A DNA stretch of 64,000 nt from Biomaibacter acetigenes. Its GTDB lineage: Bacteria; Bacillota; Thermosediminibacteria; Thermosediminibacterales; Tepidanaerobacteraceae. The notes under the pieces were generated by a model. That model ran no database searches. It saw nothing but the letters and a program-made list of their open reading frames with translations, and had not been told where the DNA came from. A program made the position numbers and the translations under genes. Location of the stretch: contig NZ_CP033169.1 of the NCBI RefSeq assembly GCF_003691585.1, positions 2,418,001-2,482,000 of the forward strand, written 5' to 3'. Below are positions 1 through 64,000 of the stretch, piece after piece (position 1 is the first letter of the stretch; every line of letters begins with the position of its first letter).

Positions 1-1442
1 CTTCGGTTTCGGGTAATTTGCCTTATTTTACCCTTCCCATCTATAATCCCGGATAGAAACATCCCGGCGATAAGGTCTATGATACCGGAACCACAAATAC
101 CTCTGGGCCTGGTGTTTCCTATGGTTTTAATGCTGGGAATGAAGGTTTTGGTGTCAATCCTGACCTCCTCAATGGCACCCGGCGCAGCCCTCATGCCGCA
201 ACTGATATCTCCTCCTTCGAAGGCCGGACCTGCGGAACAGGCACATGCCACCATCCATTCCCTATTGCCCAGCACCAGTTCTCCGTTGGTGCCCAGGTCC
301 ATGAACAGGGTAATTTCATCGCTATTCCAGAAACCTGATGCCAGAACGCCGGAAACTATATCTCCACCCACATAGCTTGCCACATTGGGGAGCATATAAA
401 CCGGGGCATTGGGATTTATGTGGAGGGCTATGTCTTTTGCTTTAATCACCGGAAAATTCCTGAAGGCCGAGATATAGGGCTCAAGCCTTATGTTCTCTGC
501 AGGTATACCGAGGAAAAGATGGGCCATAGTAGTATTGCCGGCAAAGACCGAACATACTATGTCTTCGGGATTGCAACCCCGTTTATCCACCATCTGTTTT
601 ATCAATTTGTTGACGGTGTCGTGAACTATGGCCCTGTGTAATTTTTCAAGGCCATCAGGCTTTGTGGAATAAATTATTCTGCTTATGACATCCCCTCCGT
701 ACTGCATCTGCAGGTTGCCGCAGCTGGCCGATGCCTCTATCTCGCCAGTGGAGAGACCTACCAGGCAAGACGCCACTGTGGTGGTGCCTATATCCACACA
801 GAGGCCGTATATTTTTTTGCTCTTTTGGGTCGTTATGTCCAGAATTTCATATGCCTTTTCATCTTTATGGAGCACAAGGCTCACATCAAAACCGGCTTCC
901 CGGATTACCCGGGGCATCTTTCTGAACACTTCCACGGAGCACGACAGCTCCCCGGGCTTTACCATGAGTTTTAACTCTCTCAAGATCCTCTCAAAGTCCG
1001 GAATATTGTCATCCAGAGAAGGTTTGTTGAGTTTGACCCTGATTATGTCGAAGCTGTTTTGAATCTTTATTCCTAATTTTTCCAGTATCTTAATAGTCCT
1101 GTTCACCCTGGCCTGTTTGCCGAAATCGGATGTGATGTCTTCCACTATTATATCATTTATGGTATCGGTTTGCATCAGTTCCACCGTCATGTCGCCTTCT
1201 ACCTCTGTAAGGCAGGCAAGCCTTATTCCCTGTTTTAATTCTTTCTGAGTGAGAAGGTGGGAAGGCTGATACCGGTTTTCTCCGCCGAGCACTTTTACCC
1301 TGCATTTACCACACTGGCCTTTACCGCCACATGGTGCATCTATAAATACTCCGGCTTTACGCGCCGCATCCATGAGGCTGGTACCCTTTTCCACTTCCAC
1401 AGTCTTTCCCAGGGGTTTAAAACAAACCGAATATGTCTGCAT
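1..1442 (-). CDS. acsV: Reductive activator of corrinoid protein (RACo), partial at left edge
   Basis: ATP-dependent reductive activator that returns the inactive Co(II) corrinoid iron-sulfur protein (AcsCD) to Co(I). I translated the minus strand directly; the frame stays open to the window edge, so about 480 N-terminal residues are present and the C-terminus is missing. Residues 1-90 form a [2Fe-2S] ferredoxin domain with C38, C44, C47 and C77. After a linker comes an ASKHA-type ATPase domain with the phosphate motifs DIGTTTVAS, FAGNTTMAH and MDLGTNGEL, and the CSAGPAFEGG loop. ATG at 1442 has GGTGGGG upstream. It is the last visible gene of the acs block, 93 nt after gcvH, with a hairpin between them. 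The family call is firm; the partner is inferred from context. Confidence 0.9.
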   Translation of the reverse strand, partial: MQTYSVCFKPLGKTVEVEKGTSLMDAARKAGVFIDAPCGGKGQCGKCRVKVLGGENRYQPSHLLTQKELKQGIRLACLTEVEGDMTVELMQTDTINDIIVEDITSDFGKQARVNRTIKILEKLGIKIQNSFDIIRVKLNKPSLDDNIPDFERILRELKLMVKPGELSCSVEVFRKMPRVIREAGFDVSLVLHKDEKAYEILDITTQKSKKIYGLCVDIGTTTVASCLVGLSTGEIEASASCGNLQMQYGGDVISRIIYSTKPDGLEKLHRAIVHDTVNKLIKQMVDKRGCNPEDIVCSVFAGNTTMAHLFLGIPAENIRLEPYISAFRNFPVIKAKDIALHINPNAPVYMLPNVASYVGGDIVSGVLASGFWNSDEITLFMDLGTNGELVLGNREWMVACACSAGPAFEGGDISCGMRAAPGAIEEVRIDTKTFIPSIKTIGNTRPRGICGSGIIDLIAGMFLSGIIDGKGKIRQITRNR

Positions 1443-1468
1443 CGTAACCCCACCATAATTATATTTTA

Positions 1469-1493
1469 CAAGCCACTTTTTTCAAGTGGCTTG
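1469..1493 (-). other. Intercistronic hairpin between gcvH and acsV
   Basis: A 10-bp perfect stem (1469-1478 with 1484-1493) with a five-base loop lies in the 93-nt gap before acsV. On the minus strand it is followed by TAAAATAT rather than a clean U-tract, so it looks more like a weak attenuator or RNA-processing/stability element than a full terminator. Confidence 0.5.
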
Positions 1494-1535
1494 CGGAAAA
1501 TTTAATTCAAAGCTTTGGTGATCTAAGCTCTTATT

Positions 1536-1910
1536 TTATAAACTTTTTTCATATGCACTACTGTCCATTAATTTTTCCAATTCTTTAACATCATCTATTT
1601 TTACCTTTATCATCCAGCCCTTTTCGTAGGGGGATTCGTTAACAAGCTCGGGGCTGTCGCTTAAATCGTTATTTACTTCTATGACTTCGCCGCTCACCGG
1701 TGCATACAGGTCTGAAGCCACCTTGGCGGATTCAATGCTCCCGAAGACTTCGCCCTGTTTTATTTTCTTTCCCGTATCCGGCAAATCCACATAGAGGATT
1801 TCTCCCAGCTGGTCCTGGGCGTGGTCGGTTATGCCGATGATGGCGATATCTTCTTCAACCCTTGCCCAGGTATGTTCGGGATGATATTTGATATTAGATG
1901 GAAATTCCAT
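1536..1910 (-). CDS. gcvH: Glycine cleavage system H protein
   Basis: Small lipoyl carrier protein of 124 aa, the usual family length. The lipoylation site is K63 in the ESAKVASD motif, in the typical hybrid-barrel context. ATG with a GGGAGAAC ribosome site. No gcvT or gcvP is present in the window, but lpdA (8.2-9.6 kb) is. The lpdA...gcvH arrangement inside an acs cluster is also known from Clostridium ljungdahlii-type acetogens. The gene may serve glycine synthase encoded elsewhere, or lipoyl shuttling; which one cannot be decided here. Confidence 0.95.
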   Translation of the reverse strand: MEFPSNIKYHPEHTWARVEEDIAIIGITDHAQDQLGEILYVDLPDTGKKIKQGEVFGSIESAKVASDLYAPVSGEVIEVNNDLSDSPELVNESPYEKGWMIKVKIDDVKELEKLMDSSAYEKSL

Positions 1911-1947
1911 GTTCTCCCTCCTATCGTATTCTTAATTCGATTTTAAG

Positions 1948-1968
1948 GAAATTGGCAGAGCCAATTTC
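1948..1968 (-). other. Intercistronic hairpin between acsB and gcvH
   Basis: A 9-bp perfect stem (GAAATTGGC/GCCAATTTC) with a three-base loop, in the 96-nt gap between acsB and gcvH. It has no long U-tract. Upstream of it in the transcript, GGAAGTGGGAA occurs twice about 22 nt apart. A likely role is mRNA processing or 3' stabilisation of the acsB message. Confidence 0.45.
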
Positions 1969-2006
1969 TACTATTCCCACTTCCAACCTCCGGCTTCCCA
2001 CTTCCG

Positions 2007-4130
2007 CTACAGCATCGGGTCCATGGTCAAAGCTGGATGGCCGACTTTTGTCAAAAATTCAACCACAGTATCCGGATCGGTGCCGACAGTCTCATCGGCT
2101 ATCATGTCGTAGAAGTTATCTATGCCTATTTCTTTTGCTCTTTGCTCCAGCTTTTCCTTCAGAGCCTCTTTTAATTCTTTGGGCATCCAGACTACCCTGG
2201 CAAGGCCGCCATCGGCATACAGGAACTTTTTGCTGGTTATAAACTGCCGGCCATGGCCCATAAATCCCGGTGTTTGTATGCCTCCTCCCGTGGTGGAGGC
2301 CAGCTCTCCGAAGGTCATGCCAAGAGGCGTCATTCCGGCGTACTCTCTGTTGGCTATGATAACTCCGTTGGCTTCGGGCATAATGCCACAGATACATTCA
2401 AAGCAGCCACAGGATGTCATGGGGTCTTCCATAATGGTATAAATATTGACTCTGGTGGTGGCCCCGTGGGAAAGTTCCGATACGGCCTTGTTTATGGAAT
2501 CCCAGCTGCCCTTTACATCATCATTACACTCACCCTTCACAATGGGCTGGCAGGGGCCGGTGGGATTCAGTTCCTTGGTGGCTTTGGCGTCCAGCCAGCT
2601 CACAGCACCGCAAAGCCCCAGCCTTTCAGGAGTTACAATGCACACATGGGCCGGTGCAAAGGATTGGCACAGCAGGCAGGAGTAAAAGGTATCTACACTC
2701 TCATCGGTAAGTCCTGCGAGCCTGGCATCCCTCGCCTCATATCTGGGCCTTGCGATTTCATCCAGAAGCTTTTCTACCTTTTCTTTATCGGTTATCAATG
2801 TAACCTGAACTTTATCCACTATGCTGCCGAATTCATCCAGCATCTTGGCATAGAGAACTTCACCGATATGCTTCAGCCTGAAACCTGCCTCATAGGTGGA
2901 TTTACTGATCCTGATCCATGCGATGTCTCTCTGGCCCAGATGCATAACTCCCTCGGTATAATTGGCAAAATAATGTATTCTTCTTTCCATGACGGGTTCA
3001 AAGTCTTGCTGCATGCCTTTCCCGGCCACTTCCACCAGTATCCCCAGGGGAAGCCTGCCACCTTTTGGCTCGAGGGTATCCAGGTCCGGACCAATAACTT
3101 CAATCTTATGGTCTTCAATTTCTGATAGGTCCTTCATCTTTACGAGTTCCCAGGCAGTGGTCCTTCCCCCGCCAGATTCGGCGAACATGTCGTCTTTTCT
3201 AACCCTCTCACCTTCAAAAGCCGCCGCAAATCCTACGGGAATAGGTATTTCTGTTATTTTTATTTTTATTCCCCGGCCTTCCAGTGACGTCGCAACCATT
3301 TTATCGTATTCTTTCTGAACTATGAGGTTTCCGGGCACTTCCTGGACATCCTGGTCAGTTATTACAGGGAATCCCAGGGCTATGGCTCCGGCTCCGGCAG
3401 ATACCACAAGCTCGCTCAAGGGACCCAGGGCGTTTACAAAGGCGGGCACCCTTTCTTTTGTATATTTCAGAAGTTCAGCAAGATTTCCGGGCTGCACATT
3501 GCCGAAAATGAGGCCGGCCCTTATGGCCACCGTCACCACATGGATGACCGAAGTAACATCATATCCAAGAGGTATAACCCGTAGCTCAAGGCCCATCTTC
3601 ACTTTAGCTTTTATGGCCTGGTCTATGACCTTGCCTACCAGGAAAACCAGAAGGCCCTTGGTCTGATAGCCTTTTATGACTTTTGCAGCTTCTTCCTCGG
3701 TTGGTGCTTCGCCTATAACCACCGCCACGCCGGGAATATCTCCCGTCACCAGAGGAACCCCCAGGGAACGGATCACCGTATCCGGTATAAACCCGCTGCA
3801 GGGTTCGGCATAAGGGGTTTTGCCTCCTGCATATTTGCAGGCCTCTATAACCTCCGCTGCCACAGCGGTTGCAAGGCCGGCATTCAGAGCTTTTTCCAGG
3901 TTCTGCTCCTTCACTATGAGGCTCTCTATCACCGGGATGACACCCTTTAAATCCCCCAGGGTGTTTATTTTTTTGCCGGTGGCTCCATATATGGTGGGCA
4001 GGCTGTAAGCAGTGCCGGGAAAAGCTACCTTTTCATTTTCTCCCAGTTCCACTACGGTCTTTTCCACAACAGATTTGCAGGCCGCCAGAGCCTGTTCGGA
4101 CCCCGTGAATATAATGTCGAATAAGCTCAC
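2007..4130 (-). CDS. acsB: CO dehydrogenase/acetyl-CoA synthase, acetyl-CoA synthase subunit
   Basis: Makes acetyl-CoA from CO, a methyl group delivered by AcsCD, and CoA at the Ni-Ni-[4Fe-4S] A-cluster. 707 aa, slightly shorter than the Moorella enzyme (about 729 aa). The A-cluster ligands are visible as CLLC and two further cysteines (roughly residues 485-515) and the SCGCF motif with the proximal/distal Ni cysteines (around residue 575). Start is GTG at 4130, eight bases after GGAGG. Lies between acsE and gcvH. Nickel supply is plausibly served by the Cbi importer at 21-24 kb. Confidence 0.97.
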   Translation of the reverse strand: MSLFDIIFTGSEQALAACKSVVEKTVVELGENEKVAFPGTAYSLPTIYGATGKKINTLGDLKGVIPVIESLIVKEQNLEKALNAGLATAVAAEVIEACKYAGGKTPYAEPCSGFIPDTVIRSLGVPLVTGDIPGVAVVIGEAPTEEEAAKVIKGYQTKGLLVFLVGKVIDQAIKAKVKMGLELRVIPLGYDVTSVIHVVTVAIRAGLIFGNVQPGNLAELLKYTKERVPAFVNALGPLSELVVSAGAGAIALGFPVITDQDVQEVPGNLIVQKEYDKMVATSLEGRGIKIKITEIPIPVGFAAAFEGERVRKDDMFAESGGGRTTAWELVKMKDLSEIEDHKIEVIGPDLDTLEPKGGRLPLGILVEVAGKGMQQDFEPVMERRIHYFANYTEGVMHLGQRDIAWIRISKSTYEAGFRLKHIGEVLYAKMLDEFGSIVDKVQVTLITDKEKVEKLLDEIARPRYEARDARLAGLTDESVDTFYSCLLCQSFAPAHVCIVTPERLGLCGAVSWLDAKATKELNPTGPCQPIVKGECNDDVKGSWDSINKAVSELSHGATTRVNIYTIMEDPMTSCGCFECICGIMPEANGVIIANREYAGMTPLGMTFGELASTTGGGIQTPGFMGHGRQFITSKKFLYADGGLARVVWMPKELKEALKEKLEQRAKEIGIDNFYDMIADETVGTDPDTVVEFLTKVGHPALTMDPML

Positions 4131-4241
4131 GATATGCTCCTCCTTATTTATAATTATTCAACATCCTGCGCTGATGCAGTGGTTTTTTGCCTGCACCATC
4201 TGTAATTGCCGAATAGTTACCCTTTTTTAGGTAATAACAAA

Positions 4242-5027
4242 TTACAACTCCAGGTAGGAATCGCAGTAGAGGTTCCTGCCTTTTATCACATCCGCAGTCT
4301 TGATGATATCCATGAGCATCTTGTTGCATGGGTTTATGATGGCCGAAGTCAATCCGCACTGGATGGCCATGGCGCAGAATGTGGCTTCAATAATGCCCCT
4401 CAGTTCCTTTGGGCAGCCATTGGAAACATTGCTGAGGCCTCCGGTAGTCTTGAAGCCCATTTCGGTAATCTGGCGCAGGGCTTCCAGAACTTCCTGTTGT
4501 TTATCTTGCATCCCCTTTACCACCACGAAGAGGGGGTCAAACAGTATATTCTCCGGGTCAAGCCCGACAGTCATGGCCCTGTCAAGGATTTCGGTGCAGT
4601 ACTGGATCCTCTCATCATTGTCCCGGGGTATGCCTTCTTTAGCGCAAAGGCCTATGACCATGGCATCGTATTCCGCCGCCAAATCAATCATACCCATCCT
4701 GGAACCGGCATCGGCCGAATTTATTATGGGTTTGCCGGCTTTACGGTCATAGACTTTGATCCCTGCTTCCAGAGCTTTAGTATTGGCGGTATCCAGGCAA
4801 AGGGGAGTATCGGGAAATTCTTGCTGCATGAGTTTTACAACCCATGGCATGAGTTCCTCCCCATCCCTATCTGCAGGGCCTATGTTCACATCAAGGTAAT
4901 GGGCTCCCGCCTCCACCTGTTCCCTTGCCCTATCTAGAATGGGCTTCGGGTCCCTTTCCTGAAGGGCTTTTCTTATAGTGGGGGATATTACGTGAATCCT
5001 TTCCCCTATGGTCAAAAATCTGGCCAT
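4242..5027 (-). CDS. acsE: Methyltetrahydrofolate:corrinoid iron-sulfur protein methyltransferase
   Basis: Transfers the methyl group from CH3-THF to Co(I) of the corrinoid protein, joining the methyl branch to acetyl-CoA synthase. 261 aa, matching the family (about 262 aa). It is a pterin-binding TIM barrel with the conserved DVNIGPADRDGEE and CLDTANTKALEAG segments and the NVSNG turn. ATG is preceded by AGGAGGAATAGCGT. It is cotranscribed between acsC and acsB. A 111-nt gap to acsB contains only a weak TTACC/GGGTAA stem. Confidence 0.97.
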   Translation of the reverse strand: MARFLTIGERIHVISPTIRKALQERDPKPILDRAREQVEAGAHYLDVNIGPADRDGEELMPWVVKLMQQEFPDTPLCLDTANTKALEAGIKVYDRKAGKPIINSADAGSRMGMIDLAAEYDAMVIGLCAKEGIPRDNDERIQYCTEILDRAMTVGLDPENILFDPLFVVVKGMQDKQQEVLEALRQITEMGFKTTGGLSNVSNGCPKELRGIIEATFCAMAIQCGLTSAIINPCNKMLMDIIKTADVIKGRNLYCDSYLEL

Positions 5028-5063
5028 ACGCTATTCCTCCTGACACTTAAATTTTGATTTATC

Positions 5064-6425
5064 TCACGACGCCTTTTCCTGCAGGTAATCCTTCAGGAAG
5101 GCGGGCAGGGCGGCGGCTTCCCGGGTTCCCACTATGACCTTCCAGCCCGGCAGTTCATCTTCTATGTCGGATTTCAAGACTGCCACCTTGCCAGGAATAA
5201 TTAGTTCTCTGGTCTTTAGCTTGCCTTCCACTTCAAACTCTTTGATTGCCTTTGCAATGCTCTTTGCATTGAACTTTCCTGAAGCCCATGCGGTAAGCAC
5301 TGAATATCCTCCCGCATCGGGTATCAGGATCCATGCCGGTACCTTTGACCTTTCAACTTCGCCGGAAACTATGAAATAAGTGAGGGCAAAGTCCACCGTC
5401 ACGAGAAGCGGAGATTTATCATCGGCCTGACCGATCTTGTAGATGCCCTGTTCTATTCTCATGGGTCTCTGCGGATCGGTGTAAATATTCTGTCTCAATG
5501 CAAAGAGGGGCAGAGCCATGGAATAATCCATATCGTTTAGTATGATGATTGAGGCGTATTTTTCAATAAAGAGAGTTGCTATGGCAACTTCCATCATCTT
5601 ATCTTTTGTCATATCACAGACAAAAGCCACCGACGGATAACCAAAGGTCCTGTCCTGGGAAAGGAGCGCCGTCCGCCTCATATTGACCATGTCGTCAAAG
5701 GCTGTCTTCAAATTCCTGCCGCCGGCGTCAAGAAGCAGTTCACTGTAACCTGCGTTCTGTATCTTCTGGACGAGATTGTAAAGATTTGCCTGATCCGGGG
5801 CTTTTACTCCCAGAAGGAGATTGTATTTCTTTGCTATGCCCACCATAGCTTCATAGTTTTGCTCATTGGCACCGTAAAGAATGGGGCCGAGGCCGGAAAA
5901 TTCTTCAGCGGCGGAAAAAACTATTTCGGGATTTTCGGTAATAATCATGGGTACAACTTTGCTGCAGGTTTGCATAACTTTTTTGATGAATGAAATAAAT
6001 TTTTGCTTATCTCCCGTTGAACATCTAAAGGCGGCAATTTCTACATACATTTCTTCACTGATCCTGGTGTAATTTACGGAATTTATATTATTAATTTTTT
6101 TACTGACCTCATCTTCACTCATGCTATCATCAAACATCACTGCAAACCTGGGTTTGTTCACAAAGGTTTTTTCGTGCCTGAAAAGAACCGTTTCGCCTCC
6201 CAGCGAATAGGTCCTATCTCCGGCGCCGAATTTTACGGTCTTCATGAGCGGAGCTGTGGCTTCTGCCAGTTTGGCCCTGGCATCAGCGGACATATAGGGG
6301 CATTTTTCCGCCTGGGTTCCCCCCTGGGCCAGTTTCATGGCAAAGGCAAGACATGTGGGAAAACCGCATTCTTTGCAATTTTTCTTGGGAAGCATCTTGT
6401 ATATTTCCATACCATTTAAAGCCAT
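5064..6425 (-). CDS. acsC: Corrinoid iron-sulfur protein, large subunit
   Basis: Large subunit of the CoFeSP methyl carrier; its [4Fe-4S] cluster reductively activates the cobamide. 453 aa from the chosen start. The N-terminus carries the cluster motif CKECGFPTC plus a further cysteine before a TIM barrel and a C-terminal corrinoid-binding domain. The frame is open upstream to 6584, but AAAGGAGAG lies 7-8 nt before the ATG at 6425 (MALNGMEIY), so I start there. It forms a heterodimer with AcsD, 14 nt upstream. Confidence 0.96.
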   Translation of the reverse strand: MALNGMEIYKMLPKKNCKECGFPTCLAFAMKLAQGGTQAEKCPYMSADARAKLAEATAPLMKTVKFGAGDRTYSLGGETVLFRHEKTFVNKPRFAVMFDDSMSEDEVSKKINNINSVNYTRISEEMYVEIAAFRCSTGDKQKFISFIKKVMQTCSKVVPMIITENPEIVFSAAEEFSGLGPILYGANEQNYEAMVGIAKKYNLLLGVKAPDQANLYNLVQKIQNAGYSELLLDAGGRNLKTAFDDMVNMRRTALLSQDRTFGYPSVAFVCDMTKDKMMEVAIATLFIEKYASIIILNDMDYSMALPLFALRQNIYTDPQRPMRIEQGIYKIGQADDKSPLLVTVDFALTYFIVSGEVERSKVPAWILIPDAGGYSVLTAWASGKFNAKSIAKAIKEFEVEGKLKTRELIIPGKVAVLKSDIEDELPGWKVIVGTREAAALPAFLKDYLQEKAS

Positions 6426-6439
6426 GTTCATCTCTCCTT

Positions 6440-7378
6440 TTACGCTGTAAGTTCCCCGATAAAATTGCGAATTACTTCCACAGAACGGGGATGCCTTAAA
6501 ATCACAGCATTGGAACCTGTGGCCAGCACTCCGGCGGCAGTAGCTACCTCCATAGCTATACCCCTGTCCTCCTGATTTCCCCACTCGGGCATATCATTTT
6601 CTGTGGCCGCCGACTCCTTTGCTTTCCAGGTTTCAAAGCTAACCGGGCTAATAATGGGCATCTGCAGTGTGGCATCATTCTGGTCGAGAGCGGCCAGCCT
6701 TATCCTGTCCATGGTGGTGACCACATATTCAAAACCGTACCCCACTGCCGAGCACCCCGGATTCATGACCATCCTTTCGGGTTTTACCCCCAGCTGTGTT
6801 ATGAGTATGTTCAGCTGTTTGGCCAGGTTCAGGTCTACCGAGGATTCTGCCGATACTATATTTCCGTAAGCCATGCCTGCGGCGGCTCCTATTTCTTTGT
6901 AATTGGCTTCTACTGCCGAAAGAAAGACATAATTTTTATCCGGCACCGCTTCGGCTACTTTAGTAAAAACTTTGGCATTTTTTTCATCGGAATCGCAACC
7001 GGCGATGACCAGGGGCAGTGGGATTTCATCTGCTAGTCTTTTCACCACTGCCGCGCATTCATCGGGAGACTTATCATTTCCTTCCGGATTGGCACCTTCC
7101 AATTTTATACATATAAAGTCGGGATTGCATTTTTCCATGCAAAACTTTGCCCATTTTACCGGATCATGGGCATATTCTCCGAAAATATTTTTCAGGCTTT
7201 GTGGCCAGCTTTCGGGTAATATATCCCATATTTCCATACCTATAGCTGGTTTTGCTCCGGTATCACCGTCGAAGCTGTAAAAGGGCAGTGTGGATTCTCC
7301 TCCGAGCTTCAGATCGGACCCAATGGTTACTTCCCGGATTTTCCCGCTGAACTTTTGCGACGGCTTTTTATAAGCCAT
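6440..7378 (-). CDS. acsD: Corrinoid iron-sulfur protein, small subunit
   Basis: Small TIM-barrel subunit of CoFeSP, which caps the cobamide and pairs with AcsC. 312 aa from the ATG at 7378, which has AGGAGGGG five bases upstream. An in-frame ATG at 7417 has no such site. The N-terminus (MAYKKPSQKFSGKI) and the C-terminal AVILRHPRSVE segment are typical. Located between acsF and acsC. Confidence 0.96.
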   Translation of the reverse strand: MAYKKPSQKFSGKIREVTIGSDLKLGGESTLPFYSFDGDTGAKPAIGMEIWDILPESWPQSLKNIFGEYAHDPVKWAKFCMEKCNPDFICIKLEGANPEGNDKSPDECAAVVKRLADEIPLPLVIAGCDSDEKNAKVFTKVAEAVPDKNYVFLSAVEANYKEIGAAAGMAYGNIVSAESSVDLNLAKQLNILITQLGVKPERMVMNPGCSAVGYGFEYVVTTMDRIRLAALDQNDATLQMPIISPVSFETWKAKESAATENDMPEWGNQEDRGIAMEVATAAGVLATGSNAVILRHPRSVEVIRNFIGELTA

Positions 7379-7413
7379 ATAGACCCCTCCTAAATATAAT
7401 GATGACTGGAAAA

Positions 7414-8214
7414 TCACTTTTCTAACGGAAATGGCCCGGTACGACGCACAGTCGTTAAATAGGAATTAAAAATTTCTCTCACGGCTTTTAAGGCAGGTAC
7501 ATCTTCCGGCAACCGTATCAAGGGTATGCCGCGGTTATCGTAATCAAAAATTTGACTGTCCACGGGCACCGTGCCCGCCAGTTTTAGGCCGTAACCGTCA
7601 ATGGCCTCTTTTATGTCCTGGGTAAGACCGCTTTCGGGGACTCTATTTACAATAAGGTAAAGGTCTTTAACATCCAGATCGAGCTCTTCTATGAGGTCTT
7701 TGACTCTTGCGGCAGCATCTATTCCCCTTCTGGAGCACTCGCTCACAGCAAACATTAAATCCACTTTTTTTGTGGTGCGGCGGCTGAGATGCTCAAGGCC
7801 TGCCTCGTTATCGATCACCATAAATTTGTAACTGTCCGATAACCTGTCGGTGGCTTCTCTTAATAAGCCGTTGGCAAAGCAGTAACACCCCAAGCCCTCG
7901 GGCCTCCCCATGACCAGCAGGTCAAAACCGTGGCCTTCGATGACCGCCTGCTGAAGTTTCAGGTTGATATATTCCGCCTTTGTCATGCCGCTGGGAAGTT
8001 TGCCATCCCGGTTTTTTATGCTCACTTCTTCCCTTATTTCACCAAGTGTGGTCACTACTTCCATGCCCAGAACCTGGTTTAAATTGGAATTGGGATCGGC
8101 ATCCACTGCCAGGACCGGTGTCATTTTGTTTTTTACCAGGTAATCCACCAGGAATCCCGCAATGGTGGTCTTACCCGTGCCTCCCTTGCCTGCCATTGCT
8201 ATTGTATAGGCCAT
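7414..8214 (-). CDS. acsF: CODH/ACS nickel-insertion ATPase (AcsF/CooC family)
   Basis: MinD/SIMIBI-class P-loop ATPase thought to mature the Ni centres of CODH/ACS. 266 aa. Deviant Walker A GKGGTGKTT near the N-terminus, VDADPNSN switch I, and the family CxC metal motif (GLGCYCF). ATG at 8214 is chosen because GGAGG lies eight bases upstream; the longer frame to 8268 lacks a site. A second paralogue (14.5-15.3 kb) lies beside cooS, so one copy probably serves AcsB and the other CooS. Confidence 0.92.
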   Translation of the reverse strand: MAYTIAMAGKGGTGKTTIAGFLVDYLVKNKMTPVLAVDADPNSNLNQVLGMEVVTTLGEIREEVSIKNRDGKLPSGMTKAEYINLKLQQAVIEGHGFDLLVMGRPEGLGCYCFANGLLREATDRLSDSYKFMVIDNEAGLEHLSRRTTKKVDLMFAVSECSRRGIDAAARVKDLIEELDLDVKDLYLIVNRVPESGLTQDIKEAIDGYGLKLAGTVPVDSQIFDYDNRGIPLIRLPEDVPALKAVREIFNSYLTTVRRTGPFPLEK

Positions 8215-8242
8215 TGTAACCGCCTCCATGAAGTTGATGCCT

Positions 8243-9625
8243 TCATATTTTGTGAATTGCATCGCCATTTACGTCCTTTAACGCCTCCATTACCGCCTCG
8301 GAGAGGGTCGGATGTGAATGAATCGCTGCACTCAATTCTTCTGCCGTAAGGCCGTATTTTATGCCTGCCACCAGTTCCTGGATGAGGTCCGTGGCATGGG
8401 GGCCCAGTATGGATGCTCCCAATATCTTTCCGGTTATTTCATCAGCTATCACTTTTACCTTTCCGGTCAGCTGCCCCATAGCCTGGGCTTTTCCAAGGCC
8501 CCTGAAGTCAAATACGCCTTTTTTAATTCTGTATCCCCGGGCCAGGGCTTCTTCTTCGGTAAGGCCCACTCCGGCTACCTCCGGGTCTGTGAATACACCT
8601 CGCGGTACGGCAGAGTAATCCATACTGCACTTATTTCCCATGATGTTTTCCACAGCACATTCCGCCTCGGCGGAGGCAATATGTGCCAACTGTGGGCCCG
8701 GAACCACGTCTCCTACTGCATAGATGCTGTCTATATTGGTCTTCATAAATTCATCCACAGGAATTCTTCCGTTTTCTACCCTGACTCCCGCCTGTTCGAG
8801 GCCTAACCCCTGAATGTTGGCTTTTCTGCCAATGGCCACCAGCATAATTTCCGCTTCGATGACCTCGCCGCTGTGGAGAGTTGCCTTCACTCCATTATCG
8901 ATTATTTCGGCTTTAACTATCTTTGTACTGAGCATCAGTTTAATCTTTTTTCTCTTAAGCACCTTTTCCATTTCACGGCCGATTTCTTTATCTTCCAGGG
9001 GTAAGGCATGGTCCATCATTTCCACCACGGTAATGCTGGTGCCCAGATTGTTAAAGAACATGCCGAATTCACATCCTATGACTCCGGCTCCCACTATGAT
9101 CATGCTGGAAGGTAAAAGCCTGAGGTTCAAGGCTTCATCGCTGGTAAGCACCCTCTTTCCATCATAGGGAAAGATGGGGATCCGGGCGGGAGAGGAACCG
9201 GTGGCAACTACTATGGCATCGGCTTTCAGCGTTTCGGATGAACCGTCGCCTTTTAACACCGTAACCTCGTTTTTATCAGTTATCCTGCCTGTTCCTTTTA
9301 TCATTTTCACATTGTTTTTTTCAAAGAGGAATTCTATACCTCTGACCAGCCTATCCACTATCTTATCTTTTCTGTCCATCATGGCACCGATATCCGGGGA
9401 TACCCTGCCATCGATATGAATTCCGAATTCTTCTGCTTCTTTGATAGCAGTAAGAACATCGCTGGAAGCAAGAAGCGCCTTGGTGGGAATACATCCCCGG
9501 TTAAGGCATGTACCACCTACTCTGTCATTTTCCACGACGGTGACATCGGCACCCAGCTTTGCAGCCCTTATGGCCCCCACATATCCGCCGGGTCCCGCTC
9601 CTATAAATACAATCTTTTTTGCCAT
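8243..9625 (-). CDS. lpdA: Dihydrolipoyl dehydrogenase
   Basis: FAD-dependent oxidoreductase that reoxidises dihydrolipoamide with NAD+. 460 aa, full length. FAD motif GAGPGGYVG at the N-terminus, redox disulfide GGTCLNRGC (about residues 38-46), NAD-binding GAGVIGCEF near residue 180, and the C-terminal active-site HSHPTLSE. ATG has AGGAGG upstream. It lies between metF and acsF in the same operon and is the natural partner of the GcvH encoded downstream. Confidence 0.95.
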   Translation of the reverse strand: MAKKIVFIGAGPGGYVGAIRAAKLGADVTVVENDRVGGTCLNRGCIPTKALLASSDVLTAIKEAEEFGIHIDGRVSPDIGAMMDRKDKIVDRLVRGIEFLFEKNNVKMIKGTGRITDKNEVTVLKGDGSSETLKADAIVVATGSSPARIPIFPYDGKRVLTSDEALNLRLLPSSMIIVGAGVIGCEFGMFFNNLGTSITVVEMMDHALPLEDKEIGREMEKVLKRKKIKLMLSTKIVKAEIIDNGVKATLHSGEVIEAEIMLVAIGRKANIQGLGLEQAGVRVENGRIPVDEFMKTNIDSIYAVGDVVPGPQLAHIASAEAECAVENIMGNKCSMDYSAVPRGVFTDPEVAGVGLTEEEALARGYRIKKGVFDFRGLGKAQAMGQLTGKVKVIADEITGKILGASILGPHATDLIQELVAGIKYGLTAEELSAAIHSHPTLSEAVMEALKDVNGDAIHKI

Positions 9626-9646
9626 GGTAAACCTCCTGCCAAAACT

Positions 9647-10531
9647 TTATGCTGCACTATCCAGATCGCACATTTCCAACAGTGCCGGGACATTTTCCTC
9701 GGCACCTATGGCCATGATGTGGATACCGTCGCACAGTTTTTGCTGCCTTACTTCATTTATAAATTCGGCAGCTATTTTTAAGCCTTCCTTCACTCTATCC
9801 TGAGATTTCCTGAGCCTTTCGATGATCTCATCTGGCACGAATATGCCTGGCACGTTTTTGTTCATGTAATTGGCCATTCCCGGGGATTTCAAGGGAATCA
9901 CTCCTACCAATATTTTGGCATCTATATCCCCCATCGCAGTTATAAATTTTTTAAAAAGTTCTATATCGAATACCGCCTGGGTTTGAAAGAATCGGGCTCC
10001 GACCTGGATTTTTTTCTTCATCTTTAACAACTGAAGTTCCATGGGGTCGTAAACCGGTGTGACACTGGCCCCCAGGTAAAAATCCGGTGTCCCCGCAAGG
10101 TCGTTTCCCGCCAGGTCTTTGCCACCCATGAGGGTTCTGGCTACCTGAAGGATATTGACGGAATCCATCTCAAAAACTCCCTTGGCCTGAGGGTTGTCAC
10201 CAAAGGAAGGGTGGTCTCCTGTTAATGCCAGTACATTTTTGATTCCAAGGGCGCTGGCTGAAAGCAGTTCCCCCTGGATGGCAATGCGGTTTCTATCCCT
10301 GCCGGTTATCTGCATCACCGGCTCAAGGCCTTCTTCCACCAGGATTGCAGCCGCACCCAGGGAAGAAGCCCGGACAACCGCGCTCTGAAAATCTGTGACA
10401 TTTACCGCATCAACCATGCCCTTAACTGCCAGGGCACATTCTTTAAATCTTTTAAAATCTGTCCCCTTGGGCGGAGCCATTTCCGTGGTAACGGCAAAGC
10501 CGCCACTTTCAAGCTTTTGTTTAAGACCCAT
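9647..10531 (-). CDS. metF: 5,10-methylenetetrahydrofolate reductase, MetF subunit
   Basis: Reduces methylene-THF to methyl-THF, the last step of the methyl branch before AcsE. 294 aa TIM-barrel flavoprotein with the conserved TEMAPPKG start region and ALTGDHPS segment. The start at 10531 is chosen because GGGAGGAAGAACT precedes it; an in-frame start at 10546 is too close to that site. It follows metV with a 19-nt gap. In acetogens MetF works with the iron-sulfur subunit MetV, which is present here; no RnfC2 homologue is adjacent. Confidence 0.95.
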   Translation of the reverse strand: MGLKQKLESGGFAVTTEMAPPKGTDFKRFKECALAVKGMVDAVNVTDFQSAVVRASSLGAAAILVEEGLEPVMQITGRDRNRIAIQGELLSASALGIKNVLALTGDHPSFGDNPQAKGVFEMDSVNILQVARTLMGGKDLAGNDLAGTPDFYLGASVTPVYDPMELQLLKMKKKIQVGARFFQTQAVFDIELFKKFITAMGDIDAKILVGVIPLKSPGMANYMNKNVPGIFVPDEIIERLRKSQDRVKEGLKIAAEFINEVRQQKLCDGIHIMAIGAEENVPALLEMCDLDSAA

Positions 10532-10550
10532 AGTTCTTCCTCCCATCCAA

Positions 10551-11198
10551 CTATTTACCCACCGTTACCCTCCTGGGATTTGAAGCTTTGCTGTAATCCT
10601 TGGGGCTTTTTATTTCCATGAACTGATCGAGCTCATTTAATTCCTTCAATCTCTTGTATATCAGGACCCATGCACAGTCGTTTTCGGGATTGACCTCGCA
10701 CTTGCCGTTTCTTGAACCGCCGCAAGGGCCGTTTAAAAGACTCTTGGCGCAGCGGGTTATGGGGCAGATGCCGGCGGTCCAGCCCAGCTCACACTGGCCG
10801 CAGGCCCGGCATGCCTCGCTGAAATGCCCTATCCTCTCCACTTCCCCTATGAACATGGTGTCATTGGCGGGATATACCGGAACATTTACCAGGCCGGCCA
10901 CAGTCTGGGCTCCATCGCCGCAGGCCATGCACAGTATGGCATCCGATGAATCCAATACCTGTTTTTGTTTTTTTAGGGTGGCCCGGGCTTGAAGTTTGTT
11001 ACACGATGGGTCCAGTACTGCATATCCCGTGACCTGCTTGCCTTCCTCCAGGAGTTTTTGTTCCATGGCCAGAATCTCTTTTTCGCCGCCGGTCATGCAG
11101 GAGGTGGCACAGAGGCTGCAGCCCGTTATGAATATGTTTTTTTTGCCTTCTAAAAACTGAAGTATTTCCGAAAACGGTTTTGGCTGTGTTATGACCAT
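10551..11198 (-). CDS. metV: Methylenetetrahydrofolate reductase iron-sulfur subunit MetV
   Basis: Electron-transfer/zinc partner of MetF. 215 aa with many cysteines: an N-terminal GCSLCATSC motif, a central CMACG, and a C-terminal cluster ACRACGQC...CPITRC...GPCGG of the MetF C-terminal-domain family. ATG with an AGGGATATTTAA leader. Gene order folD-metV-metF is the usual acetogen order. Confidence 0.93.
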   Translation of the reverse strand: MVITQPKPFSEILQFLEGKKNIFITGCSLCATSCMTGGEKEILAMEQKLLEEGKQVTGYAVLDPSCNKLQARATLKKQKQVLDSSDAILCMACGDGAQTVAGLVNVPVYPANDTMFIGEVERIGHFSEACRACGQCELGWTAGICPITRCAKSLLNGPCGGSRNGKCEVNPENDCAWVLIYKRLKELNELDQFMEIKSPKDYSKASNPRRVTVGK

Positions 11199-11226
11199 TT
11201 AAATATCCCTCTTTTTCAGGAACCCT

Positions 11227-12081
11227 CTACAGGTTCTTTTGTATTTTACAGGCATCTATCACATGCTTTGCCAGAATGGTGGAGGTAACTGCGCCTACAC
11301 CTCCCGGCACCGGTGTAATCATGCCGGCCACCTGACTTATTTCATCAAAATCCACATCGCCGCACATCCTGCCGTTTTCATCGAAGTTTATGCCCACATC
11401 GATGACCACGGCACCTTCTTTTACCATATTTCTTTTGACCATTTTGGCCTTACCTGCAGCTGCTATCAATATCTCCGCCCTGCCGGCCTCTTCGGCAAGA
11501 TTTAAAGTCTTAGTATGGCACACGGTAATGGTGGCATTTTCCTTAAGAAGCATCATGGCCAGAGGTCTTCCCACCACCATGCTCCTGCCTATGATTACAG
11601 CCTTCTTGCCCCTGGGGTCTATGCCATAATGATGCAATATTTCCATTACCGCCGAAGGGGTACACGGAGCAAAGCCCCCTTCCTCGCCACTCATGACTTT
11701 GCTCAAATTTACAGGGCTGAAGCAGTCCACATCTTTAGCCGGGTATATTTCGTATTTGACCACATTTTCAGAAATCTGGGGAGGTAACGGCCTCATTATC
11801 ATGATGCCGTTTACTTTCTCATCGTCATTGAGCTTCTGTATGACATCCACGAACTTGTCCTGGCCCAAGTCTTTCGGGAGCTCTCTAACATTACACTCGA
11901 TGCCTATCTCACTGCATCTTTTGACAGCCCCCTTAATATAGGCGGCAGAATCCGGCCGATCACCAACTATAACAATGGTAAGATTGGGAGTGATATTCTT
12001 TTTATGGAATTCTTCCATTTCTTGCTTGAGCCTTTGCTTTAAGGCATCTGCCACTTCTTTGCCCTTTAAAATTTTTTCCAC
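11227..12081 (-). CDS. folD: Bifunctional methylene-THF dehydrogenase/methenyl-THF cyclohydrolase
   Basis: Interconverts methenyl- and methylene-THF with NAD(P)H and can also hydrolyse methenyl-THF. 284 aa from the GTG at 12081. GGGAGG lies seven bases before that GTG, whereas the in-frame ATG at 12102 overlaps the ribosome site and is unlikely. The family motifs YIKGAVKRC, the catalytic-region lysine segment and GRSMVVGRPLAMM are present, as is the C-terminal TPVPGGVGAVT. A separate cyclohydrolase (fchA) lies immediately upstream. Confidence 0.95.
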   Translation of the reverse strand: MEKILKGKEVADALKQRLKQEMEEFHKKNITPNLTIVIVGDRPDSAAYIKGAVKRCSEIGIECNVRELPKDLGQDKFVDVIQKLNDDEKVNGIMIMRPLPPQISENVVKYEIYPAKDVDCFSPVNLSKVMSGEEGGFAPCTPSAVMEILHHYGIDPRGKKAVIIGRSMVVGRPLAMMLLKENATITVCHTKTLNLAEEAGRAEILIAAAGKAKMVKRNMVKEGAVVIDVGINFDENGRMCGDVDFDEISQVAGMITPVPGGVGAVTSTILAKHVIDACKIQKNL

Positions 12082-12130
12082 TTTAAAGCCTCCCTTTTTC
12101 AAACTTTTGGTGACTATTCGGCAGTGCAGC

Positions 12131-12760
12131 TTATACTTTTAGTTTTTGTTCAACTATCTTGTTCGTTTCGTCGGCTATTTCAATACTCTGTTTTACCAGA
12201 AGTTCCATTTCTTCAGATGTCTTTTTTACAAAATCCTTATCAGTAATTCCGTTTAAATTTATAAGCACATTCAGTCTGCCGCTCAAAAGCGCAGCCTTTA
12301 AACAATATGTTCCCACTCCCACATCGCTTATGGCCAGTTTAGAACCGATATCCGCCAGCCTTCTCTGCAACTTAATGGCCTCGCTGGCACTTTTCATAAT
12401 GTCAAGGGGCACGGAGCATGCCTTTTTCAAGGCCTTCTGCATGGCTTCTTCTTTTTGCTTTTTCTGTTCTTCAGTCTCTTTCGGCATCTTATATGCGGCA
12501 GCAACGTCTTTAAACACCTCCGCATCTTCATCTACCAGTTTCAGGAGATGGTCCTGAAGGTTCCTGGCCTTTTCCATTATTTCATAAACTTCTTTTTCCG
12601 CATCTTTATATTTTTCTTTGCCCACGGTGAGGTTTCCCACCATATTCCCCAGGGCCATGCCAACTGCTCCCATCAGAGCGGCCGCCCCTCCACCGCCGGG
12701 CACCGGCTCTTTGGATGCCAGCACTTCAATAAATTCTTCACATGATTTTTTTATTAACAT
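12131..12760 (-). CDS. fchA: Methenyl-THF cyclohydrolase (FchA family)
   Basis: Converts formyl-THF to methenyl-THF in the methyl branch. 209 aa, all-alpha cyclodeaminase/cyclohydrolase family, with the N-terminal PVPGGGGAAALMGA motif and the GNMVGNLTVGK segment. ATG with AGAGGTGGGTAT upstream. Having both FchA and FolD is typical for acetogens, where FchA carries the cyclohydrolase flux. Confidence 0.95.
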   Translation of the reverse strand: MLIKKSCEEFIEVLASKEPVPGGGGAAALMGAVGMALGNMVGNLTVGKEKYKDAEKEVYEIMEKARNLQDHLLKLVDEDAEVFKDVAAAYKMPKETEEQKKQKEEAMQKALKKACSVPLDIMKSASEAIKLQRRLADIGSKLAISDVGVGTYCLKAALLSGRLNVLINLNGITDKDFVKKTSEEMELLVKQSIEIADETNKIVEQKLKV

Positions 12761-12788
12761 ATACCCACCTCTTTCCGGGGTTGATTAC

Positions 12789-14468
12789 TTAGAACAAGCC
12801 GGTTATGCGGCCGTTTGCATCTACATCTATGTTTTCTGCCGCAGGTTTTTTGGGAAGTCCCGGCATGGTCATTATCTCGCCGGTGAGAGCCACCACAAAG
12901 CCTGCTCCTGCGGAGAGCTTTACATTTCTCACATTTATCTTAAACCCGGTTGGTCTACCAAGTTTAGAAGGATCATCGCTGAGAGAATACTGAGTTTTTG
13001 CTATGCATACCGGAAGGTTTTTAAACCCGAGGTTTTCAAGATTCCTGATTTCTTTCATGGCAGCCGGCGCAAATTCTACCCCGTCGGCACCATATATTTC
13101 CCTGGCAATAGTTTCTATTTTTTCTGCGATACCAATTTTAAGATTATAGACTGGTTTGTATTTGTTTTCACCCTCATCGATGAGGCGCAGAACTTCTTTT
13201 GCCAGTTCAATACCGCCGTCTCGGCCTTTGGCCCAGACTTCGGACAGCACCGATTTTACACCATAGCGGCCGCATTCTTCTTCGATGAGTTTGAGCTCCT
13301 TTTCCGTATCCATCGGGAACCGGTTGATGGCCACTACTGCCGGCAGACCAAATTTTACCGTAATGTTCTCCACATGCTTTAAAAGATTAGGTACGCCTTT
13401 CTTCAATGCTTCAAGATTCTCCACATTCAGGTCTTCTTTTTTGACCCCGCCATTATATTTTAAGGCTCTGACCGTGGCTACAATGACTACCGCATCAGGC
13501 TTTATTCCGGCAGCTCTGCATTTTATGTCCAGGAATTTTTCTGCCCCCAGGTCTGCGCCGAAGCCTGCCTCGGTGACCACATAATCTGCGAGTTTCAAGG
13601 CCATCTTTGTGGCCATTATGCTGTTGCAGCCATGGGCTATATTGGCAAAGGGGCCGCCGTGTACAAAGGCGGGAGTACCCTCCAGAGTCTGGACCAGGTT
13701 GGGCTTTAAGGCATCCTTGAGTAGAGCAGCCATGGCCCCCTGGGCCTTCAGGTCTCCTGCTGTAACGGGTTTGCCATCGCAAGTATAGCCTACGATGATC
13801 CTGGCCAGCCTATTTTTTAAGTCTTCCAGGTCCTTGGCCAGGCAGAATATGGCCATGACCTCCGATGCCACGGTTATGTCATATCCATCCTCCCTGGGTG
13901 TTCCATTGGCCTTTCCTCCAAGGCCGTCTACGATGAATCGGAGCTGTCTGTCATTCATGTCCACACATCTCTTCCAGGTAATGCGGCGCGGGTCAATGCC
14001 CAGTTGATTCCCCTGATATATGTGGTTGTCTATCATGGCTGCCAGGAGATTATTGGCAGCACCGATGGCGTGAAAGTCGCCGGTAAAGTGAAGGTTTATG
14101 TCTTCCATGGGAATTACCTGAGCATATCCTCCGCCTGCCGCCCCGCCCTTTATTCCGAAGACCGGCCCCAGTGAAGGTTCTCTCAGGGCTATGGCGACCT
14201 TTTTCCCGAGCTTTTTGAGGGCATCTCCCAGACCTACGGTGGTGGTAGTCTTGCCTTCTCCGGCGGGTGTGGGGTTTATGGCGGTGGTCAAAACGAGCTT
14301 TCCATCCTTTTTGTCCCCATATTTTTTTAGCAGGTTATAATCCACCTTGGCCTTATACTTACCGTAGTATTCGATATCATCTTCCGTAAGGCCCAGTTTG
14401 CCAGCAATATCCCGGATGTGTTCCGGTTGTGCTTCCTGTGCGATTTCAATATCGCTTTTGTAGTTCAT
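12789..14468 (-). CDS. fhs: Formate-tetrahydrofolate ligase
   Basis: ATP-dependent activation of formate to 10-formyl-THF, the entry of formate into the methyl branch. 559 aa, the expected length. P-loop [12 protein letters not shown] near residue 65 and the conserved [19 protein letters not shown] block. The start at 14468 ([11 protein letters not shown]) follows GGGGGAACTTTTT; the longer frame to 14540 has no ribosome site. It is placed directly after cooC and before fchA. Confidence 0.97.
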
Positions 14469-14546
14469 AAAAAGTTCCCCCTTAAGTATAATTTGATTCC
14501 AGCGCAAAAGTCGCTTTCGGTGGTTGTGACGGCCCGGCACCTCTGC

Positions 14547-15332
14547 TCATCCACATGTTCTTAATCTCGACTCCAGCTCTTCTTTTATTTTTTTTATCTC
14601 ACGGACCTTTTTACTGCTCTGCTCATAAGGTGAAACTCCCAACCTATCGGCACAAACGACATCCTCATCATATGACATGAATCCCAGTACCGGTATCTCG
14701 CCGCAGGAACCTATTATGAAATCTTTTTCTTCCTGGTTCTTTATTTTGTTGCCCACGGCGAATACCGTCTCAACGCCAATGTCACTTGCAAGCTTTTTTA
14801 CGGCCTTTAGCGTTTGGATGCTTCTTTTTCCAGGCTCCACTACTACTACAAAGGCATCTACCGTCTGGGCGGTGGCCCTCCCCAAGTGTTCTATCCCAGC
14901 TTCCATATCTAATATCAAAATTTCATTGGTGCTGAGCAGTAAATGGCTCATGAGGGCTTTTAAAAAGGCGTGTTCCGGGCAAATGCACCCCATACCACCT
15001 TCTTTTACCGTGCCCATTACCAGAAGTTTCACCCCATTATGGGTTACGCAGTATTTTTCAGGAATATCGTCAACTCTGGGATTTAATTTGAACATCTGAC
15101 CGATGACACCGGGGATCGCCTCGGTCCTTTGAGCTATCAAGTCCTTCATCTCTGAAAGGGGCACAATCCTATCTACCACTTTATCTGGAAATCCAAGGGC
15201 TGATGCCAGGTTGGAATCGGGGTCTGCATCCACAGCCAGCACTTTGTAGCCACCTGCTGCATATATTCTCGCAAGGATTCCTGCCAGCGTAGTTTTGCCC
15301 ACGCCGCCCTTGCCGGTAACGGCAATCTTCAT
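14547..15332 (-). CDS. cooC: CODH nickel-insertion accessory ATPase
   Basis: P-loop ATPase for nickel insertion into the C-cluster of CooS. 261 aa from the ATG at 15332, which has AAAGGATG upstream. Deviant Walker A GKGGVGKTT at residues 7-15, DADPDSN motif, and the CooC CxC metal-binding motif (GMGCICPEH). Immediately downstream of cooS (68-nt gap), which identifies its client. It is a paralogue of the 7.4-kb gene. Confidence 0.94.
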   Translation of the reverse strand: MKIAVTGKGGVGKTTLAGILARIYAAGGYKVLAVDADPDSNLASALGFPDKVVDRIVPLSEMKDLIAQRTEAIPGVIGQMFKLNPRVDDIPEKYCVTHNGVKLLVMGTVKEGGMGCICPEHAFLKALMSHLLLSTNEILILDMEAGIEHLGRATAQTVDAFVVVVEPGKRSIQTLKAVKKLASDIGVETVFAVGNKIKNQEEKDFIIGSCGEIPVLGFMSYDEDVVCADRLGVSPYEQSSKKVREIKKIKEELESRLRTCG

Positions 15333-15400
15333 GAAACCACATCCTTTTAGATAACCCAGACTCACTCCAGACAAATTCAAGCTCCATAATGATGAGTGTA

Positions 15401-17293
15401 TTAAATTTGTAGTGCTTTCCTTTTATTTTCAATATGATTTATTATCTTCCCGGCGGCTTTTAAGGCGTCTGGCTCTATATCAAATCTTCCTCCATAAATA
15501 TCTTCCATATCGGAAGTCAGATATTTGGTAAGATTTTCAGAACCGGTAACTTGTGGCGATACTCCCAGCACTACGTAAATCCCCGATGCTACGGCATATG
15601 TCCCTATGGACAGTGCTTTTTCAGACATCCACTCGGGAGCCGCAGCAGCTATCGGAAGATCTTTAATATCCACATCCATGTAATTTGCCACCATGGAAAC
15701 TAGATGTAATATCCTGCTTATATCAACGCAAGAACCCATGTGGAGCACCGGCGGTATTTTTAAAAGCCCACAGGCGGTGGCAAGACCTTTGCCGGCAAGC
15801 TTTACGGCATCATCGCTCATGAGGCCGGCTTTTATACAGGCATGGGCACCGCATCCGGTGGTCACCACGAGAACATCATTTTTTATAAGTTCTCTGGCAA
15901 GTTCCACATGACACTTATCATAAGGCACCCGATGGTTATTGCATCCCACTATGGCTGCTGCGCCCCGCACTACACCAGACTTTATGGCATCGACAAGGGG
16001 TTTGACTGTGCCCGAAGGATGTGCAAAGGTGTTCGTCACACCATCCAGTGTTTTAATAATGGCTTCCACACTGTAGCCTACTTTGCCCTTTGATTTTTCT
16101 TTAGGTATGAGCAAATTGCCGGTCCTGTTTTTGAAATTTATGACAGCTTCCTGAACGATTTTTTTAGCACACTCTATGGATTTTATTTCATCAAATTCTA
16201 TATGAATGGCTCCGGGTATTTTAGCTTTGCAAGATGTGGTTATGAGTTTGGTATGATAGCATTTTGCTAATTGTGATAGGGATGGCATGATGCACTGCAC
16301 GTCCACCACCATGGCCTCCACTGCCCCTGTCACTATAGCCAGTTCCTGTTGAAAGAAATTGCCTGCCATGGGAATGCCGTGCCTCATGGATATTTCATTG
16401 CCTGTGCAACACATGCCCACAAGGTTTATACTTTCAGCCCCTTGTTTTTTCGCCATTTCGATCATCTCAGGGTCATTTACCGCGATGACCATGGCTTCCG
16501 ATAGTGTGGGTTCATGACCGTGAATCACTATGTTAACGGAGTCTTCTTTTAAGACTCCCAGGTTTGCTTCAACTTCATGGGGTGCGGGGGTCCCGAACAA
16601 TATGTCCGAAAGCTCAGTGCCTATCATGGAGCCTCCCCAGCCATCGCTCAAGGCAGCCCTCACCGCTGCATTCATTATGTTTCTATAATCTGCATCACAA
16701 CCCATATGAGTCGAATGAAGCACCTCTACTATCTCTCTGTCAATAGCCCGGGGGACTACATTCATACTTTCCCATATATCCTTTCTCTTTTTGGGAGCCC
16801 TTTCAACGAACCGGAGATGACCAAAAGGCTTCCCGAATTCATCTAGAGCCGTTTTTGCAACCTTTGCCACTAGATTTTCGGTATCGTCATCGCAACTTTT
16901 TATTCCCCATTCTTCAGCCAGTAACTTCAGTTTTTCTTTATCTTTTATCGGTCTTTTTTGCTTTACGAAATTTAACAGAGCTTCAGCAATATCCCTTCCA
17001 TGGTCGGAATGGGCTGCGGAACCCGCTGCAATGGACCTGGCAAGATTCCTGGCGGCCATGGTATCTTCCGTGGCACCGCATACACCTTTTTTAGGACCAT
17101 CAGGGGATATCTTCACTATGCGGCAGGGCCCCATGGAACAGTTGGTGCAGCAAACTCCCATCTCCCCGAAACCACACTGGGGCTGCATGGCCAGGGCTCT
17201 ACCCCAAACCGTTTCCACCTTATCGTCTTTTGCTTTTTTTAGGAGTAGATTTAAAGCTTGCTCACAGCCGTTACACTGTTTATTATCTTGCAT
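15401..17293 (-). CDS. cooS: Carbon monoxide dehydrogenase, Ni-Fe catalytic subunit
   Basis: Reduces CO2 to CO (or oxidises CO) at the Ni-Fe C-cluster, supplying the carbonyl group to AcsB; acsA in acetogen nomenclature. About 630 aa. N-terminal B/D-cluster cysteines (CGFGEMGVCCTNC and following), and C-cluster ligand motifs HGHEPTLSE, CCTGNE, VDVQC, GCNNH, GCGAHAC and MGSCVDISR. Start taken at the ATG at 17293, eight bases after AAAGGG; an in-frame GTG at 17302 is the alternative. It follows the HycB-like ferredoxin by 22 nt, so that ferredoxin may also carry its electrons. Confidence 0.96.
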   Translation of the reverse strand: MQDNKQCNGCEQALNLLLKKAKDDKVETVWGRALAMQPQCGFGEMGVCCTNCSMGPCRIVKISPDGPKKGVCGATEDTMAARNLARSIAAGSAAHSDHGRDIAEALLNFVKQKRPIKDKEKLKLLAEEWGIKSCDDDTENLVAKVAKTALDEFGKPFGHLRFVERAPKKRKDIWESMNVVPRAIDREIVEVLHSTHMGCDADYRNIMNAAVRAALSDGWGGSMIGTELSDILFGTPAPHEVEANLGVLKEDSVNIVIHGHEPTLSEAMVIAVNDPEMIEMAKKQGAESINLVGMCCTGNEISMRHGIPMAGNFFQQELAIVTGAVEAMVVDVQCIMPSLSQLAKCYHTKLITTSCKAKIPGAIHIEFDEIKSIECAKKIVQEAVINFKNRTGNLLIPKEKSKGKVGYSVEAIIKTLDGVTNTFAHPSGTVKPLVDAIKSGVVRGAAAIVGCNNHRVPYDKCHVELARELIKNDVLVVTTGCGAHACIKAGLMSDDAVKLAGKGLATACGLLKIPPVLHMGSCVDISRILHLVSMVANYMDVDIKDLPIAAAAPEWMSEKALSIGTYAVASGIYVVLGVSPQVTGSENLTKYLTSDMEDIYGGRFDIEPDALKAAGKIINHIENKRKALQI

Positions 17294-17315
17294 CAAAATC
17301 ACCCTTTATTTGGAA

Positions 17316-17732
17316 TTATACGGCTTTTACTTTCAAGGCTTTGGTAGGACAGGCCCTGGCGCAAAGAGGTTCATCGGATTCAGCGCATCTGTCACACAGT
17401 GTCGGAAAAGGTCCCAGCACTATGGCTCCGAAGGGGCATGCCTCCTTGCAAAGTCCGCATCCGGTGCACGTTAAATAATTAACTTTCACCGTGCCATTTT
17501 CTTCTTTTGACAGAGACTTTGTAGGGCAACTGTCTATGCATTTTGGATTTTGACATAACTTGCATTGTTCCAGTTTGATCTTTCCGCTTACCTTTTTTAT
17601 TCTTATACGAGAAATTTTATTTTCTTTTATGGCGCCTATGATACTATTGACCCTGGAGTGGGCCGCTGCGCATGCAAGTTCACAGGTCTTGCACCCCAGG
17701 CATAGATCCCTGTCAAAGGAAATCTTCACCAT
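17316..17732 (-). CDS. Four-cluster [4Fe-4S] ferredoxin, HycB/CooF-like
   Basis: 138-aa electron-transfer protein with sixteen cysteines in four groups: CLGCKTCELAC, CKLCQNPKCIDSC, CTGCGLCKEAC and CDRCAESDEPLCARAC. It should therefore bind four [4Fe-4S] clusters, as in the HycB subunits of formate-hydrogen enzymes and in CooF. It sits between hydA2 and cooS and has its own strong promoter at 17.8 kb. It may link formate dehydrogenase to the hydrogenase (HDCR-type), deliver electrons to CooS, or do both. The sequence alone does not decide. Confidence 0.88.
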   Translation of the reverse strand: MVKISFDRDLCLGCKTCELACAAAHSRVNSIIGAIKENKISRIRIKKVSGKIKLEQCKLCQNPKCIDSCPTKSLSKEENGTVKVNYLTCTGCGLCKEACPFGAIVLGPFPTLCDRCAESDEPLCARACPTKALKVKAV

Positions 17733-17794
17733 AAAATCACTTCCTTATATATAATGTATTCCTCCATGTTATTATTTTCACAATCTCTGTTTCG

Positions 17795-17823
17795 ATAATA
17801 CTACTTTGTTATTTTTTTGTCAA
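17795..17823 (-). promoter_or_regulatory. Sigma-A promoter for the ferredoxin-cooS-acs transcription unit
   Basis: TTGACA (17818-17823) and TATTAT (17795-17800) on the minus strand with an exact 17-bp spacer. It lies in the 118-bp gap after hydA2, so the cooS part of the cluster can be transcribed independently. Nineteen bases from just before the -35 into the spacer are identical to the promoter at 21.43 kb. Confidence 0.8.
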
Positions 17824-17850
17824 TATAGCTTAAAAAAATAATGATGATTT

Positions 17851-19149
17851 TCATTTTTTACCATCTAATGTAGATGCTGAACCGTACGTTGTATGCAATA
17901 GATGGTGGGACATTTCACCCAGTGGCTTACCCAGGAAATCTTCATATATGAGCTTTATCTGGGGATTGTCATTAGATTTCCTTTTAGCAAGGCCCAGTTC
18001 ATAATAGTAAATGGATTTCATGCGTTCTTTTATGACCTTATCCCTCACTGATTTTTTGGGGATGTTGGGTTGCCCTCCTCCACCTATACAGCCTTCGGGG
18101 CATGTCATGACCTCAATGAAATGATAGTTAAGCCTGCCTCCCCTGAGGCTGTCCAGTAAAGGCTTTATTTTTTCAAGGCCGTGCACTACAGCTACTTTTA
18201 ATTTTATTCCTCCGGCTTCCACTTCGGCTTCTCTAAAACTGGATATTCCCCTTACATCATAGAAGGATAACTTTTTGAGAGGTTTTCCATCTAGCACTTC
18301 ACAGGCTGTACGAAGGGCAGCTTCCATGACACCACCGGTGGCTCCGAAAATGACGCCGGCTCCGGTATACTCCCCAAAGGGTGTATCGAAATCCTCTTCT
18401 ACAAGCTGTGATATGTCTATATGCTTCTTTCGGAGCAATTCCGCAAGGTCTCGGGTAGTGAGGACCGCATCCACATTTTTATATCCGTCACATATCATCT
18501 CGGGCCTTGTTATCTCATATTTCTTGGCGGTACAGGGCATGACAGATACCATGTATATCCTGGCTGGATTAATGCCCTCCTTTTTAGCTATATATGATTT
18601 CACCACGGCTCCAAACATCTGCTGGGGGGATTTACAGGTAGAAAGGTATCCAAGAAGGTCAGGATAATTTTTTTCCATGTAGAGCACCCAGGCCGGGCAG
18701 CAGGAGGTAAACATGGGGAAGGTGCCTCCATCTTTTACGCGCTTCAAGAGTTCATGTCCTTCTTCCATGATGGTGAGATCGGCAGCAAAACAGGTATCAT
18801 AAACTCTATCAAACCCCAGTTTTCTTAGGGCAGCCGCCATCCTGCCCGGCACGATGGAGCCGGAATCCATGCCGAATTCCTCGCCCAGGGTTACTCTTAC
18901 GGCAGGTGCACCTTGCACCACTGTTATGGTATTCTTATCCTCTACAGCTTTTTGTACTTCTTCAATACAATTTATATCTTTTGCTGCCCGGGCAGGACAT
19001 GTCACCACACATTGGCCGCAGTTGACGCATTTTTTTGTATCTATGAAATGAGGAATAAGCGGTTCTCCGGTGCAGGCATTTACCTTGCAAACCTGGGAAC
19101 ACAGGGTGCATCCTTTGCAATTTTGTTCATCAATATTTACTACTTGCAT
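17851..19149 (-). CDS. [FeFe]-hydrogenase, HydA2-type (HDCR-like)
   Basis: 432-aa monomer-type [FeFe]-hydrogenase. N-terminal 2x[4Fe-4S] domain (CKGCTLCSQVC and CVNCGQCVVTC), then the H-cluster domain with L1 TSCCPAW, L2 MPCTAKKYE and L3 MTCPEGCIGGGGQP, all intact. ATG at 19149 follows GGAGGAGGGCCGTTC. It overlaps the fdhF stop by 10 nt, which implies translational coupling and a shared complex. This size and neighbourhood match the hydrogenase subunit of hydrogen-dependent CO2 reductase in Acetobacterium and Thermoanaerobacter kivui. A stand-alone ferredoxin hydrogenase is the alternative. Confidence 0.9.
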   Translation of the reverse strand: MQVVNIDEQNCKGCTLCSQVCKVNACTGEPLIPHFIDTKKCVNCGQCVVTCPARAAKDINCIEEVQKAVEDKNTITVVQGAPAVRVTLGEEFGMDSGSIVPGRMAAALRKLGFDRVYDTCFAADLTIMEEGHELLKRVKDGGTFPMFTSCCPAWVLYMEKNYPDLLGYLSTCKSPQQMFGAVVKSYIAKKEGINPARIYMVSVMPCTAKKYEITRPEMICDGYKNVDAVLTTRDLAELLRKKHIDISQLVEEDFDTPFGEYTGAGVIFGATGGVMEAALRTACEVLDGKPLKKLSFYDVRGISSFREAEVEAGGIKLKVAVVHGLEKIKPLLDSLRGGRLNYHFIEVMTCPEGCIGGGGQPNIPKKSVRDKVIKERMKSIYYYELGLAKRKSNDNPQIKLIYEDFLGKPLGEMSHHLLHTTYGSASTLDGKK

Positions 19150-21173
19150 GAACGGCCCTCCTCCCTGGAAAGCTTTACGGCACATAATTTAAGCTGGGGC
19201 GTCTTGGCCTTTGGGTCTACATCATCGGTGGTCAGGTAATTGGGAGCGGCTTCCGCAAAGTGAAAAGGCATGAAGGCAACCCCTTTTCTGATCTTTTCTG
19301 TGACCCTGGCTTTTACTCTGACTTTTCCCCTTTTAGATTCCACTATGATAGATTCCCCGTCCGTTATGGAAAGTTTTTGGGCATCTTCAGGATTTATCTC
19401 TATAAAGGCTTCGGGACATTTCCTCATCAGAAAATCCACTTTTCGGGTCATAGTGCCTGAATGGTAATGGTATAACACCCTGCCGGTGGTAAGGGCTATG
19501 GGGTACTCCTTACAAGATTCTTCTACTGGAGGCGTATACTTTACAGGAATAAACTTGCCCTTTCCCCTGGCAAAACCATGTTCGTGTAGAAATATGGTAC
19601 CGGGATGGTCCTTGTTGGGACACGGTACCTGAATACCACCTTTTTCCAGCCTTTCATAGCTTATGCCGCCGTACATGGGGGTAAGGGAGGCTATCTCATC
19701 CATTATCTGAGATGGATGATCATAAGACATAGGATATCCCATGTATGCTGAAAGCTCTGCTATTATTTTCCAGTCTGCTTTGGATTGGCCCACAGGTTCT
19801 ATAGCCTTTCTCACCAGCTGGACCCTGCGTTCAGTATTTGTAAAAGTACCGTCTTTTTCCGCAAAAGATGCGGCCGGCAGCACCACATGGGCATATCGGG
19901 CGGTCTCGGTGAAAAACAAATCCTGCACCACCAGAAATTCTATGTTTTCCAGAAACTTAAATAGATGGTTTAAATTGGGCTCTGTAACTGCGGGGTTTTC
20001 TCCTATAATATACATGCCCCTGATCTTCCCAGCCATTTCCGATACCGTGAGGCCGGGCTTTTCGGGCAGCTTGACATTCCACACGCTGCTGAACTTTTCT
20101 CTGGCGGCCGCATCCGTCACCTTCTGGTAACCGCTGAGGCAATCCGGCAGGGCTCCCATGTCACAGGCCCCCTGCACATTGTTCTGGCCCCGGAGTGGAT
20201 TTACCCCCGATGCCCTTTTGCCTACATTTCCGGTGAGCATAGCCAGATTGGCCAGGGATATAACATTGAAGGTGCCGGTCACATACTGGGTTATACCCAT
20301 GCAATAGAGGATAGAAGACCTCTCGGCCTCGGCGTAAGTCCTGGCGGCCCTGCGGATGTCCTCCCTGCTCACTCCGGTTATACTCTCCGCCCACTCTGGA
20401 GTACACTCTTTTACAGCTTGCTTTACCGCCTCGAAATTCTCGGTGCGGTCTCTTATGAATTCTTCATCATAAGCCCCGTCCTCTATTATGACATTCATCA
20501 TAGAGTTGATGAGGGCAAGGTCGGACCCAGGCTTGTTGTTTATATGGATAAAAGCCCTCTCGGCAATGTAAGTCTTTCTAGGGTCGGCCACAATCAATCG
20601 GGCTCCCCTTCTTACAGCCTCCATGACTTTGGAGGCCACCATCGGATGTTGCTCGGCGGTATTTGAACCGATTATAAAAATCACATCGGCTTCGGAAATT
20701 TCTCCTATAGAATTGGTCATCGCACCACTACCAAATGCCATGGCAAGACCTGCCACAGTGCAGGCGTGTCAGAGGCGGGCGCAGTGGTCTATATTGTTGG
20801 TGCCGATGACGGCCCTGGCAAACTTGGAAACCAGGAAATTTTCCTCATTGGTAGCCCTGGCGGAGCTCAAGATACCAAAGGCATCCGGGCCGCTTTCCCT
20901 CTTTATCTGTAAAAACTTCTGGGATATAAGACTGAGAGCCTCGTGCCAGCTGGCCTCCCTGAAGCGGCCATTTTCCCGGATAAGAGGGATCTTCAGCCTC
21001 TCGGGTGAATGGACAAACTCATGGGCCAGCATCCCCTTTATGCAGAGCACCCCGTCGTTAATGGCATTTTCCGTGGCCGGGGATGTCCTCACCACTCTGC
21101 CATCCTTCACATGAAGATTAATATTGCAGCCACAACCGCAGTAAGGGCATACGGTCCTTATGTATTCAGTCAA
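19140..21173 (-). CDS. fdhF: Selenocysteine formate dehydrogenase, catalytic subunit
   Basis: Molybdenum/tungsten bis-pterin enzyme that interconverts CO2 and formate. It is read through an in-frame TGA at 20769-20771, giving about 677 aa with Sec at residue 135 (CARL-U-HACTVAG, matching the FdhF active site). N-terminal [4Fe-4S] motif CPYCGCGC at residues 9-16. The DPRKTYIAERA and TGNVGK cofactor segments and a C-terminal molybdopterin-oxidoreductase domain follow. I choose the TTG start at 21173 because GGGAGGTG lies seven bases upstream; it overlaps the end of the preceding ferredoxin gene. A naive gene caller will split this gene in two. No fdhD or sel genes lie in the window. Confidence 0.95.
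20735..20771 (-). promoter_or_regulatory. Bacterial SECIS element in fdhF
   Basis: Directly after the UGA the mRNA can fold TGGCA-GGTCT-TGCCA (20741-20755). The apical loop is GGUCU, the same loop as the E. coli fdhF SECIS, and it begins 18 nt after the UGA as in E. coli. A U occupies the position of the E. coli bulged U17. This strongly supports Sec insertion by SelB rather than termination. Confidence 0.9.
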
Positions 21174-21381
21174 TGGTTTCACCTCCCGAACATTCTTGTT
21201 CCGCAACTTTTACAGCTTTTACAGGGCAGCATCGAAAGCACAGGGAGCACTCCATACACGCCTTCTGGTCTATCGTGTAATACTCCCTTTCTCCTCTGAC
21301 TTCTGCTATAGATTCATAGGGGCACAGATTGAAACATGATCCGCAGCCAATACAATCTGCTTTTTTAATGATGAAGGGCAT
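21166..21381 (-). CDS. 2x[4Fe-4S] ferredoxin, first gene of the operon
   Basis: 71 aa with two cluster motifs, CIGCGSCFNLC and CMECSLCFRCC. ATG with AGGAGGGTGGGAA upstream. Its last codons carry the ribosome site for fdhF, and the two genes overlap, so it is probably an electron-transfer subunit or partner of FdhF. It is shorter than the four-cluster HycB proteins of known HDCRs. Confidence 0.9.
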   Translation of the reverse strand: MPFIIKKADCIGCGSCFNLCPYESIAEVRGEREYYTIDQKACMECSLCFRCCPVKAVKVAEQECSGGETID

Positions 21382-21415
21382 TTCCCACCCTCCTGAACAT
21401 TGTTATTTTATTCAC

Positions 21416-21444
21416 ATTTTACATCCTTGTTATTTTTTTGTCAA
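21416..21444 (-). promoter_or_regulatory. Sigma-A promoter of the formate dehydrogenase/Wood-Ljungdahl operon
   Basis: TTGACA (21439-21444) and TAAAAT (21416-21421) on the minus strand with a 17-bp spacer, ending about 35 bp before the ferredoxin ATG. The leader would be only about 25-30 nt. It shares the 19-nt box ATTGACAAAAAAATAACAA with the promoter at 17.8 kb. Confidence 0.85.
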
Positions 21445-21461
21445 TCCCTGTTTTTTAAAAT

Positions 21462-21484
21462 AAAAAAACCCGGTAAAACCGGGG
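21462..21484 (-). terminator. Intrinsic terminator after the cbiM-cbiN unit
   Basis: CCCGG-TTTTA-CCGGG stem followed by seven T on the minus strand, 27 bp after the PDGLE/CbiN stop and just upstream of the Wood-Ljungdahl promoter. Confidence 0.9.
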
Positions 21485-21511
21485 TTCCCTATATTCGTGG
21501 CTTCAAGTTCT

Positions 21512-21796
21512 TTATCTCCTGCCAGGTGACAGCGCTTTCATCACTCCAAAGACCACAATAAATGTAATAAATGTTCCTATAACCCCTGCCATGGCAGTGG
21601 AAATTTTCCCATCGGATATGCCGCGGACTACATAATCGGGCATGGGAGAAAACCAGGCCACGGGGCTGCTGCCTTTCTCCGCAAAGGCCAGATTCTCCGC
21701 CACTCTTTCCAGGCCATCGGGGTGAGTGGACGCAAAGGGTGAGAGTATTAAGGCCACAAGGACTGCTGTCAGCAAAATTACTCCCCATTTTTTCAA
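21512..21796 (-). CDS. cbiN: Cobalt/nickel ECF transporter, PDGLE-domain (CbiN-like) component
   Basis: 94-aa protein with an N-terminal membrane helix (residues 5-23), the PDGLE motif (HPDGLERVAE), and a second helix (about 68-88). It is the small accessory subunit of Co/Ni ECF importers. It overlaps cbiM by four bases (ATGA), which indicates coupling. Whether it is strictly CbiN or NikN cannot be told from sequence. Confidence 0.88.
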   Translation of the reverse strand: MKKWGVILLTAVLVALILSPFASTHPDGLERVAENLAFAEKGSSPVAWFSPMPDYVVRGISDGKISTAMAGVIGTFITFIVVFGVMKALSPGRR

Positions 21797-22476
21797 TTTA
21801 CTCTACCTCCTCCATCCACGTCAATAGCAGGCTCTACACTATTCTTTATGCCGAAACCTGCCTTCAGGTTGAGCACCCTGCCGATATATGCCACTGCCAC
21901 GGTTGTTATCAATCCCTCGCCGATGCCAATGGCGGCGTGAACCATTGCCATGGGCAAAATCACAATTTTGAAAGGAACGGTCCCGGAAAGGGCCAGTTCA
22001 AGGCTGGTAAACACGGCGGCCACCACCACGGAAAACCACGATGCCGTAAATGTGGCTAATGTATCGGCACCCGAAAATCGGATATACCTTTTTATTGTCA
22101 CATATATGTAGTATGCTGCCAGGGGTGCCACTACAGCCATGTTAAAAATATTGGCCCCGAGAGCCAGAAGCCCCCCGTCCTGGAAAAACAGGCTCTGCAC
22201 TATCAAAACGGTGGCCATGATGAGCCCGGCGCTGTATGGCCCCAGAAGTATGGTAGCCAGTGCGGCTCCCAGCAGATGGCCCGATGTCCCGGCCATAACT
22301 GGAAAGTTCACCATCTGGGCGGCAAAGATAAAGGCTGCCATTACCCCCAGCACCGGGATATCCCTGTCCCCCAGATTTCTCCTGGCCTTTTCCACATCGT
22401 TTTTAATGGCGTATGCGCTTATGGCTGCAGTAGTGATAACGGTTTTGGCGTCCAAAAAACCATCTGGAATGTGCAT
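21793..22476 (-). CDS. cbiM: Cobalt/nickel ECF transporter substrate-binding membrane protein
   Basis: 227-aa S-component beginning MHIPDGFLD; the Met-His N-terminus is the metal-binding end in this family. About six to seven helices. The frame is open upstream to 22590, but AAAGAAAGGGTG lies before the ATG at 22476, and the upstream part covers a terminator-like leader. It has its own promoter at 22.64 kb. Co2+ feeds the corrinoid protein, and Ni2+ feeds CODH and acetyl-CoA synthase, encoded next door. Confidence 0.92.
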   Translation of the reverse strand: MHIPDGFLDAKTVITTAAISAYAIKNDVEKARRNLGDRDIPVLGVMAAFIFAAQMVNFPVMAGTSGHLLGAALATILLGPYSAGLIMATVLIVQSLFFQDGGLLALGANIFNMAVVAPLAAYYIYVTIKRYIRFSGADTLATFTASWFSVVVAAVFTSLELALSGTVPFKIVILPMAMVHAAIGIGEGLITTVAVAYIGRVLNLKAGFGIKNSVEPAIDVDGGGRVN

Positions 22477-22501
22477 GAAATTCACCCTTTCTTTTTTTTT
22501 T

Positions 22502-22555
22502 AAAACAAAAGGCCATGAAAGTATGGGCGCTTTTTGCGCCGGACCTTCATGGCCT
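22502..22555 (-). promoter_or_regulatory. Terminator-like hairpin in the cbiM leader (candidate attenuator)
   Basis: A long hairpin with outer arms GGCCATGAA/TTCATGGCC, a small internal loop, and an inner GGCGC-AAAAA-GCGCC stem, followed by TTTTGTTTT on the minus strand. It lies between the cbiM promoter (22.64 kb) and the cbiM ATG. About 20 nt upstream is a second small hairpin, GTATC-ATGAA-GATAC. I do not recognise a cobalamin or NiCo riboswitch consensus. It could also end read-through from cbiO. Confidence 0.65.
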
Positions 22556-22632
22556 CTTTTCAGTATCTTCATGATACCCATCAAGTTCATTAAATTATGG
22601 GAAACATTATAACTTTACCATTTCCAAGCAAT

Positions 22633-22661
22633 ATTATACGGTATTGTGAAATCTTCGTCAA
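22633..22661 (-). promoter_or_regulatory. Sigma-A promoter of cbiM-cbiN
   Basis: TTGACG (22656-22661) and TATAAT (22633-22638) on the minus strand with a 17-bp spacer. It gives a leader of about 150 nt before cbiM, enough for a regulatory RNA. Confidence 0.8.
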
Positions 22662-22709
22662 CCCCTTCATACAAAATTTCCTTTAGGAAAATTTCTTGCT
22701 GTCACTAAA

Positions 22710-23540
22710 TTAATTTTTAACCTGATTCAGTTTTTGTCTGATGAGCTCTGCTGCCTCATCTACAAACTGAGGCATCTTATCATACCCGATTTCCGGTACT
22801 TTTCGAAATAACTTCACCAGTACAGGATATTCCAGTTCGGATTCATTTATAACTTTATCTTCCGACAGGATATCCGGCCCTCCCTGGGCCAGCACCCTGC
22901 CGTCTTTTATTATCACCACATCATCGGCCCACTCATAGGCAAAATCCACGTCATGAGTGGCAACTATGATTGTTCTGCCTTCGCTATTTATGCCATCCAT
23001 GATTTTCATAAGTTCAGACTTACTGGAAGGATCGAGGAAGGCATGAGGTTCATCCAGAACGAGAATTTCCGGCCTTAATGCCAGCACTCCTGCTATGGCT
23101 ACCCTTTTCCTCTGGCCGTAGCTCAGATGAAAGGGCATCTTTTGTTCCAGCCCTTCAAGTCTAACAGCCCTCAAGGCCTGTTTAACCCGCCTCTGTACCT
23201 CATCCTCTGGCAGGTTAAAATTCATGGGGCCGAAGGCCACATCCTCCCATACTGTGGTACAGAACACCTGGTCATCGGGGTCCTGAAACACAAGCCCTAC
23301 CGTCTGCCGTATCTTTTTTTCATTCTCCCGATTTACTTCTAACCCCATCACCCTTACCCTTCCATGCTGGGGCAGGTAAATGCCGTTTAAATGCAAGAGC
23401 AGGGTAGACTTGCCGGCACCGTTGGGACCCAGGATGGCGGTCTTTGACCCCTTTTTTATCCTCAGATTTATGCCCTTCAGGGCTCGAGTGCCGTCCTTAT
23501 GGCTGAAAGCAAGGTCTTCTATTTCCACGGCATAATCCAT
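22710..23540 (-). CDS. cbiO: ECF transporter ATP-binding protein (CbiO)
   Basis: 276-aa ABC ATPase: Walker A GPNGAGKST (about residues 38-46), signature LSYGQRKRVAIAG, Walker B ILVLDEPHAFLD, and an H-loop histidine in VATHDVDFAYEW. It energises cobalt/nickel uptake with CbiQ, which it overlaps by 22 nt. The LSYGQ signature is characteristic of this ECF ATPase family. Confidence 0.92.
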   Translation of the reverse strand: MDYAVEIEDLAFSHKDGTRALKGINLRIKKGSKTAILGPNGAGKSTLLLHLNGIYLPQHGRVRVMGLEVNRENEKKIRQTVGLVFQDPDDQVFCTTVWEDVAFGPMNFNLPEDEVQRRVKQALRAVRLEGLEQKMPFHLSYGQRKRVAIAGVLALRPEILVLDEPHAFLDPSSKSELMKIMDGINSEGRTIIVATHDVDFAYEWADDVVIIKDGRVLAQGGPDILSEDKVINESELEYPVLVKLFRKVPEIGYDKMPQFVDEAAELIRQKLNQVKN

Positions 23541-24250
23541 AATATCACCCCCAGCTCAGCCATTTTTGAGGTTAGAGGTATAAGTATGATTGCAAGCCCC
23601 ACGATATAATCCAGCGTCTGTAACCTCTTGCGCCTTCTCGCAGGCACTACGCTACCACCATAACCCCTCGAGAGCATGGCATGGTAAACCCTTTCGCTCC
23701 TTTCATAGGAACGGATAAAAAGAACTCCCACCGTCTGGCCCAGCACCTTCATGGTAGACGAGTGCCACATACTTTTACGGGGGACATAGCCCCTGGCCTT
23801 TCTCGCCGTCATCATCCTGGCCATTTCCCTCGACAGGATATCCGAGTAGCGGAGGGTAAAACCCATCAGATTGACCATAATATCCGGCAAATGCAGAGAA
23901 TTCATGGAAGAGAGCAGTTCCTGAAGGGTCATGGAGGAAATCATAGTATTCAGCACATATATGGCATTTAAAGCCCTTAAAAATAAAACAAGACCCCTAT
24001 CAATACTCTTTCCTGCACTCAAATCTAAAAGGATAATGCCAGCACTTATGGCAACAATAAAGAACAATGGTGCGATCAGCAGCCGGATGTTTTTAAATGC
24101 CTGAAATTCTAGGATGAATAAAAGTAAAAAATATAAAATCAGGCACAATATTAAATAAGGCCAGGTATTTATCGTCGCAACGATTGCCACATATATTATG
24201 GTGGAAAACAGCTTGACACTGCTTTCCGCATTGGCAAGCACATTCCCCAA
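23519..24250 (-). CDS. cbiQ: ECF transporter transmembrane protein (CbiQ)
   Basis: 243-aa T-component with about five hydrophobic segments and the two coupling-helix motifs of this family (AR-rich MMTARKARGY and RSYERSERVYHAMLSRGYGG). The frame opens with TTG at 24250, three bases after the livF stop codon. The GGGGGTG at the end of livF can serve as its ribosome site, so it appears to be co-transcribed with the liv operon. A GTG at 24241 is another possible start. Confidence 0.9.
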   Translation of the reverse strand: MGNVLANAESSVKLFSTIIYVAIVATINTWPYLILCLILYFLLLFILEFQAFKNIRLLIAPLFFIVAISAGIILLDLSAGKSIDRGLVLFLRALNAIYVLNTMISSMTLQELLSSMNSLHLPDIMVNLMGFTLRYSDILSREMARMMTARKARGYVPRKSMWHSSTMKVLGQTVGVLFIRSYERSERVYHAMLSRGYGGSVVPARRRKRLQTLDYIVGLAIILIPLTSKMAELGVILWIMPWK

Positions 24251-24253
24251 TAT

Positions 24254-24958
24254 TTACACACCCCCGAGATACGCCCGGGTAACTTCCTGGTTTTTTAAAA
24301 GTTCCTGTCCCGAACCGGACAGTGCAATAGCACCGGTTTCCAGCACATATGCGTAGTCCGCCACCTTAAGGGCCATCCTGGCATTTTGCTCTATGAGAAG
24401 GATGGTGACCCCCTCCTCATGGATTTTCTGTATTATTTTAAATACATCCCTTACCAGGATTGGGGCAAGCCCCAGGGATGGTTCATCCATCATCAAAAGC
24501 TTCGGCCTTGACATGAGAGCCCTGCCCACCGCCAGCATCTGCTGCTCGCCTCCGGAAAGGGTGCCGGCCAGTTGTTTTTCCCGCTCTTTCAGGCGGGGGA
24601 ATAGTGAGTATACCCATTCGATATCACTTTTTATTCCGGCTTCATCTTTCCTGGTATAGGCCCCCAGCACCAGGTTCTCGTATATGGTAAGGTCTGCAAA
24701 CACCCTGCGGCCTTCGGGGACCATGGAAATACCCCTTTTCACTATTTCCCTGGTGGGAAGTTTGCTAATATCTTCCCCCATAAACGAAATGGTCCCGGTT
24801 TTTTTCACCAGATTGCATATGGCCCTGAGCGTAGAGCTCTTTCCGGCGCCGTTGGCTCCGATGAGGGTGACGATATTCCCCTGGGGAACGCTCATGTCAA
24901 TGCCCCTTACCGCATGAATACCGCCATACCTCACATTCAGGTCTTTTATCTCAAGCAT
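24254..24958 (-). CDS. livF: Branched-chain amino-acid ABC transporter ATP-binding protein LivF
   Basis: 234 aa, the LivF length. Walker A GANGAGKSS, signature LSGGEQQMLAVGRALM, Walker B LLMMDEPSLGLAP, and the LivF-type LLIEQNARMAL. It overlaps livG by eight bases. Provides one of the two nucleotide-binding subunits. Confidence 0.95.
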   Translation of the reverse strand: MLEIKDLNVRYGGIHAVRGIDMSVPQGNIVTLIGANGAGKSSTLRAICNLVKKTGTISFMGEDISKLPTREIVKRGISMVPEGRRVFADLTIYENLVLGAYTRKDEAGIKSDIEWVYSLFPRLKEREKQLAGTLSGGEQQMLAVGRALMSRPKLLMMDEPSLGLAPILVRDVFKIIQKIHEEGVTILLIEQNARMALKVADYAYVLETGAIALSGSGQELLKNQEVTRAYLGGV

Positions 24959-25721
24959 CCATTTCCACCCCCAGATAGGCCTCGATGACCTTTTGGTTGC
25001 CCTGGATTTCCGCAGGATTGCCCTCGGCTATGGTGACGCCGTGGTCCAGCACCAGAATGCGCTCGCACACACCCATGACTACCTGCATGTGATGTTCTAT
25101 CATGAAAATGCTCAAGTCGAATTTATCTCTTATTTCCCCGATAAATTCCATGAGTTCATGGGATTCTCTGGGGTTCATACCGGCCGCGGGTTCATCCAGC
25201 AGCAACACTTGCGGATGTGTAGCCAGTGCCCGGGCTATTTCCAGCCTTCGCTGCTGGCCATAGGGTAGAGAACCGGCTTTTTCATTTATAAACCGGGTCA
25301 GGTTTACGCTCTCCAGAAGTTCCAGAGCCTCTTTTCTCATAGCGTTTTCCTGCCGGAGATACCCGGGCAGGCGTAGCATTGCCGCCGCAAAGGACGATTT
25401 CAACCTCAGATGATGGGCCACCAGCACATTTTCCAGCACCGAAAGATTAGAAAACAGACGGATGTTCTGGAATGTCCTGGCTATGCCCAACTTTGTTATT
25501 TTATCAGGCAATAAACCCGTTATATCCGTGCCATTGAAGCTTACGCTGCCCGATGCAGGCTTATATATGCCCGTTATGGCATTGAAGGCGGTGGTCTTGC
25601 CTGCTCCGTTGGGACCTATCAGCCCCACTATTTCCCCCTTTTTAAGGGAAAGGGAAAAGTCCGATACTGCGGTGAGGCCGCCGAATTTTATGGTGATGTT
25701 TTTAACTTCCAAGAGACTCAT
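24951..25721 (-). CDS. livG: Branched-chain amino-acid ABC transporter ATP-binding protein LivG
   Basis: 256 aa. Walker A GPNGAGKTT, the LivG-specific ARTFQNIRLF segment, signature LPYGQQRRLEIARAL, Walker B LLLDEPAAGMNP, and FMIEHHMQVVM. It overlaps livM by 20 bases and livF by eight. Confidence 0.95.
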   Translation of the reverse strand: MSLLEVKNITIKFGGLTAVSDFSLSLKKGEIVGLIGPNGAGKTTAFNAITGIYKPASGSVSFNGTDITGLLPDKITKLGIARTFQNIRLFSNLSVLENVLVAHHLRLKSSFAAAMLRLPGYLRQENAMRKEALELLESVNLTRFINEKAGSLPYGQQRRLEIARALATHPQVLLLDEPAAGMNPRESHELMEFIGEIRDKFDLSIFMIEHHMQVVMGVCERILVLDHGVTIAEGNPAEIQGNQKVIEAYLGVEMDA

Positions 25722-26757
25722 GACGGCCTGCCCCCTTTCTTAAAAGCAAATCCCAGGTTATTTCCTTTTCTCCCATGATTCCCTGCCTCATAAAAAGCAC
25801 CACCACTATGAGGATCACCGAAAACACCACCATCCTCATGCCAGGTATGCCGGGGATGTTTATAAAACCGAAATTCATGGGGGATTCCACCACCCTTAGT
25901 AGTTCCATGATCACCGTCATAATAAATGCCGATATGACAGAGCCGGTGATGCTCCCCATGCCGCCCAGCACCACCATAAGGAGTATCTGGTAGGTGAGGA
26001 AGAACCTGAACATAGTGGGGTCAATGGTGGAAATCAGGTTACCGAGGAGAGCCCCGCCGACGCCGGCTATAAAGGCGCTTATGGAAAAACTGAGAACTTT
26101 GTGGTAAAAAAGGTTTACACCCATGGCCTGGGCCGCTGTCTCATCCTCCCGGATGGCCTTAAATGCCCTGCCATAACTGGAATTTAAAAGGGTAATAAGC
26201 CCCAGGATGACCCCTATGGCCACTCCCCAGCTCCAGTATAAATTGGTATACTGGGGAATTCCCTTGAGGCCCAAAGCCCCGTTGGTAATGGTCTGGGTAT
26301 TGGTGAAGACTACGGAGATTATTTCACCAAACCCCAGGGTAGCAATGGCCAGATAGTCGCCCTTCAACTTCAACACCGGCGCTCCGATCAGGAATCCCAC
26401 CAGTGCCGAAATAAGGCCCGCGAGGATAAGGGCCACGAAAAAAGATGCATTTAAATTGGCCAATGCCGGATTTATGGGAGCCATGAAAAAATTCATGGTC
26501 TTAACTTCCGGGGGCATTGTTAAAAGTGCGCTAACATAGGCCCCCACCGCCATAAAGCCAGCGGTGCCCAGGGAAAACAGCCCTGTGAATCCGTTGGTGA
26601 GATTCAGGCTCAATGTAAGGATTATGTTTATGGCACACAAATTCAAAATCCTGACTTTATATGCATCCAGATTCTCCTGAGCCCAGTTTAAAAATATAAA
26701 AACCACAGCAATAGCAGCAATAGATAAAATTATTCTTTTATTGATTTTCAATCCCAT
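25702..26757 (-). CDS. livM: Branched-chain amino-acid ABC transporter permease LivM
   Basis: About 351 aa with eight or more hydrophobic segments and the conserved LivM motifs LSLNLTNGFTGLFSLG and GDYLAIATLGFGEI. Start taken at the ATG at 26757; a GTG one codon earlier is equally possible. It begins directly after the livH stop. Confidence 0.93.
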   Translation of the reverse strand: MGLKINKRIILSIAAIAVVFIFLNWAQENLDAYKVRILNLCAINIILTLSLNLTNGFTGLFSLGTAGFMAVGAYVSALLTMPPEVKTMNFFMAPINPALANLNASFFVALILAGLISALVGFLIGAPVLKLKGDYLAIATLGFGEIISVVFTNTQTITNGALGLKGIPQYTNLYWSWGVAIGVILGLITLLNSSYGRAFKAIREDETAAQAMGVNLFYHKVLSFSISAFIAGVGGALLGNLISTIDPTMFRFFLTYQILLMVVLGGMGSITGSVISAFIMTVIMELLRVVESPMNFGFINIPGIPGMRMVVFSVILIVVVLFMRQGIMGEKEITWDLLLRKGAGRHESLGS

Positions 26758-26760
26758 CAC

Positions 26761-27657
26761 CTACACCTTCTCCGCCACTTTTTCGCCCAGGATACCGGTG
26801 GGTCTGAAGAGCAGTATCAAGATCAGTATAATGAAGGCAAAGGCATCCCTGTATCCGGAAAGTTCGGGCAAAAATGCCACCAGTAGTATTTCTCCGAGCC
26901 CCAGGATGAATCCCCCCAGCATGGCTCCGGGGATATTGCCTATGCCCCCCACCACGGCGGCAATGAAGCATTTCAAGCCCGGCATGATGCCGATGAGGGG
27001 ATGAAGCTGCGGATATTTTAACCCCCACATGATACCTCCCACCGCCGCCAGGGCTGACCCCAAACCGAAGGTAAAGGAAATAATGCGGTCCACATCGATT
27101 CCCATCAGCTTTGCTGTGTCAATGTCTTTAGAACAGGCCCGCATGGCCATGCCCGTTTTGGTATTGTTTACAATATAGACGAGACCCAGCAAAAGCCCGA
27201 TGGTAATTACGGGTATTATAATGCCGAGATTTATGATGGAGACATTCCCCAGCTTGATTACTCCCTGAAAAACTTGTGGAGAATAAAAGGCCTGGGGCCT
27301 GCCTCCGAAAACCACAAGACCAAAATTCTCAAGGAAAAATGAAACCCCTATGGCAGAAATTAAAATGGAAATCCTGGGGGCATCTCTCAGAGGTTTATAA
27401 GCCGCTTTCTCTATACCCATCCCCACCAGTGCGGTGAGAACTATTGAAAGCAGCGCTGACAGCCACCAGGGCATATGAAACAGCCCCACACCGAAAAATA
27501 CAAAATATGCCGCCAGCATGATGATATCGCCATGGGCAAAATTTATGAGCCTCACTATGCCGTATACCATGGTGTATCCTATGGCTATCAATGCATAAAG
27601 GCTTCCCAGGGAAATACCGTTAATAAGGTGCTGTAAAAAAAGTTCAAAAGTCACCAA
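26761..27657 (-). CDS. livH: Branched-chain amino-acid ABC transporter permease LivH
   Basis: 298 aa, multi-pass permease with the LivH signature GISLGSLYALIAIGYTMVYGI near the N-terminus and GGIGNIPGAMLGG near the C-terminus. GTG start after GGGAGGGATTTTTG. Separated from livK by a 104-nt gap that holds a terminator. Confidence 0.94.
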   Translation of the reverse strand: MVTFELFLQHLINGISLGSLYALIAIGYTMVYGIVRLINFAHGDIIMLAAYFVFFGVGLFHMPWWLSALLSIVLTALVGMGIEKAAYKPLRDAPRISILISAIGVSFFLENFGLVVFGGRPQAFYSPQVFQGVIKLGNVSIINLGIIIPVITIGLLLGLVYIVNNTKTGMAMRACSKDIDTAKLMGIDVDRIISFTFGLGSALAAVGGIMWGLKYPQLHPLIGIMPGLKCFIAAVVGGIGNIPGAMLGGFILGLGEILLVAFLPELSGYRDAFAFIILILILLFRPTGILGEKVAEKV

Positions 27658-27687
27658 AAATCCCTCCCCTCAACACATTCCGTTTCA

Positions 27688-27720
27688 TTAAAAATCTGTC
27701 CGGGGGCAATTCCCGGACAG
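27688..27720 (-). terminator. Intercistronic terminator between livK and livH
   Basis: Nine-bp perfect stem CTGTCCGGG/CCCGGACAG (27696-27704 with 27712-27720) followed by ATTTTTAA on the minus strand. Its place after the binding-protein gene and before the permeases suggests partial termination, giving more LivK than membrane subunits. Confidence 0.8.
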
Positions 27721-27761
27721 ACTTGATTCATTAGGCTCTCTCTCAAGCTACTTAATTATTA

Positions 27762-29012
27762 TTATTTATCCGGCTGAATGGTCTCTACATAGACAAATTT
27801 CCCATCCTTGACCTGTTTTATGACGGCGCTCTTGTTGGCATCGCCATTCTGGTCCAGGGTGATGATACCGGTAGCTCCTTTAAAGTCCTGGGTTTTGGCC
27901 AGGGCGTCCCTTATGGCCTGGGGCTCTGCGGAACCGGCCCTTTCAATGGCATCCCTTGCCACAAGATATGCGTCAAAGCCTAAAGCCGCAAAGGCTGTGG
28001 GGTCTTTACCGTACTTCTGTTTGTATGCATCCAGGAATTGCTTTGATACTTCGGTTACGGGAGCTTCTGCGGTATAGTGGGTGCTGAAGGCCACCCCTTC
28101 TACGGCCTTACCGCCAATCTGGATGAATTCTGGAGCTTCATAAGTATCGCCGCCCAGGAATGGAGCCTTTATTCCAAGGTCTCTGGCCTGTTTTATAAGA
28201 AGTGCTGATTCGCCGTAGTTGCCCGGAGCGAAGATCACATCGGGATTCAAATCCTTTATGCTTGTAAGCTGAGCTGTAAACTCCTGGTCTCCGGTCTTGT
28301 ACTTGGCTTCGGCCACTATGGCATTCTTATCGCCTGTAAGTTCCACAAAAGCCTGTTTAAAGAAGTTGGAAAGACCAACTGAATAGTCATTGGATACATC
28401 CATGATTATGGCTGCTTTTTTGGCCTTAAGGGTGTTGAAGGCATATTTTGCCATGACCTTGCCCTGGAAGGGGTCGATGAAGCATACCCTGAAGTAATAG
28501 TCGTTATTCAAAGTAACCAGCGGGTTTGTGGGAGAGCAGCCCACCACGGGAACTTTTGCATCCTTGGCCACCTGGCCACCAGCCATGGAAAGGGAGCTGC
28601 CGTAAGAACCGATGATCACGCTGACCTTGTTCTGCTGTATCAGGCGGGCCACTGCATTGGCAGCTTCGGTTTTGTCTGTCTTGTTGTCAACAAGGAAAAG
28701 TTTTATTTTCTTTCCCAGAACCTCCGGGAACATTTCATTGGCCAGGTTAATACCTTCCACGGTCATCTGGCCGCCGGCAGCACTGGCGCCGGTCATAGGC
28801 TCATATACGCCTACCCGGATAACATCATCGGAAGATTCGCCAGAAGACTGATTTGAATCGGATTTGCTTGAATCAGGAGCCTGCTGTCCCGACTCAGCTG
28901 GTTTGCTGGATTCGGAAGCCTGTTTACTGCCGCATCCTGCTAAAAATGCCGAAACAACCAATAGGAACACCACTGTTATAATCAATAACTTTTTGATACT
29001 GTTTACCTTCAT
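27762..29012 (-). CDS. livK: Branched-chain amino-acid ABC transporter substrate-binding lipoprotein
   Basis: 416 aa. Lipoprotein signal with lipobox FLAGC and modified C27, followed by a Ser/Gln-rich linker (residues 28-62), then a type I periplasmic binding fold starting VIRVGVYEPMTG. It is anchored outside the membrane and feeds LivHMGF. Substrate specificity cannot be read from sequence; Leu/Ile/Val-type substrates are typical, but amides or short peptides also occur in this family. Confidence 0.93.
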   Translation of the reverse strand: MKVNSIKKLLIITVVFLLVVSAFLAGCGSKQASESSKPAESGQQAPDSSKSDSNQSSGESSDDVIRVGVYEPMTGASAAGGQMTVEGINLANEMFPEVLGKKIKLFLVDNKTDKTEAANAVARLIQQNKVSVIIGSYGSSLSMAGGQVAKDAKVPVVGCSPTNPLVTLNNDYYFRVCFIDPFQGKVMAKYAFNTLKAKKAAIIMDVSNDYSVGLSNFFKQAFVELTGDKNAIVAEAKYKTGDQEFTAQLTSIKDLNPDVIFAPGNYGESALLIKQARDLGIKAPFLGGDTYEAPEFIQIGGKAVEGVAFSTHYTAEAPVTEVSKQFLDAYKQKYGKDPTAFAALGFDAYLVARDAIERAGSAEPQAIRDALAKTQDFKGATGIITLDQNGDANKSAVIKQVKDGKFVYVETIQPDK

Positions 29013-29275
29013 TGATAAATTTCCCCCCCAATAATTTTTTAATTTCAGGGCTTTTACTAAATTATATTTAGATATGGTTTCTTAACGTGCTTTCTTACGG
29101 ATTATGTAACACCCCTCCTTGTCCACAAATGAAACGCACATGTCTATGCTATATACACTATCATCATTTACATAAAAAATCAATAAGCAAATATTTACTA
29201 ATATATATTCAACAAAATCTATTTTTTTCCTGCCGCAAGAACCTATATTTATTTCGACTTGAATATCCAAAATAA

Positions 29276-29305
29276 GACAAAAGCCGCACAAGAAGCGGCT
29301 TTGTC
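29276..29305 (-). terminator. Intrinsic terminator of the purine permease gene
   Basis: GACAAAGCCGC/GCGGCTTTTGTC hairpin about 30 bp after the permease stop, with the T-rich arm serving as tail on the minus strand. The rest of the 322-bp gap 29013-29334 shows AT-rich leader of livK and nothing else I can support. Confidence 0.8.
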
Positions 29306-29334
29306 TAACTATTAAGTAATTTTTAATCTTCGAT

Positions 29335-30669
29335 TCATCTGATAAATGCAAAGTACAGAGCGAAGGTTATTGCAAGAACATACATCATCCAGTGGACTTC
29401 TTTCCCTCTTCCGGAAAGCAGCATCAAGCCTGCATAGGCGATAAAGCCTACCGAAAGTCCCAGAGAAATGCTGAATGTTAAAGGCATTAAAATGGCTGTG
29501 AGAAAAGCCGGAAATGCCTCGTAAAAATCATTGAATTTAATTTCATTGAGACTGGTGGCCATGAAAATACCCACTATGATCAGTGCGGGAGCTGTAGCCT
29601 CTCCGGGAACCGCCAGGGCTATGGGTGAAAAGATGATGCTGGCGATAAACAGCAGCGATACTACTACCGAGGTAAGGCCCGTCCTGCCTCCAACGCTGAC
29701 ACCGGCGGCGCTTTCCACATAGGTGGTAGTATTGCTGGTCCCCAGAAGTGAACCTATAACTGTACCTATGGAATCCGCAAACAGAGCCTTGTTGCCCCTC
29801 TTAAGATTGCCTTTCTCATCGATCATACCGGTACGGCTGGCTACTCCCACGAAAGTTCCAATGGTGTCGAAAAGGTCCGCGAAAAATAGCGAGAATATTA
29901 CGGGATACATGGAAAATTTGAGAGCATCTAAGATGTCCAGCTTAAAAAGGCCTGGTGCCATGCTGGGCGGCGCTGAGATGATGGATGCGGGCAATTTGGT
30001 GATGCCCATGGGAATTCCGATTATGGTTGTAATTATTATTCCCAGCAATATACCTCCCCTGACTCCCCGGGCTACCAGCACTGCCATAATGATTAGGCCT
30101 ATGGTGGCAAGCAGCGTCTTGGGGTCTGTGAAGTTTCCGAGGTCTACAAATGTAGCCGGGTTGCTTACAACTATACCTGCGTTTTTAAAACCTATGAATG
30201 CGATAAAAAGGCCGATGCCGGCACCAACCGCATGCTTTAGCGGAAGTGGTATGGCCCTGATTAAAAGTTCCCTTAAGCCCGTTAGGGTAACTATAACAGC
30301 TATAATACCGGAAAGGAAGACTGCACCCAGCGCCGTCTGCCAGGCGATTCCCATTTTGCCCACCATTACGTAAGCAAAAAAGGCATTGAGCCCCATGCCC
30401 GGAGCCAGTGCAAAGGGATAGTTGGCGTAAAGTCCCATGAAAAGTGTGGATAGTGCCGCTGCCAGGGCAGTTGCCATGAATACGGCTCCCTGATTGAGGC
30501 CGGCGTCTTTTAATACTATCGGGTTTACCAGCAGGATGTAAGCCATGGTTACAAAGGTTGTAATACCTGCCAGGACTTCTGTTCTGACGTTTGTACCATT
30601 CTCCGATAGGCTAAAAAACCTTTCAAAAAAACTGTCCGACCCGCTGGAAATAGAAATTTCCTTCTTCAA
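29335..30669 (-). CDS. NCS2-family purine (guanine/hypoxanthine-type) permease
   Basis: 444-aa membrane permease of the AzgA/PbuG branch of NCS2, with 12 or more hydrophobic segments. Family motifs include GMGLNAFFAY near residue 95, FFADLFDTIGT, and SNTTTYVESAAG. It imports hypoxanthine, guanine or adenine by proton symport. A guanine-type purine riboswitch precedes it, which supports purine transport and feedback control. The exact symbol is not assigned because the AzgA/PbuG paralogues cannot be separated by eye. Confidence 0.92.
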   Translation of the reverse strand: MKKEISISSGSDSFFERFFSLSENGTNVRTEVLAGITTFVTMAYILLVNPIVLKDAGLNQGAVFMATALAAALSTLFMGLYANYPFALAPGMGLNAFFAYVMVGKMGIAWQTALGAVFLSGIIAVIVTLTGLRELLIRAIPLPLKHAVGAGIGLFIAFIGFKNAGIVVSNPATFVDLGNFTDPKTLLATIGLIIMAVLVARGVRGGILLGIIITTIIGIPMGITKLPASIISAPPSMAPGLFKLDILDALKFSMYPVIFSLFFADLFDTIGTFVGVASRTGMIDEKGNLKRGNKALFADSIGTVIGSLLGTSNTTTYVESAAGVSVGGRTGLTSVVVSLLFIASIIFSPIALAVPGEATAPALIIVGIFMATSLNEIKFNDFYEAFPAFLTAILMPLTFSISLGLSVGFIAYAGLMLLSGRGKEVHWMMYVLAITFALYFAFIR

Positions 30670-30730
30670 TGGAAAAACCCCCTTTTTTAATATTATATCA
30701 GAATTTTTTTATGACCATTCCCCGTTAAAA

Positions 30731-30756
30731 AATAAAAAAATCCCCACAGCGGGGAA
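30731..30756 (-). terminator. Riboswitch expression-platform terminator
   Basis: CCCC-GCTGT-GGGG hairpin followed by ATTTTTTT on the minus strand, directly after the purine aptamer. A competing pairing (CCATTCCCC with GGGGAATGG downstream) is also visible. Guanine binding would favour this terminator and shut off the permease. Confidence 0.85.
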
Positions 30757-30767
30757 TGGGTATACCC

Positions 30768-30838
30768 CCCTGTAGCCTGTGGTGTTTTACGGACACCTGG
30801 TAGAAACTTCCGAGCCATATTCCCGGAATTATACAGGG
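30768..30838 (-). promoter_or_regulatory. Purine riboswitch aptamer, guanine type
   Basis: P1 is CCCTGTA/TACAGGG. The core shows the invariant TATAAT, ATATGG, AAGTTTCTACC and CCGTAAA segments of the class. The specificity position before the 3' P1 strand (GGCTAC, equivalent to position 74) is C, which selects guanine/hypoxanthine rather than adenine. It lies in the leader of the NCS2 permease, between a sigma-A promoter and an intrinsic terminator. Confidence 0.95.
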
Positions 30839-30864
30839 TAAAAATATGATTTTTTCCAAAAAAT

Positions 30865-30893
30865 ATATTATCATTTTATTAAAAGGCTGTCAA
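30865..30893 (-). promoter_or_regulatory. Sigma-A promoter of the riboswitch-permease unit
   Basis: TTGACA (30888-30893), 17-bp spacer, TAATAT (30865-30870) on the minus strand, about 27 bp before the aptamer. Confidence 0.8.
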
Positions 30894-30894
30894 T

Positions 30895-30936
30895 AAAAAA
30901 GCGAACGATTTTTTATGATTTTTCCCTATCGTTCGC
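30895..30936 (-). terminator. Intrinsic terminator of carA
   Basis: GCGAACGAT/ATCGTTCGC nine-bp stem with a long AT-rich loop and a TTTTTT tail on the minus strand, ten bases after the carA stop. It ends carA as a single-gene unit. Confidence 0.85.
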
Positions 30937-30945
30937 CCTTTATTA

Positions 30946-32043
30946 TTATATTACCTGTTCCTCATGTTTCTTTTTGATAATCATGTCATAAAATTCCTCA
31001 AAAAGTTCGCCGCTGTCTTGCGGCCCCGGAGAAGCCTCCGGGTGAAACTGTACCGAAAAAGCGGGAAGATACCTGTGCCTGAGCCCCTCTACAGTGCCGT
31101 CGTTGAGATTCTTATGGGTCACCACCAGTCCAAGCCTTCTCAGGTCCTTTTCCTTTACGGCATATCCATGATTCTGGGAAGTCATGTAAGTTTTGCCGGT
31201 TTCAAGGTCCATAACCGGGTGATTTGCACCCCTATGTCCGAACTTTAGCTTATATGTTTCTGCACCAAAGGCCAGCGCCAGAAGCTGATGACCGAGACAT
31301 ATGCCGAAAATCGGCACCCGTCCCAGAAGCTTTTTTATGGTGGCAACTATTCCGGGGACATGAGCAGGGTCCCCGGGCCCGTTGGACAAAAGTATGCCAT
31401 CGGGGTTTAAGGAAAAGATATCTCTTGCCTCGGAAAAAGCGGAAACCACTACAACATCTGCGCCTTTTATCTGGAGCTGCCTGAGAATGTCCTTTTTTAC
31501 CCCAAAATCCATTACCACCACTCTTGGACCTTTTCCTGGAAGTCTGTATATTTTCCTGGTAGTAACCTGGGCGACCAGGTTCTCATCATCCTTTGCCTTT
31601 ATATCCTGATGCTCCCGGAGCACATCACAATCATACTCGCTCCCGGCTTTGATATATCCCCTCATGGTACCGCATGATCTGATATGCCTTGTCAGGCTGC
31701 GGGTGTCAATACCAGATATTCCGGTAACTTTATGGTCTTTTAAAAATTCATTCAGTGCTTTAAAACCATTATTTTCCGTCATATAATTTTCTTTAACTAT
31801 TAAAGCCTTCGCCCATATTTTATCCGACTCCGAAAAAACCGGCGATGTACCGTAATTCCCTACCAGAGGAAAGGTCAATGTTACAATCTGGCCTGCGTAA
31901 GACGGATCGGTAAGTATTTCCTGATAACCGGTCATGCTTGTATTAAAAACCACTTCTCCGGTTACTGCTTCCGAAGGATTGACAGCACCAAACAAATTCC
32001 CTTTATATACACTCCCATCTTCGAGAATAAGCTGGCCCTTCAA
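30946..32043 (-). CDS. carA: Carbamoyl-phosphate synthase, small (glutaminase) subunit
   Basis: 365 aa. N-terminal CPSase small-chain domain (GEVVFNTSMTGYQEILTDPSY) and C-terminal class I glutamine amidotransferase with the catalytic-cysteine motif GICLGHQLLA and the FHPEASPGP histidine-glutamate motif. TTG start after CAGGGGG. The large subunit carB is not adjacent: a promoter and terminator bracket carA alone. CarB must be encoded elsewhere or be a distant partner. Confidence 0.95.
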   Translation of the reverse strand: MKGQLILEDGSVYKGNLFGAVNPSEAVTGEVVFNTSMTGYQEILTDPSYAGQIVTLTFPLVGNYGTSPVFSESDKIWAKALIVKENYMTENNGFKALNEFLKDHKVTGISGIDTRSLTRHIRSCGTMRGYIKAGSEYDCDVLREHQDIKAKDDENLVAQVTTRKIYRLPGKGPRVVVMDFGVKKDILRQLQIKGADVVVVSAFSEARDIFSLNPDGILLSNGPGDPAHVPGIVATIKKLLGRVPIFGICLGHQLLALAFGAETYKLKFGHRGANHPVMDLETGKTYMTSQNHGYAVKEKDLRRLGLVVTHKNLNDGTVEGLRHRYLPAFSVQFHPEASPGPQDSGELFEEFYDMIIKKKHEEQVI

Positions 32044-32072
32044 AATTAAAACCCCCTGAAATATTTTTTATA

Positions 32073-32101
32073 ATTATACCTTATTTTGCATATTTATTCA
32101 A
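32073..32101 (-). promoter_or_regulatory. Sigma-A promoter of carA
   Basis: TTGAAT (32096-32101), 17-bp spacer, TATAAT (32073-32078) on the minus strand, 30 bp before the TTG start of carA. Confidence 0.8.
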
Positions 32102-32254
32102 TACCTGCCCTTAACTATCTGATTGTGCATGTCACCCCTGCTCCACTCGCAGTCTGCTTTTGTTAAGCTAATAAATACTTCTGTTTAATTAAGTAGACAT
32201 CATTATTAATTTCCATATTATGGATGATTATTTTTTTTTACATTTCGGTTATTC

Positions 32255-32283
32255 TTGAAGGATATTTTAAACTTTTGTCTAAT
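32255..32283 (+). promoter_or_regulatory. Probable promoter of the FMN-binding lipoprotein gene
   Basis: TTGAAG (32255-32260), 17-bp spacer and TCTAAT (32278-32283), about 50 bp before the start codon. The -35 and -10 are imperfect. The rest of the 289-bp carA-lipoprotein gap is AT-rich, with no other signal I can support. Confidence 0.5.
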
Positions 32284-32332
32284 TATATATACATAATTCT
32301 AATTAATACATTCACAAAGGGAGGATTTTTAA

Positions 32333-33178
32333 ATGAAAAAGCTTTTCGTAATTGCCCTGGTTGCCTTAATGGTTCTGGCCTTGATTGCCGGCTGTGGACA
32401 ACAAAAGACTGAACCTGCCCAGCAGTCCGGCGGCGAGCAACAGCAGCAGCAACAGCAACAACAAGAACAAACTCAACCAAGTAATAATCAGCAGGCGACA
32501 TTGAAAGACGGCGTGTATTATTCTGAAGACAAGGATTTTGACGACCACGGCTGGAAAGCTATGATGACAGTTGTCGTAAAGGATGGCAAGATAGCCAATG
32601 TTTTTTATGATGAAATCAACAAAGATGGCCTGCTAAAAAGCTTTGATCCCGAGTATGCCAAGAACATGAAAGCAAAATCGGGAGCCACTCCTGTTCTGGC
32701 CCAAACTTCACTTGCCGCTTCATTACTGGAAAAACAAAACCCGGATAATATAGACGCTGTAACTGGAGCAACTCATTCCAGCGACAAGTTCAAAGAAATG
32801 GTAAAACAGACACTGGCGGGCACTCCCGTAGAAGCCAAAGGCGCTTTCAAAGATGGTCTATACAAAGCAGCAGATAAGGATTTTGACGATCATGGCTGGA
32901 AAGGTATGGCAGCGGTCATTATAAAAGACGGGAAGATCGCATCAGCTTTTTATGACCAATTGAACAAAGAAGACGGCCATTACAAGAGCACCGATACAGA
33001 ATATGCCAAAAACATGGAAGCTAAAACAAAAATGACGCCGAATAAAGCCGTGGAAGCCCTGACCAAATCATTGCTCGAAAAACAGGATGCGTCCCAGGTC
33101 GACGCAGTAACCGGAGCTACCGGTACCACCGGTAATTTCAAGACTTTGATGGGAGAGGCCCTTTCCTTTGCAAAATAG
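32333..33178 (+). CDS. Extracellular lipoprotein with two FMN-binding domains (PplA-like)
   Basis: 281 aa. Lipobox LIAGC with C21, then a Gln/Asn-rich linker (residues 22-55) containing a run of nine Gln, then two tandem FMN-binding domains. Each domain has the repeat DKDFDDHGWK and ends in DAVTGAT, the threonine motif used by ApbE-type flavin transferases for covalent FMN attachment. Listeria PplA, which acts in flavin-based extracellular electron transfer, has the same plan. A good RBS (GGGAGG) precedes the ATG and a terminator follows. No apbE, ndh2 or eet genes are visible nearby, so the electron-transfer role is inferred. Confidence 0.9.
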   Translation: MKKLFVIALVALMVLALIAGCGQQKTEPAQQSGGEQQQQQQQQQEQTQPSNNQQATLKDGVYYSEDKDFDDHGWKAMMTVVVKDGKIANVFYDEINKDGLLKSFDPEYAKNMKAKSGATPVLAQTSLAASLLEKQNPDNIDAVTGATHSSDKFKEMVKQTLAGTPVEAKGAFKDGLYKAADKDFDDHGWKGMAAVIIKDGKIASAFYDQLNKEDGHYKSTDTEYAKNMEAKTKMTPNKAVEALTKSLLEKQDASQVDAVTGATGTTGNFKTLMGEALSFAK

Positions 33179-33323
33179 CCTGAGCACATAACTTTAATCT
33201 GCAGTTGGTTTCATGCCGCTGTGGTTACCTTCGCTGCACCGATTGCTACCTGCGGTGCTGCACAAGTCGCTTGCAGAAAAACCTCCGGCCATCTAATGCA
33301 GATGCTAAACTGTTACGATTATT

Positions 33324-33356
33324 AAGCGGGTGATTTTAATTCACCCGCTTTGTTAT
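33324..33356 (+). terminator. Intrinsic terminator after the FMN lipoprotein gene
   Basis: Ten-bp perfect stem AAGCGGGTGA/TCACCCGCTT followed by TGTTATT. The 145 bp between the lipoprotein stop and this hairpin contain a GCACCG/CGGTGC stem and no supportable gene. Confidence 0.85.
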
Positions 33357-33421
33357 TAGTGTTCCTCGATAGTCTGTTACAGATTGTCTATATCTGGTAT
33401 AATAGGTTAGGGTGATGGGAT

Positions 33422-34273
33422 ATGCAGGTAAATTTACCATACCCGGTAATGTTGCAAAACAATCTGTTGCAGGGTGAAGTTTTAACTGCCACGGTGCTGC
33501 AGAATGTCGACGGCGGTTATATTATCGATTTAAACGGCCTGGAAATTTTTGCGCAATCGGACCTGAACCTTGAGCCGGGAAATCTTTTGAGGCTTAAGGT
33601 AATTGAATCGGCTCCTTCACGACTGATATTAAAGGTCATAAATACCGACACCCGGGCAAAAGGTATTCAGGATGAGCCGCCTGTCCTCTCAAAACACCTT
33701 TCCTCCGTCGAAATCAGGGCAGCGTTCAAGCTCCTGTCAAAATTGAATCTACCCATCACCGGGGAAAGGCTTTCAATGGTGTCCGATTTGCTGGCCGGTA
33801 TTGTAAATAATAATGGACATCCCGATCCTAGGCCTGATAAATCTGACGCTTTCAAGGAAAATCTGGCCCTTAGGGCTTTAAATATAATATATAAAGAGGC
33901 AAGGCCTGACAATATTTATTTTTTTGCTCTCCCCCTGCCGGAATATAAAACAGTTTATTTCAGACTATCCAGCGGTTCTAAAGCTAATGGCGGCAGGGTT
34001 TTGTTCCATTTAAGCTTCATAGTTGAAACCGTGACTCTTGGTCCGATCCTGGCTGAAATCTATCAAACCGAAAGTTCCACCGCAGCCTCGCTCACTTTTG
34101 AAGAAAGAAAGGGCATGGAAATCGTCCGAAAGGCTGTAGCCGATCTTGGCCCTCAAGCCGGCAGCCTGTTAAAATCTTTGAAAATGAAGGTGGGGAAAGT
34201 TTCAAAGCGGGATTTCTTTTTAAAGGGCCTTGAAGCCCCCGGCTTTTCGCCGGGCATAAATCTGCAGGTCTAG
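33422..34273 (+). CDS. Uncharacterised YlqG/FliK-like protein
   Basis: 283 aa, soluble, no signal peptide. N-terminal beta-rich segment (residues 10-75), a middle helical part, and a C-terminal region (about 160-240) resembling the beta-sheet domain of flagellar hook-length-control-like proteins. Its position directly before a small FlhB-C-terminus-like gene is the ylqG-ylqH arrangement found in Bacilli and Clostridia outside flagellar operons. Function unknown. ATG at 33422 follows GGGTGATGGGAT. Confidence 0.75.
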   Translation: MQVNLPYPVMLQNNLLQGEVLTATVLQNVDGGYIIDLNGLEIFAQSDLNLEPGNLLRLKVIESAPSRLILKVINTDTRAKGIQDEPPVLSKHLSSVEIRAAFKLLSKLNLPITGERLSMVSDLLAGIVNNNGHPDPRPDKSDAFKENLALRALNIIYKEARPDNIYFFALPLPEYKTVYFRLSSGSKANGGRVLFHLSFIVETVTLGPILAEIYQTESSTAASLTFEERKGMEIVRKAVADLGPQAGSLLKSLKMKVGKVSKRDFFLKGLEAPGFSPGINLQV

Positions 34274-34299
34274 CCGATAAGATTACAGGGTGTGATGAC

Positions 34300-34583
34300 G
34301 TGAATTATACAAACGATGATATCCTTAAAAAAATAAAAAAGCCGCAGCGCTAAAATACGATGCGGAAAAAGATGCAGCTCCCCGGGTGACGGCCCTGGGC
34401 GAGGGGGAATCTGCTCAAAAAATGCTGGAACTTGCCCGGGAGCACAACATACCCATATACAAAGATCCTGCAATGGCCGAGGCCCTGGTGAAGCTTGATA
34501 TAGGCCAGGAGATCCCGCCCGAACTCTACAGGGCGGCAGCGGAGATTCTGGCCTTTATATATAGCCTTGAGAGGCAGGATTGA
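34300..34583 (+). pseudogene. FlhB C-terminal-domain-like protein (YlqH-like), frameshifted
   Basis: Starting from GTG at 34300 (after AGGGTG), the frame reads MNYTNDDILKKIKK and then breaks. The following frame gives AALKYDAEKDAAPRVTALG and continues to the TGA at 34581-34583. Adding one A in either A-run (34327-34333 or 34335-34340) restores a 94-aa protein of the usual family length. The family lacks the NPTH autocleavage motif of true FlhB and has no known function. This may be a homopolymer sequencing error rather than a real pseudogene. Confidence 0.8.
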
Positions 34584-34590
34584 ATAAGGC

Positions 34591-34947
34591 TTATTCCACC
34601 GTCACTTCTACCCGCACTCCATCTTCTTCATCGAAGATGTCCACTATCTTGCCCTGTTCGCCGTTTTTAACGGCTTCCATTATTTCATCCATGTTCACAT
34701 CTTTTACATATTCTTTTGGAACGAATTTCAGTCCGAACTTTACCAGTCCATAAGGGATGTTGACATTTACCTTCTGCCTGTTGGACTTCATGTCGTAAAC
34801 CCTTACTCTGAGCCACTTTATATTGCCTCCGGTTGTTTGGGCCGCCACGGGTTTTTGATCCAGGGCTGCAAGAAGCTCCATACCTTCCTGGGCCGATATC
34901 GTGCCCGACTCGATCATCTTCAAAATACTCATTCTTTCTTCATCCAT
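34591..34947 (-). CDS. SHOCT-like domain protein
   Basis: 118 aa, soluble. The N-terminal 30 residues (SILKMIESGTISAQEGMELLAAL) form the short SHOCT-like helical module. The rest is a beta-rich domain with the conserved VRVYDMKSNRQKVNVNIP segment, seen in proteins paired with DUF2089 regulators. ATG with AAAAGGAGG upstream. It lies 63 bp downstream of the DUF2089 gene and is probably co-transcribed. Biochemical role unknown. Confidence 0.75.
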   Translation of the reverse strand: MDEERMSILKMIESGTISAQEGMELLAALDQKPVAAQTTGGNIKWLRVRVYDMKSNRQKVNVNIPYGLVKFGLKFVPKEYVKDVNMDEIMEAVKNGEQGKIVDIFDEEDGVRVEVTVE

Positions 34948-35010
34948 GGATATTATCCTCCTTTTTGCATTCTAACGTTTTTTACCCTTAGAGTCCTCCG
35001 GGCATGAGTC

Positions 35011-35379
35011 TTAACGGTCTTTTAAAAGCTTTAGGGCTTCCTGAGGAGAAATCTCCCCTTTTTCAAGTTTCTCAAGTACTTCTTTCCTGTTTACCGTATT
35101 TTCCTCCACTGCTTCAACCTTATACCCCAGTGCCAGAATAACATTTTCAAGCCTGCTCCTGATAGTCGGATAGGATATGCCCAGTTCCTTTTCCATTTCT
35201 TTCAGGTTGCCCCTGCATTTAATGAAAATCTCTATAAAGGTTCTTTGTTCCCTGGTGAGGTAGCAGAACTTGCACATCGAAAATTCGCCTTCCATAGCCG
35301 TGCCGCATCTTGAGCAGGTTAGCCTGGTTACAGTAAATTTTTCATTGCAAACGGGGCACCTGCCTATGATTTCATTCAA
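35011..35379 (-). CDS. DUF2089-family zinc-ribbon/HTH regulator
   Basis: 122 aa. N-terminal zinc ribbon (CPVCNEKF...CSRCG, plus CKFC), then a helix-turn-helix-like segment LKEMEKELGISYPTIRSRL typical of DUF2089, and a C-terminal tail with the same SHOCT-like sequence (LEKLEKGEISPQEALKLL) as its neighbour. This fits a small transcription regulator paired with the SHOCT-like gene downstream. Targets unknown. Confidence 0.8.
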   Translation of the reverse strand: MNEIIGRCPVCNEKFTVTRLTCSRCGTAMEGEFSMCKFCYLTREQRTFIEIFIKCRGNLKEMEKELGISYPTIRSRLENVILALGYKVEAVEENTVNRKEVLEKLEKGEISPQEALKLLKDR

Positions 35380-35636
35380 GCCATCACCACCCCGGGTCTA
35401 AATTTTTATTTTCGAGTTAAAAATCTTAATCTTATTATACCATATAAATTAATTTTTCAATATGTACTTTTATATTTTTTATATATAGCTGAATATTTTT
35501 TATAAAATATCTCTCACGGATCAATTTTATTAAAAGCTGATTTTAGTGCGGTCAAACTTAATGAGGTATTATGGGACTTTCTGCGTAGTGGGTCCCAATG
35601 ACGCCATGAACCGATAGTTTATGATATTATATTTTG

Positions 35637-35662
35637 GAGCCCGAAAGGGCTCTTTAGTTTTT
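35637..35662 (+). terminator. Orphan plus-strand terminator-like hairpin
   Basis: GAGCCC-GAAA-GGGCTC stem followed by TTTAGTTTTT on the plus strand, with no plus-strand gene upstream. About 40 nt before it is a GGGAC/GTCCC stem (35573-35577 with 35592-35596). Together they could be the 3' part of a small RNA. The rest of 35380-35730 is AT-rich, with no gene. Confidence 0.5.
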
Positions 35663-35732
35663 ATACCCCATAAGACGATGATCATGATTGCCAATATTTT
35701 TAAACATTCCCGGCCGGAGATAATGGCAAACA

Positions 35733-35771
35733 TAAACAAAAAACACAGAGCCTTCAAATACGCTCTGTGTC
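35733..35771 (-). terminator. Intrinsic terminator of the tRNA pair
   Basis: ACACAGAGC/GCTCTGTGT stem followed by TTTTTTGTTT on the minus strand, 13 bp after the 3' end of tRNA-Val. Confidence 0.9.
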
Positions 35772-35783
35772 TAGATTTCATAT

Positions 35784-35858
35784 TGGTGGGCGCGGCAGGT
35801 TTCGAACCTGCGACCTCTTGAATGTGAGTCAAGCGCTCTCCCACTGAGCTACGTGCCC
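35784..35858 (-). tRNA. tRNA-Val(CAC)
   Basis: Cloverleaf on the minus strand with encoded CCA. Anticodon stem CTTGA/TCAAG, loop CTCACAT, anticodon CAC. T-arm GCAGG-TTCGAAA-CCTGC. The acceptor stem (GGGCACG with CGCGCCC) has one A-C mismatch at pair 5-68, unusual for a functional tRNA and possibly a base error. Confidence 0.92.
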
Positions 35859-35864
35859 ATATAT

Positions 35865-35940
35865 TGGTGGACGTGAGGGGATTCGAACCCCTGACCCTCT
35901 GATTGCGAACCAGATGCTCTCCCAGCTGAGCCACACGCCC
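35865..35940 (-). tRNA. tRNA-Ala(CGC)
   Basis: Cloverleaf on the minus strand with encoded CCA. Anticodon loop TTCGCAA, anticodon CGC. The acceptor stem GGGCGTG/CACGTCC contains the G3-U70 wobble pair, the alanine identity element. T-arm AGGGG-TTCGAAT-CCCCT. It is followed six bases later by tRNA-Val in one transcript. Confidence 0.95.
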
Positions 35941-36045
35941 ACGGTTTTCCCGTGACGTAAAATAATTATAATATAAAATCCTTGAAAATGCAAGGCCCTG
36001 GTTCCGATTTTAAGATGGTCTATACAATATAGCAGAAAATCATGG

Positions 36046-36570
36046 CTATTTCAACGGCCCTATTCTGCTGAGGGGCCATATCCTGTAGGTGGCCTTGCCC
36101 ACTATCTGGTTCCTGGAAACAAATTTGTTTTCCCAGAAGCGGCTGTCTTTGGAATTGTTCCTGTTGTCCCCCATCATGAAAAAGTATCCTTCAGGGACCC
36201 TGTAAGGCCCAAAGCTGCCGACCATGGGCTCTTTAAGATAAGGTTCCTGCACCGGAACATTGTTCCTGTAGAGGGTACCGTTCTTTATCTCGATGACATC
36301 TCCGCCAATCCCTATAAGGCGTTTCACAAAAGTCTGCCTGGGGTCGTCGGGAAATCTGAACACCACAATATCTCCACGTTTTAATGGTTCAAACCTGTAA
36401 ATAAATTTATTTACAAGGATCCTATCTCCTATTTCTATGGTGTGTATCATGGAACCCGTGGGAACAATCATGGGCTCGAACACATAACCCCTTATGGCCA
36501 GTGCCAGGACAAGAGCAAAGGCAATGGCTTTTATCCATTCTACTATCTCATTTTTTAAGTTCTTTTCCAT
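36046..36570 (-). CDS. lepB: Signal peptidase I
   Basis: 174 aa, the compact Gram-positive type. One N-terminal membrane anchor (about residues 12-30), catalytic serine in PTGSM (S40) and catalytic lysine in FVKRLIG (K83), plus the conserved GDNRNNSKDSRFW box. It cleaves Sec signal peptides on the outer membrane face. Start taken at ATG 36570; a TTG one codon earlier is possible. Monocistronic between the tRNA pair and cwlD. Confidence 0.95.
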   Translation of the reverse strand: MEKNLKNEIVEWIKAIAFALVLALAIRGYVFEPMIVPTGSMIHTIEIGDRILVNKFIYRFEPLKRGDIVVFRFPDDPRQTFVKRLIGIGGDVIEIKNGTLYRNNVPVQEPYLKEPMVGSFGPYRVPEGYFFMMGDNRNNSKDSRFWENKFVSRNQIVGKATYRIWPLSRIGPLK

Positions 36571-36653
36571 CAAATATTTTCACCCGCTGCAAGGACATTA
36601 CTTATCTATTATAGCACAAAAATATAAAAGGGTATAGGAAACAAATTATTTTT

Positions 36654-37390
36654 TTAAAAATAATCTTTAAGGGCATATAGTATGTGCTGACTTAATTTCT
36701 GTTGAAATTCCTTAGTAGTCAGCAGCGCCCTGTCCTGGGGGTTCGTGATGAACCCCAGTTCAACAATGGCGCCCGGAACATTGGTATTGCATAGTAAAAA
36801 CAACGATGAATTGGATATGGGTTTTCTTGCCTTCACCTTTTGACCCGAAGACCCATATGCTTCCTCCAGCCTTCTTTGCAAAAAACCGGCCAATCTGCTG
36901 CTCTCATCACTTCCCCTGAAATAAAATACCATAGGTCCGCGAGTGTTTATTGAGCTTCTTTCGGCATTTACATGTATACTCAAAAAAGATCCGGATGCGC
37001 TCTGTTTATTATATCCGCCCTGGCGATCAAATCCCTCCTGTGCCTGTATTCGCTTTTATTGTTGAGCCTGTCCAGGGCCACATCTTTGGTCCTTGTCATT
37101 ATGACATTGGCACCGCTCTTTTCCAGTAATCTCTTGAGTTCCAGGGCTACCTGCAAATTTATATTTTTTTCCAGAGTTCCATCGCTATGATATGTGCCTC
37201 CATCAACACCACCGTGGCCCGCGTCTATTACTATTATCCTTCCGGATAAAGGTGCCCAATATCTGAAAACTTCCATGGCCGGATTTTCCCCGTACAACAG
37301 TTTTACAACCATAACAGCGGTAAGCAAAATCAGGATAATGTAAATATGTCCGGCAATAGGGCATTTTTTAATCCAATAGAAATTTTTCAT
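36654..37390 (-). pseudogene. cwlD: N-acetylmuramoyl-L-alanine amidase CwlD, frameshifted
   Basis: Zn amidase that trims spore-cortex peptidoglycan. The frame from ATG 37390 gives a membrane anchor (residues 15-33) and the catalytic IVIDAGHGGVDGGT block, then stops at HPDLF. The next frame resumes with SIHVNAERSS and runs to a proper C-terminus (VPGAIVELGFITN). One missing base in the six-A run at 36982-36987 (plus strand) accounts for the break. The restored protein is about 245 aa, the normal length. Either an indel error or a disrupted gene. Confidence 0.88.
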
Positions 37391-37398
37391 ATAAAAAT

Positions 37399-37441
37399 CC
37401 CCCTTAAAAACCTGTAATAAAAAATATTTTTTTAAGAGGGG
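37399..37441 (-). promoter_or_regulatory. Hairpin sequestering the cwlD ribosome binding site
   Basis: On the minus strand, CCCC(T)CTTAAAAA pairs with TTTTTAAGGGGG, a 12-bp stem with one bulge. The GGGGG is the ribosome site, eight bases before the cwlD ATG. The stem is mostly A-U, so it could melt with temperature, but it could equally be a transcription-termination structure. Confidence 0.4.
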
Positions 37442-37492
37442 ATATATGATAAAAGTTTTTTATTTTAAAATTTAATACTTATGGGGAGAAAT

Positions 37493-38068
37493 CTAATCAC
37501 TAATTTTATTTTTAAGACCTTGCCAGCACTTTAAATGTTCCGTTTCTACTCCAAAATAATCCAGGGCTTTAGCCACAGTTTGGTTCACTATATCATCCAC
37601 CGTTACGGGCTTAGTATAAAATGCCGGCACCGGAGGCATGATAATGACTCCTAGCCTCGAAAGCTTTAGCATATTTTCCAGGTGTATGGAGGAAAGGGGT
37701 GTTTCTCGCACCATTAGCAACAATTTTCGTCTTTCTTTTATACAAACATCGGCGGCCCTTATGATAAGGTCATCCGAATAGCCGCAAGCTATGCCCGCCA
37801 GGGTCTTCATGCTGCAGGGCGCCACTATCATGCCGTCGGTTTTAAATGAACCGCTGGCAACAACATCCGACAGGTCGTTTACATCGTGGCAAAAACTCGC
37901 CATTTTCTCCACTTCCGCCACCTTATATCCGGTTTCTTCCTCGATGGTGAAACCACCCCATTTGCTCACAATAAGGTGTGTTTCGACGTTCTTTTTCTTG
38001 AGCTCTTCCAGTATTCTGATGCCGAAAATTGCTCCCGAAGCACCCGTAATGGCTACTATCAATCTCAT
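37493..38068 (-). CDS. ubiX: UbiX-family flavin prenyltransferase
   Basis: 191 aa. Makes prenylated FMN, the cofactor of UbiD-type decarboxylases. N-terminal FMN-binding ITGASGAIFGIRIL, the central MIVAPCSMKTLAGIA motif, and the C-terminal VIIMPPVPAFYTKP segment are all typical. ATG with GGGAGGGATTGAC upstream. No ubiD is present in the window, so its client enzyme lies elsewhere. Confidence 0.93.
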   Translation of the reverse strand: MRLIVAITGASGAIFGIRILEELKKKNVETHLIVSKWGGFTIEEETGYKVAEVEKMASFCHDVNDLSDVVASGSFKTDGMIVAPCSMKTLAGIACGYSDDLIIRAADVCIKERRKLLLMVRETPLSSIHLENMLKLSRLGVIIMPPVPAFYTKPVTVDDIVNQTVAKALDYFGVETEHLKCWQGLKNKISD

Positions 38069-38126
38069 GTCAATCCCTCCCGATTAAGCGCAGCTTTATC
38101 CGAAGTTTGCCATAAATATACTTCCT

Positions 38127-38388
38127 CTATTTAAGCGGGAAGGACGTTGCGCTAATCTTTCGGATCAGCCGATTTTTCTTCGGTTCAAGACTCATTACTA
38201 TAATTTTCGTCAACTCCCGCCCATTTCTTATAATCTTATCAATTTCCTCTTTTGTAGCATTGTCAATATGTATCCCTCATGTAACGACAACAACCTGATT
38301 CATCTTTGCATATTTCTTCCGCCATCGGAACCTCTGCCTGCAGGCAGAACTTTCCCTCGCCATATGTTTCAAAAAACATTTCAATCAT
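38127..38388 (-). pseudogene. Small hypothetical protein, frameshifted
   Basis: The minus strand from ATG 38388 reads MIEMFFETYGEGKFCLQA and on to CCRYMR, then stops. Removing one G of the GGG run (38274-38276) continues as IHIDNATKEEIDKIIRNG to a TAG at 38127, giving about 86 aa. Both halves have charged, protein-like composition and normal codon use, which is the reason to call it. I do not recognise the family. It has five cysteines and may be co-oriented with ubiX. The remaining intergenic sequence to 38490 is AT-rich. Confidence 0.45.
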
Positions 38389-38498
38389 ACGCAACACCGT
38401 TTTTAATTATATCATTGCAAAAACCCAATGTAAATTTTTGTGAAATGTTAGGTTTTTTATTTTTATGTCAGGTTTAGAAAATTAATTCTGACATTTTG

Positions 38499-38527
38499 TT
38501 GACTTTTTTCTTTAAACGATTTATTCT
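38499..38527 (+). promoter_or_regulatory. Probable sigma-A promoter of amtB
   Basis: TTGACT (38499-38504), 17-bp spacer, TATTCT (38522-38527). Just upstream, TGTCAG (38466-38471) and CTGACA (38489-38494) form an inverted repeat, and CCTGACA recurs near 38578. These may be nitrogen-regulator sites, but they do not fit the GlnR consensus spacing. Confidence 0.6.
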
Positions 38528-38687
38528 ATATATCAATAAAAAAACATTTCAATAAACCTTACATATTTTTTTAAATACCTGACATAATGGAGGTGGTTTT
38601 GTATGGATTTTGTATATTTCATTAATTTTATGTTAAAATCCTTTAACGAAATAAAAAATTACCATTCCATGAAGGAGGATGATTAAA

Positions 38688-39940
38688 ATGTCTTCTGTTT
38701 CCGATGTAAGTGTGGCTCTTGATACGGTATGGGTGCTTGTGGCCGCTTTCCTTGTTTTTTTCATGCAGGCGGGATTTGCCATGGTGGAAGCCGGTTTCAC
38801 CAGAGCTAAAAACGCCAGCAATATCGTTATGAAAAACCTCATGGATTTTGCTATCGGTTCCATAGTTTTTTTCGCTTTCGGTTTTGCTATTATGTTCGGT
38901 AAAGATCTGGGCGGTTTTATTGGAACATCAGGTTTTCTGGGTCTTGGCAGCATGGAGCATCTGGGTTTAAAGATTCCTATTGAAGCTTTATCATTTTCCA
39001 GACTGTTTTTGCCGCAACAGCTGCCACCATCGTTTCGGGAGCTATGGCCGAAAGGACTAAATTCATAGCTTACGTTATATACAGTGCGGTGGTAAGTCTC
39101 ATCATATATCCGGTGGTCGGCCACTGGGCCTGGGGCGGTGGGTGGCTTTCGAAGCTCGGATTTATTGATTTTGCCGGTTCTACCGTAGTGCATTCGGTAG
39201 GAGGATGGGCAGCTTTGATGGGTGCGGCCATTCTTGGACCGAGAATAGGAAAATACGGCAAAAACGGTGAAGTGCATAATCTTTCCGGCCACAGCATCAC
39301 TCTCGGGGCGCTTGGAGTATTTATTCTGTGGTTCGGATGGTTTGGATTCAATCCCGGTAGCACCCTGGCAGCGGTTCCCGATATAGCCCGTATTGCAATG
39401 ACCACCAATCTCGCTGCAGCAGCGGCAGCTACTACAGTTATGATCATCACCTGGATTAGAAGCGGAAAACCTGATGTGGGCATGACTCTAAACGGCACCC
39501 TTGGCGGTCTGGTAGCCATTACCGCAGGAACGGCCGCCGTAAGCATGTGGGGTTCCATAGCTATCGGCGTCATTGCTGGTTTTGTAATAGTTTTTGGAAC
39601 TGAGTTTATCGATAAGGTGCTCAAAATAGATGACCCGGTGGGAGCGGTAGGTGTCCATGCTCTCTGCGGAGCCGCCGGAACCATATTGGTAGGCCTTTTT
39701 GCCACGGAAGGCGGATTGTTTTACGGTGGCGGAGCTTCTCTGCTGCTCGTTCAGTTGACGGGAGTGGCCGCGGTGGCCGTATGGACTCTTTCCACAACCT
39801 TCGTATTGTTCAAAACTCTGAAGGCAACGGTGGGCTTGAGAGTCAGCAAGGAACATGAGTTGATGGGGCTTGACCGCAGTGAACATGCCACCGAAGCTTA
39901 TGCCGACTTCGTTTTGAATGGTACCAGCAAGGCTGCATGA
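38688..39940 (+). pseudogene. amtB: Ammonium transporter Amt, frameshifted
   Basis: Multi-pass ammonium channel. The first frame, from ATG 38688 (nine bases after GGAGG), runs through the FFMQAGFAMVEAGFTRAKN motif to PIEA and then goes out of frame. The second frame resumes with FIIFQTVFAATAATIVSGAM and continues through the HSVGGWAALMGA and GVHALCGAAG pore-histidine motifs. Adding one T to the TTT run at 38987-38989 restores a full 417-aa protein. All other family motifs are intact, so an indel error is as likely as true loss. No glnB/glnK is adjacent. Confidence 0.92.
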
Positions 39941-39978
39941 ATTGGAATCCTCCCCATAAATCATATATAATATTTCCA

Positions 39979-40027
39979 GACTGAAAGCCGCAGGAATTTT
40001 TTGCGGCTTTTAGTCACTTTTGTCTTT
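39979..40027 (+). terminator. Intrinsic terminator of amtB
   Basis: GACT..AAAGCCGCA/TGCGGCTTT..AGTC hairpin followed by ACTTTTGTCTTTTT, 40 bp after the amtB stop. Confidence 0.85.
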
Positions 40028-40125
40028 TTATGCTATAATTGATTATATCGAAGTTTTAAGTTATAAAATAAATATACATGCTTTTCTTTTCCTGGTATGT
40101 ATATAAAGGGGTGAGGGTGTAGCAA

Positions 40126-43100
40126 ATGTTCATCGCTGATTTTCATATACATTCAAAATATTCAAGAGCCACAAGCAGGGAATGCAATCCCGAGATGCTG
40201 GAAATTTGGGCGAGGCGTAAAGGAATCGGCGTTATTGGGACAGGTGATTTTACCCATCCGGCCTGGCGAGAGGAATTAAAGGAAAAGCTGGTCCCCCTCG
40301 GAAGAAGGCCTTTATATACTTAAGGATGATTTTCGCAGAGAGGATAAAGCAGCAGGAGCTAATTTTACGCCTCGATTTATTGTGACGGGTGAAATAAGCT
40401 CAATATACAAAAAGAACGGAAAGGTAAGAAAAGTCCACAACCTTATACTTCTACCCGGCCTGGAACATGCCGAATCATTATCGCACCGGCTTGAGGCCAT
40501 AGGCAATCTGCACTCCGACGGCAGACCCATATTGGGTCTTGACAGTAAGGATTTGCTTGAGATAGTGCTTGACACGTGCCCAGAGGCCATATTTATACCT
40601 GCCCACATATGGACCCCGCATTTTTCCCTCTACGGCGCATATTCAGGCTTCGACGACATCAGGGAGTGCTTTGAGGACCTTACCGGCTGCATATATGCGC
40701 TCGAAACCGGGCTTTCTTCGAATCCTTCCATGAACTGGCGCCTTTCCGCGCTGGACGGATTCACGCTTGTGTCCAACTCGGATGCGCATTCGCCGACGAA
40801 TCTGGGAAGAGAGGCAAACATTTTTGATACGGAACTTTCTTACAGGGGAATTTTGAGGGCTTTAAAAGATCGCGGTACAAATGACTTCTACGGCACTATA
40901 GAGTTTTTCCCTGAAGAAGGTAAATACCATTATGATGGACACAGAAAGTGCAACGTCTGCTGGAGTCCTTCCGACACGATAGCCGCCGGAGGAATATGCC
41001 CAGTATGCGGCGGCAGGATCACAGTCGGAGTGCTTCACCGGGTCGAAGCCCTGGCAGACAGGCCCGAAGGATTCAAACCATCGACTGCAAAGCCTTTCGA
41101 AAGCCTTGTCCCCCTTCAAGAAGTTATAGCTTCATCGATTAATTCTACTGCAGCCAGCATGAAGGTGAAGAGAAAATACGATGACCTGATCCAGAACCTC
41201 GGCACGGAGCTTTATATACTCCGTGAGGCATCATTAAAAGAAATTGAACTTTTTGCAGGCCCATACATAGCTGAAGGAATCCGCAGGCTGAGATGCGGCG
41301 AAATTGAAATACAACCCGGGTATGACGGTGAATACGGCAAAATAAAAATAATGGACAAACGCGAAATAGACATGCTCTCAGGCCAGTTATGCTTTGTCAA
41401 TGACAAACGCACTAACACTAAAAGAGCCATACCCGGCAAAATCGAGAATATGATGATTTCGATAGCCGAATCGGCGCCTGTTTTAGTCGATAGCAGTGCG
41501 CCTAGCGATAGTAAGGACGCTGTTAAAACCGTTTCCTCAAATATTCTCTATGGATTGAACCAGGAACAGTGGGAAGCCGTTTCATCTTCCAATCCGGCAA
41601 TGGCAGTAATTGCCGGCCCCGGAACCGGAAAAACAAAAACGTTGGTATACCGTATCGCATACCTTGTTGAAAAATGCGGTGTACATCCCTCACACATAAC
41701 CGCCGTCACATTTACCAACAAGGCTGCAAATGAGATGCGCACCCGCCTGAATGAGCATTTTGGGGACGAGCGGACGGCAGGTGCAGTAACAATAGGCACT
41801 TTCCATTCAATATGTCTTCAAATACTGTCCAAATGGAAGGATACGAATAACTTAACCATTATCGATGAATATACTGCTGTTTCAATAATTGAGGAGATAT
41901 TAAAGAACATAAAATCGGGAATCTCTCCACGGGATGTTCTGAGAGGGATATCGCTTGTTAAAAATGGTGCAGCACAGGCGAAAGATTATAAATCCAATAT
42001 TTTGGCCGAAGTATACGATTCTTACTGCTCACTGCTCAAGAGTTACGGTTTAATGGATTATGATGATATCCTCCTCGAAGTGCTCCACCGATTTGAGTGC
42101 AATGATACATGGGATATATCGGAAAGTGGCGGGGAAAACTGTTTCTCGCACCTGCTGGTGGATGAGTTCCAGGATATAAATGAGATTCAATACCGCTTGA
42201 TAAAAGAATGGAGCAAAAAAAGCGAAAGTGTTTTTATCATAGGAGATCCCGACCAGTCTATTTATGGTTTCAGGGGTTCGGATTTTCGGTATTTCGAAAG
42301 GCTAAAGGAAGATTTCCTCAGCATTCGGTACGTCCGGCTGACTCAGAATTACCGCTCAACGCCCGAGATAATCGCTTCCGCCAAATCGGTTATCTCAAAG
42401 AAAACCGCTACAGGATGCACATGCCCCCTGTATGCTAAAAGGGAAAGCGGCGCAAGAGTACGACTAATTAAAACCAATGATGAATTCTCAGAGGCGATAT
42501 TTATTGCAAAGGAAATAAACCGCATGGTCGGCGGCATCGATATGCTTGATGCCCAGGCACTTTCAGGGCCCGGCAGAAAAAAGCCTGCGGCAAGACACAC
42601 AAGGAGTTTCTCCGATATTGCTGTACTATACCGCACCAACCGCCAGGCAGAAATCCTTGAGCAGTGCCTCTCAAAAGAAGGCATCCAGTATGTGGTCGTC
42701 GGGCGGGACGAATTCCTTTCAGATAAGCCGGTCCGTGAAGCGATCGCCTTTTTCAGGTTTTTGCTCAACCCCGGGGATATTGCTTCACTATTGTTATGCC
42801 TTAAAGCAGAAAGCATATCTTCAGCAGACCTGAACCAAAAAGTCCTGGAAAGTTACGCTGCAGGCGAGAAAAGTGTATCGGCCCTAACAAGGTTAATGGA
42901 AGGGGGCCAATTGCAGCTGCATAAACCGGACAGACTCCGGCATTTCATGGAAATGTTGAGAAAATACGAACCTATCATCCATAAAGAAAAGCCGGGGAAG
43001 ATTATTGATTCCTGGATTAACGACAACAGCCTGTCAGGCCTGAGGTGTACGGAACTGCTTTTAAATACGGCTGTTATGTATGACGAAATGTCTTCCTTTA

Positions 43101-43468
43101 TTCAAAACCTTGTGTTGGGACGTGAGAGTGATGTTGTCCGCAGCGGCAGCAAGGCGTATTCTCCGGATGCGGTCTGGTTAATGACCATACATGCGGCAAA
43201 GGGCCTTGAATTCCCCACAGTTTTCATATATGGCGCAAACGATGGTATAATTCCTTTAAGAAGCAGCGGATCCGGCTTTGATATGGACGAGGAGAGACGG
43301 CTTTTCTATGTCGGCATGACAAGAGCACGGGATGAACTTGTGCTTCTGACGTCCCATGCTCCATCTCCTTTTATTGCCGACATATCCGAAGAGCAACTTA
43401 TAACAGAGAATACCCTTGCACAAAAGCAGGCGAGGCAATACAAGCAAGCCAGCCTTTTTGACATATAA
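40126..43468 (+). pseudogene. Endonuclease Q-type PHP nuclease fused to UvrD/Rep helicase, frameshifted near the 5' end
   Basis: The N-terminus (MFIADFHIHSKYSRATSRE) is a PHP metal site of the EndoQ family, which nicks DNA at deaminated bases. The PHP part continues with GTGDFTHP, IPAHIWTPHFS, LVSNSDAHSP and a C-x2-C...C-x2-C zinc finger (about residues 285-315). From about residue 470 there is a complete superfamily 1 helicase: Walker A AGPGTGKTKT, LLVDEFQDIN, IGDPDQSIYGFRG, LTQNYRSTPEI, MTIHAAKGLEFP and LFYVGMTRARDEL. The frame breaks at the five-C run 40293-40297; removing one C gives a continuous protein of about 1113 aa. With the break, translation stops at 40321 and only a late restart could make the helicase. 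Confidence 0.88.
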
Positions 43469-43492
43469 TGATACATAATGACGATGGAAATC

Positions 43493-43529
43493 CTAAAAAA
43501 ATAAGCCCGGTGGACAGTAGCCGGGCTTA
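43493..43529 (-). terminator. Terminator at the end of the PTS operon
   Basis: AAGCCCGG/CCGGGCTT stem with an ATTTTTTTA tail on the minus strand, 27 bp past the Zn-dehydrogenase stop. The same hairpin can serve the convergent plus-strand helicase gene. Confidence 0.85.
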
Positions 43530-43555
43530 ATCGTAAAGATTGTTAAATTGTTTTA

Positions 43556-44608
43556 CTATTCGTTCATTTTTACGATAATTCTGTAATTCCTAGGATCTGT
43601 AGCTTTTTGGAATGCTTCCTGTACTTTTTCAAATGGAATTACTTCCGAAATTAACGGTTCTGGCGTTATTATCCTTGACGATAAAAGTCTTGTGGATTTT
43701 TGAAAATCTGATATACTGGGACTTACACTACCAGTAATTGTTATTTCACTATTATGGATCCAATCCGGGCTAATGCTAATCGGGCTATCGGGGTGCTGGG
43801 AACTATAAAAGATTACTCTACCTGTTTTCCCCACCATTTGCGTAGCTTGCTGAGCTATTTTACTTATTGCGGTAGTGTTTATTACCACGTCGGCGCCACG
43901 ACCTTCGGTTATTTTTTTAATTTTTTCTATCGGGTCTTCCTGCAAAGGATTAAAAGTATCATCGGCGCCTAATACTTTCGCCAGTCTACGCCTTTCTTCG
44001 CTCACTTCACTAACTATTACTCTGGCGGCTTGTTTTTTTGACATCATTACATGGAAGAGTCCCATAACTCCTGCTCCTATTATTACAACATCATTTCCAA
44101 TCTCAATATGAGCTCTTTGAATGCTGTGTATAACACAGGCAAGCGGTTCCGACAATGCTCCGACTTCAAAAGCGAGATCATCCACTATTTTAAACAATCT
44201 GGTCGACGAAACAGTTAAATATTCACCGAGACCTCCCGGTCCGGGGATTGCCAGGCCATTCTGCCTTTTTTTACCTATCATTTCACAGAGGTTTTGTTCT
44301 CCCATTCTGCAGTAATAACATTCTCCACAGGTTTCCAGGAGTCTTAAAGCAACTTTTTGGCCTTTTTTCCATCTGTTTTCATCCACATCTTCACCTAGTT
44401 CTTCTATTATTCCTGATACCTCATGTCCGCCTATAAAAGGAAAAGGAACATGCGAAACGCCTTTGAATATTCTTTGTTCCCAGGTACATAAAGCACATGC
44501 TTTGACTTTAACTAAAACTTCGCCTTTTTTCGGGATAGGTTTTTCAATTTCTCGTATTTCTACTTTTTCTGTATCTGAAAATACAGCGACTTTCATCATC
44601 GTCGCCAA
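43556..44608 (-). CDS. Zn-dependent medium-chain alcohol/polyol dehydrogenase
   Basis: 350 aa from a TTG start at 44608, eight bases after AAAGGAGG; the in-frame ATGs are too far from that site. Catalytic zinc ligands are in CALCTWEQR and GGHEVSG. The structural zinc cysteines are CGECYYCRMGEQNLC, and the NAD-binding motif is IIGAGVMGLF. It resembles sorbitol/threonine-dehydrogenase-like enzymes. Last gene of the PTS operon; it probably oxidises the phosphorylated (or free) polyol to a keto compound for the adjacent aldolase. Substrate unknown. Confidence 0.9.
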   Translation of the reverse strand: MATMMKVAVFSDTEKVEIREIEKPIPKKGEVLVKVKACALCTWEQRIFKGVSHVPFPFIGGHEVSGIIEELGEDVDENRWKKGQKVALRLLETCGECYYCRMGEQNLCEMIGKKRQNGLAIPGPGGLGEYLTVSSTRLFKIVDDLAFEVGALSEPLACVIHSIQRAHIEIGNDVVIIGAGVMGLFHVMMSKKQAARVIVSEVSEERRRLAKVLGADDTFNPLQEDPIEKIKKITEGRGADVVINTTAISKIAQQATQMVGKTGRVIFYSSQHPDSPISISPDWIHNSEITITGSVSPSISDFQKSTRLLSSRIITPEPLISEVIPFEKVQEAFQKATDPRNYRIIVKMNE

Positions 44609-44646
44609 AACCAACACCTCCTTTAAAAAAACAGCGAGATTTAACA

Positions 44647-45426
44647 TCACATTTCTTCCAGGACTTTTTCAACTTCCGCATTTTCATGAATTATTTTAGC
44701 TATGGCCGAACAAATTTTTTCTATTTTTTGATGCATCCAGATATTTCTCCCCATAACTACTCCGGAGGCTCCTGCATCCATTGCTTCTTTTACCATATGC
44801 AATAGTTCTTCATCTGATTTTATCTTTCCTCCACCCAGTACCAGTATAGGCCTATAACATCCTTCTACAATCTTTCTAAATGTTTCTTTGTCCCCTATAT
44901 ATTGTGTTTTTATGAAATCTGCACCCAATTCTGCGCCTATCCTGCAGGCTAAAGCAATATTTTCCGGATTTCTTGCATCGGGAGCTGGCTCGAATCCTCT
45001 GGGTAGCATCTCTGCTCCCAAAACTATACCCCATTTATTGCAATCAGCAGCGTTTTTCGCAAGGTTTTTAAGGCTCACGTCTTCATTTTTTGCTCCGGGA
45101 AAACCCATACATAGAACTCCATCTGCACCAAGTCTTACTGCATCTTCAATGGAGTAAAGATTTTCCATGGGGCTTTTTTCAACGGCGATTTGTGAAGTGC
45201 CTCCATCAATGCGAAGTATCAAACCTACATTATCTATTTCCTTTTGGAAATACTGAGATATACCAAAAGTAGTGAGAATAGCATCTATTCCGCCGGCTAC
45301 GGCCTTTTTAATAATCTCACCGGGTTTTTGCATATCCGGTAAGACATTTAAACCATTGCCGTGATCCATTGCCAACACAAAAGCCTTTCTGTCGTCTTTA
45401 AAAATGTTATGCCATCTTCTCTTCAT
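44647..45426 (-). CDS. Class I aldolase, DhnA/LsrF/FbaB family
   Basis: 259 aa from the ATG at 45426 (GAAGGAGAGATATCTG upstream). TIM-barrel aldolase with an N-terminal acidic motif LAMDHGNG, the Schiff-base lysine segment GADFIKTQY, and a C-terminal phosphate-binding GASGVVMGRNIW. It likely cleaves a phosphorylated ketose to DHAP and an aldehyde. Within this PTS operon its substrate would be the product of the Zn-dehydrogenase. Confidence 0.88.
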   Translation of the reverse strand: MKRRWHNIFKDDRKAFVLAMDHGNGLNVLPDMQKPGEIIKKAVAGGIDAILTTFGISQYFQKEIDNVGLILRIDGGTSQIAVEKSPMENLYSIEDAVRLGADGVLCMGFPGAKNEDVSLKNLAKNAADCNKWGIVLGAEMLPRGFEPAPDARNPENIALACRIGAELGADFIKTQYIGDKETFRKIVEGCYRPILVLGGGKIKSDEELLHMVKEAMDAGASGVVMGRNIWMHQKIEKICSAIAKIIHENAEVEKVLEEM

Positions 45427-45469
45427 CAGATATCTCTCCTTCAATTATTGTATTGTCATAAATTTTTGC

Positions 45470-46285
45470 TTAAAATAAGCCTATTAATCCACCAATTAAT
45501 CCTGCCAAGACTATATAGATCATTACTGTCACTGGACTTTTCCCCTTCCTCACAAGATATAAAACTCCCAGTGTCAATAACAAAGCAAGCACTTTAGGTA
45601 CGATTTTGTCCAAAATATCAGCCTGTAATTTTATTGCGGTTTGACCTACTGTCAATACAACCGGTGTAGACAGACTTACAAACTGGCCCGTCAGAGCCCC
45701 TAACACCATGCAGCCCATGACGCCTGCGCCTGTGATCACAGTATTGATTAAACCACCCTCCAGGATCTTTTCTACGGCCTTACGGCCCTGGATATAACCC
45801 TGCATCCATCCAAAATACGCTATTCCTATAATGCATGCTGAAATTAAAGCTGTATATATTACTGGTCCTGCGAGATTGCCTTCTTTCGCCAAGCTTATTC
45901 CCAAAGCAAGTAATATCGGCGTTATTATGCCCTGAGTTATAGTATCGCCTATGCCTGCCATAGGGCCCATAAGACCTGTTTTTATTGCATTTATTCCTTC
46001 ATCAGTAATCGGTACACCATTGGCTTTTTCTTCTTCCATAGCTATGGTTATTCCATGAATAATGGCGCCTACATTGGGTTCGGTATTAAAAAAAGTTAAA
46101 TGTCTTTTTAAACCTGCCGATATGTCTTCTTTACTCGTATAGAGTTTCTTTAAGATCGGTGCCATATATTGAGCAACAGCTCCTGCTTGTAAACGCTCAT
46201 AGTTATAACATGAATGAGAGAAAAACATCCACAACCAGAAGGATTTTATTACATCCCATCTTGAAAGTTTTTTAGACTGTCCCAT
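45470..46285 (-). CDS. PTS mannose-family transporter, IID component
   Basis: 271 aa, with the family start (WLWMFFSHSCYNYERLQAGA), NTEPNVGAIIHGI, and GLMGPMAGIGDTI motifs, and a C-terminal membrane helix. It forms the membrane channel with IIC and overlaps the IIC gene by 14 bases. Confidence 0.95.
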   Translation of the reverse strand: MGQSKKLSRWDVIKSFWLWMFFSHSCYNYERLQAGAVAQYMAPILKKLYTSKEDISAGLKRHLTFFNTEPNVGAIIHGITIAMEEEKANGVPITDEGINAIKTGLMGPMAGIGDTITQGIITPILLALGISLAKEGNLAGPVIYTALISACIIGIAYFGWMQGYIQGRKAVEKILEGGLINTVITGAGVMGCMVLGALTGQFVSLSTPVVLTVGQTAIKLQADILDKIVPKVLALLLTLGVLYLVRKGKSPVTVMIYIVLAGLIGGLIGLF

Positions 46286-47033
46286 GAACGTTCCCCCCTC
46301 TTGAAAGTATTATATGGATATACGCAGCAACAACTGCAAAAGCCCCGACAGCAATTACATTAAGATTCAAATAGACTGTAAGGAAAAAACCGAGGAAAAA
46401 GTATATCATCGTATCGCTTTTAGCAATAGCCCTCATATTTAAAGCGATCCCGAGGGCAGGCATCATTCCTCCTATTACAATGAGAACATGCAACACCTTA
46501 CCGCCTAATAACTGTATTGCCGACTGTATTGCTTCAGGACCGTATAATGAGGCTAGAAATACCGGGAAGAAGCTAATTATAAAAAGAAAAATCTGTGGCG
46601 GAAAAACATTTATCAGCATTACTCCCCTGGTATCTCCCTTTTCCGCGAAAGCATCAGCCCAGTGGATAAAGATAACATTCACAGTAAGTCTTGCAAACCA
46701 GATCAAAGTGCCCAAAAGACCTATTGGAACTGCCAGAGCAAGAGCGGCTTCCGGCGTAATACCTGATGCTATGGCTATAGCGGTACCCACTGTCCCTGCC
46801 AGGGCCGGATCCCCGGGCAACGCTCCTCCAGCCGATATAAAGCCTAAATATATCAAGTTTATTGTTGCTCCCATTATTGCTCCCTGAACCGGATCACCAA
46901 GGACAAATCCCACCAACGTACCGGCCACCAGCGGTCTATATAACGTATAATAGCCTACTCCCGCAAGCCAGGTGCTATTCCCCAGATAGTAAATCATACC
47001 TATCAAGAATGCCTGCCAAAAATTGATGTGCAT
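46272..47033 (-). CDS. PTS mannose/sorbose-family transporter, IIC component
   Basis: 253 aa, seven or more hydrophobic segments, with the conserved GDPVQGAIMGATINLIYLG block. ATG with AAGGGAGGG upstream. A 189-bp gap separates it from IIB; that gap is AT-rich and has a plus-oriented AAGGCC/GGCCTT hairpin at 47097-47112. Confidence 0.93.
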   Translation of the reverse strand: MHINFWQAFLIGMIYYLGNSTWLAGVGYYTLYRPLVAGTLVGFVLGDPVQGAIMGATINLIYLGFISAGGALPGDPALAGTVGTAIAIASGITPEAALALAVPIGLLGTLIWFARLTVNVIFIHWADAFAEKGDTRGVMLINVFPPQIFLFIISFFPVFLASLYGPEAIQSAIQLLGGKVLHVLIVIGGMMPALGIALNMRAIAKSDTMIYFFLGFFLTVYLNLNVIAVGAFAVVAAYIHIILSRGGNVHGTV

Positions 47034-47222
47034 ACTTTCCCTCCTTTACAAAATTAAAGATGCATGATAGAATTTAAAAAAATCTATTTTTCTTTTAAGG
47101 CCTTTATGGCCTCTTTTTTTTTATAAAAAAGCTTTTATTTATAAGCAATTAAACAGTGGTAGCTTTTTTGAAATGCGTTACGGAAAGCCCTACATTAAGG
47201 TATATTTTTGCTTTCCTACGCA

Positions 47223-47699
47223 TTATAAGAACTTCTTTATTTCCACCCCCTTGTCATCAGGCACAATTCTAATCAGGATTGCAACTCCTTTTGACAGAAT
47301 ATTTTTAAATACTTCTCTCTCTTCCTGGGATGCAGAAATATTTTTATAAAGTAACTTTCTTCCTGCTCCTGCACCCATTCCACCAACGTTCAACTCCTTT
47401 ATTCCAACACCTCCTTCCATAAGTGCATAAATTGTCTTGGGGTGCTTTGCTAAAACTATTACCTTCTCACCCGGGGATCCTTCCCCTTTCAAGACTGCGA
47501 CGGCTTTTTGGGTATCATAAACTTCTACTTTTATCCCCGGAGGAGCTGCCATTTTGAGTACCTTCTCCATAAATGGATCTTGTGCCACATTATCATCCAC
47601 AATTATGATCCTATTAGCCTGCGTGTATTTTACCCATGCAGTCATTACTTGGCCATGAATAAGCCTATCATCTATTCTTGTAAGTACTATGTTTAACAT
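47223..47699 (-). CDS. PTS mannose/sorbose-family IIB component
   Basis: 158 aa cytoplasmic phosphocarrier. Phosphorylated histidine H15 in RIDDRLIHGQV and the typical IIIVDDNVAQDP segment. It takes phosphate from IIA and passes it to the incoming sugar at IIC/IID. Starts six bases after the IIA stop. Confidence 0.95.
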   Translation of the reverse strand: MLNIVLTRIDDRLIHGQVMTAWVKYTQANRIIIVDDNVAQDPFMEKVLKMAAPPGIKVEVYDTQKAVAVLKGEGSPGEKVIVLAKHPKTIYALMEGGVGIKELNVGGMGAGAGRKLLYKNISASQEEREVFKNILSKGVAILIRIVPDDKGVEIKKFL

Positions 47700-47705
47700 G
47701 TTTTT

Positions 47706-48149
47706 TTACCTCCCATCGACAACTTTTTTGATATTTTCTTCTGAGTACAGTTGCTGATATAAATCTTTAATGCCCAGTAATCCTGCTTCTATGCAGTGTT
47801 CTTTCAACTTTTTCAGATTATAAGATGATCTTAACATCAAAGCCTCTAAAACCATAGGCAGATTGACTCCTGTAATACACTCAAATTGCATGTTCTTAAA
47901 AAACTTCTTCATATTCAAAGCGGTGGCATTGGAGGGGCTACCGCCATAAAGATCTACAAATACCAATACTCCTTCCCCCTCTTCTAATTCCTTGATGGTT
48001 TTTGAGACCTTTTCGCTGAACCCATCTATACTATCACCATGAAAAAGCCCTAAAGTAGCCACATTCCTTTGTTTCCCCACGATCAGTTCGGCACTATATA
48101 AAAGTTCTTTTCCTAAATCACCATGGGTCACGATTAATACTCCAATCAT
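47706..48149 (-). CDS. PTS mannose-family IIA component
   Basis: 147 aa. Active-site H9 in LIVTHGDLG, and the FVDLYGGSPSNA motif of the mannose IIA fold. It receives phosphate from HPr and may also phosphorylate the LevR-type regulator encoded upstream. ATG with AAAGGATGATAAG upstream. Confidence 0.95.
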   Translation of the reverse strand: MIGVLIVTHGDLGKELLYSAELIVGKQRNVATLGLFHGDSIDGFSEKVSKTIKELEEGEGVLVFVDLYGGSPSNATALNMKKFFKNMQFECITGVNLPMVLEALMLRSSYNLKKLKEHCIEAGLLGIKDLYQQLYSEENIKKVVDGR

Positions 48150-48188
48150 CTTATCATCCTTTCTCCATACTCATTTCTTTTGCTATTG

Positions 48189-49361
48189 TTAATCTTTGTA
48201 AAAACACTTCTTTAATATCTGAATAACATCTTCTTTATATAATTTCTTAAAATTTCCCACTGGTCCTGGCTCGACAACTTTTCCAGCTATTATTTCAATA
48301 TCTTTTTCATATATTTTAAGATAATTGAGTCTGTATCCAACTCCCATCTTACTAAAAAACTTCTCAGTCATATCAATGCCTTCTATAGCGATTTCCTTAT
48401 CTGTTTTATGTTCATCATTTGCACCCCAGACGTTAGTTGCATATTGTTTAAATTTGCCATACCCTTCTTCCATCACATATTTAGCCCAATGAGGCCATAC
48501 TATGGCAAGACTTTCTCCATGCGGAATATCATAAATGGCACTAATTTCCTGACCAATTCTATGGGTTGTCCAATCCGAAATAACACCGGAACCTATAAGA
48601 CCGTTTAGAGCTAGACTGCTTGCCCACATTAAATTAGCTCGAGCATTATAGTCTTCAGGATCCTTCAGCGCCATCGTCAAATATTTGATAACCGTTTTTA
48701 ATAAACCTTCACAAAGCACATCTTGAACCATCGTCTCCTGATCATGATGGAAATATTGCTCCAATAAATGAATCATGATGTCTATACTGCCAAAAACAGT
48801 TTGATTATTTGGAACAGTATATGTACATTCCGGGTCAAGTATAGAAAATTTAGGATAAAGGGCTTCAGCGGATATCATTCTTTTTTCATGTTTTTCCCAA
48901 TTTGTTATTACAGCTGTGTCATTCATTTCGGAACCGGTTGCTGCTATTGTTAATACTGTCCCTATCGGCAATGCTTCCTTTATTGGTATTCTTTTAACGA
49001 ATAAATCCCATGGATCTCCATCATATTTAACTGCTGCAGCAATAGTTTTAGCAGTATCAATTGTGCTGCCTCCGCCGACAGCCAGGATAAATCCAATCCC
49101 TTTCTCTCTGCAGATTTCTATTCCTTTCTTAATTAATGATATCCTGGGGTTAGGAACAACACCCGATAATTCAAAAAAAATTATGTTGTATCTGTTTAAT
49201 TGTTTTAATACTTCATTATAAACCCCGTTTTTTCTAATACTTTCTCCCCCATATACAAACAATATTTTGTTGCTGTAGTTCTTGATTTCACTGCCAAGAT
49301 TAAATATTTGGCCTTTACCAAACAATATTTTCGTTGGATTGCAATAGATAAAATTCTCCAT
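48189..49361 (-). CDS. Iron-containing alcohol dehydrogenase
   Basis: 390 aa, YqhD/BdhA branch of Fe-ADHs. NAD(P) motif GGGSTIDTAKTIAA and iron/zinc-ligand region HLLEQYFHH with PHGESLAIVWPHW. It is the first gene of the sigma-54 PTS operon, with AGGAGGCAGATA before its ATG. Its likely job is reduction of the aldehyde released by the aldolase, which would recycle the NADH made by the Zn-dehydrogenase. Confidence 0.9.
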   Translation of the reverse strand: MENFIYCNPTKILFGKGQIFNLGSEIKNYSNKILFVYGGESIRKNGVYNEVLKQLNRYNIIFFELSGVVPNPRISLIKKGIEICREKGIGFILAVGGGSTIDTAKTIAAAVKYDGDPWDLFVKRIPIKEALPIGTVLTIAATGSEMNDTAVITNWEKHEKRMISAEALYPKFSILDPECTYTVPNNQTVFGSIDIMIHLLEQYFHHDQETMVQDVLCEGLLKTVIKYLTMALKDPEDYNARANLMWASSLALNGLIGSGVISDWTTHRIGQEISAIYDIPHGESLAIVWPHWAKYVMEEGYGKFKQYATNVWGANDEHKTDKEIAIEGIDMTEKFFSKMGVGYRLNYLKIYEKDIEIIAGKVVEPGPVGNFKKLYKEDVIQILKKCFYKD

Positions 49362-49438
49362 TATCTGCCTCCTCGTTTATTACGATTTTTTATTTTTAAT
49401 TCTTTGGCCGTATACTAATTTTTTTAGCAAAATATATC

Positions 49439-49454
49439 AGCAAATTTCATACCA
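49439..49454 (-). promoter_or_regulatory. Sigma-54 (-24/-12) promoter of the PTS operon
   Basis: TGGTATGAAATTTGCT on the minus strand: GG and GC with the required ten-base spacing. It lies about 77 bp before the Fe-ADH start and downstream of a GAFTGA-type activator gene, which supports the assignment. Confidence 0.85.
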
Positions 49455-49467
49455 TAGGTTTTTATAA

Positions 49468-49701
49468 TGTGTATCAACATCGATACATCAAATATATTAA
49501 TCCTCGAGGCAAGCCTTGTATTAATTTAAATGTTTGAATCGATGAAACTTTGTACGGCAGAATACTTACCCATAATTACCTGAATAAAAACTTAATGTGT
49601 ATCAAAAAAGCGGTCCTTTATTGGACCGCAAAATTCGTTACAGGATGTGTATCAAGCAAGTGTGTCAGGTTTTGTCGCAAGTGTATCAAAATGTGTATCA
49701 A
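49468..49701. repeat. Array of TGTGTATCAA repeats (candidate upstream activating sites)
   Basis: TGTGTATCAA occurs at 49468-49477, 49596-49605, 49646-49655 and 49692-49701, with a nine-of-ten copy at 49680-49689. The first copy is followed by GATACA, making an inverted repeat. The last two lie inside the 3' end of the activator gene, and one overlaps its terminator tail. The array sits upstream of the sigma-54 promoter, as expected for LevR-type enhancer sites. Confidence 0.75.
49603..49630 (-). terminator. Terminator of the LevR-type regulator gene
   Basis: GCGGTCC-AATAAA-GGACCGC followed by TTTTTT on the minus strand, 22 bp after the regulator stop. Its U-tract touches a TGTGTATCAA repeat. 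Confidence 0.9.
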
Positions 49702-52396
49702 ACATTTCCACCACATAGGCCAGTTCCGCATCGGGTATGTTTATGCCGAAGACCTCTTCTATCAACTCAAAGTGTTTCCTCAATACCTCAAACACATTAT
49801 TTCGTACCTTTTTAAGTTCCTCCAGATTGTTATAAGGTAGAGACTCGCCTTTAATGACTCTTTCCACCATACATGAACAGTGAAACAAAAATTTTATGGT
49901 GATATCATCGTCGATTTTTTCTCCGAATTCCGCCAGTATTTTTTCCAGGACATCGTTCAAGGCGCTGCAGGCTTTTTGTGGATTTAAAAAGGTCAGGGTC
50001 TTGCCCAGGATATCTACCAGAATACCTTGAAAGAAGCGACCGCCATATTCGTTCAACGACGCAACATCTTTTATGTCCTGTTGCTGTCCGATGAAAGGAC
50101 TTAAGCTCTTCACATCTTCCACCAGGGTATCAAGATCCAGATCCGGCATCAAAGCTTTGCGGGTGGCTTCTATGACCATGGGGGTGCTTACCATTTCAAC
50201 AACCCTGGTGGGAATGCCAGTTTTTTCTGTTATCAACTGAGAAAAAGCAACTAGGGAGCCCATATCCACCAGGATAAGAACCCCTTTTCCCCGATCTATC
50301 TTTCTTACTTCTTCCACAGCTCTGTCAAGTATCACTTCAACCTTTTCTTCCAGGGGCATATCCAGGGCCCGGGCATGATCAACTCCCAGCAGGGCGTTGG
50401 CCACCTGGGCCATGGTGCTGGCCGCCGCATGTCCATGGGCTATCACCAGAACGCCAGTATTGCCCCGGCCTTTGCCTGCCTTTACAGCGTATAAAAACAT
50501 GGCAAGATATGCGACTTCATCTTCGGGGATGCTTATACCCAGTTTTTCTTCCAAACTTACCTTTATCTTTTTCGCCAGATCATATTCTCCCGGGTGTTCT
50601 TTTAAAATACTTTCCTTATCTGGGTGTGATATTACGGTGCCTAACCGAAGTCTTTTCATCAATGTCTCCACATGAAGGGCTATACCGTATATGACCTTTT
50701 TATTTAATGGACCGCCGAATACTCCCTCTACATTTTTTAAAGTATCTTCCACGGCCTCAAGGATCTGCGGGCTAACTATCTTAGATATGGCCTCCCGATC
50801 CACACTGGCGTCTTTCGGCCTTATCCTGGAGAAAAATTCCTCAAAATAATCTTTTATCTCGCCATCTACTTTCTCCCGGATCTGTCTTTCGGAAAGGCCT
50901 TCTCCTGCATATTTTCGCCATGTATTTTGAATAATTTCATAAAAATCATCACCCGTCTTATATTCATCCAGCATTAAAATTTCATGGATATTTGAGGGGC
51001 CTTTGTCCTGTGCGTCAAATAGTACATCCTCACTACCGCTTAAGTTGAAATTTTTCACCAGTTCTTCCCTTTTTTCGCCGATTTTAAAGAAACCTTCCCT
51101 TACCCTCTGGGAAAGCTGGGATAATTTTACCTCTACGGTGTCTTTCTTAAATGTCATATAATCCAAGAAAGCCCTGGCACATATGAGCTGGATATCGCTT
51201 TTGAGTTGCCCTATATTTCCCGGGCAATCATAGAGCATAAAAGCCTTGATAACTTCTTTCGAAACCCTTACAGGAGCTTTTATTCTGACCGATTCATCCC
51301 GGAAAAACCGGCATATGAGGGCCATGCGCTCCTGAAGGGTACGCTCTTCCAGGCTGGGTAGTTTGATGACTACCGGAATCCTTCGTAAAAAAGTATGGAG
51401 CATGGCGGACTCCGGTTCCTCTGTGGTGGCAGCTATGATAAGCACCCGGACTTTTCTCGTGTTCTCCGATTCTCCGAGACGCCGATAGATACCTTTATCC
51501 ATCAGCAGAAACATCATTTCCTGACCTTCCGGCGGCAGGCGGTGAACTTCATCCAGAAATAATATCCCTCCATCGGCATTATCTACCAGACCCCGCTTCT
51601 CCCTGTCGGCTCCGGTGAAAGCACCCTTTACATGGCCGAAGAGCTGGGACATCAAAAGCTGTGGGTTCTCGGCATAGTCGGCGCAGTTAAACACAATAAA
51701 TGGCGCTCTCGGCGGTAACTTTTTCACTTCCACCGCATACCTGTACATGGCTTCGGCAAAGGTGGTCTTACCCACGCCGGTAGGCCCCACGACCAGCGTA
51801 TGAAGTCCGCCGGGCGGATACAATACGGCGGCCTTGGCCTGCTCCACCTGGGCTTTGAGGCTCTCCCGGGCACCTATCATGTTGTCCAGCACGCTTTTTT
51901 CGGTCAGGCAATTATCATTTATGTTGTTAAAATTAAATTTATCTTCTCTATGTTCGGCTGTTACTAATCTATTCGGAGACCCATGCAGTTCTGTAACAGC
52001 TTTAGTTTGAAATATTTCTTTATCATCAATGCGGTTACTGTCACTTATGCCATTTTTAAGCATTCTTCTGAAGGTTTCGTAATTTTCTATTACCGGGTTA
52101 TCTACTTTTAATCCCCATTTCGATTCCAGAATATATTTATCAACGTAAAGAACCGGCTTACCCTCTATTTTTACTACCTTGCCCTCCCGTACAAGGCGGT
52201 TTAATTCCTTACTGGTGTTGTTTCGGCTTACACCGATGAGTCCTCCGATAAAGCTTGCCTCAAAACCGATCCTCTGGTCTTGATGGAGCTTTTCTAGCTG
52301 CAATGACTCAGTGAGCTCCCTGAGTTTCCGATACACTTTCTCTTTCCTCTTCAGTGATTTATTATTTCCACTGTTTGCTTCGATTCTATCTTTCAA
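49652..52396 (-). CDS. LevR-type sigma-54 activator with PRD and EIIA-like domains
   Basis: 914 aa. N-terminal winged-HTH segment (about residues 30-90), then an AAA+ domain with Walker [13 protein letters not shown], the sigma-54 contact loop KGAFTGA and Walker [14 protein letters not shown] first PRD follows, then a mannose-IIA-like domain ([26 protein letters not shown]) and a C-terminal PRD with histidine. In this family, phosphorylation by PTS proteins tunes activity according to substrate. It controls the PTS operon downstream through the sigma-54 promoter at 49.45 kb. Confidence 0.93.
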
Positions 52397-52436
52397 AATG
52401 CTACCCTCCTTTTATAACAATTCTTTACCACCTTTA

Positions 52437-52465
52437 TAAAAGGCCTCCATTGGGAGGCCTTTTTG
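52437..52465 (-). terminator. Terminator after the MFS gene
   Basis: AAAAGGCCTCC/GGAGGCCTTTT hairpin with T-rich flanks on both sides, two bases after the MFS stop. It could work in both directions. Confidence 0.85.
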
Positions 52466-52467
52466 CA

Positions 52468-53880
52468 TCAATTTTCAGGCAGCCTCTCGTGATTTATACT
52501 TTGTTTTCCCCGCACCGATGATGCCAGCATACAGAGTATGTCTATAACGGCGGTCAACAAGAAAACATCCCTTAGCCCATTCATGAAAGCAGCATCCTGA
52601 AGGTGCTTTCCGGTTAGCGGTAAAATCTTCAGATAGTATGAATGTCGGAGGGCAAAAAGCCCGCTCCCCAGAGCAACCCCCAGCACCATACCCACATTTC
52701 TCATGGTGGCAAGGACTCCGGAAGCTATTCCCTGCCTTTCCCGCGGGGCGCTGCCCATTACCGAGCTGTTGTTGGGAGTTTGAAAGAGGCCATTTCCCAG
52801 GCCAAACAGCACCAGCCTCCACACCACATCAAAGCTAGTGGAAGAAAGGCTTAGAGTGCTCATAAGGTACAGGGCTACGGAACATATCAATGCTCCGCCG
52901 GTGCTCAAAAACAGCGGGCCGATTTTATCGGAAAGAGTACCGCTGATGGGCGCCACAAGCAGCATGGTAATGGGGAAAGCCGTCATTATAAGACCGATTC
53001 TGTTTGCGGAATAACCTGCCCGGGTAAGAAAAAACGGCGTCAAGAATATCATAGTGTACTGCGCAATGAAGTTTAAAAGGCAGCTCAAATTCCCTGCCGA
53101 AAACATCCGGTTGGAAAACAGCGAAAGGTCCAGCATAGGTTCCCTGGCCCTTTTTTCCTGCAGGATAAAAGCTGTAAAAGCCAGGATAAATATTATCAGC
53201 AGGGAATAACCCAGGCCGGAAGTCCAACCGATTTCCTGGCCTTTGCTGATATATAAAAGCAGGCTTGCAAGAAAAATAAAACCAAATAATGCTCCGAGAG
53301 GATCAAATTTTTCTTTTTTTAGAACGCCTCTCTGGGGTATTACGTTTCTTGCCCAGAAATATCCTCCTATACCTATGGGGAGATTTATAAAAAATATAGA
53401 CCTCCAGCCAAAACTTTTAAGCAAAAATCCCCCGAAGGACGGACCTATAGCAAGCCCCACCGCCACTGCCATGGCATTATATCCCAGAGCTTTGCCCCGC
53501 TCTTCCTGAGGAAAAGTTTTGGTTATGATGGCCGGCGCCACAGCCATCATCAGACCGGCCCCAGCCGCTTGAAAGGCTCTTGCTATGATAAGAACCCCTA
53601 TGGCGGGCGATAATCCGCATAATGCCGAAGCTGCCGTAAAGATGAGCATTCCCCATAGGAAGAGTTTTTTATACCCCAGCATATCCCCCAGTCTTCCATA
53701 AGTAAGAAGGAGACTACTCAACACCAGGAGATATGACATCGAAACCCAGCTCACCGTGGTCATCCCGACTTTGAACACCTCAGACAATGTGGGCATGGCA
53801 ACATTTACCACGCTGCCATCCAACGGGCCCATGATGGTCCCTAACAATACCGCTGCCAATATCCTGTATTTGTTGTCCAT
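52468..53880 (-). CDS. MFS transporter, DHA2 (EmrB/QacA) drug-efflux family
   Basis: 470 aa with about 14 hydrophobic segments. N-terminal motif GTIMGPLDGSVVNVAMPTL (motif D1-like), LLTYGRLGDMLGYKK (motif A), and motif C around GFLLKSFGWRSIFFINLPIG. Proton-coupled export of hydrophobic or cationic compounds is the family role; substrate unknown. A single-gene unit with no linked regulator. Confidence 0.9.
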   Translation of the reverse strand: MDNKYRILAAVLLGTIMGPLDGSVVNVAMPTLSEVFKVGMTTVSWVSMSYLLVLSSLLLTYGRLGDMLGYKKLFLWGMLIFTAASALCGLSPAIGVLIIARAFQAAGAGLMMAVAPAIITKTFPQEERGKALGYNAMAVAVGLAIGPSFGGFLLKSFGWRSIFFINLPIGIGGYFWARNVIPQRGVLKKEKFDPLGALFGFIFLASLLLYISKGQEIGWTSGLGYSLLIIFILAFTAFILQEKRAREPMLDLSLFSNRMFSAGNLSCLLNFIAQYTMIFLTPFFLTRAGYSANRIGLIMTAFPITMLLVAPISGTLSDKIGPLFLSTGGALICSVALYLMSTLSLSSTSFDVVWRLVLFGLGNGLFQTPNNSSVMGSAPRERQGIASGVLATMRNVGMVLGVALGSGLFALRHSYYLKILPLTGKHLQDAAFMNGLRDVFLLTAVIDILCMLASSVRGKQSINHERLPEN

Positions 53881-54039
53881 ATCTTGCCTCCATCCGGTGG
53901 GAATTTTTCACTTAATACATTTTAACATTTACTTATAATAAATTAAAGCTGCTTTTAAAGATTCTTTTTTAATCTCAAAAGTTGTCATGCCTGTCTTCAA
54001 ATTGTGAAAAAGAACATTTTCGCTATTATGGGAATTTTC

Positions 54040-54068
54040 TTGAAATTTCTTTTGTATTATGTTAATAT
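54040..54068 (+). promoter_or_regulatory. Sigma-A promoter of the small cysteine-rich protein gene
   Basis: TTGAAA (54040-54045), 17-bp spacer, TAATAT (54063-54068). Confidence 0.75.
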
Positions 54069-54080
54069 ATTATTACCAAA

Positions 54081-54094
54081 GTATTCGAGAATAC
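54081..54094. promoter_or_regulatory. Perfect palindrome GTATTCGAGAATAC (candidate operator)
   Basis: Six-base arms GTATTC/GAATAC with GA between, located about 13 bp after the -10 and 22 bp before the ATG, a classical repressor position. It does not match LexA, Fur or NikR consensus sites that I know. Confidence 0.6.
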
Positions 54095-54114
54095 GTGTAT
54101 GAAAGGATGGTTAT

Positions 54115-55488
54115 TTATGGCAACTCCACAGAAAGTAAATTATACCGATATCTCCAGGTGTCAGTATCTGAAATGCGAGGACACTTGCTATGGCCCCATA
54201 TGCTATTGCACCCTGGAGGCCTGGGGTGAAAAGGCCGTATGCGGCCAGCCGGTAAAAGAAGCGTGTGAAAAGGAACATTACATCGTAATGTAAAAGGCGG
54301 ACATTTAAGTCCGCTAATTTTTTTGAGAGGCGGTTTTTTCCCCAGCCTTATCACGTATCTCATTTTACCGTCTTCTTTAAACTTGTCTACCCATGTGGGG
54401 ATTTGATCTACATCTTTAACATTTATTCTATTTTGCTGTAAATCCTTCTCAATGGTTATCTTCAAAATTACGCCCTCATCGGTATAGGGAAACCTCTGGG
54501 CTGAGATAAAGTTTCCCAGGGAATAAGCCGCATATCTTTCAACCATTTCGCCTCCTGGGCCTATCACCCTTACCCATTCCCCTGGCTGCGTCACATGGGG
54601 GTGGCTGCCTATCACTACATCAGCTCCTTTTTCCAGGAGCATTTTAGCCAGCTTTTTCTGCTGTTCCGACGCGACTCTCTGATATTCCTGTCCAAAATGA
54701 AGGTATACTACCACCGCATCGGCGGATTGCCGGGCTTTAGTCAGGTCTTTTAAAATAGTGTCTTCCTCGATTAAATTTACAAGATATGGCTTGTCTTTGG
54801 GAACAGGATTGCCGTTGGTGCCGTAGGTATAAGCCAGAAAGGCGATTTTGACGCCGTTTATTTCTTTAATCACTATTCTGTCCCTTTCCCCGGCGGTCCT
54901 GCTGGTTCCTACTGCCATAAGTCTCCTTTGCTCCAGCACATCTATTGTCCTGACAACGCCTTTTTCTCCGCGGTCCAGGCAATGGTTGTTTGATGTCATT
55001 ATAATGTCAAACCCCGCATCTTTCAATGCATCGGCCAGCTCGTCGGGACTGTTGAATTTGGGGTAGCCAGTAAATTTTAGCTCCTTGCCTCCCAGAGTAG
55101 TCTCAAGATTGGCCATGGCTATGTCCGCGGAAGAAATCTCATCCTTCACATCCTGAAAAAACATCGAATAATTATAAAGCCCCGTTTCGGAATCATATCC
55201 CGACCATATCTGGCCATCATGCATCATCACATCCCCCACCGCTGCTATAGTGACGGTGGAGTTTGATACAGGATTTAATTGACCTTTATCCTGCCGGTTG
55301 GAAATAGTATTTTCATCATACATTGCCGCTACTCCCGGCTTTGCATTGTTTTGCAATCTTTGCGTCAGATTACCATTGGCTTTAAAAATGCCGGTAAAAT
55401 TCTTTATGGAACCAATATTCAGAAATCCGGCTATAAAAAGCACTGCCACACCGCCGGCTATGCTGCCCCTTTTCCAGGGTTCCCCCAT
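54115..55488 (-). CDS. capA: CapA-family protein (poly-gamma-glutamate synthesis-type phosphoesterase), 3' end suspect
   Basis: Membrane-anchored, metallophosphatase-fold protein (anchor about residues 8-24; AAVGDVMMHD, MANLETTLGG, TSNNHCLDRG, IGSHPHVTQ). ATG at 55488 with AAAGGGGGAGAGCTT upstream. As read, the frame runs through the terminator and antisense across the small cysteine-rich gene to 54115. The last 65 or so residues (after RLGKK) look non-coding. One extra base in the T-run 54334-54339 (plus strand) would give TASQKN and a TAG at 54314-54316, exactly at the terminator. I therefore think the true end is near 54314. Confidence 0.85.
   Translation of the reverse strand: MGEPWKRGSIAGGVAVLFIAGFLNIGSIKNFTGIFKANGNLTQRLQNNAKPGVAAMYDENTISNRQDKGQLNPVSNSTVTIAAVGDVMMHDGQIWSGYDSETGLYNYSMFFQDVKDEISSADIAMANLETTLGGKELKFTGYPKFNSPDELADALKDAGFDIIMTSNNHCLDRGEKGVVRTIDVLEQRRLMAVGTSRTAGERDRIVIKEINGVKIAFLAYTYGTNGNPVPKDKPYLVNLIEEDTILKDLTKARQSADAVVVYLHFGQEYQRVASEQQKKLAKMLLEKGADVVIGSHPHVTQPGEWVRVIGPGGEMVERYAAYSLGNFISAQRFPYTDEGVILKITIEKDLQQNRINVKDVDQIPTWVDKFKEDGKMRYVIRLGKKPPLKKISGLKCPPFTLRCNVPFHTLLLPAGRIRPFHPRPPGCNSIWGHSKCPRISDTDTWRYRYNLLSVELP
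54117..54293 (+). CDS. Small cysteine-rich protein, unknown function
   Basis: 58 aa from the ATG at 54117 (AAAGGATGG upstream). Seven cysteines: SRC-x4-KC-x3-TC-x4-IC-x-C, then VC and AC. No signal peptide or membrane helix. The cysteine pattern could hold a metal or an Fe-S cluster, but it matches no ferredoxin motif I recognise. The gene has its own promoter, palindromic operator, RBS and terminator. The frame on the opposite strand belongs to read-through of capA. Confidence 0.75.
   Translation: MATPQKVNYTDISRCQYLKCEDTCYGPICYCTLEAWGEKAVCGQPVKEACEKEHYIVM
54296..54324 (+). terminator. Terminator of the small cysteine-rich gene (bidirectional)
   Basis: GCGGAC-ATTTAA-GTCCGC followed by TAATTTTTTT on the plus strand, three bases after the TAA stop. 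On the minus strand the same stem is followed by CTTTTA and probably ends capA too. Confidence 0.88.
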
Positions 55489-55528
55489 AAGCTCTCCCCC
55501 TTTATGCCCATTAATCATGCCAAAGCCA

Positions 55529-56611
55529 TTACAACAGTTCTTCCCTCCCCATCTTCTTCAACTGTTCCACCACTTTTTTCACATCCTGGGCCTTCTTCTT
55601 GGGACATACCAGCAGAGCATCACTGGTCTCCACGACAATCATATCCTCTAATCCCACTGCGGCCACCAAACGGCCGTTGGAATATATGATGGAATTTCTG
55701 GTCTCTATATCCACAAAATCGCCCTTAGTGATATTGCCGTTTTCATCGGGCGGAAATACGCTTCCCAGGGAGTCCCAGCTTCCCACATCGTTCCATCCAA
55801 AATCCCCGGGAATAACTACCACTTCCTCAGCTCTCTCCATTATACCGTAATCGATGGATATATCCTGCAGGGTAGGATAAATATTTTCAACTGCTTCCCT
55901 TTCCTGGGCAGTGCCTATGTAGGGCTCGATTTCGGATATTTTGCGGTAAAGCCTCGGTAGGAAACGCTCGAAATTTGAAAGGATCACCGAGGTTTTCCAT
56001 ACGAACATACCGCTGTTCCATAGATAGTTTCCACTGTCGAGATATGCCTTGGCCTTGGGTACATCGGGCTTTTCCACAAACTCCACAACCTCAAAGGCGC
56101 TTTTTTCCTCAGCGGGTATGGATTTATCCCTATCAAACTTTATGTAACCATAACCTGTAGATGGGAAAGTCGGAGTAATTCCCATTGTGACCAGCTTACC
56201 CTTGTTTTCGGCTACACTGCAGGCAGCTCTTAAAATCCTCTGGAATTCACCCGTATTTTTTATATAATGATCAGATGGAAAAACTCCCATTACTGCGTCA
56301 CCACACCTTTTTTTTATGACAAAGGCCGCATAGGCTATGCATGCAGCGGTATTTCGGCCTACCGGTTCTATCAGGATATTTTCCCTGGGAATGTCATCGA
56401 TGACTACCTTGTTCAAAATCTTTTCCTGAGCTTTGTTTGTGACTATCAATATCTTTTCCGGCGGAATAATATCTTTTATTCTCTTTATGGTGTCATTTAT
56501 CATGCTGTCATCGCCGGTGATGTTCAAAAACTGTTTTGGTGTAGAAATCCTGCTCAAAGGCCAGAAGCGGGTACCCCCGCCGCCGGCCATGATAACTCCG
56601 TATCTATCCAT
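55529..56611 (-). CDS. manC: Mannose-1-phosphate guanylyltransferase
   Basis: 360 aa from the ATG at 56611 (GGGGG eight bases upstream). Makes GDP-mannose from Man-1-P and GTP. N-terminal nucleotide motif MAGGGGTRFWPLSR, PKQFLNI, EPVGRNTAACIA, and the active-site FVEKPD. It lacks the C-terminal isomerase domain of bifunctional ManC/AlgA. It is followed after 40 bp by capA, which suggests a cell-surface polymer unit. Confidence 0.93.
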   Translation of the reverse strand: MDRYGVIMAGGGGTRFWPLSRISTPKQFLNITGDDSMINDTIKRIKDIIPPEKILIVTNKAQEKILNKVVIDDIPRENILIEPVGRNTAACIAYAAFVIKKRCGDAVMGVFPSDHYIKNTGEFQRILRAACSVAENKGKLVTMGITPTFPSTGYGYIKFDRDKSIPAEEKSAFEVVEFVEKPDVPKAKAYLDSGNYLWNSGMFVWKTSVILSNFERFLPRLYRKISEIEPYIGTAQEREAVENIYPTLQDISIDYGIMERAEEVVVIPGDFGWNDVGSWDSLGSVFPPDENGNITKGDFVDIETRNSIIYSNGRLVAAVGLEDMIVVETSDALLVCPKKKAQDVKKVVEQLKKMGREELL

Positions 56612-56653
56612 CGACATTACCCCCATTAAAAAATAAACACACAATTAGTTTTA

Positions 56654-56684
56654 CCAAAAAAACAGGAAAAATCTCCTGTTTTTA
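56654..56684 (-). terminator. Terminator after the phosphoribosyltransferase gene
   Basis: AAAAACAGGA/TCCTGTTTTTTT hairpin on the minus strand, ten bases after the stop, ending in a seven-T run. Confidence 0.85.
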
Positions 56685-56692
56685 AACAAAGT

Positions 56693-57319
56693 TCAGGAAT
56701 TCAGCAGTTTTATTACCTCCTCATCCGTCACCTGGCCAAATTCCTCATAAAATTGCCCTACGGCATAAAAAGGCTCCTCCGATGAAAGGTAAACCACTTC
56801 ATCCACCTGTGGTTTCAATTCTGCCCAAGTATCGGGTGCGATAACCGGCGTCGCCAGAATGATTTTGCCGGCCTTCAGATCTTTTAAAAATGCTATGGCA
56901 GCCCTGACCGTGTAACCTGTGGCGATACCGTCATCCACCAGGATGGCTTTTTTCCCCAAAAGGCTCCGGTAGTAGGCATTTCCCCTGTACTTTTCAAGTC
57001 TTGCCCTTATCTCATCCACTTTTTTGCGGATTGCTCTTTCCATATACCCTTCATCAATGTGAAGTATATTGACAGTCCTCTCATCAATAATGGGATTCCC
57101 CGTAGGCCCCACAGCCCCTATAGCCAACTCCTCATTGAAGGGTGCTCCTATCTTCTTTGCAACTGTGATATCCAGGGGAACATTCAGGTAATCGGCTATT
57201 ACCCGTCCTATCACCACCCCGCCCCGGGGTATGGCAAAAACAACAACATCTTCATTATCCCTGTATTTTTCCAGTAGCATTGCAAGCTGCCGGGCTGCGT
57301 CCTCTCGATCTTTAAACAT
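56693..57319 (-). CDS. Phosphoribosyltransferase-fold protein
   Basis: 208 aa with the PRPP-binding loop AILVDDGIATGYT (about residues 123-135) and the FAIPRGGVVIGRVIA start region of the predicted phosphoribosyltransferases that are often stand-alone or fused to hydrolases. Substrate unknown; it lacks the specific hood motifs of HPRT or APRT. ATG with CTGGAGGTTACC upstream. The candidate structured RNA at 57.4-57.5 kb lies in its upstream region. Confidence 0.85.
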   Translation of the reverse strand: MFKDREDAARQLAMLLEKYRDNEDVVVFAIPRGGVVIGRVIADYLNVPLDITVAKKIGAPFNEELAIGAVGPTGNPIIDERTVNILHIDEGYMERAIRKKVDEIRARLEKYRGNAYYRSLLGKKAILVDDGIATGYTVRAAIAFLKDLKAGKIILATPVIAPDTWAELKPQVDEVVYLSSEEPFYAVGQFYEEFGQVTDEEVIKLLNS

Positions 57320-57419
57320 GGTAACCTCCAGATATACCCATCCACTTCAATAAATATCTCCTCTGTTATCAGCTTCTATTACAGTTATTATATACAGACC
57401 TTCGTCCCTTTAAGCATAG

Positions 57420-57541
57420 AAAGAAACTGCGGAGCAGTTTCAACACACCGCTGCAACGAGGCTGGGGATTAAACATGCCGCCTGTCTTGTTAATAGGAAC
57501 CCGACCGCTTAAAGAAACGGGGGACATCTTTTCGCCTCGTT
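57420..57541 (-). ncRNA. Candidate structured RNA of about 120 nt, class unknown
   Basis: On the minus strand a TATAAT (57548-57553) is followed, at the expected start-site distance, by an 8-bp closing stem AACGAGGC/GCCTCGTT (57534-57541 with 57455-57462). Inside are nested stems TGTC/GACA and CCCG/CGGG and an unpaired CCTATTAACAA stretch. After a short spacer comes a perfect GAAACTGC-TCC-GCAGTTTC hairpin (57423-57441) followed by TTTCTAT. The layout is that of a discrete small RNA or a riboswitch-attenuator before the phosphoribosyltransferase gene 100 bp downstream. The -35 is poor (CGATTA). I match it to no known class with confidence. Confidence 0.55.
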
Positions 57542-57613
57542 ATAAATATTATACGGAAATTTACTACCCTTAATCGATAACCAGGTCTATTTTTAAGTTT
57601 CTTTATATCTCCT

Positions 57614-57739
57614 TCAAAAGGAAGTTTTTGAATCGCCTGCAATATACTTTAAATATTGGAAAAAGTCGATGACTTTCTCCTTCATTATGTCAGGCGATTT
57701 TTTAAACTCTTCAATAAACTTCTCAATTTGCAGGCTCAT
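57614..57739 (-). CDS. Small ORF, 41 aa, antitoxin-like
   Basis: ATG at 57739 with GAGGTGG five bases upstream. The peptide MSLQIEKFIEEFKKSPDIMK continues with EKVIDFFQYLKY and is amphipathic, like the N-terminal half of DUF2281/antitoxin-type proteins. No toxin partner follows. It may be a remnant of a toxin-antitoxin pair. Confidence 0.5.
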   Translation of the reverse strand: MSLQIEKFIEEFKKSPDIMKEKVIDFFQYLKYIAGDSKTSF

Positions 57740-57814
57740 ACTATCCACCTCTTAACTATATAATTATCTACCAAAAAATATATCATTAATAGAAAGCTTT
57801 TTCAATGTTTTTTC

Positions 57815-58600
57815 TTAACTGAAAAAAGTCTGTTCCAGCGCTTCATCCGCCTTTGCTTCAAGCGCCTGCTCATCTCCGCTTCTTACCGTCTTGAATTCCA
57901 TGACAACTCCCTTTTTTGTGCCGTCTTCCGGGATTATCATGACATCGGGCCTGCCGTCTCCGGACTCTCTGTTGGATTTGACTTTATATTTTCCTTCAAT
58001 GTTCACAAGCAGCCCCAGAATAAAGGCGTGATAGAAATTTTCCGCCGAGTTTTCCCCTACATCGAAGTAGCTGAAGGTTTTGTTTACCAGGTATTGAAAT
58101 CCTGCTTTGAATTTTTCTATGTCTCCTTCAACCAGTTCTTTCAGAAGCTCTTTTATTTTATCCGATGTTACTTCTTCGCTTTCAAACCAGCCTGATATTA
58201 TGTCACGGTATAATTTGAGTATTTCTTTGTTGGGGATTTTTAAGTTGCATACTGTGTCTCCGTATTCGGTATGGCGAATATTAACCGCTTTTAAATACCC
58301 GCTCACCAAAAGCAGGCTCCAGAGCACTTCTTTGCCGATTATTTTCTTTTTCTGTATATCTCTGAAATTGGTGTCGGTGTCTATTATTTCGTCCTTGATT
58401 TCTCCGCCTTCTATAAGAGCCTGTATCTTTGACCCTGCTCTTTTGTATAAGCCTCACCCTGTCTCCAGATTTTCAGTTCTTTGAAAAGGAAGCTATGGTC
58501 CTCCCCGGTTTTTTCGAAGAAATACCGCAGCATTTTTTCTTCCACTTTGCGGCGTCCCCCTTCTTTTCCATAAATCCTTTAAATTTTTATATTGGGGTCA
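57815..58600 (-). pseudogene. Relic of an AAA-ATPase-like/PD-(D/E)XK nuclease protein
   Basis: The 3' part is an intact frame (57815-58327 and in frame up to about 58440) holding the PD-(D/E)XK domain typical of this large clostridial family (GRPDVMIIPEDGTKKGVVMEFK). Just upstream, in another frame (58440-58560), is MLRYFFEKTGEDHSFLFKEL and KIWRQGEAYTKEQ, which belongs near the N-terminus of the same family. The Walker A region and several hundred middle residues are missing, so a large internal deletion plus frameshift has destroyed the gene. A possible promoter (TTGACG...TAAAAT) lies near 58.8 kb. 58601-59027 holds no other gene I can support. Confidence 0.75.
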
Positions 58601-59027
58601 TTCCTCCGCCTCCCACAGTTTCCTGTCCAGAAAAGGAGGTATGTCCCCTAACCTATTATATCCTATAACATTTTGTGATACAACCTTTTTATAGCCGCCC
58701 CCTTGATTTTTGAACAATATAAAAGCCCCGGCCAGGGAAGCTGAACTCGAGCTCCTGCGCTGTCAATCCCGCCGGAGGATATGAAAGTGAAATTTTATTG
58801 ACAATTTACTTATCGTCAAGATTTTTCCTCTAAAAATTTTTTTCTTTTTAAAATATAAAGTATGTGTAGCATGCAAATAAAACGTTCAAGCTTTCTCCTT
58901 CGCTTCGCAGGGCTAAAGCCGTCAATTCGGCGTGTGTCTTGCTGCCGGCCGGAGCATTTCTGCATGCCGCCCCTGCTACGCTTATATCGAGCTTAAGAAC
59001 GTCTTTGGCTTCAATCTACGGTGCTCC

Positions 59028-59345
59028 TCATTTCTTCGCCACATATTTCCGTATATCAAATGCTACGGCGGATACAATGATAAGTCCCTTTATTATCAGT
59101 TGCCAGTAGGGGTTCATACCGATAAACGTCAGACCGTAATTGATAACACTGAATATAAGCACTCCGGCCAGTATTCCGGGGACAGTCCCAACTCCTCCTG
59201 TTATCGACACGCCGCCTACCACGCAGGCTGCTATGGCATCGAGCTCATACATGTTACCGTAATTGTTCGTTGCTCCGCCTGTTCTGGCCGCTTCCAGCAC
59301 CCCCGCCAGACCGTAGAGATCACTAGCGAATTTGTTTAATATCAC
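59028..59345 (-). pseudogene. C-terminal fragment of a sugar ABC transporter permease (RbsC/MglC family)
   Basis: 105 aa with the C-terminal family segment GLAGVLEAARTGGATNNYG, DAIAACVVGGVSITGG and the last two or three helices, ending IVSAVAFDIRKYVAKK. Complete permeases have about 320-390 aa, so more than 200 N-terminal residues are missing. The frame begins with GTG after an AGGTGAGGTG sequence, so a peptide may still be made but cannot form a channel. It probably belonged with the ATPase at 62.8-64 kb. Confidence 0.85.
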
Positions 59346-59483
59346 CTCACCTTCCTGTTGAGTTTTTTAACTCATCTTGTGGAGAATGGTGAGGGCTTTT
59401 TTCTACCTGCCGCTTTACTACTAATTGACCTAATAAAATTTTATACTATCATAGGAAAACATCGTCCATAGCATTTTCAGAAA

Positions 59484-61553
59484 TTATATCTTTAACTCCG
59501 CTCTCTGAATAATATGATCCTGGTATTCCTTATCCAATTCAACAAAATACCCGCTCCAGCCCCATACTCTTACGATTAGATTTCGATACAGTTCGGGTTT
59601 TTTTTGCGCTTCCAGCAGTGTTTCCTTGTTTAATGTATTAATTTGTAGCTGATGACCGCCCATATCCATGAATGTTTTAACAAGCATAGCCACCTTTGTA
59701 ATATTTTCATCGCTGCGGAAAACAGTATCGTGAATCTCAATGGTTAAAGGTCCTCCATTGATAGCAGCTTTCAAATTCGGCTTAACAAATGAACGTATAA
59801 TAGAAACAGGCCCTTTTGTTTTTATATTAAGACTCGGTGAATAGTTGGCAGATAAAAACTCACCCTTTTTCCTTCCATCAGGGGATGCATTCAACTCCTT
59901 ACCATGCCAAACGTAGTACATTGCAGATCCCGTACCTGCCCTATAGCATCCACCTCTATCGTTTGTCTTATCTTTGAGGGAATTAGCAAACATATCCACC
60001 AACTGAACTGCAATATTGTCCACATAGTCATCATCATTACCCATTTTTGGCGCTTCATATTTAAGCTTGGCCCACAGGTCTTCATAGCCATCATAATTTT
60101 CATTTATGGCATTTATAATATCCTCGGGCTTCACTGTCTTTTCTTCAAAAACAAACTTTTTAATCGCTGCCAAGGAGTCTGCAGCATTTGCTAGTCCCGT
60201 ACCGTGTAACCCGTAATTGTTGTACCTGGCTCCATGGGAGATATCCCTTGCATTTTTGATGCAACCGTCCATTAATATAGACATAAATGGGGCCGGTTCC
60301 ATGTATATGTCCTTGAACTTGTTTATCTCTTCATCTACTTCAGATTGTATTTCTTTTTTAACCTGTTCCATTAAAGAATCAAAATCTTTACATTCTTTTA
60401 GGCTTTCATGTATCACTTTTTCAACAACACGTAAATAAGAGAGTGCACCAATATTGGGGATATCCATTCCTACCGCGGGTATTATAAACTCCCAGCATGC
60501 CGCAACTACATAATTTCTTGCATCTTCAAGTGTATATCCTTTATCAAGCAGTCCGGGTATGACAACATCATCATTTGAGTATTGAGGAAATCCCAATCCT
60601 TGCTTGGTAAGCAAAGTCCCAAGCTCATAGAGCTTAAGGTCGGTTTTTTTATTAACTCGGAGGTTAATTTTAGGATCAATCAGTTTAAGTTCCAAACTTG
60701 CTTTCAGGCACATTTCAGAAAGTATGTTATATGCATCATTTCCATTCTCATCTACTCCACCGAGCACCATGCTCTGACCGTTGTCTCCCTGTTGCATCCC
60801 CGGATAAAGATCGCTATCCTTATTGAATGTTAGGAAAAATTCCTCCAAAAGCTCGAAGGCCTGGTCCAGATTCAAACGTCCGGCATCCAAATCCGCTTTG
60901 AGATAAGGGTACATATACTGGTCAAATCTTCCTACCGTATTATGATAATTGAAGGAAGCCCATAATGTAAAATGAAGGATGCGGAAAGATTGAAGAGCTT
61001 CGTGGAAGGTGGTTGCGCCGTATTTCGGCACACGCCTCAAGATTTCTGCAACTTCTTTATTGCCAACTCTTTCCGCTTCCTCTGCATATCTTTCGGTTAG
61101 CTGTAAAACTGCATCAATTGAATCTATAACGGCCTGCAAAAATTCCCTGCCTTTTGCATCCTCTGTAACTTCTAATGCTTGTATTGCTTCATTGCGGTGC
61201 GTCCAAAGCCCCAGCTTTATGGTAGTTGCATAGTTGGGTGAAATATTACATACTTTGCCCAGTTCATGAATATAATGGTTCTTTTTTATCTCTCTCCATT
61301 CATCAGGGGTAAAAATTTCAGGTATTTTAGGCATTGTCCTCATGAAAACGATTTTTTCATCTTCCATGATGATCGGTTTTTCCATCTCCAATACCCACCG
61401 AAGCCTTCTGGCAGCGCGCTGGATATCACTTAAATTGGCAGCAGCAAGCTCTTCGGTAAATCTTGTGAACACTGTAGGAGGAATATCCTGCCTGTATTGA
61501 TGATGCTTTTTGTTTAAAATGTTGCCCAGCATTTTTTCAATTCTCCTATTCAT
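59484..61553 (-). CDS. Glycyl-radical enzyme of unknown specificity (C-x-E eliminase type)
   Basis: 689 aa, shorter than most family members (about 780-850). The thiyl cysteine lies in AACWEF (C353) with a glutamate two residues later (E355), the C-x-E pattern of dehydratase/lyase-type enzymes rather than the CC pair of pyruvate formate-lyase. The glycyl radical loop is RVWGWSGYF with G665, where most families have RV(A/S)GY. The rest of the C-terminus (FVELDKEYQDHIIQRAE) aligns well with decarboxylase-type members. It overlaps its activase by four bases (ATGA). Substrate unknown. Confidence 0.9.
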   Translation of the reverse strand: MNRRIEKMLGNILNKKHHQYRQDIPPTVFTRFTEELAAANLSDIQRAARRLRWVLEMEKPIIMEDEKIVFMRTMPKIPEIFTPDEWREIKKNHYIHELGKVCNISPNYATTIKLGLWTHRNEAIQALEVTEDAKGREFLQAVIDSIDAVLQLTERYAEEAERVGNKEVAEILRRVPKYGATTFHEALQSFRILHFTLWASFNYHNTVGRFDQYMYPYLKADLDAGRLNLDQAFELLEEFFLTFNKDSDLYPGMQQGDNGQSMVLGGVDENGNDAYNILSEMCLKASLELKLIDPKINLRVNKKTDLKLYELGTLLTKQGLGFPQYSNDDVVIPGLLDKGYTLEDARNYVVAACWEFIIPAVGMDIPNIGALSYLRVVEKVIHESLKECKDFDSLMEQVKKEIQSEVDEEINKFKDIYMEPAPFMSILMDGCIKNARDISHGARYNNYGLHGTGLANAADSLAAIKKFVFEEKTVKPEDIINAINENYDGYEDLWAKLKYEAPKMGNDDDYVDNIAVQLVDMFANSLKDKTNDRGGCYRAGTGSAMYYVWHGKELNASPDGRKKGEFLSANYSPSLNIKTKGPVSIIRSFVKPNLKAAINGGPLTIEIHDTVFRSDENITKVAMLVKTFMDMGGHQLQINTLNKETLLEAQKKPELYRNLIVRVWGWSGYFVELDKEYQDHIIQRAELKI

Positions 61554-62395
61554 AAAACAACACTCCTTATACTATATTTTTTGAATGGGTTGAGATAAAC
61601 TCTTGGTTTTTGCTCCACATCAAATATTGGCTTATATTCTTTACCTAGCATAGAATACTTGGCCCCTGCCATCTTATTGTAGGGTAATAATTCTACCCTT
61701 TCCAAACTTTTTGCGTCTTTTAGCAGGGCCGCAATCTTCTCCATGTTTTCTTTAGTGTCAGTTATACCCGGTATTAAAGGAATCCGTATATAAAACTTTT
61801 TGCTTGTGCTGCAAAGATAATTCAGGTTTTTTAAAATCAATGTGTTATCTACTCCTGTTACTTCTTTATGTATTTTGGGATCTGTGGATTTGATATCCAT
61901 AAGGACAAGGTCAACAACGTCAGCCACTTTTTTGAAAACTTCTTCAGGTGCATACCCAGAGGTTTCTATGGCAACATGTATGGGTTTCAGTTCCTTGATA
62001 AGCTCTAGTAAAAACTCAGGCTGTGCCAAAGGCTCTCCACCTGATATAGTTATGCCACCATTGCTTTTTTCCAGAATCTCTTTCCCCTTTAGTAGTTCTC
62101 TTGCCAGATCCTTAGCCTCATATTCAATTCCACAGATTTTTCGAATATGGAGAGGGCATACATTTATACATGCACCACAGGCAATACATTTTTCATGCTT
62201 GCATATATCAATACATCTACCACAATGTATACAGGAACCTTTGCTTACCATTAATTCCTTTTTAAAAGACATTCCTTCCGGATTATGGCACCAATTGCAC
62301 TTTAAGGGACATCCCTTAAAGAAAACGGTTTTTCTTATTCCAGGTCCATCATGAACTGCAAATTCTTCAATATCGAATATCATTCCCTTTGTCAT
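61550..62395 (-). CDS. Glycyl-radical enzyme activating enzyme (radical SAM)
   Basis: 281 aa. Radical SAM motif GCPLKCNWCHNPEG (about residues 29-42), a ferredoxin insert with two [4Fe-4S] motifs (CIHCGRCIDIC and CIACGACINVC), then the GGITISGGEPLAQPEF segment. It installs the glycyl radical on the enzyme encoded immediately downstream. ATG with GAAGGGGTCAAAT upstream. Confidence 0.95.
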   Translation of the reverse strand: MTKGMIFDIEEFAVHDGPGIRKTVFFKGCPLKCNWCHNPEGMSFKKELMVSKGSCIHCGRCIDICKHEKCIACGACINVCPLHIRKICGIEYEAKDLARELLKGKEILEKSNGGITISGGEPLAQPEFLLELIKELKPIHVAIETSGYAPEEVFKKVADVVDLVLMDIKSTDPKIHKEVTGVDNTLILKNLNYLCSTSKKFYIRIPLIPGITDTKENMEKIAALLKDAKSLERVELLPYNKMAGAKYSMLGKEYKPIFDVEQKPRVYLNPFKKYSIRSVVL

Positions 62396-62829
62396 AATTT
62401 GACCCCTTCTATTTTACATCGCAGATTTTCGGAAACTTAGTTTCCTTTATTCTCAAACCCTCTCAAGAAGGCTATTGTTTTTTTACCTCTACTTGTTTCC
62501 GTTGCTAAAATAGCTGATATTTATAGATATCATGATATATCATTATATATCATAAGTATAATTGTGATTAATGCTAATATTTGCCTGAAATAATACTTGA
62601 CTTCTTAGATCTCCCCCATAATTGAAGCGGATGAAAACCCTCAGTTTTTTATGCTTATTTTAAGGGTTTTGATGATTATATAAAATTTTATATTCGCAAA
62701 AGGCCTCACGAATCCTTGAATTATATGACACCATCAGCATTTTATTAAGCATTTTTAAGAAATAGTGTGAATCGTGTTGTGTTGATTGTTTAAGTCCAAA
62801 TAATAGGGGGGCCAGTACACTTCATTATC
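62396..62829. promoter_or_regulatory. Regulatory gap upstream of the glycyl-radical genes
   Basis: 434 bp without a gene. It contains perfect palindromes GGAAACTTAGTTTCC (62431-62445) and ATGATATATCAT (62532-62543, inside a longer run of overlapping ATATC/GATAT elements), which look like regulator sites. An AAAACCCT/AGGGTTTT stem with a long loop (about 62634-62671) may be a weak terminator for the ABC ATPase gene. I see no clear -35/-10 pair. Confidence 0.5.
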
Positions 62830-64000
62830 TTAACCTGCTTTTATATTATTCTGTGTACCTATCATAAGTTCAAGAATTCTTTCCTGAGTCATATTCTTCT
62901 TATCGTTAATTTCTCCGACAATTCTTCCGTTTCGCATAACATATATCCTGTCACTCATTCCGATAAGTTCAGGAAGCTCTGATGATATCATCAAAATAGC
63001 TATCCCTTCGCTTGCTAATCGGTCAATTATCTTATAAATCTCCGCTTTTGCATTGACGTCAATACCTCTTGTAGGTTCATCAAGAATGAGAAGTCTTGGC
63101 TTTGAAGTCAGCCATTTTGCTAATACCACTTTTTGCTGATTGCCGCCGCTCAATGTGTTCACAATCTGATTTACGGATTTTGACACTATATTGAGCTCTT
63201 TGATTTTTTCTTCAGCAATTTTGTTCTCGATTCTTTTATTTATGAAGTAATTCTTAAATAAATTGCTGAGTGAAGCAAGCGAAATGTTTTCTTTAATGCT
63301 CATATCAAGAATCAGACCTTCATTCTTTCTATCCTCAGGGAGATATAACAAGCCCTTCTTAATCAATTCATGGGGCCTCTTCCTATTTATATTCTCTCCA
63401 AAATATGTGATTTCCCCATCCTTGAATGCTCTGGCGCCGAATATTGACTGTGCCAGTTCCGTCCTGCCTGAGCCTACCAGTCCTCCCAATCCTACGATCT
63501 CACCTTTTTTCACTTTTATATGAACAGGTTCAGTCCTATCGGATATTTTTAGGCCTTTTACCTCAAGAACAATTTCTTCCCTGACTTTATGGCTGCATTT
63601 GTACATTTCTTTTAGAGGCCTGCCTACCATCATTTTTATAATAGTATCATAATCAAATTCACTCCTTGAAAGAGTTCCGATATACTTTCCATCTCTTAAT
63701 ACCGTTATTCTATCCCCGATTTCTACTAGTTCTTCGAGTCGATGTGATATATATATTATACTGATTCCCTTAGATTTCATATCCCTGATCAAACGAAACA
63801 GAATATCAATTTCTTTTTTTGAAAGACTAGCCGTCGGCTCATCCATAATAACTATCTTTGACTCATTGGAAAGAACTTTGGCTATTTCTACAATCTGCTG
63901 TTGAGCTATGGACAGGTTATGTACCATAGTACTTGGATCTATATCAAAACCAAGTGACAACAGTAGTTCCCTGCTCAGTTTGTACATTGATTTTTTATCT
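62830..64000 (-). CDS. Sugar ABC transporter ATP-binding protein (RbsA/MglA family), partial at right edge
   Basis: At least 390 aa; the frame is open to the window end, so the N-terminal part of the first ATPase domain is missing. The end of domain 1 (LSIAQQQIVEIAKVL, VIMDEPTASLS, IYISHRLEEL) and all of domain 2 (GLVGSGRTELAQ, YLPEDRKNEG, LSGGNQQKVVLAKWL, LILDEPTRGIDV) are visible. Sugar-importer type with two fused ATPase domains. The partner permease expected next is found only as a fragment 3.5 kb downstream, beyond the glycyl-radical genes. Confidence 0.93.
   Translation of the reverse strand, partial: DKKSMYKLSRELLLSLGFDIDPSTMVHNLSIAQQQIVEIAKVLSNESKIVIMDEPTASLSKKEIDILFRLIRDMKSKGISIIYISHRLEELVEIGDRITVLRDGKYIGTLSRSEFDYDTIIKMMVGRPLKEMYKCSHKVREEIVLEVKGLKISDRTEPVHIKVKKGEIVGLGGLVGSGRTELAQSIFGARAFKDGEITYFGENINRKRPHELIKKGLLYLPEDRKNEGLILDMSIKENISLASLSNLFKNYFINKRIENKIAEEKIKELNIVSKSVNQIVNTLSGGNQQKVVLAKWLTSKPRLLILDEPTRGIDVNAKAEIYKIIDRLASEGIAILMISSELPELIGMSDRIYVMRNGRIVGEINDKKNMTQERILELMIGTQNNIKAG

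Follow-up and report, generated by a model that had tools for sequence, protein, structure and literature searches.

The window, by which we mean the whole 64,000-nucleotide stretch of Biomaibacter acetigenes DNA that was analysed, carries a 131-bp mobile element on its minus strand, between a TATAAT box and a phosphoribosyltransferase (PRT) gene. An earlier note had marked 57420-57553 as a candidate structured RNA, with the TATAAT box as part of it. The unit delimited here by comparison with relatives is longer in the downstream direction, running from 57539 to 57409, and is preceded by TTATAA. The features of the locus are as follows.

57553-57548, minus strand: TATAAT box, older flank outside the element, conserved at empty sites
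57545-57540, minus strand: TTATAA target, host DNA kept on the element's left (5') side; G001 and G009 have it at their empty sites too
57539-57409, minus strand: mobile element proper, CGAGGCG...ATGCTTAAA, 131 bp, extra relative to the empty sites and repeated elsewhere
57541-57534, minus strand: 5' strand of the closing helix, AACGAGGC, whose first two A belong to the target (fold, covariance model)
57520-57505, minus strand: first inner hairpin, CCGTTT-CTTT-AAGCGG, which covaries in relatives
57462-57455, minus strand: 3' strand of the closing helix, GCCTCGTT (fold, covariance model, 16-member alignment)
57441-57423, minus strand: subterminal 3' hairpin, GAAACTGC-TCC-GCAGTTTC, a perfect 8 bp, then TTTCTATGCT
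57319-56693, minus strand: PRT gene, neighbour only (PF00156, E 1.3e-16)

Elsewhere in the window, a 41-aa ORF (MSLQIEKFIEEFKKSPDIMKEKVIDFFQYLKYIAGDSKTSF, 57739-57614, minus strand) has an RBS-like AGGTGG immediately 5' and no match in a Pfam search, and an ordinary Rfam member, the purine riboswitch RF00167, scores 76.9 bits at 30753-30856 on the minus strand.

The structural description in the earlier note was confirmed in part. Its 8-bp closing helix around about 70 nt exists on the minus strand, where the 71 nt that it encloses include a nested stem. The PRT gene is confirmed too, and that strand encodes it downstream of the helix. Folding the window copy as minus-strand RNA gave z = -2.27, with 3 of 200 shuffles equally good, and the plus-strand fold was unremarkable (z = -1.02). 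The perfect 8-bp terminal hairpin is likewise present. The U-rich tail said to follow it is not a family trait, the tail usually being CAGTTTCTTCCGATGCTTAAA, so the 3' hairpin is probably not a dedicated terminator. A promoter scan of the locus scored no -35/-10 pair around the TATAAT box. The element falls outside the common RNA classes, as the note had supposed: the Rfam search it suggested returned chance matches only, whether cut off at the gathering score or relaxed to E values as high as 10. We found no described family in Rfam or in the literature, as far as its incomplete coverage reached, including work on Syntrophomonas and Selenomonas repeats. A tRNA or tmRNA was also considered and rejected, with none at the locus.

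The feature is a dispersed transposable repeat. In a search of 101 genomes, B. acetigenes had three copies, the other two being 93% and 78% identical to the window copy, and a genome of another family (G040, which we take to be probably Syntrophomonas wolfei (Goettingen)) had many. A 20-base piece of the element, allowing up to two mismatches, occurred 101 times in G040 and 0 times in a reversed control. Carriers in a scan of named genomes include S. wolfei subsp. methylbutyratica and other Syntrophomonas, with relatives also in Selenomonas, Anaerovibrio, Ruminiclostridium and several Clostridia MAGs. A covariance model built from 14 members was run on 398 genomes of the phylum and matched 15 of them, some of which, in family f34, hold distant multicopy families with near-identical copies; within the window its single match, at 147.3 bits, was the 131-bp element. 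Distant anaerobes share the element, yet it is patchy among close relatives. Elsewhere its length is about 120-180 bp; it is too short for a transposase and has no gene. By heuristic ORF calls, 75 of 78 copies in G040 lie outside ORFs, next to varied genes. Since several anaerobes carry scattered copies, one genome about 100 of them, nothing links the repeat specifically to the PRT gene. The window copy had no match in a search of phages and plasmids, in which the selenomonad form had one, on a Selenomonas ruminantium plasmid, and a pattern scan of IMG/VR for the element found none.

The ends of the element are exact. Among 69 full copies, conservation extends from TATAACGAGG to GATGCTTAAA and the flanks are random. 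Left TATAA and right CTT(A/T)AA are fixed in these 69, and TATAA stands to the left of nearly all copies. The joined flanks of the window copy align unbroken to the orthologous region of a genome of the same genus (G001) and one of the same family (G009), where the empty site reads CCGTATAATATTTATAA|GGGA. Only 57539-57409 is extra, without duplication. The TATAAT box is already there at the empty sites of both relatives and is therefore older flanking DNA, not part of the feature. G040 and a congener, G156, provide a reciprocal case: each has an insertion where the other has plain sequence, and the two sites are separated by about 29 bp. From the empty sites of the window copy and of this pair, we conclude that the element inserts directly 3' of TTATAA.

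Syntrophomonas-type copies have right ends of CTTAAA or CTTTAA, and their empty sites carry no 5-bp duplication. These right ends are therefore not target copies, and at most a 2-bp AA duplication is possible. Syntrophomonas-type ends form no inverted repeats; the selenomonad ends, TTATAACG and CGTTATAA, do, and hairpins lie near both ends. Selenomonad and some clostridial copies start with TATAACGAG and finish with CGTTATAA. Since a T precedes the right TATAA in 75 of 75 selenomonad copies and the base preceding the left TATAA is variable, we take the right TTATAA to be a cut site that belongs to the element. It looks element-borne, though a 5-bp duplication would also give TATAA at both ends. 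Integron attC-like ends (TTATAAC...GTTATAA) were set aside, because the copies are dispersed singly and the flank has no fixed G.

Both conservation and covariation, whose absence the earlier note had listed among the grounds for refuting its structured RNA, were found among relatives. A sister copy in the same genome (L020) folds into a clean cloverleaf, with a 9-10 bp closing helix holding three hairpins, followed by a separate long hairpin (z = -3.78, 0 of 200 shuffles). Across 16 diverse members, the closing helix is paired in 97.6% of cells, and the helix and first hairpin together form standard pairs in 94.9%. These two parts show 13 double-sided changes against a shuffled mean of 4.2, with none of 500 shuffles as high; first-hairpin variants include CCACCT/AGGTGG, CCACTT/AAGTGG and CCGCTT/AAGCGG. 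Covariation was weak in the Syntrophomonas-type set alone, where 16 of 500 shuffles reached the score, and in a first test the inner closing pairs and the 3' outer stem did no better than shuffles. Support for covariation therefore comes from the first hairpin and the wider 16-member set. Distant members have other self-complementary sequences in place of the 3' hairpin, and some copies have extra modules between or inside domains. Conserved pairing is expected of RNA and of single-stranded DNA alike.

Such modules, for example AGTGAGCGAAGCGAACATCAGTGGTGCCCGCAGGGTGC or GCGACGCGAAGCTAGTCCTTTAGGG, occur at set places in Syntrophomonas (L048, L059, L062, L103, L253) and in Selenomonas and Anaerovibrio (L187, L206, L266). 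A second short repeat, TTATACTTTTGAGCCTGCGAACCCAAATTGTGGTGCTCGCAGAGTGCTTCC, is nested after CTTCC in the 3' part of the element, sometimes in tandem (L002, L028, L148 and L159, in G085, G344 and G209). A larger composite with an internal gene was considered and rejected, as the extra stretch of L218, ahead of a normal 3' end, is only non-coding.

We propose, at a probability of about 0.65, that the element is a non-autonomous, transposase-free repeat moving as a folded single strand in the manner of IS200/IS605 (HUH Y1) elements. A transposase acting in trans would recognise the structured ends. It would cut at TTATAA^C on the left junction and at the right end carried by the element itself, which is CTTAAA^ here and GTTATAA^ in the selenomonad subfamily. 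The strand would be inserted 3' of a sequence resembling TTATAA, for the most part in the lagging-strand template and without target duplication; this is the 'peel and paste' mode of IS200/IS605 (HUH Y1) elements, which has been ascribed to PATEs. What the data contain directly is dispersal, exact ends, duplication-free empty sites, a fixed left target, subterminal hairpins, conserved structure and an orientation bias.

The orientation bias was measured in G040, which has dnaA at its start and a GC skew that changes sign between the 1.00-1.25 and 1.25-1.50 Mb bins. Among the copies listed, 74 of 100 fit insertion into the lagging-strand template, the strand that IS200/IS605 members such as IS608 and ISDra2 target (PMC6006769). 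For 35 copies the neighbouring genes diverge or converge (heuristic ORF calls), and 25 of these have the predicted orientation (p = 0.017). We made this recheck because genes are often co-oriented with replication, and gene direction explains part of the bias.

Y1 genes are present in many carriers. Comparing 20 Y1 loci with the element ends gave no match, and the search for an autonomous element with these ends found none. G040 has six Y1 genes, all of them long frames (255-301 aa) with the length expected of RAYTs, and the four of these loci that were examined hold no element copy. No Y1 gene was found in the drafts G374 and G353, both of which carry the family. The single-strand intermediate is one that we infer, and the enzyme class likewise, given this outcome for the autonomous transposon, the G040 frames and the two drafts.

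Other enzymes would explain parts of the same record. The copies could be MITEs that depend on a DDE transposase acting in trans, one that inserts at TATAA and duplicates 5 bp, such that TTATAACG...CGTTATAA would be short inverted repeats plus that duplication. The selenomonad and clostridial copies with TATAACGAG and CGTTATAA at their ends suit this idea, as does G374, where many near-identical copies occur with no detectable Y1 gene. It is nonetheless unlikely, given Syntrophomonas-type right ends that are not TATAA, empty sites that lack the 5-bp duplication, and the invariant T ahead of the right TATAA in selenomonads opposite a variable base on the left. RAYTs are domesticated Y1 transposases that spread REP elements, and mobilisation by one (TnpA_REP) would be a sub-case of single-strand transposition with a different enzyme. 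The RAYT-like length of the Y1 frames in a genome of about 101 copies speaks for it, but the four copy-free loci speak against it, and the element is several times as long as a REP (20-40 bp, PMC3733652), making a RAYT quite improbable. We also entertain, as a speculative and rather unlikely idea, a widely distributed superfamily of selfish repeats whose cloverleaf-like domain (RNA or ssDNA) acts in its own mobility with an enzyme that is not a recognised Y1, and which passes horizontally between Syntrophomonadaceae, Selenomonadaceae and Clostridia.

Explanations at the RNA level fare worse still. SINE-like retrotransposition of a cloverleaf RNA draws on the cloverleaf-like domain and on the GGGTTCTAATCCC arm that adjoins the closing helix in Syntrophomonas-type copies. 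Distant members, however, do not share the T-arm-like sequence, ARAGORN detects no tRNA at the locus, and the copies have neither an A-tail nor a target duplication, so that spread through RNA seems very improbable. The earlier note had favoured a small-RNA gene or a riboswitch with attenuator, which would here be a cis-regulatory or small RNA serving the PRT gene. A conserved secondary structure, a position between the TATAAT box and the gene, and the partly U-rich tail of the window copy's hairpin are all compatible with this suggestion. It is hardly credible when the same position is empty in the same genus (G001) and in G009, when the copies of G040, about 101 in number and all but three of 78 outside ORFs, are scattered beside unrelated genes, and when Rfam has no match. 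A riboswitch for the PRT gene is thus not supported. If the old TATAAT is used, the element would be part of the 5' leader, with a hairpin that could lower read-through into the PRT gene; such an effect is predicted to be incidental. For riboswitch searches this is a caution, in that a hairpin-rich element 5' of a gene can be an insertion beside an old promoter. As insertions can mimic riboswitches in this way, empty sites should be checked first.

Returning to transposition as a folded single strand, the closest known parallels are PATEs. Those of Haloquadratum walsbyi relate to IS605-type transposons, and PATEs have palindromes near their ends but no inverted terminal repeats, target duplication or transposase (PMC3119063). 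Our element is likewise short and gene-free, with subterminal palindromes, a 4-6 nt 5' target, no duplication and many copies. PATEs, however, match the ends of resident IS605-type transposons; we sought such a parent here without finding one and so call the element PATE-like, not a PATE. It also differs in its conserved, modular, cloverleaf-like interior and in its presence in several anaerobic Firmicutes families. The bcr1 and related repeats of the B. cereus group are likewise small, dispersed and structured, measuring 147-167 bp in up to 130 copies, with an AT-rich TTTAT linked to mobility by an unclear mechanism (PMC6542083; PMC2267715). Unlike our element, from which we set them apart by description and not by sequence, they are restricted to that group. 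BOX of Streptococcus pneumoniae is similarly a modular composite with strong secondary structure and over 100 copies, but its termini are inverted repeats, its insertions duplicate the target, and a DDE-type IS is thought to move it (PMC3049150). Its behaviour places the element among small repeats of the PATE, bcr and BOX-like kinds. Within that group, it is set apart as a variant by its range of hosts and by a modular architecture that is cloverleaf-like and covaries. Because its ends and empty sites are precisely defined and one complete genome holds about 100 copies, this compact structured repeat lends itself to studying how repeats without a transposase spread and what keeps their folds conserved.

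The B. acetigenes genome also holds an IS200-type element (L121) whose left end has TATAACGA and whose right end has GATGATT after a hairpin, compared with TATAACGAG and GATGCTTAAA in the repeat. Its copies follow TTG after terminator-like T runs, and the rest of its ends differ from those of the repeat; an L121 empty site was sought and not found. The similarity of end motifs is a lead only. IS200-type copies in this genome lie at G000:C1:145846-146576 (L121) and G000:C1:1607956-1608118 (L372), with further ones at L375 and L376, the last of which resembles a miniature derivative, about 45 bp long, in which both ends are present. Another dispersed motif, of about 35 bp (GGTGCCAGGCACTCACTTATTCACTTATGGAATT), recurs at about a dozen places in this genome (G000:C1:3191868-3250465) and also occurs in its relatives.
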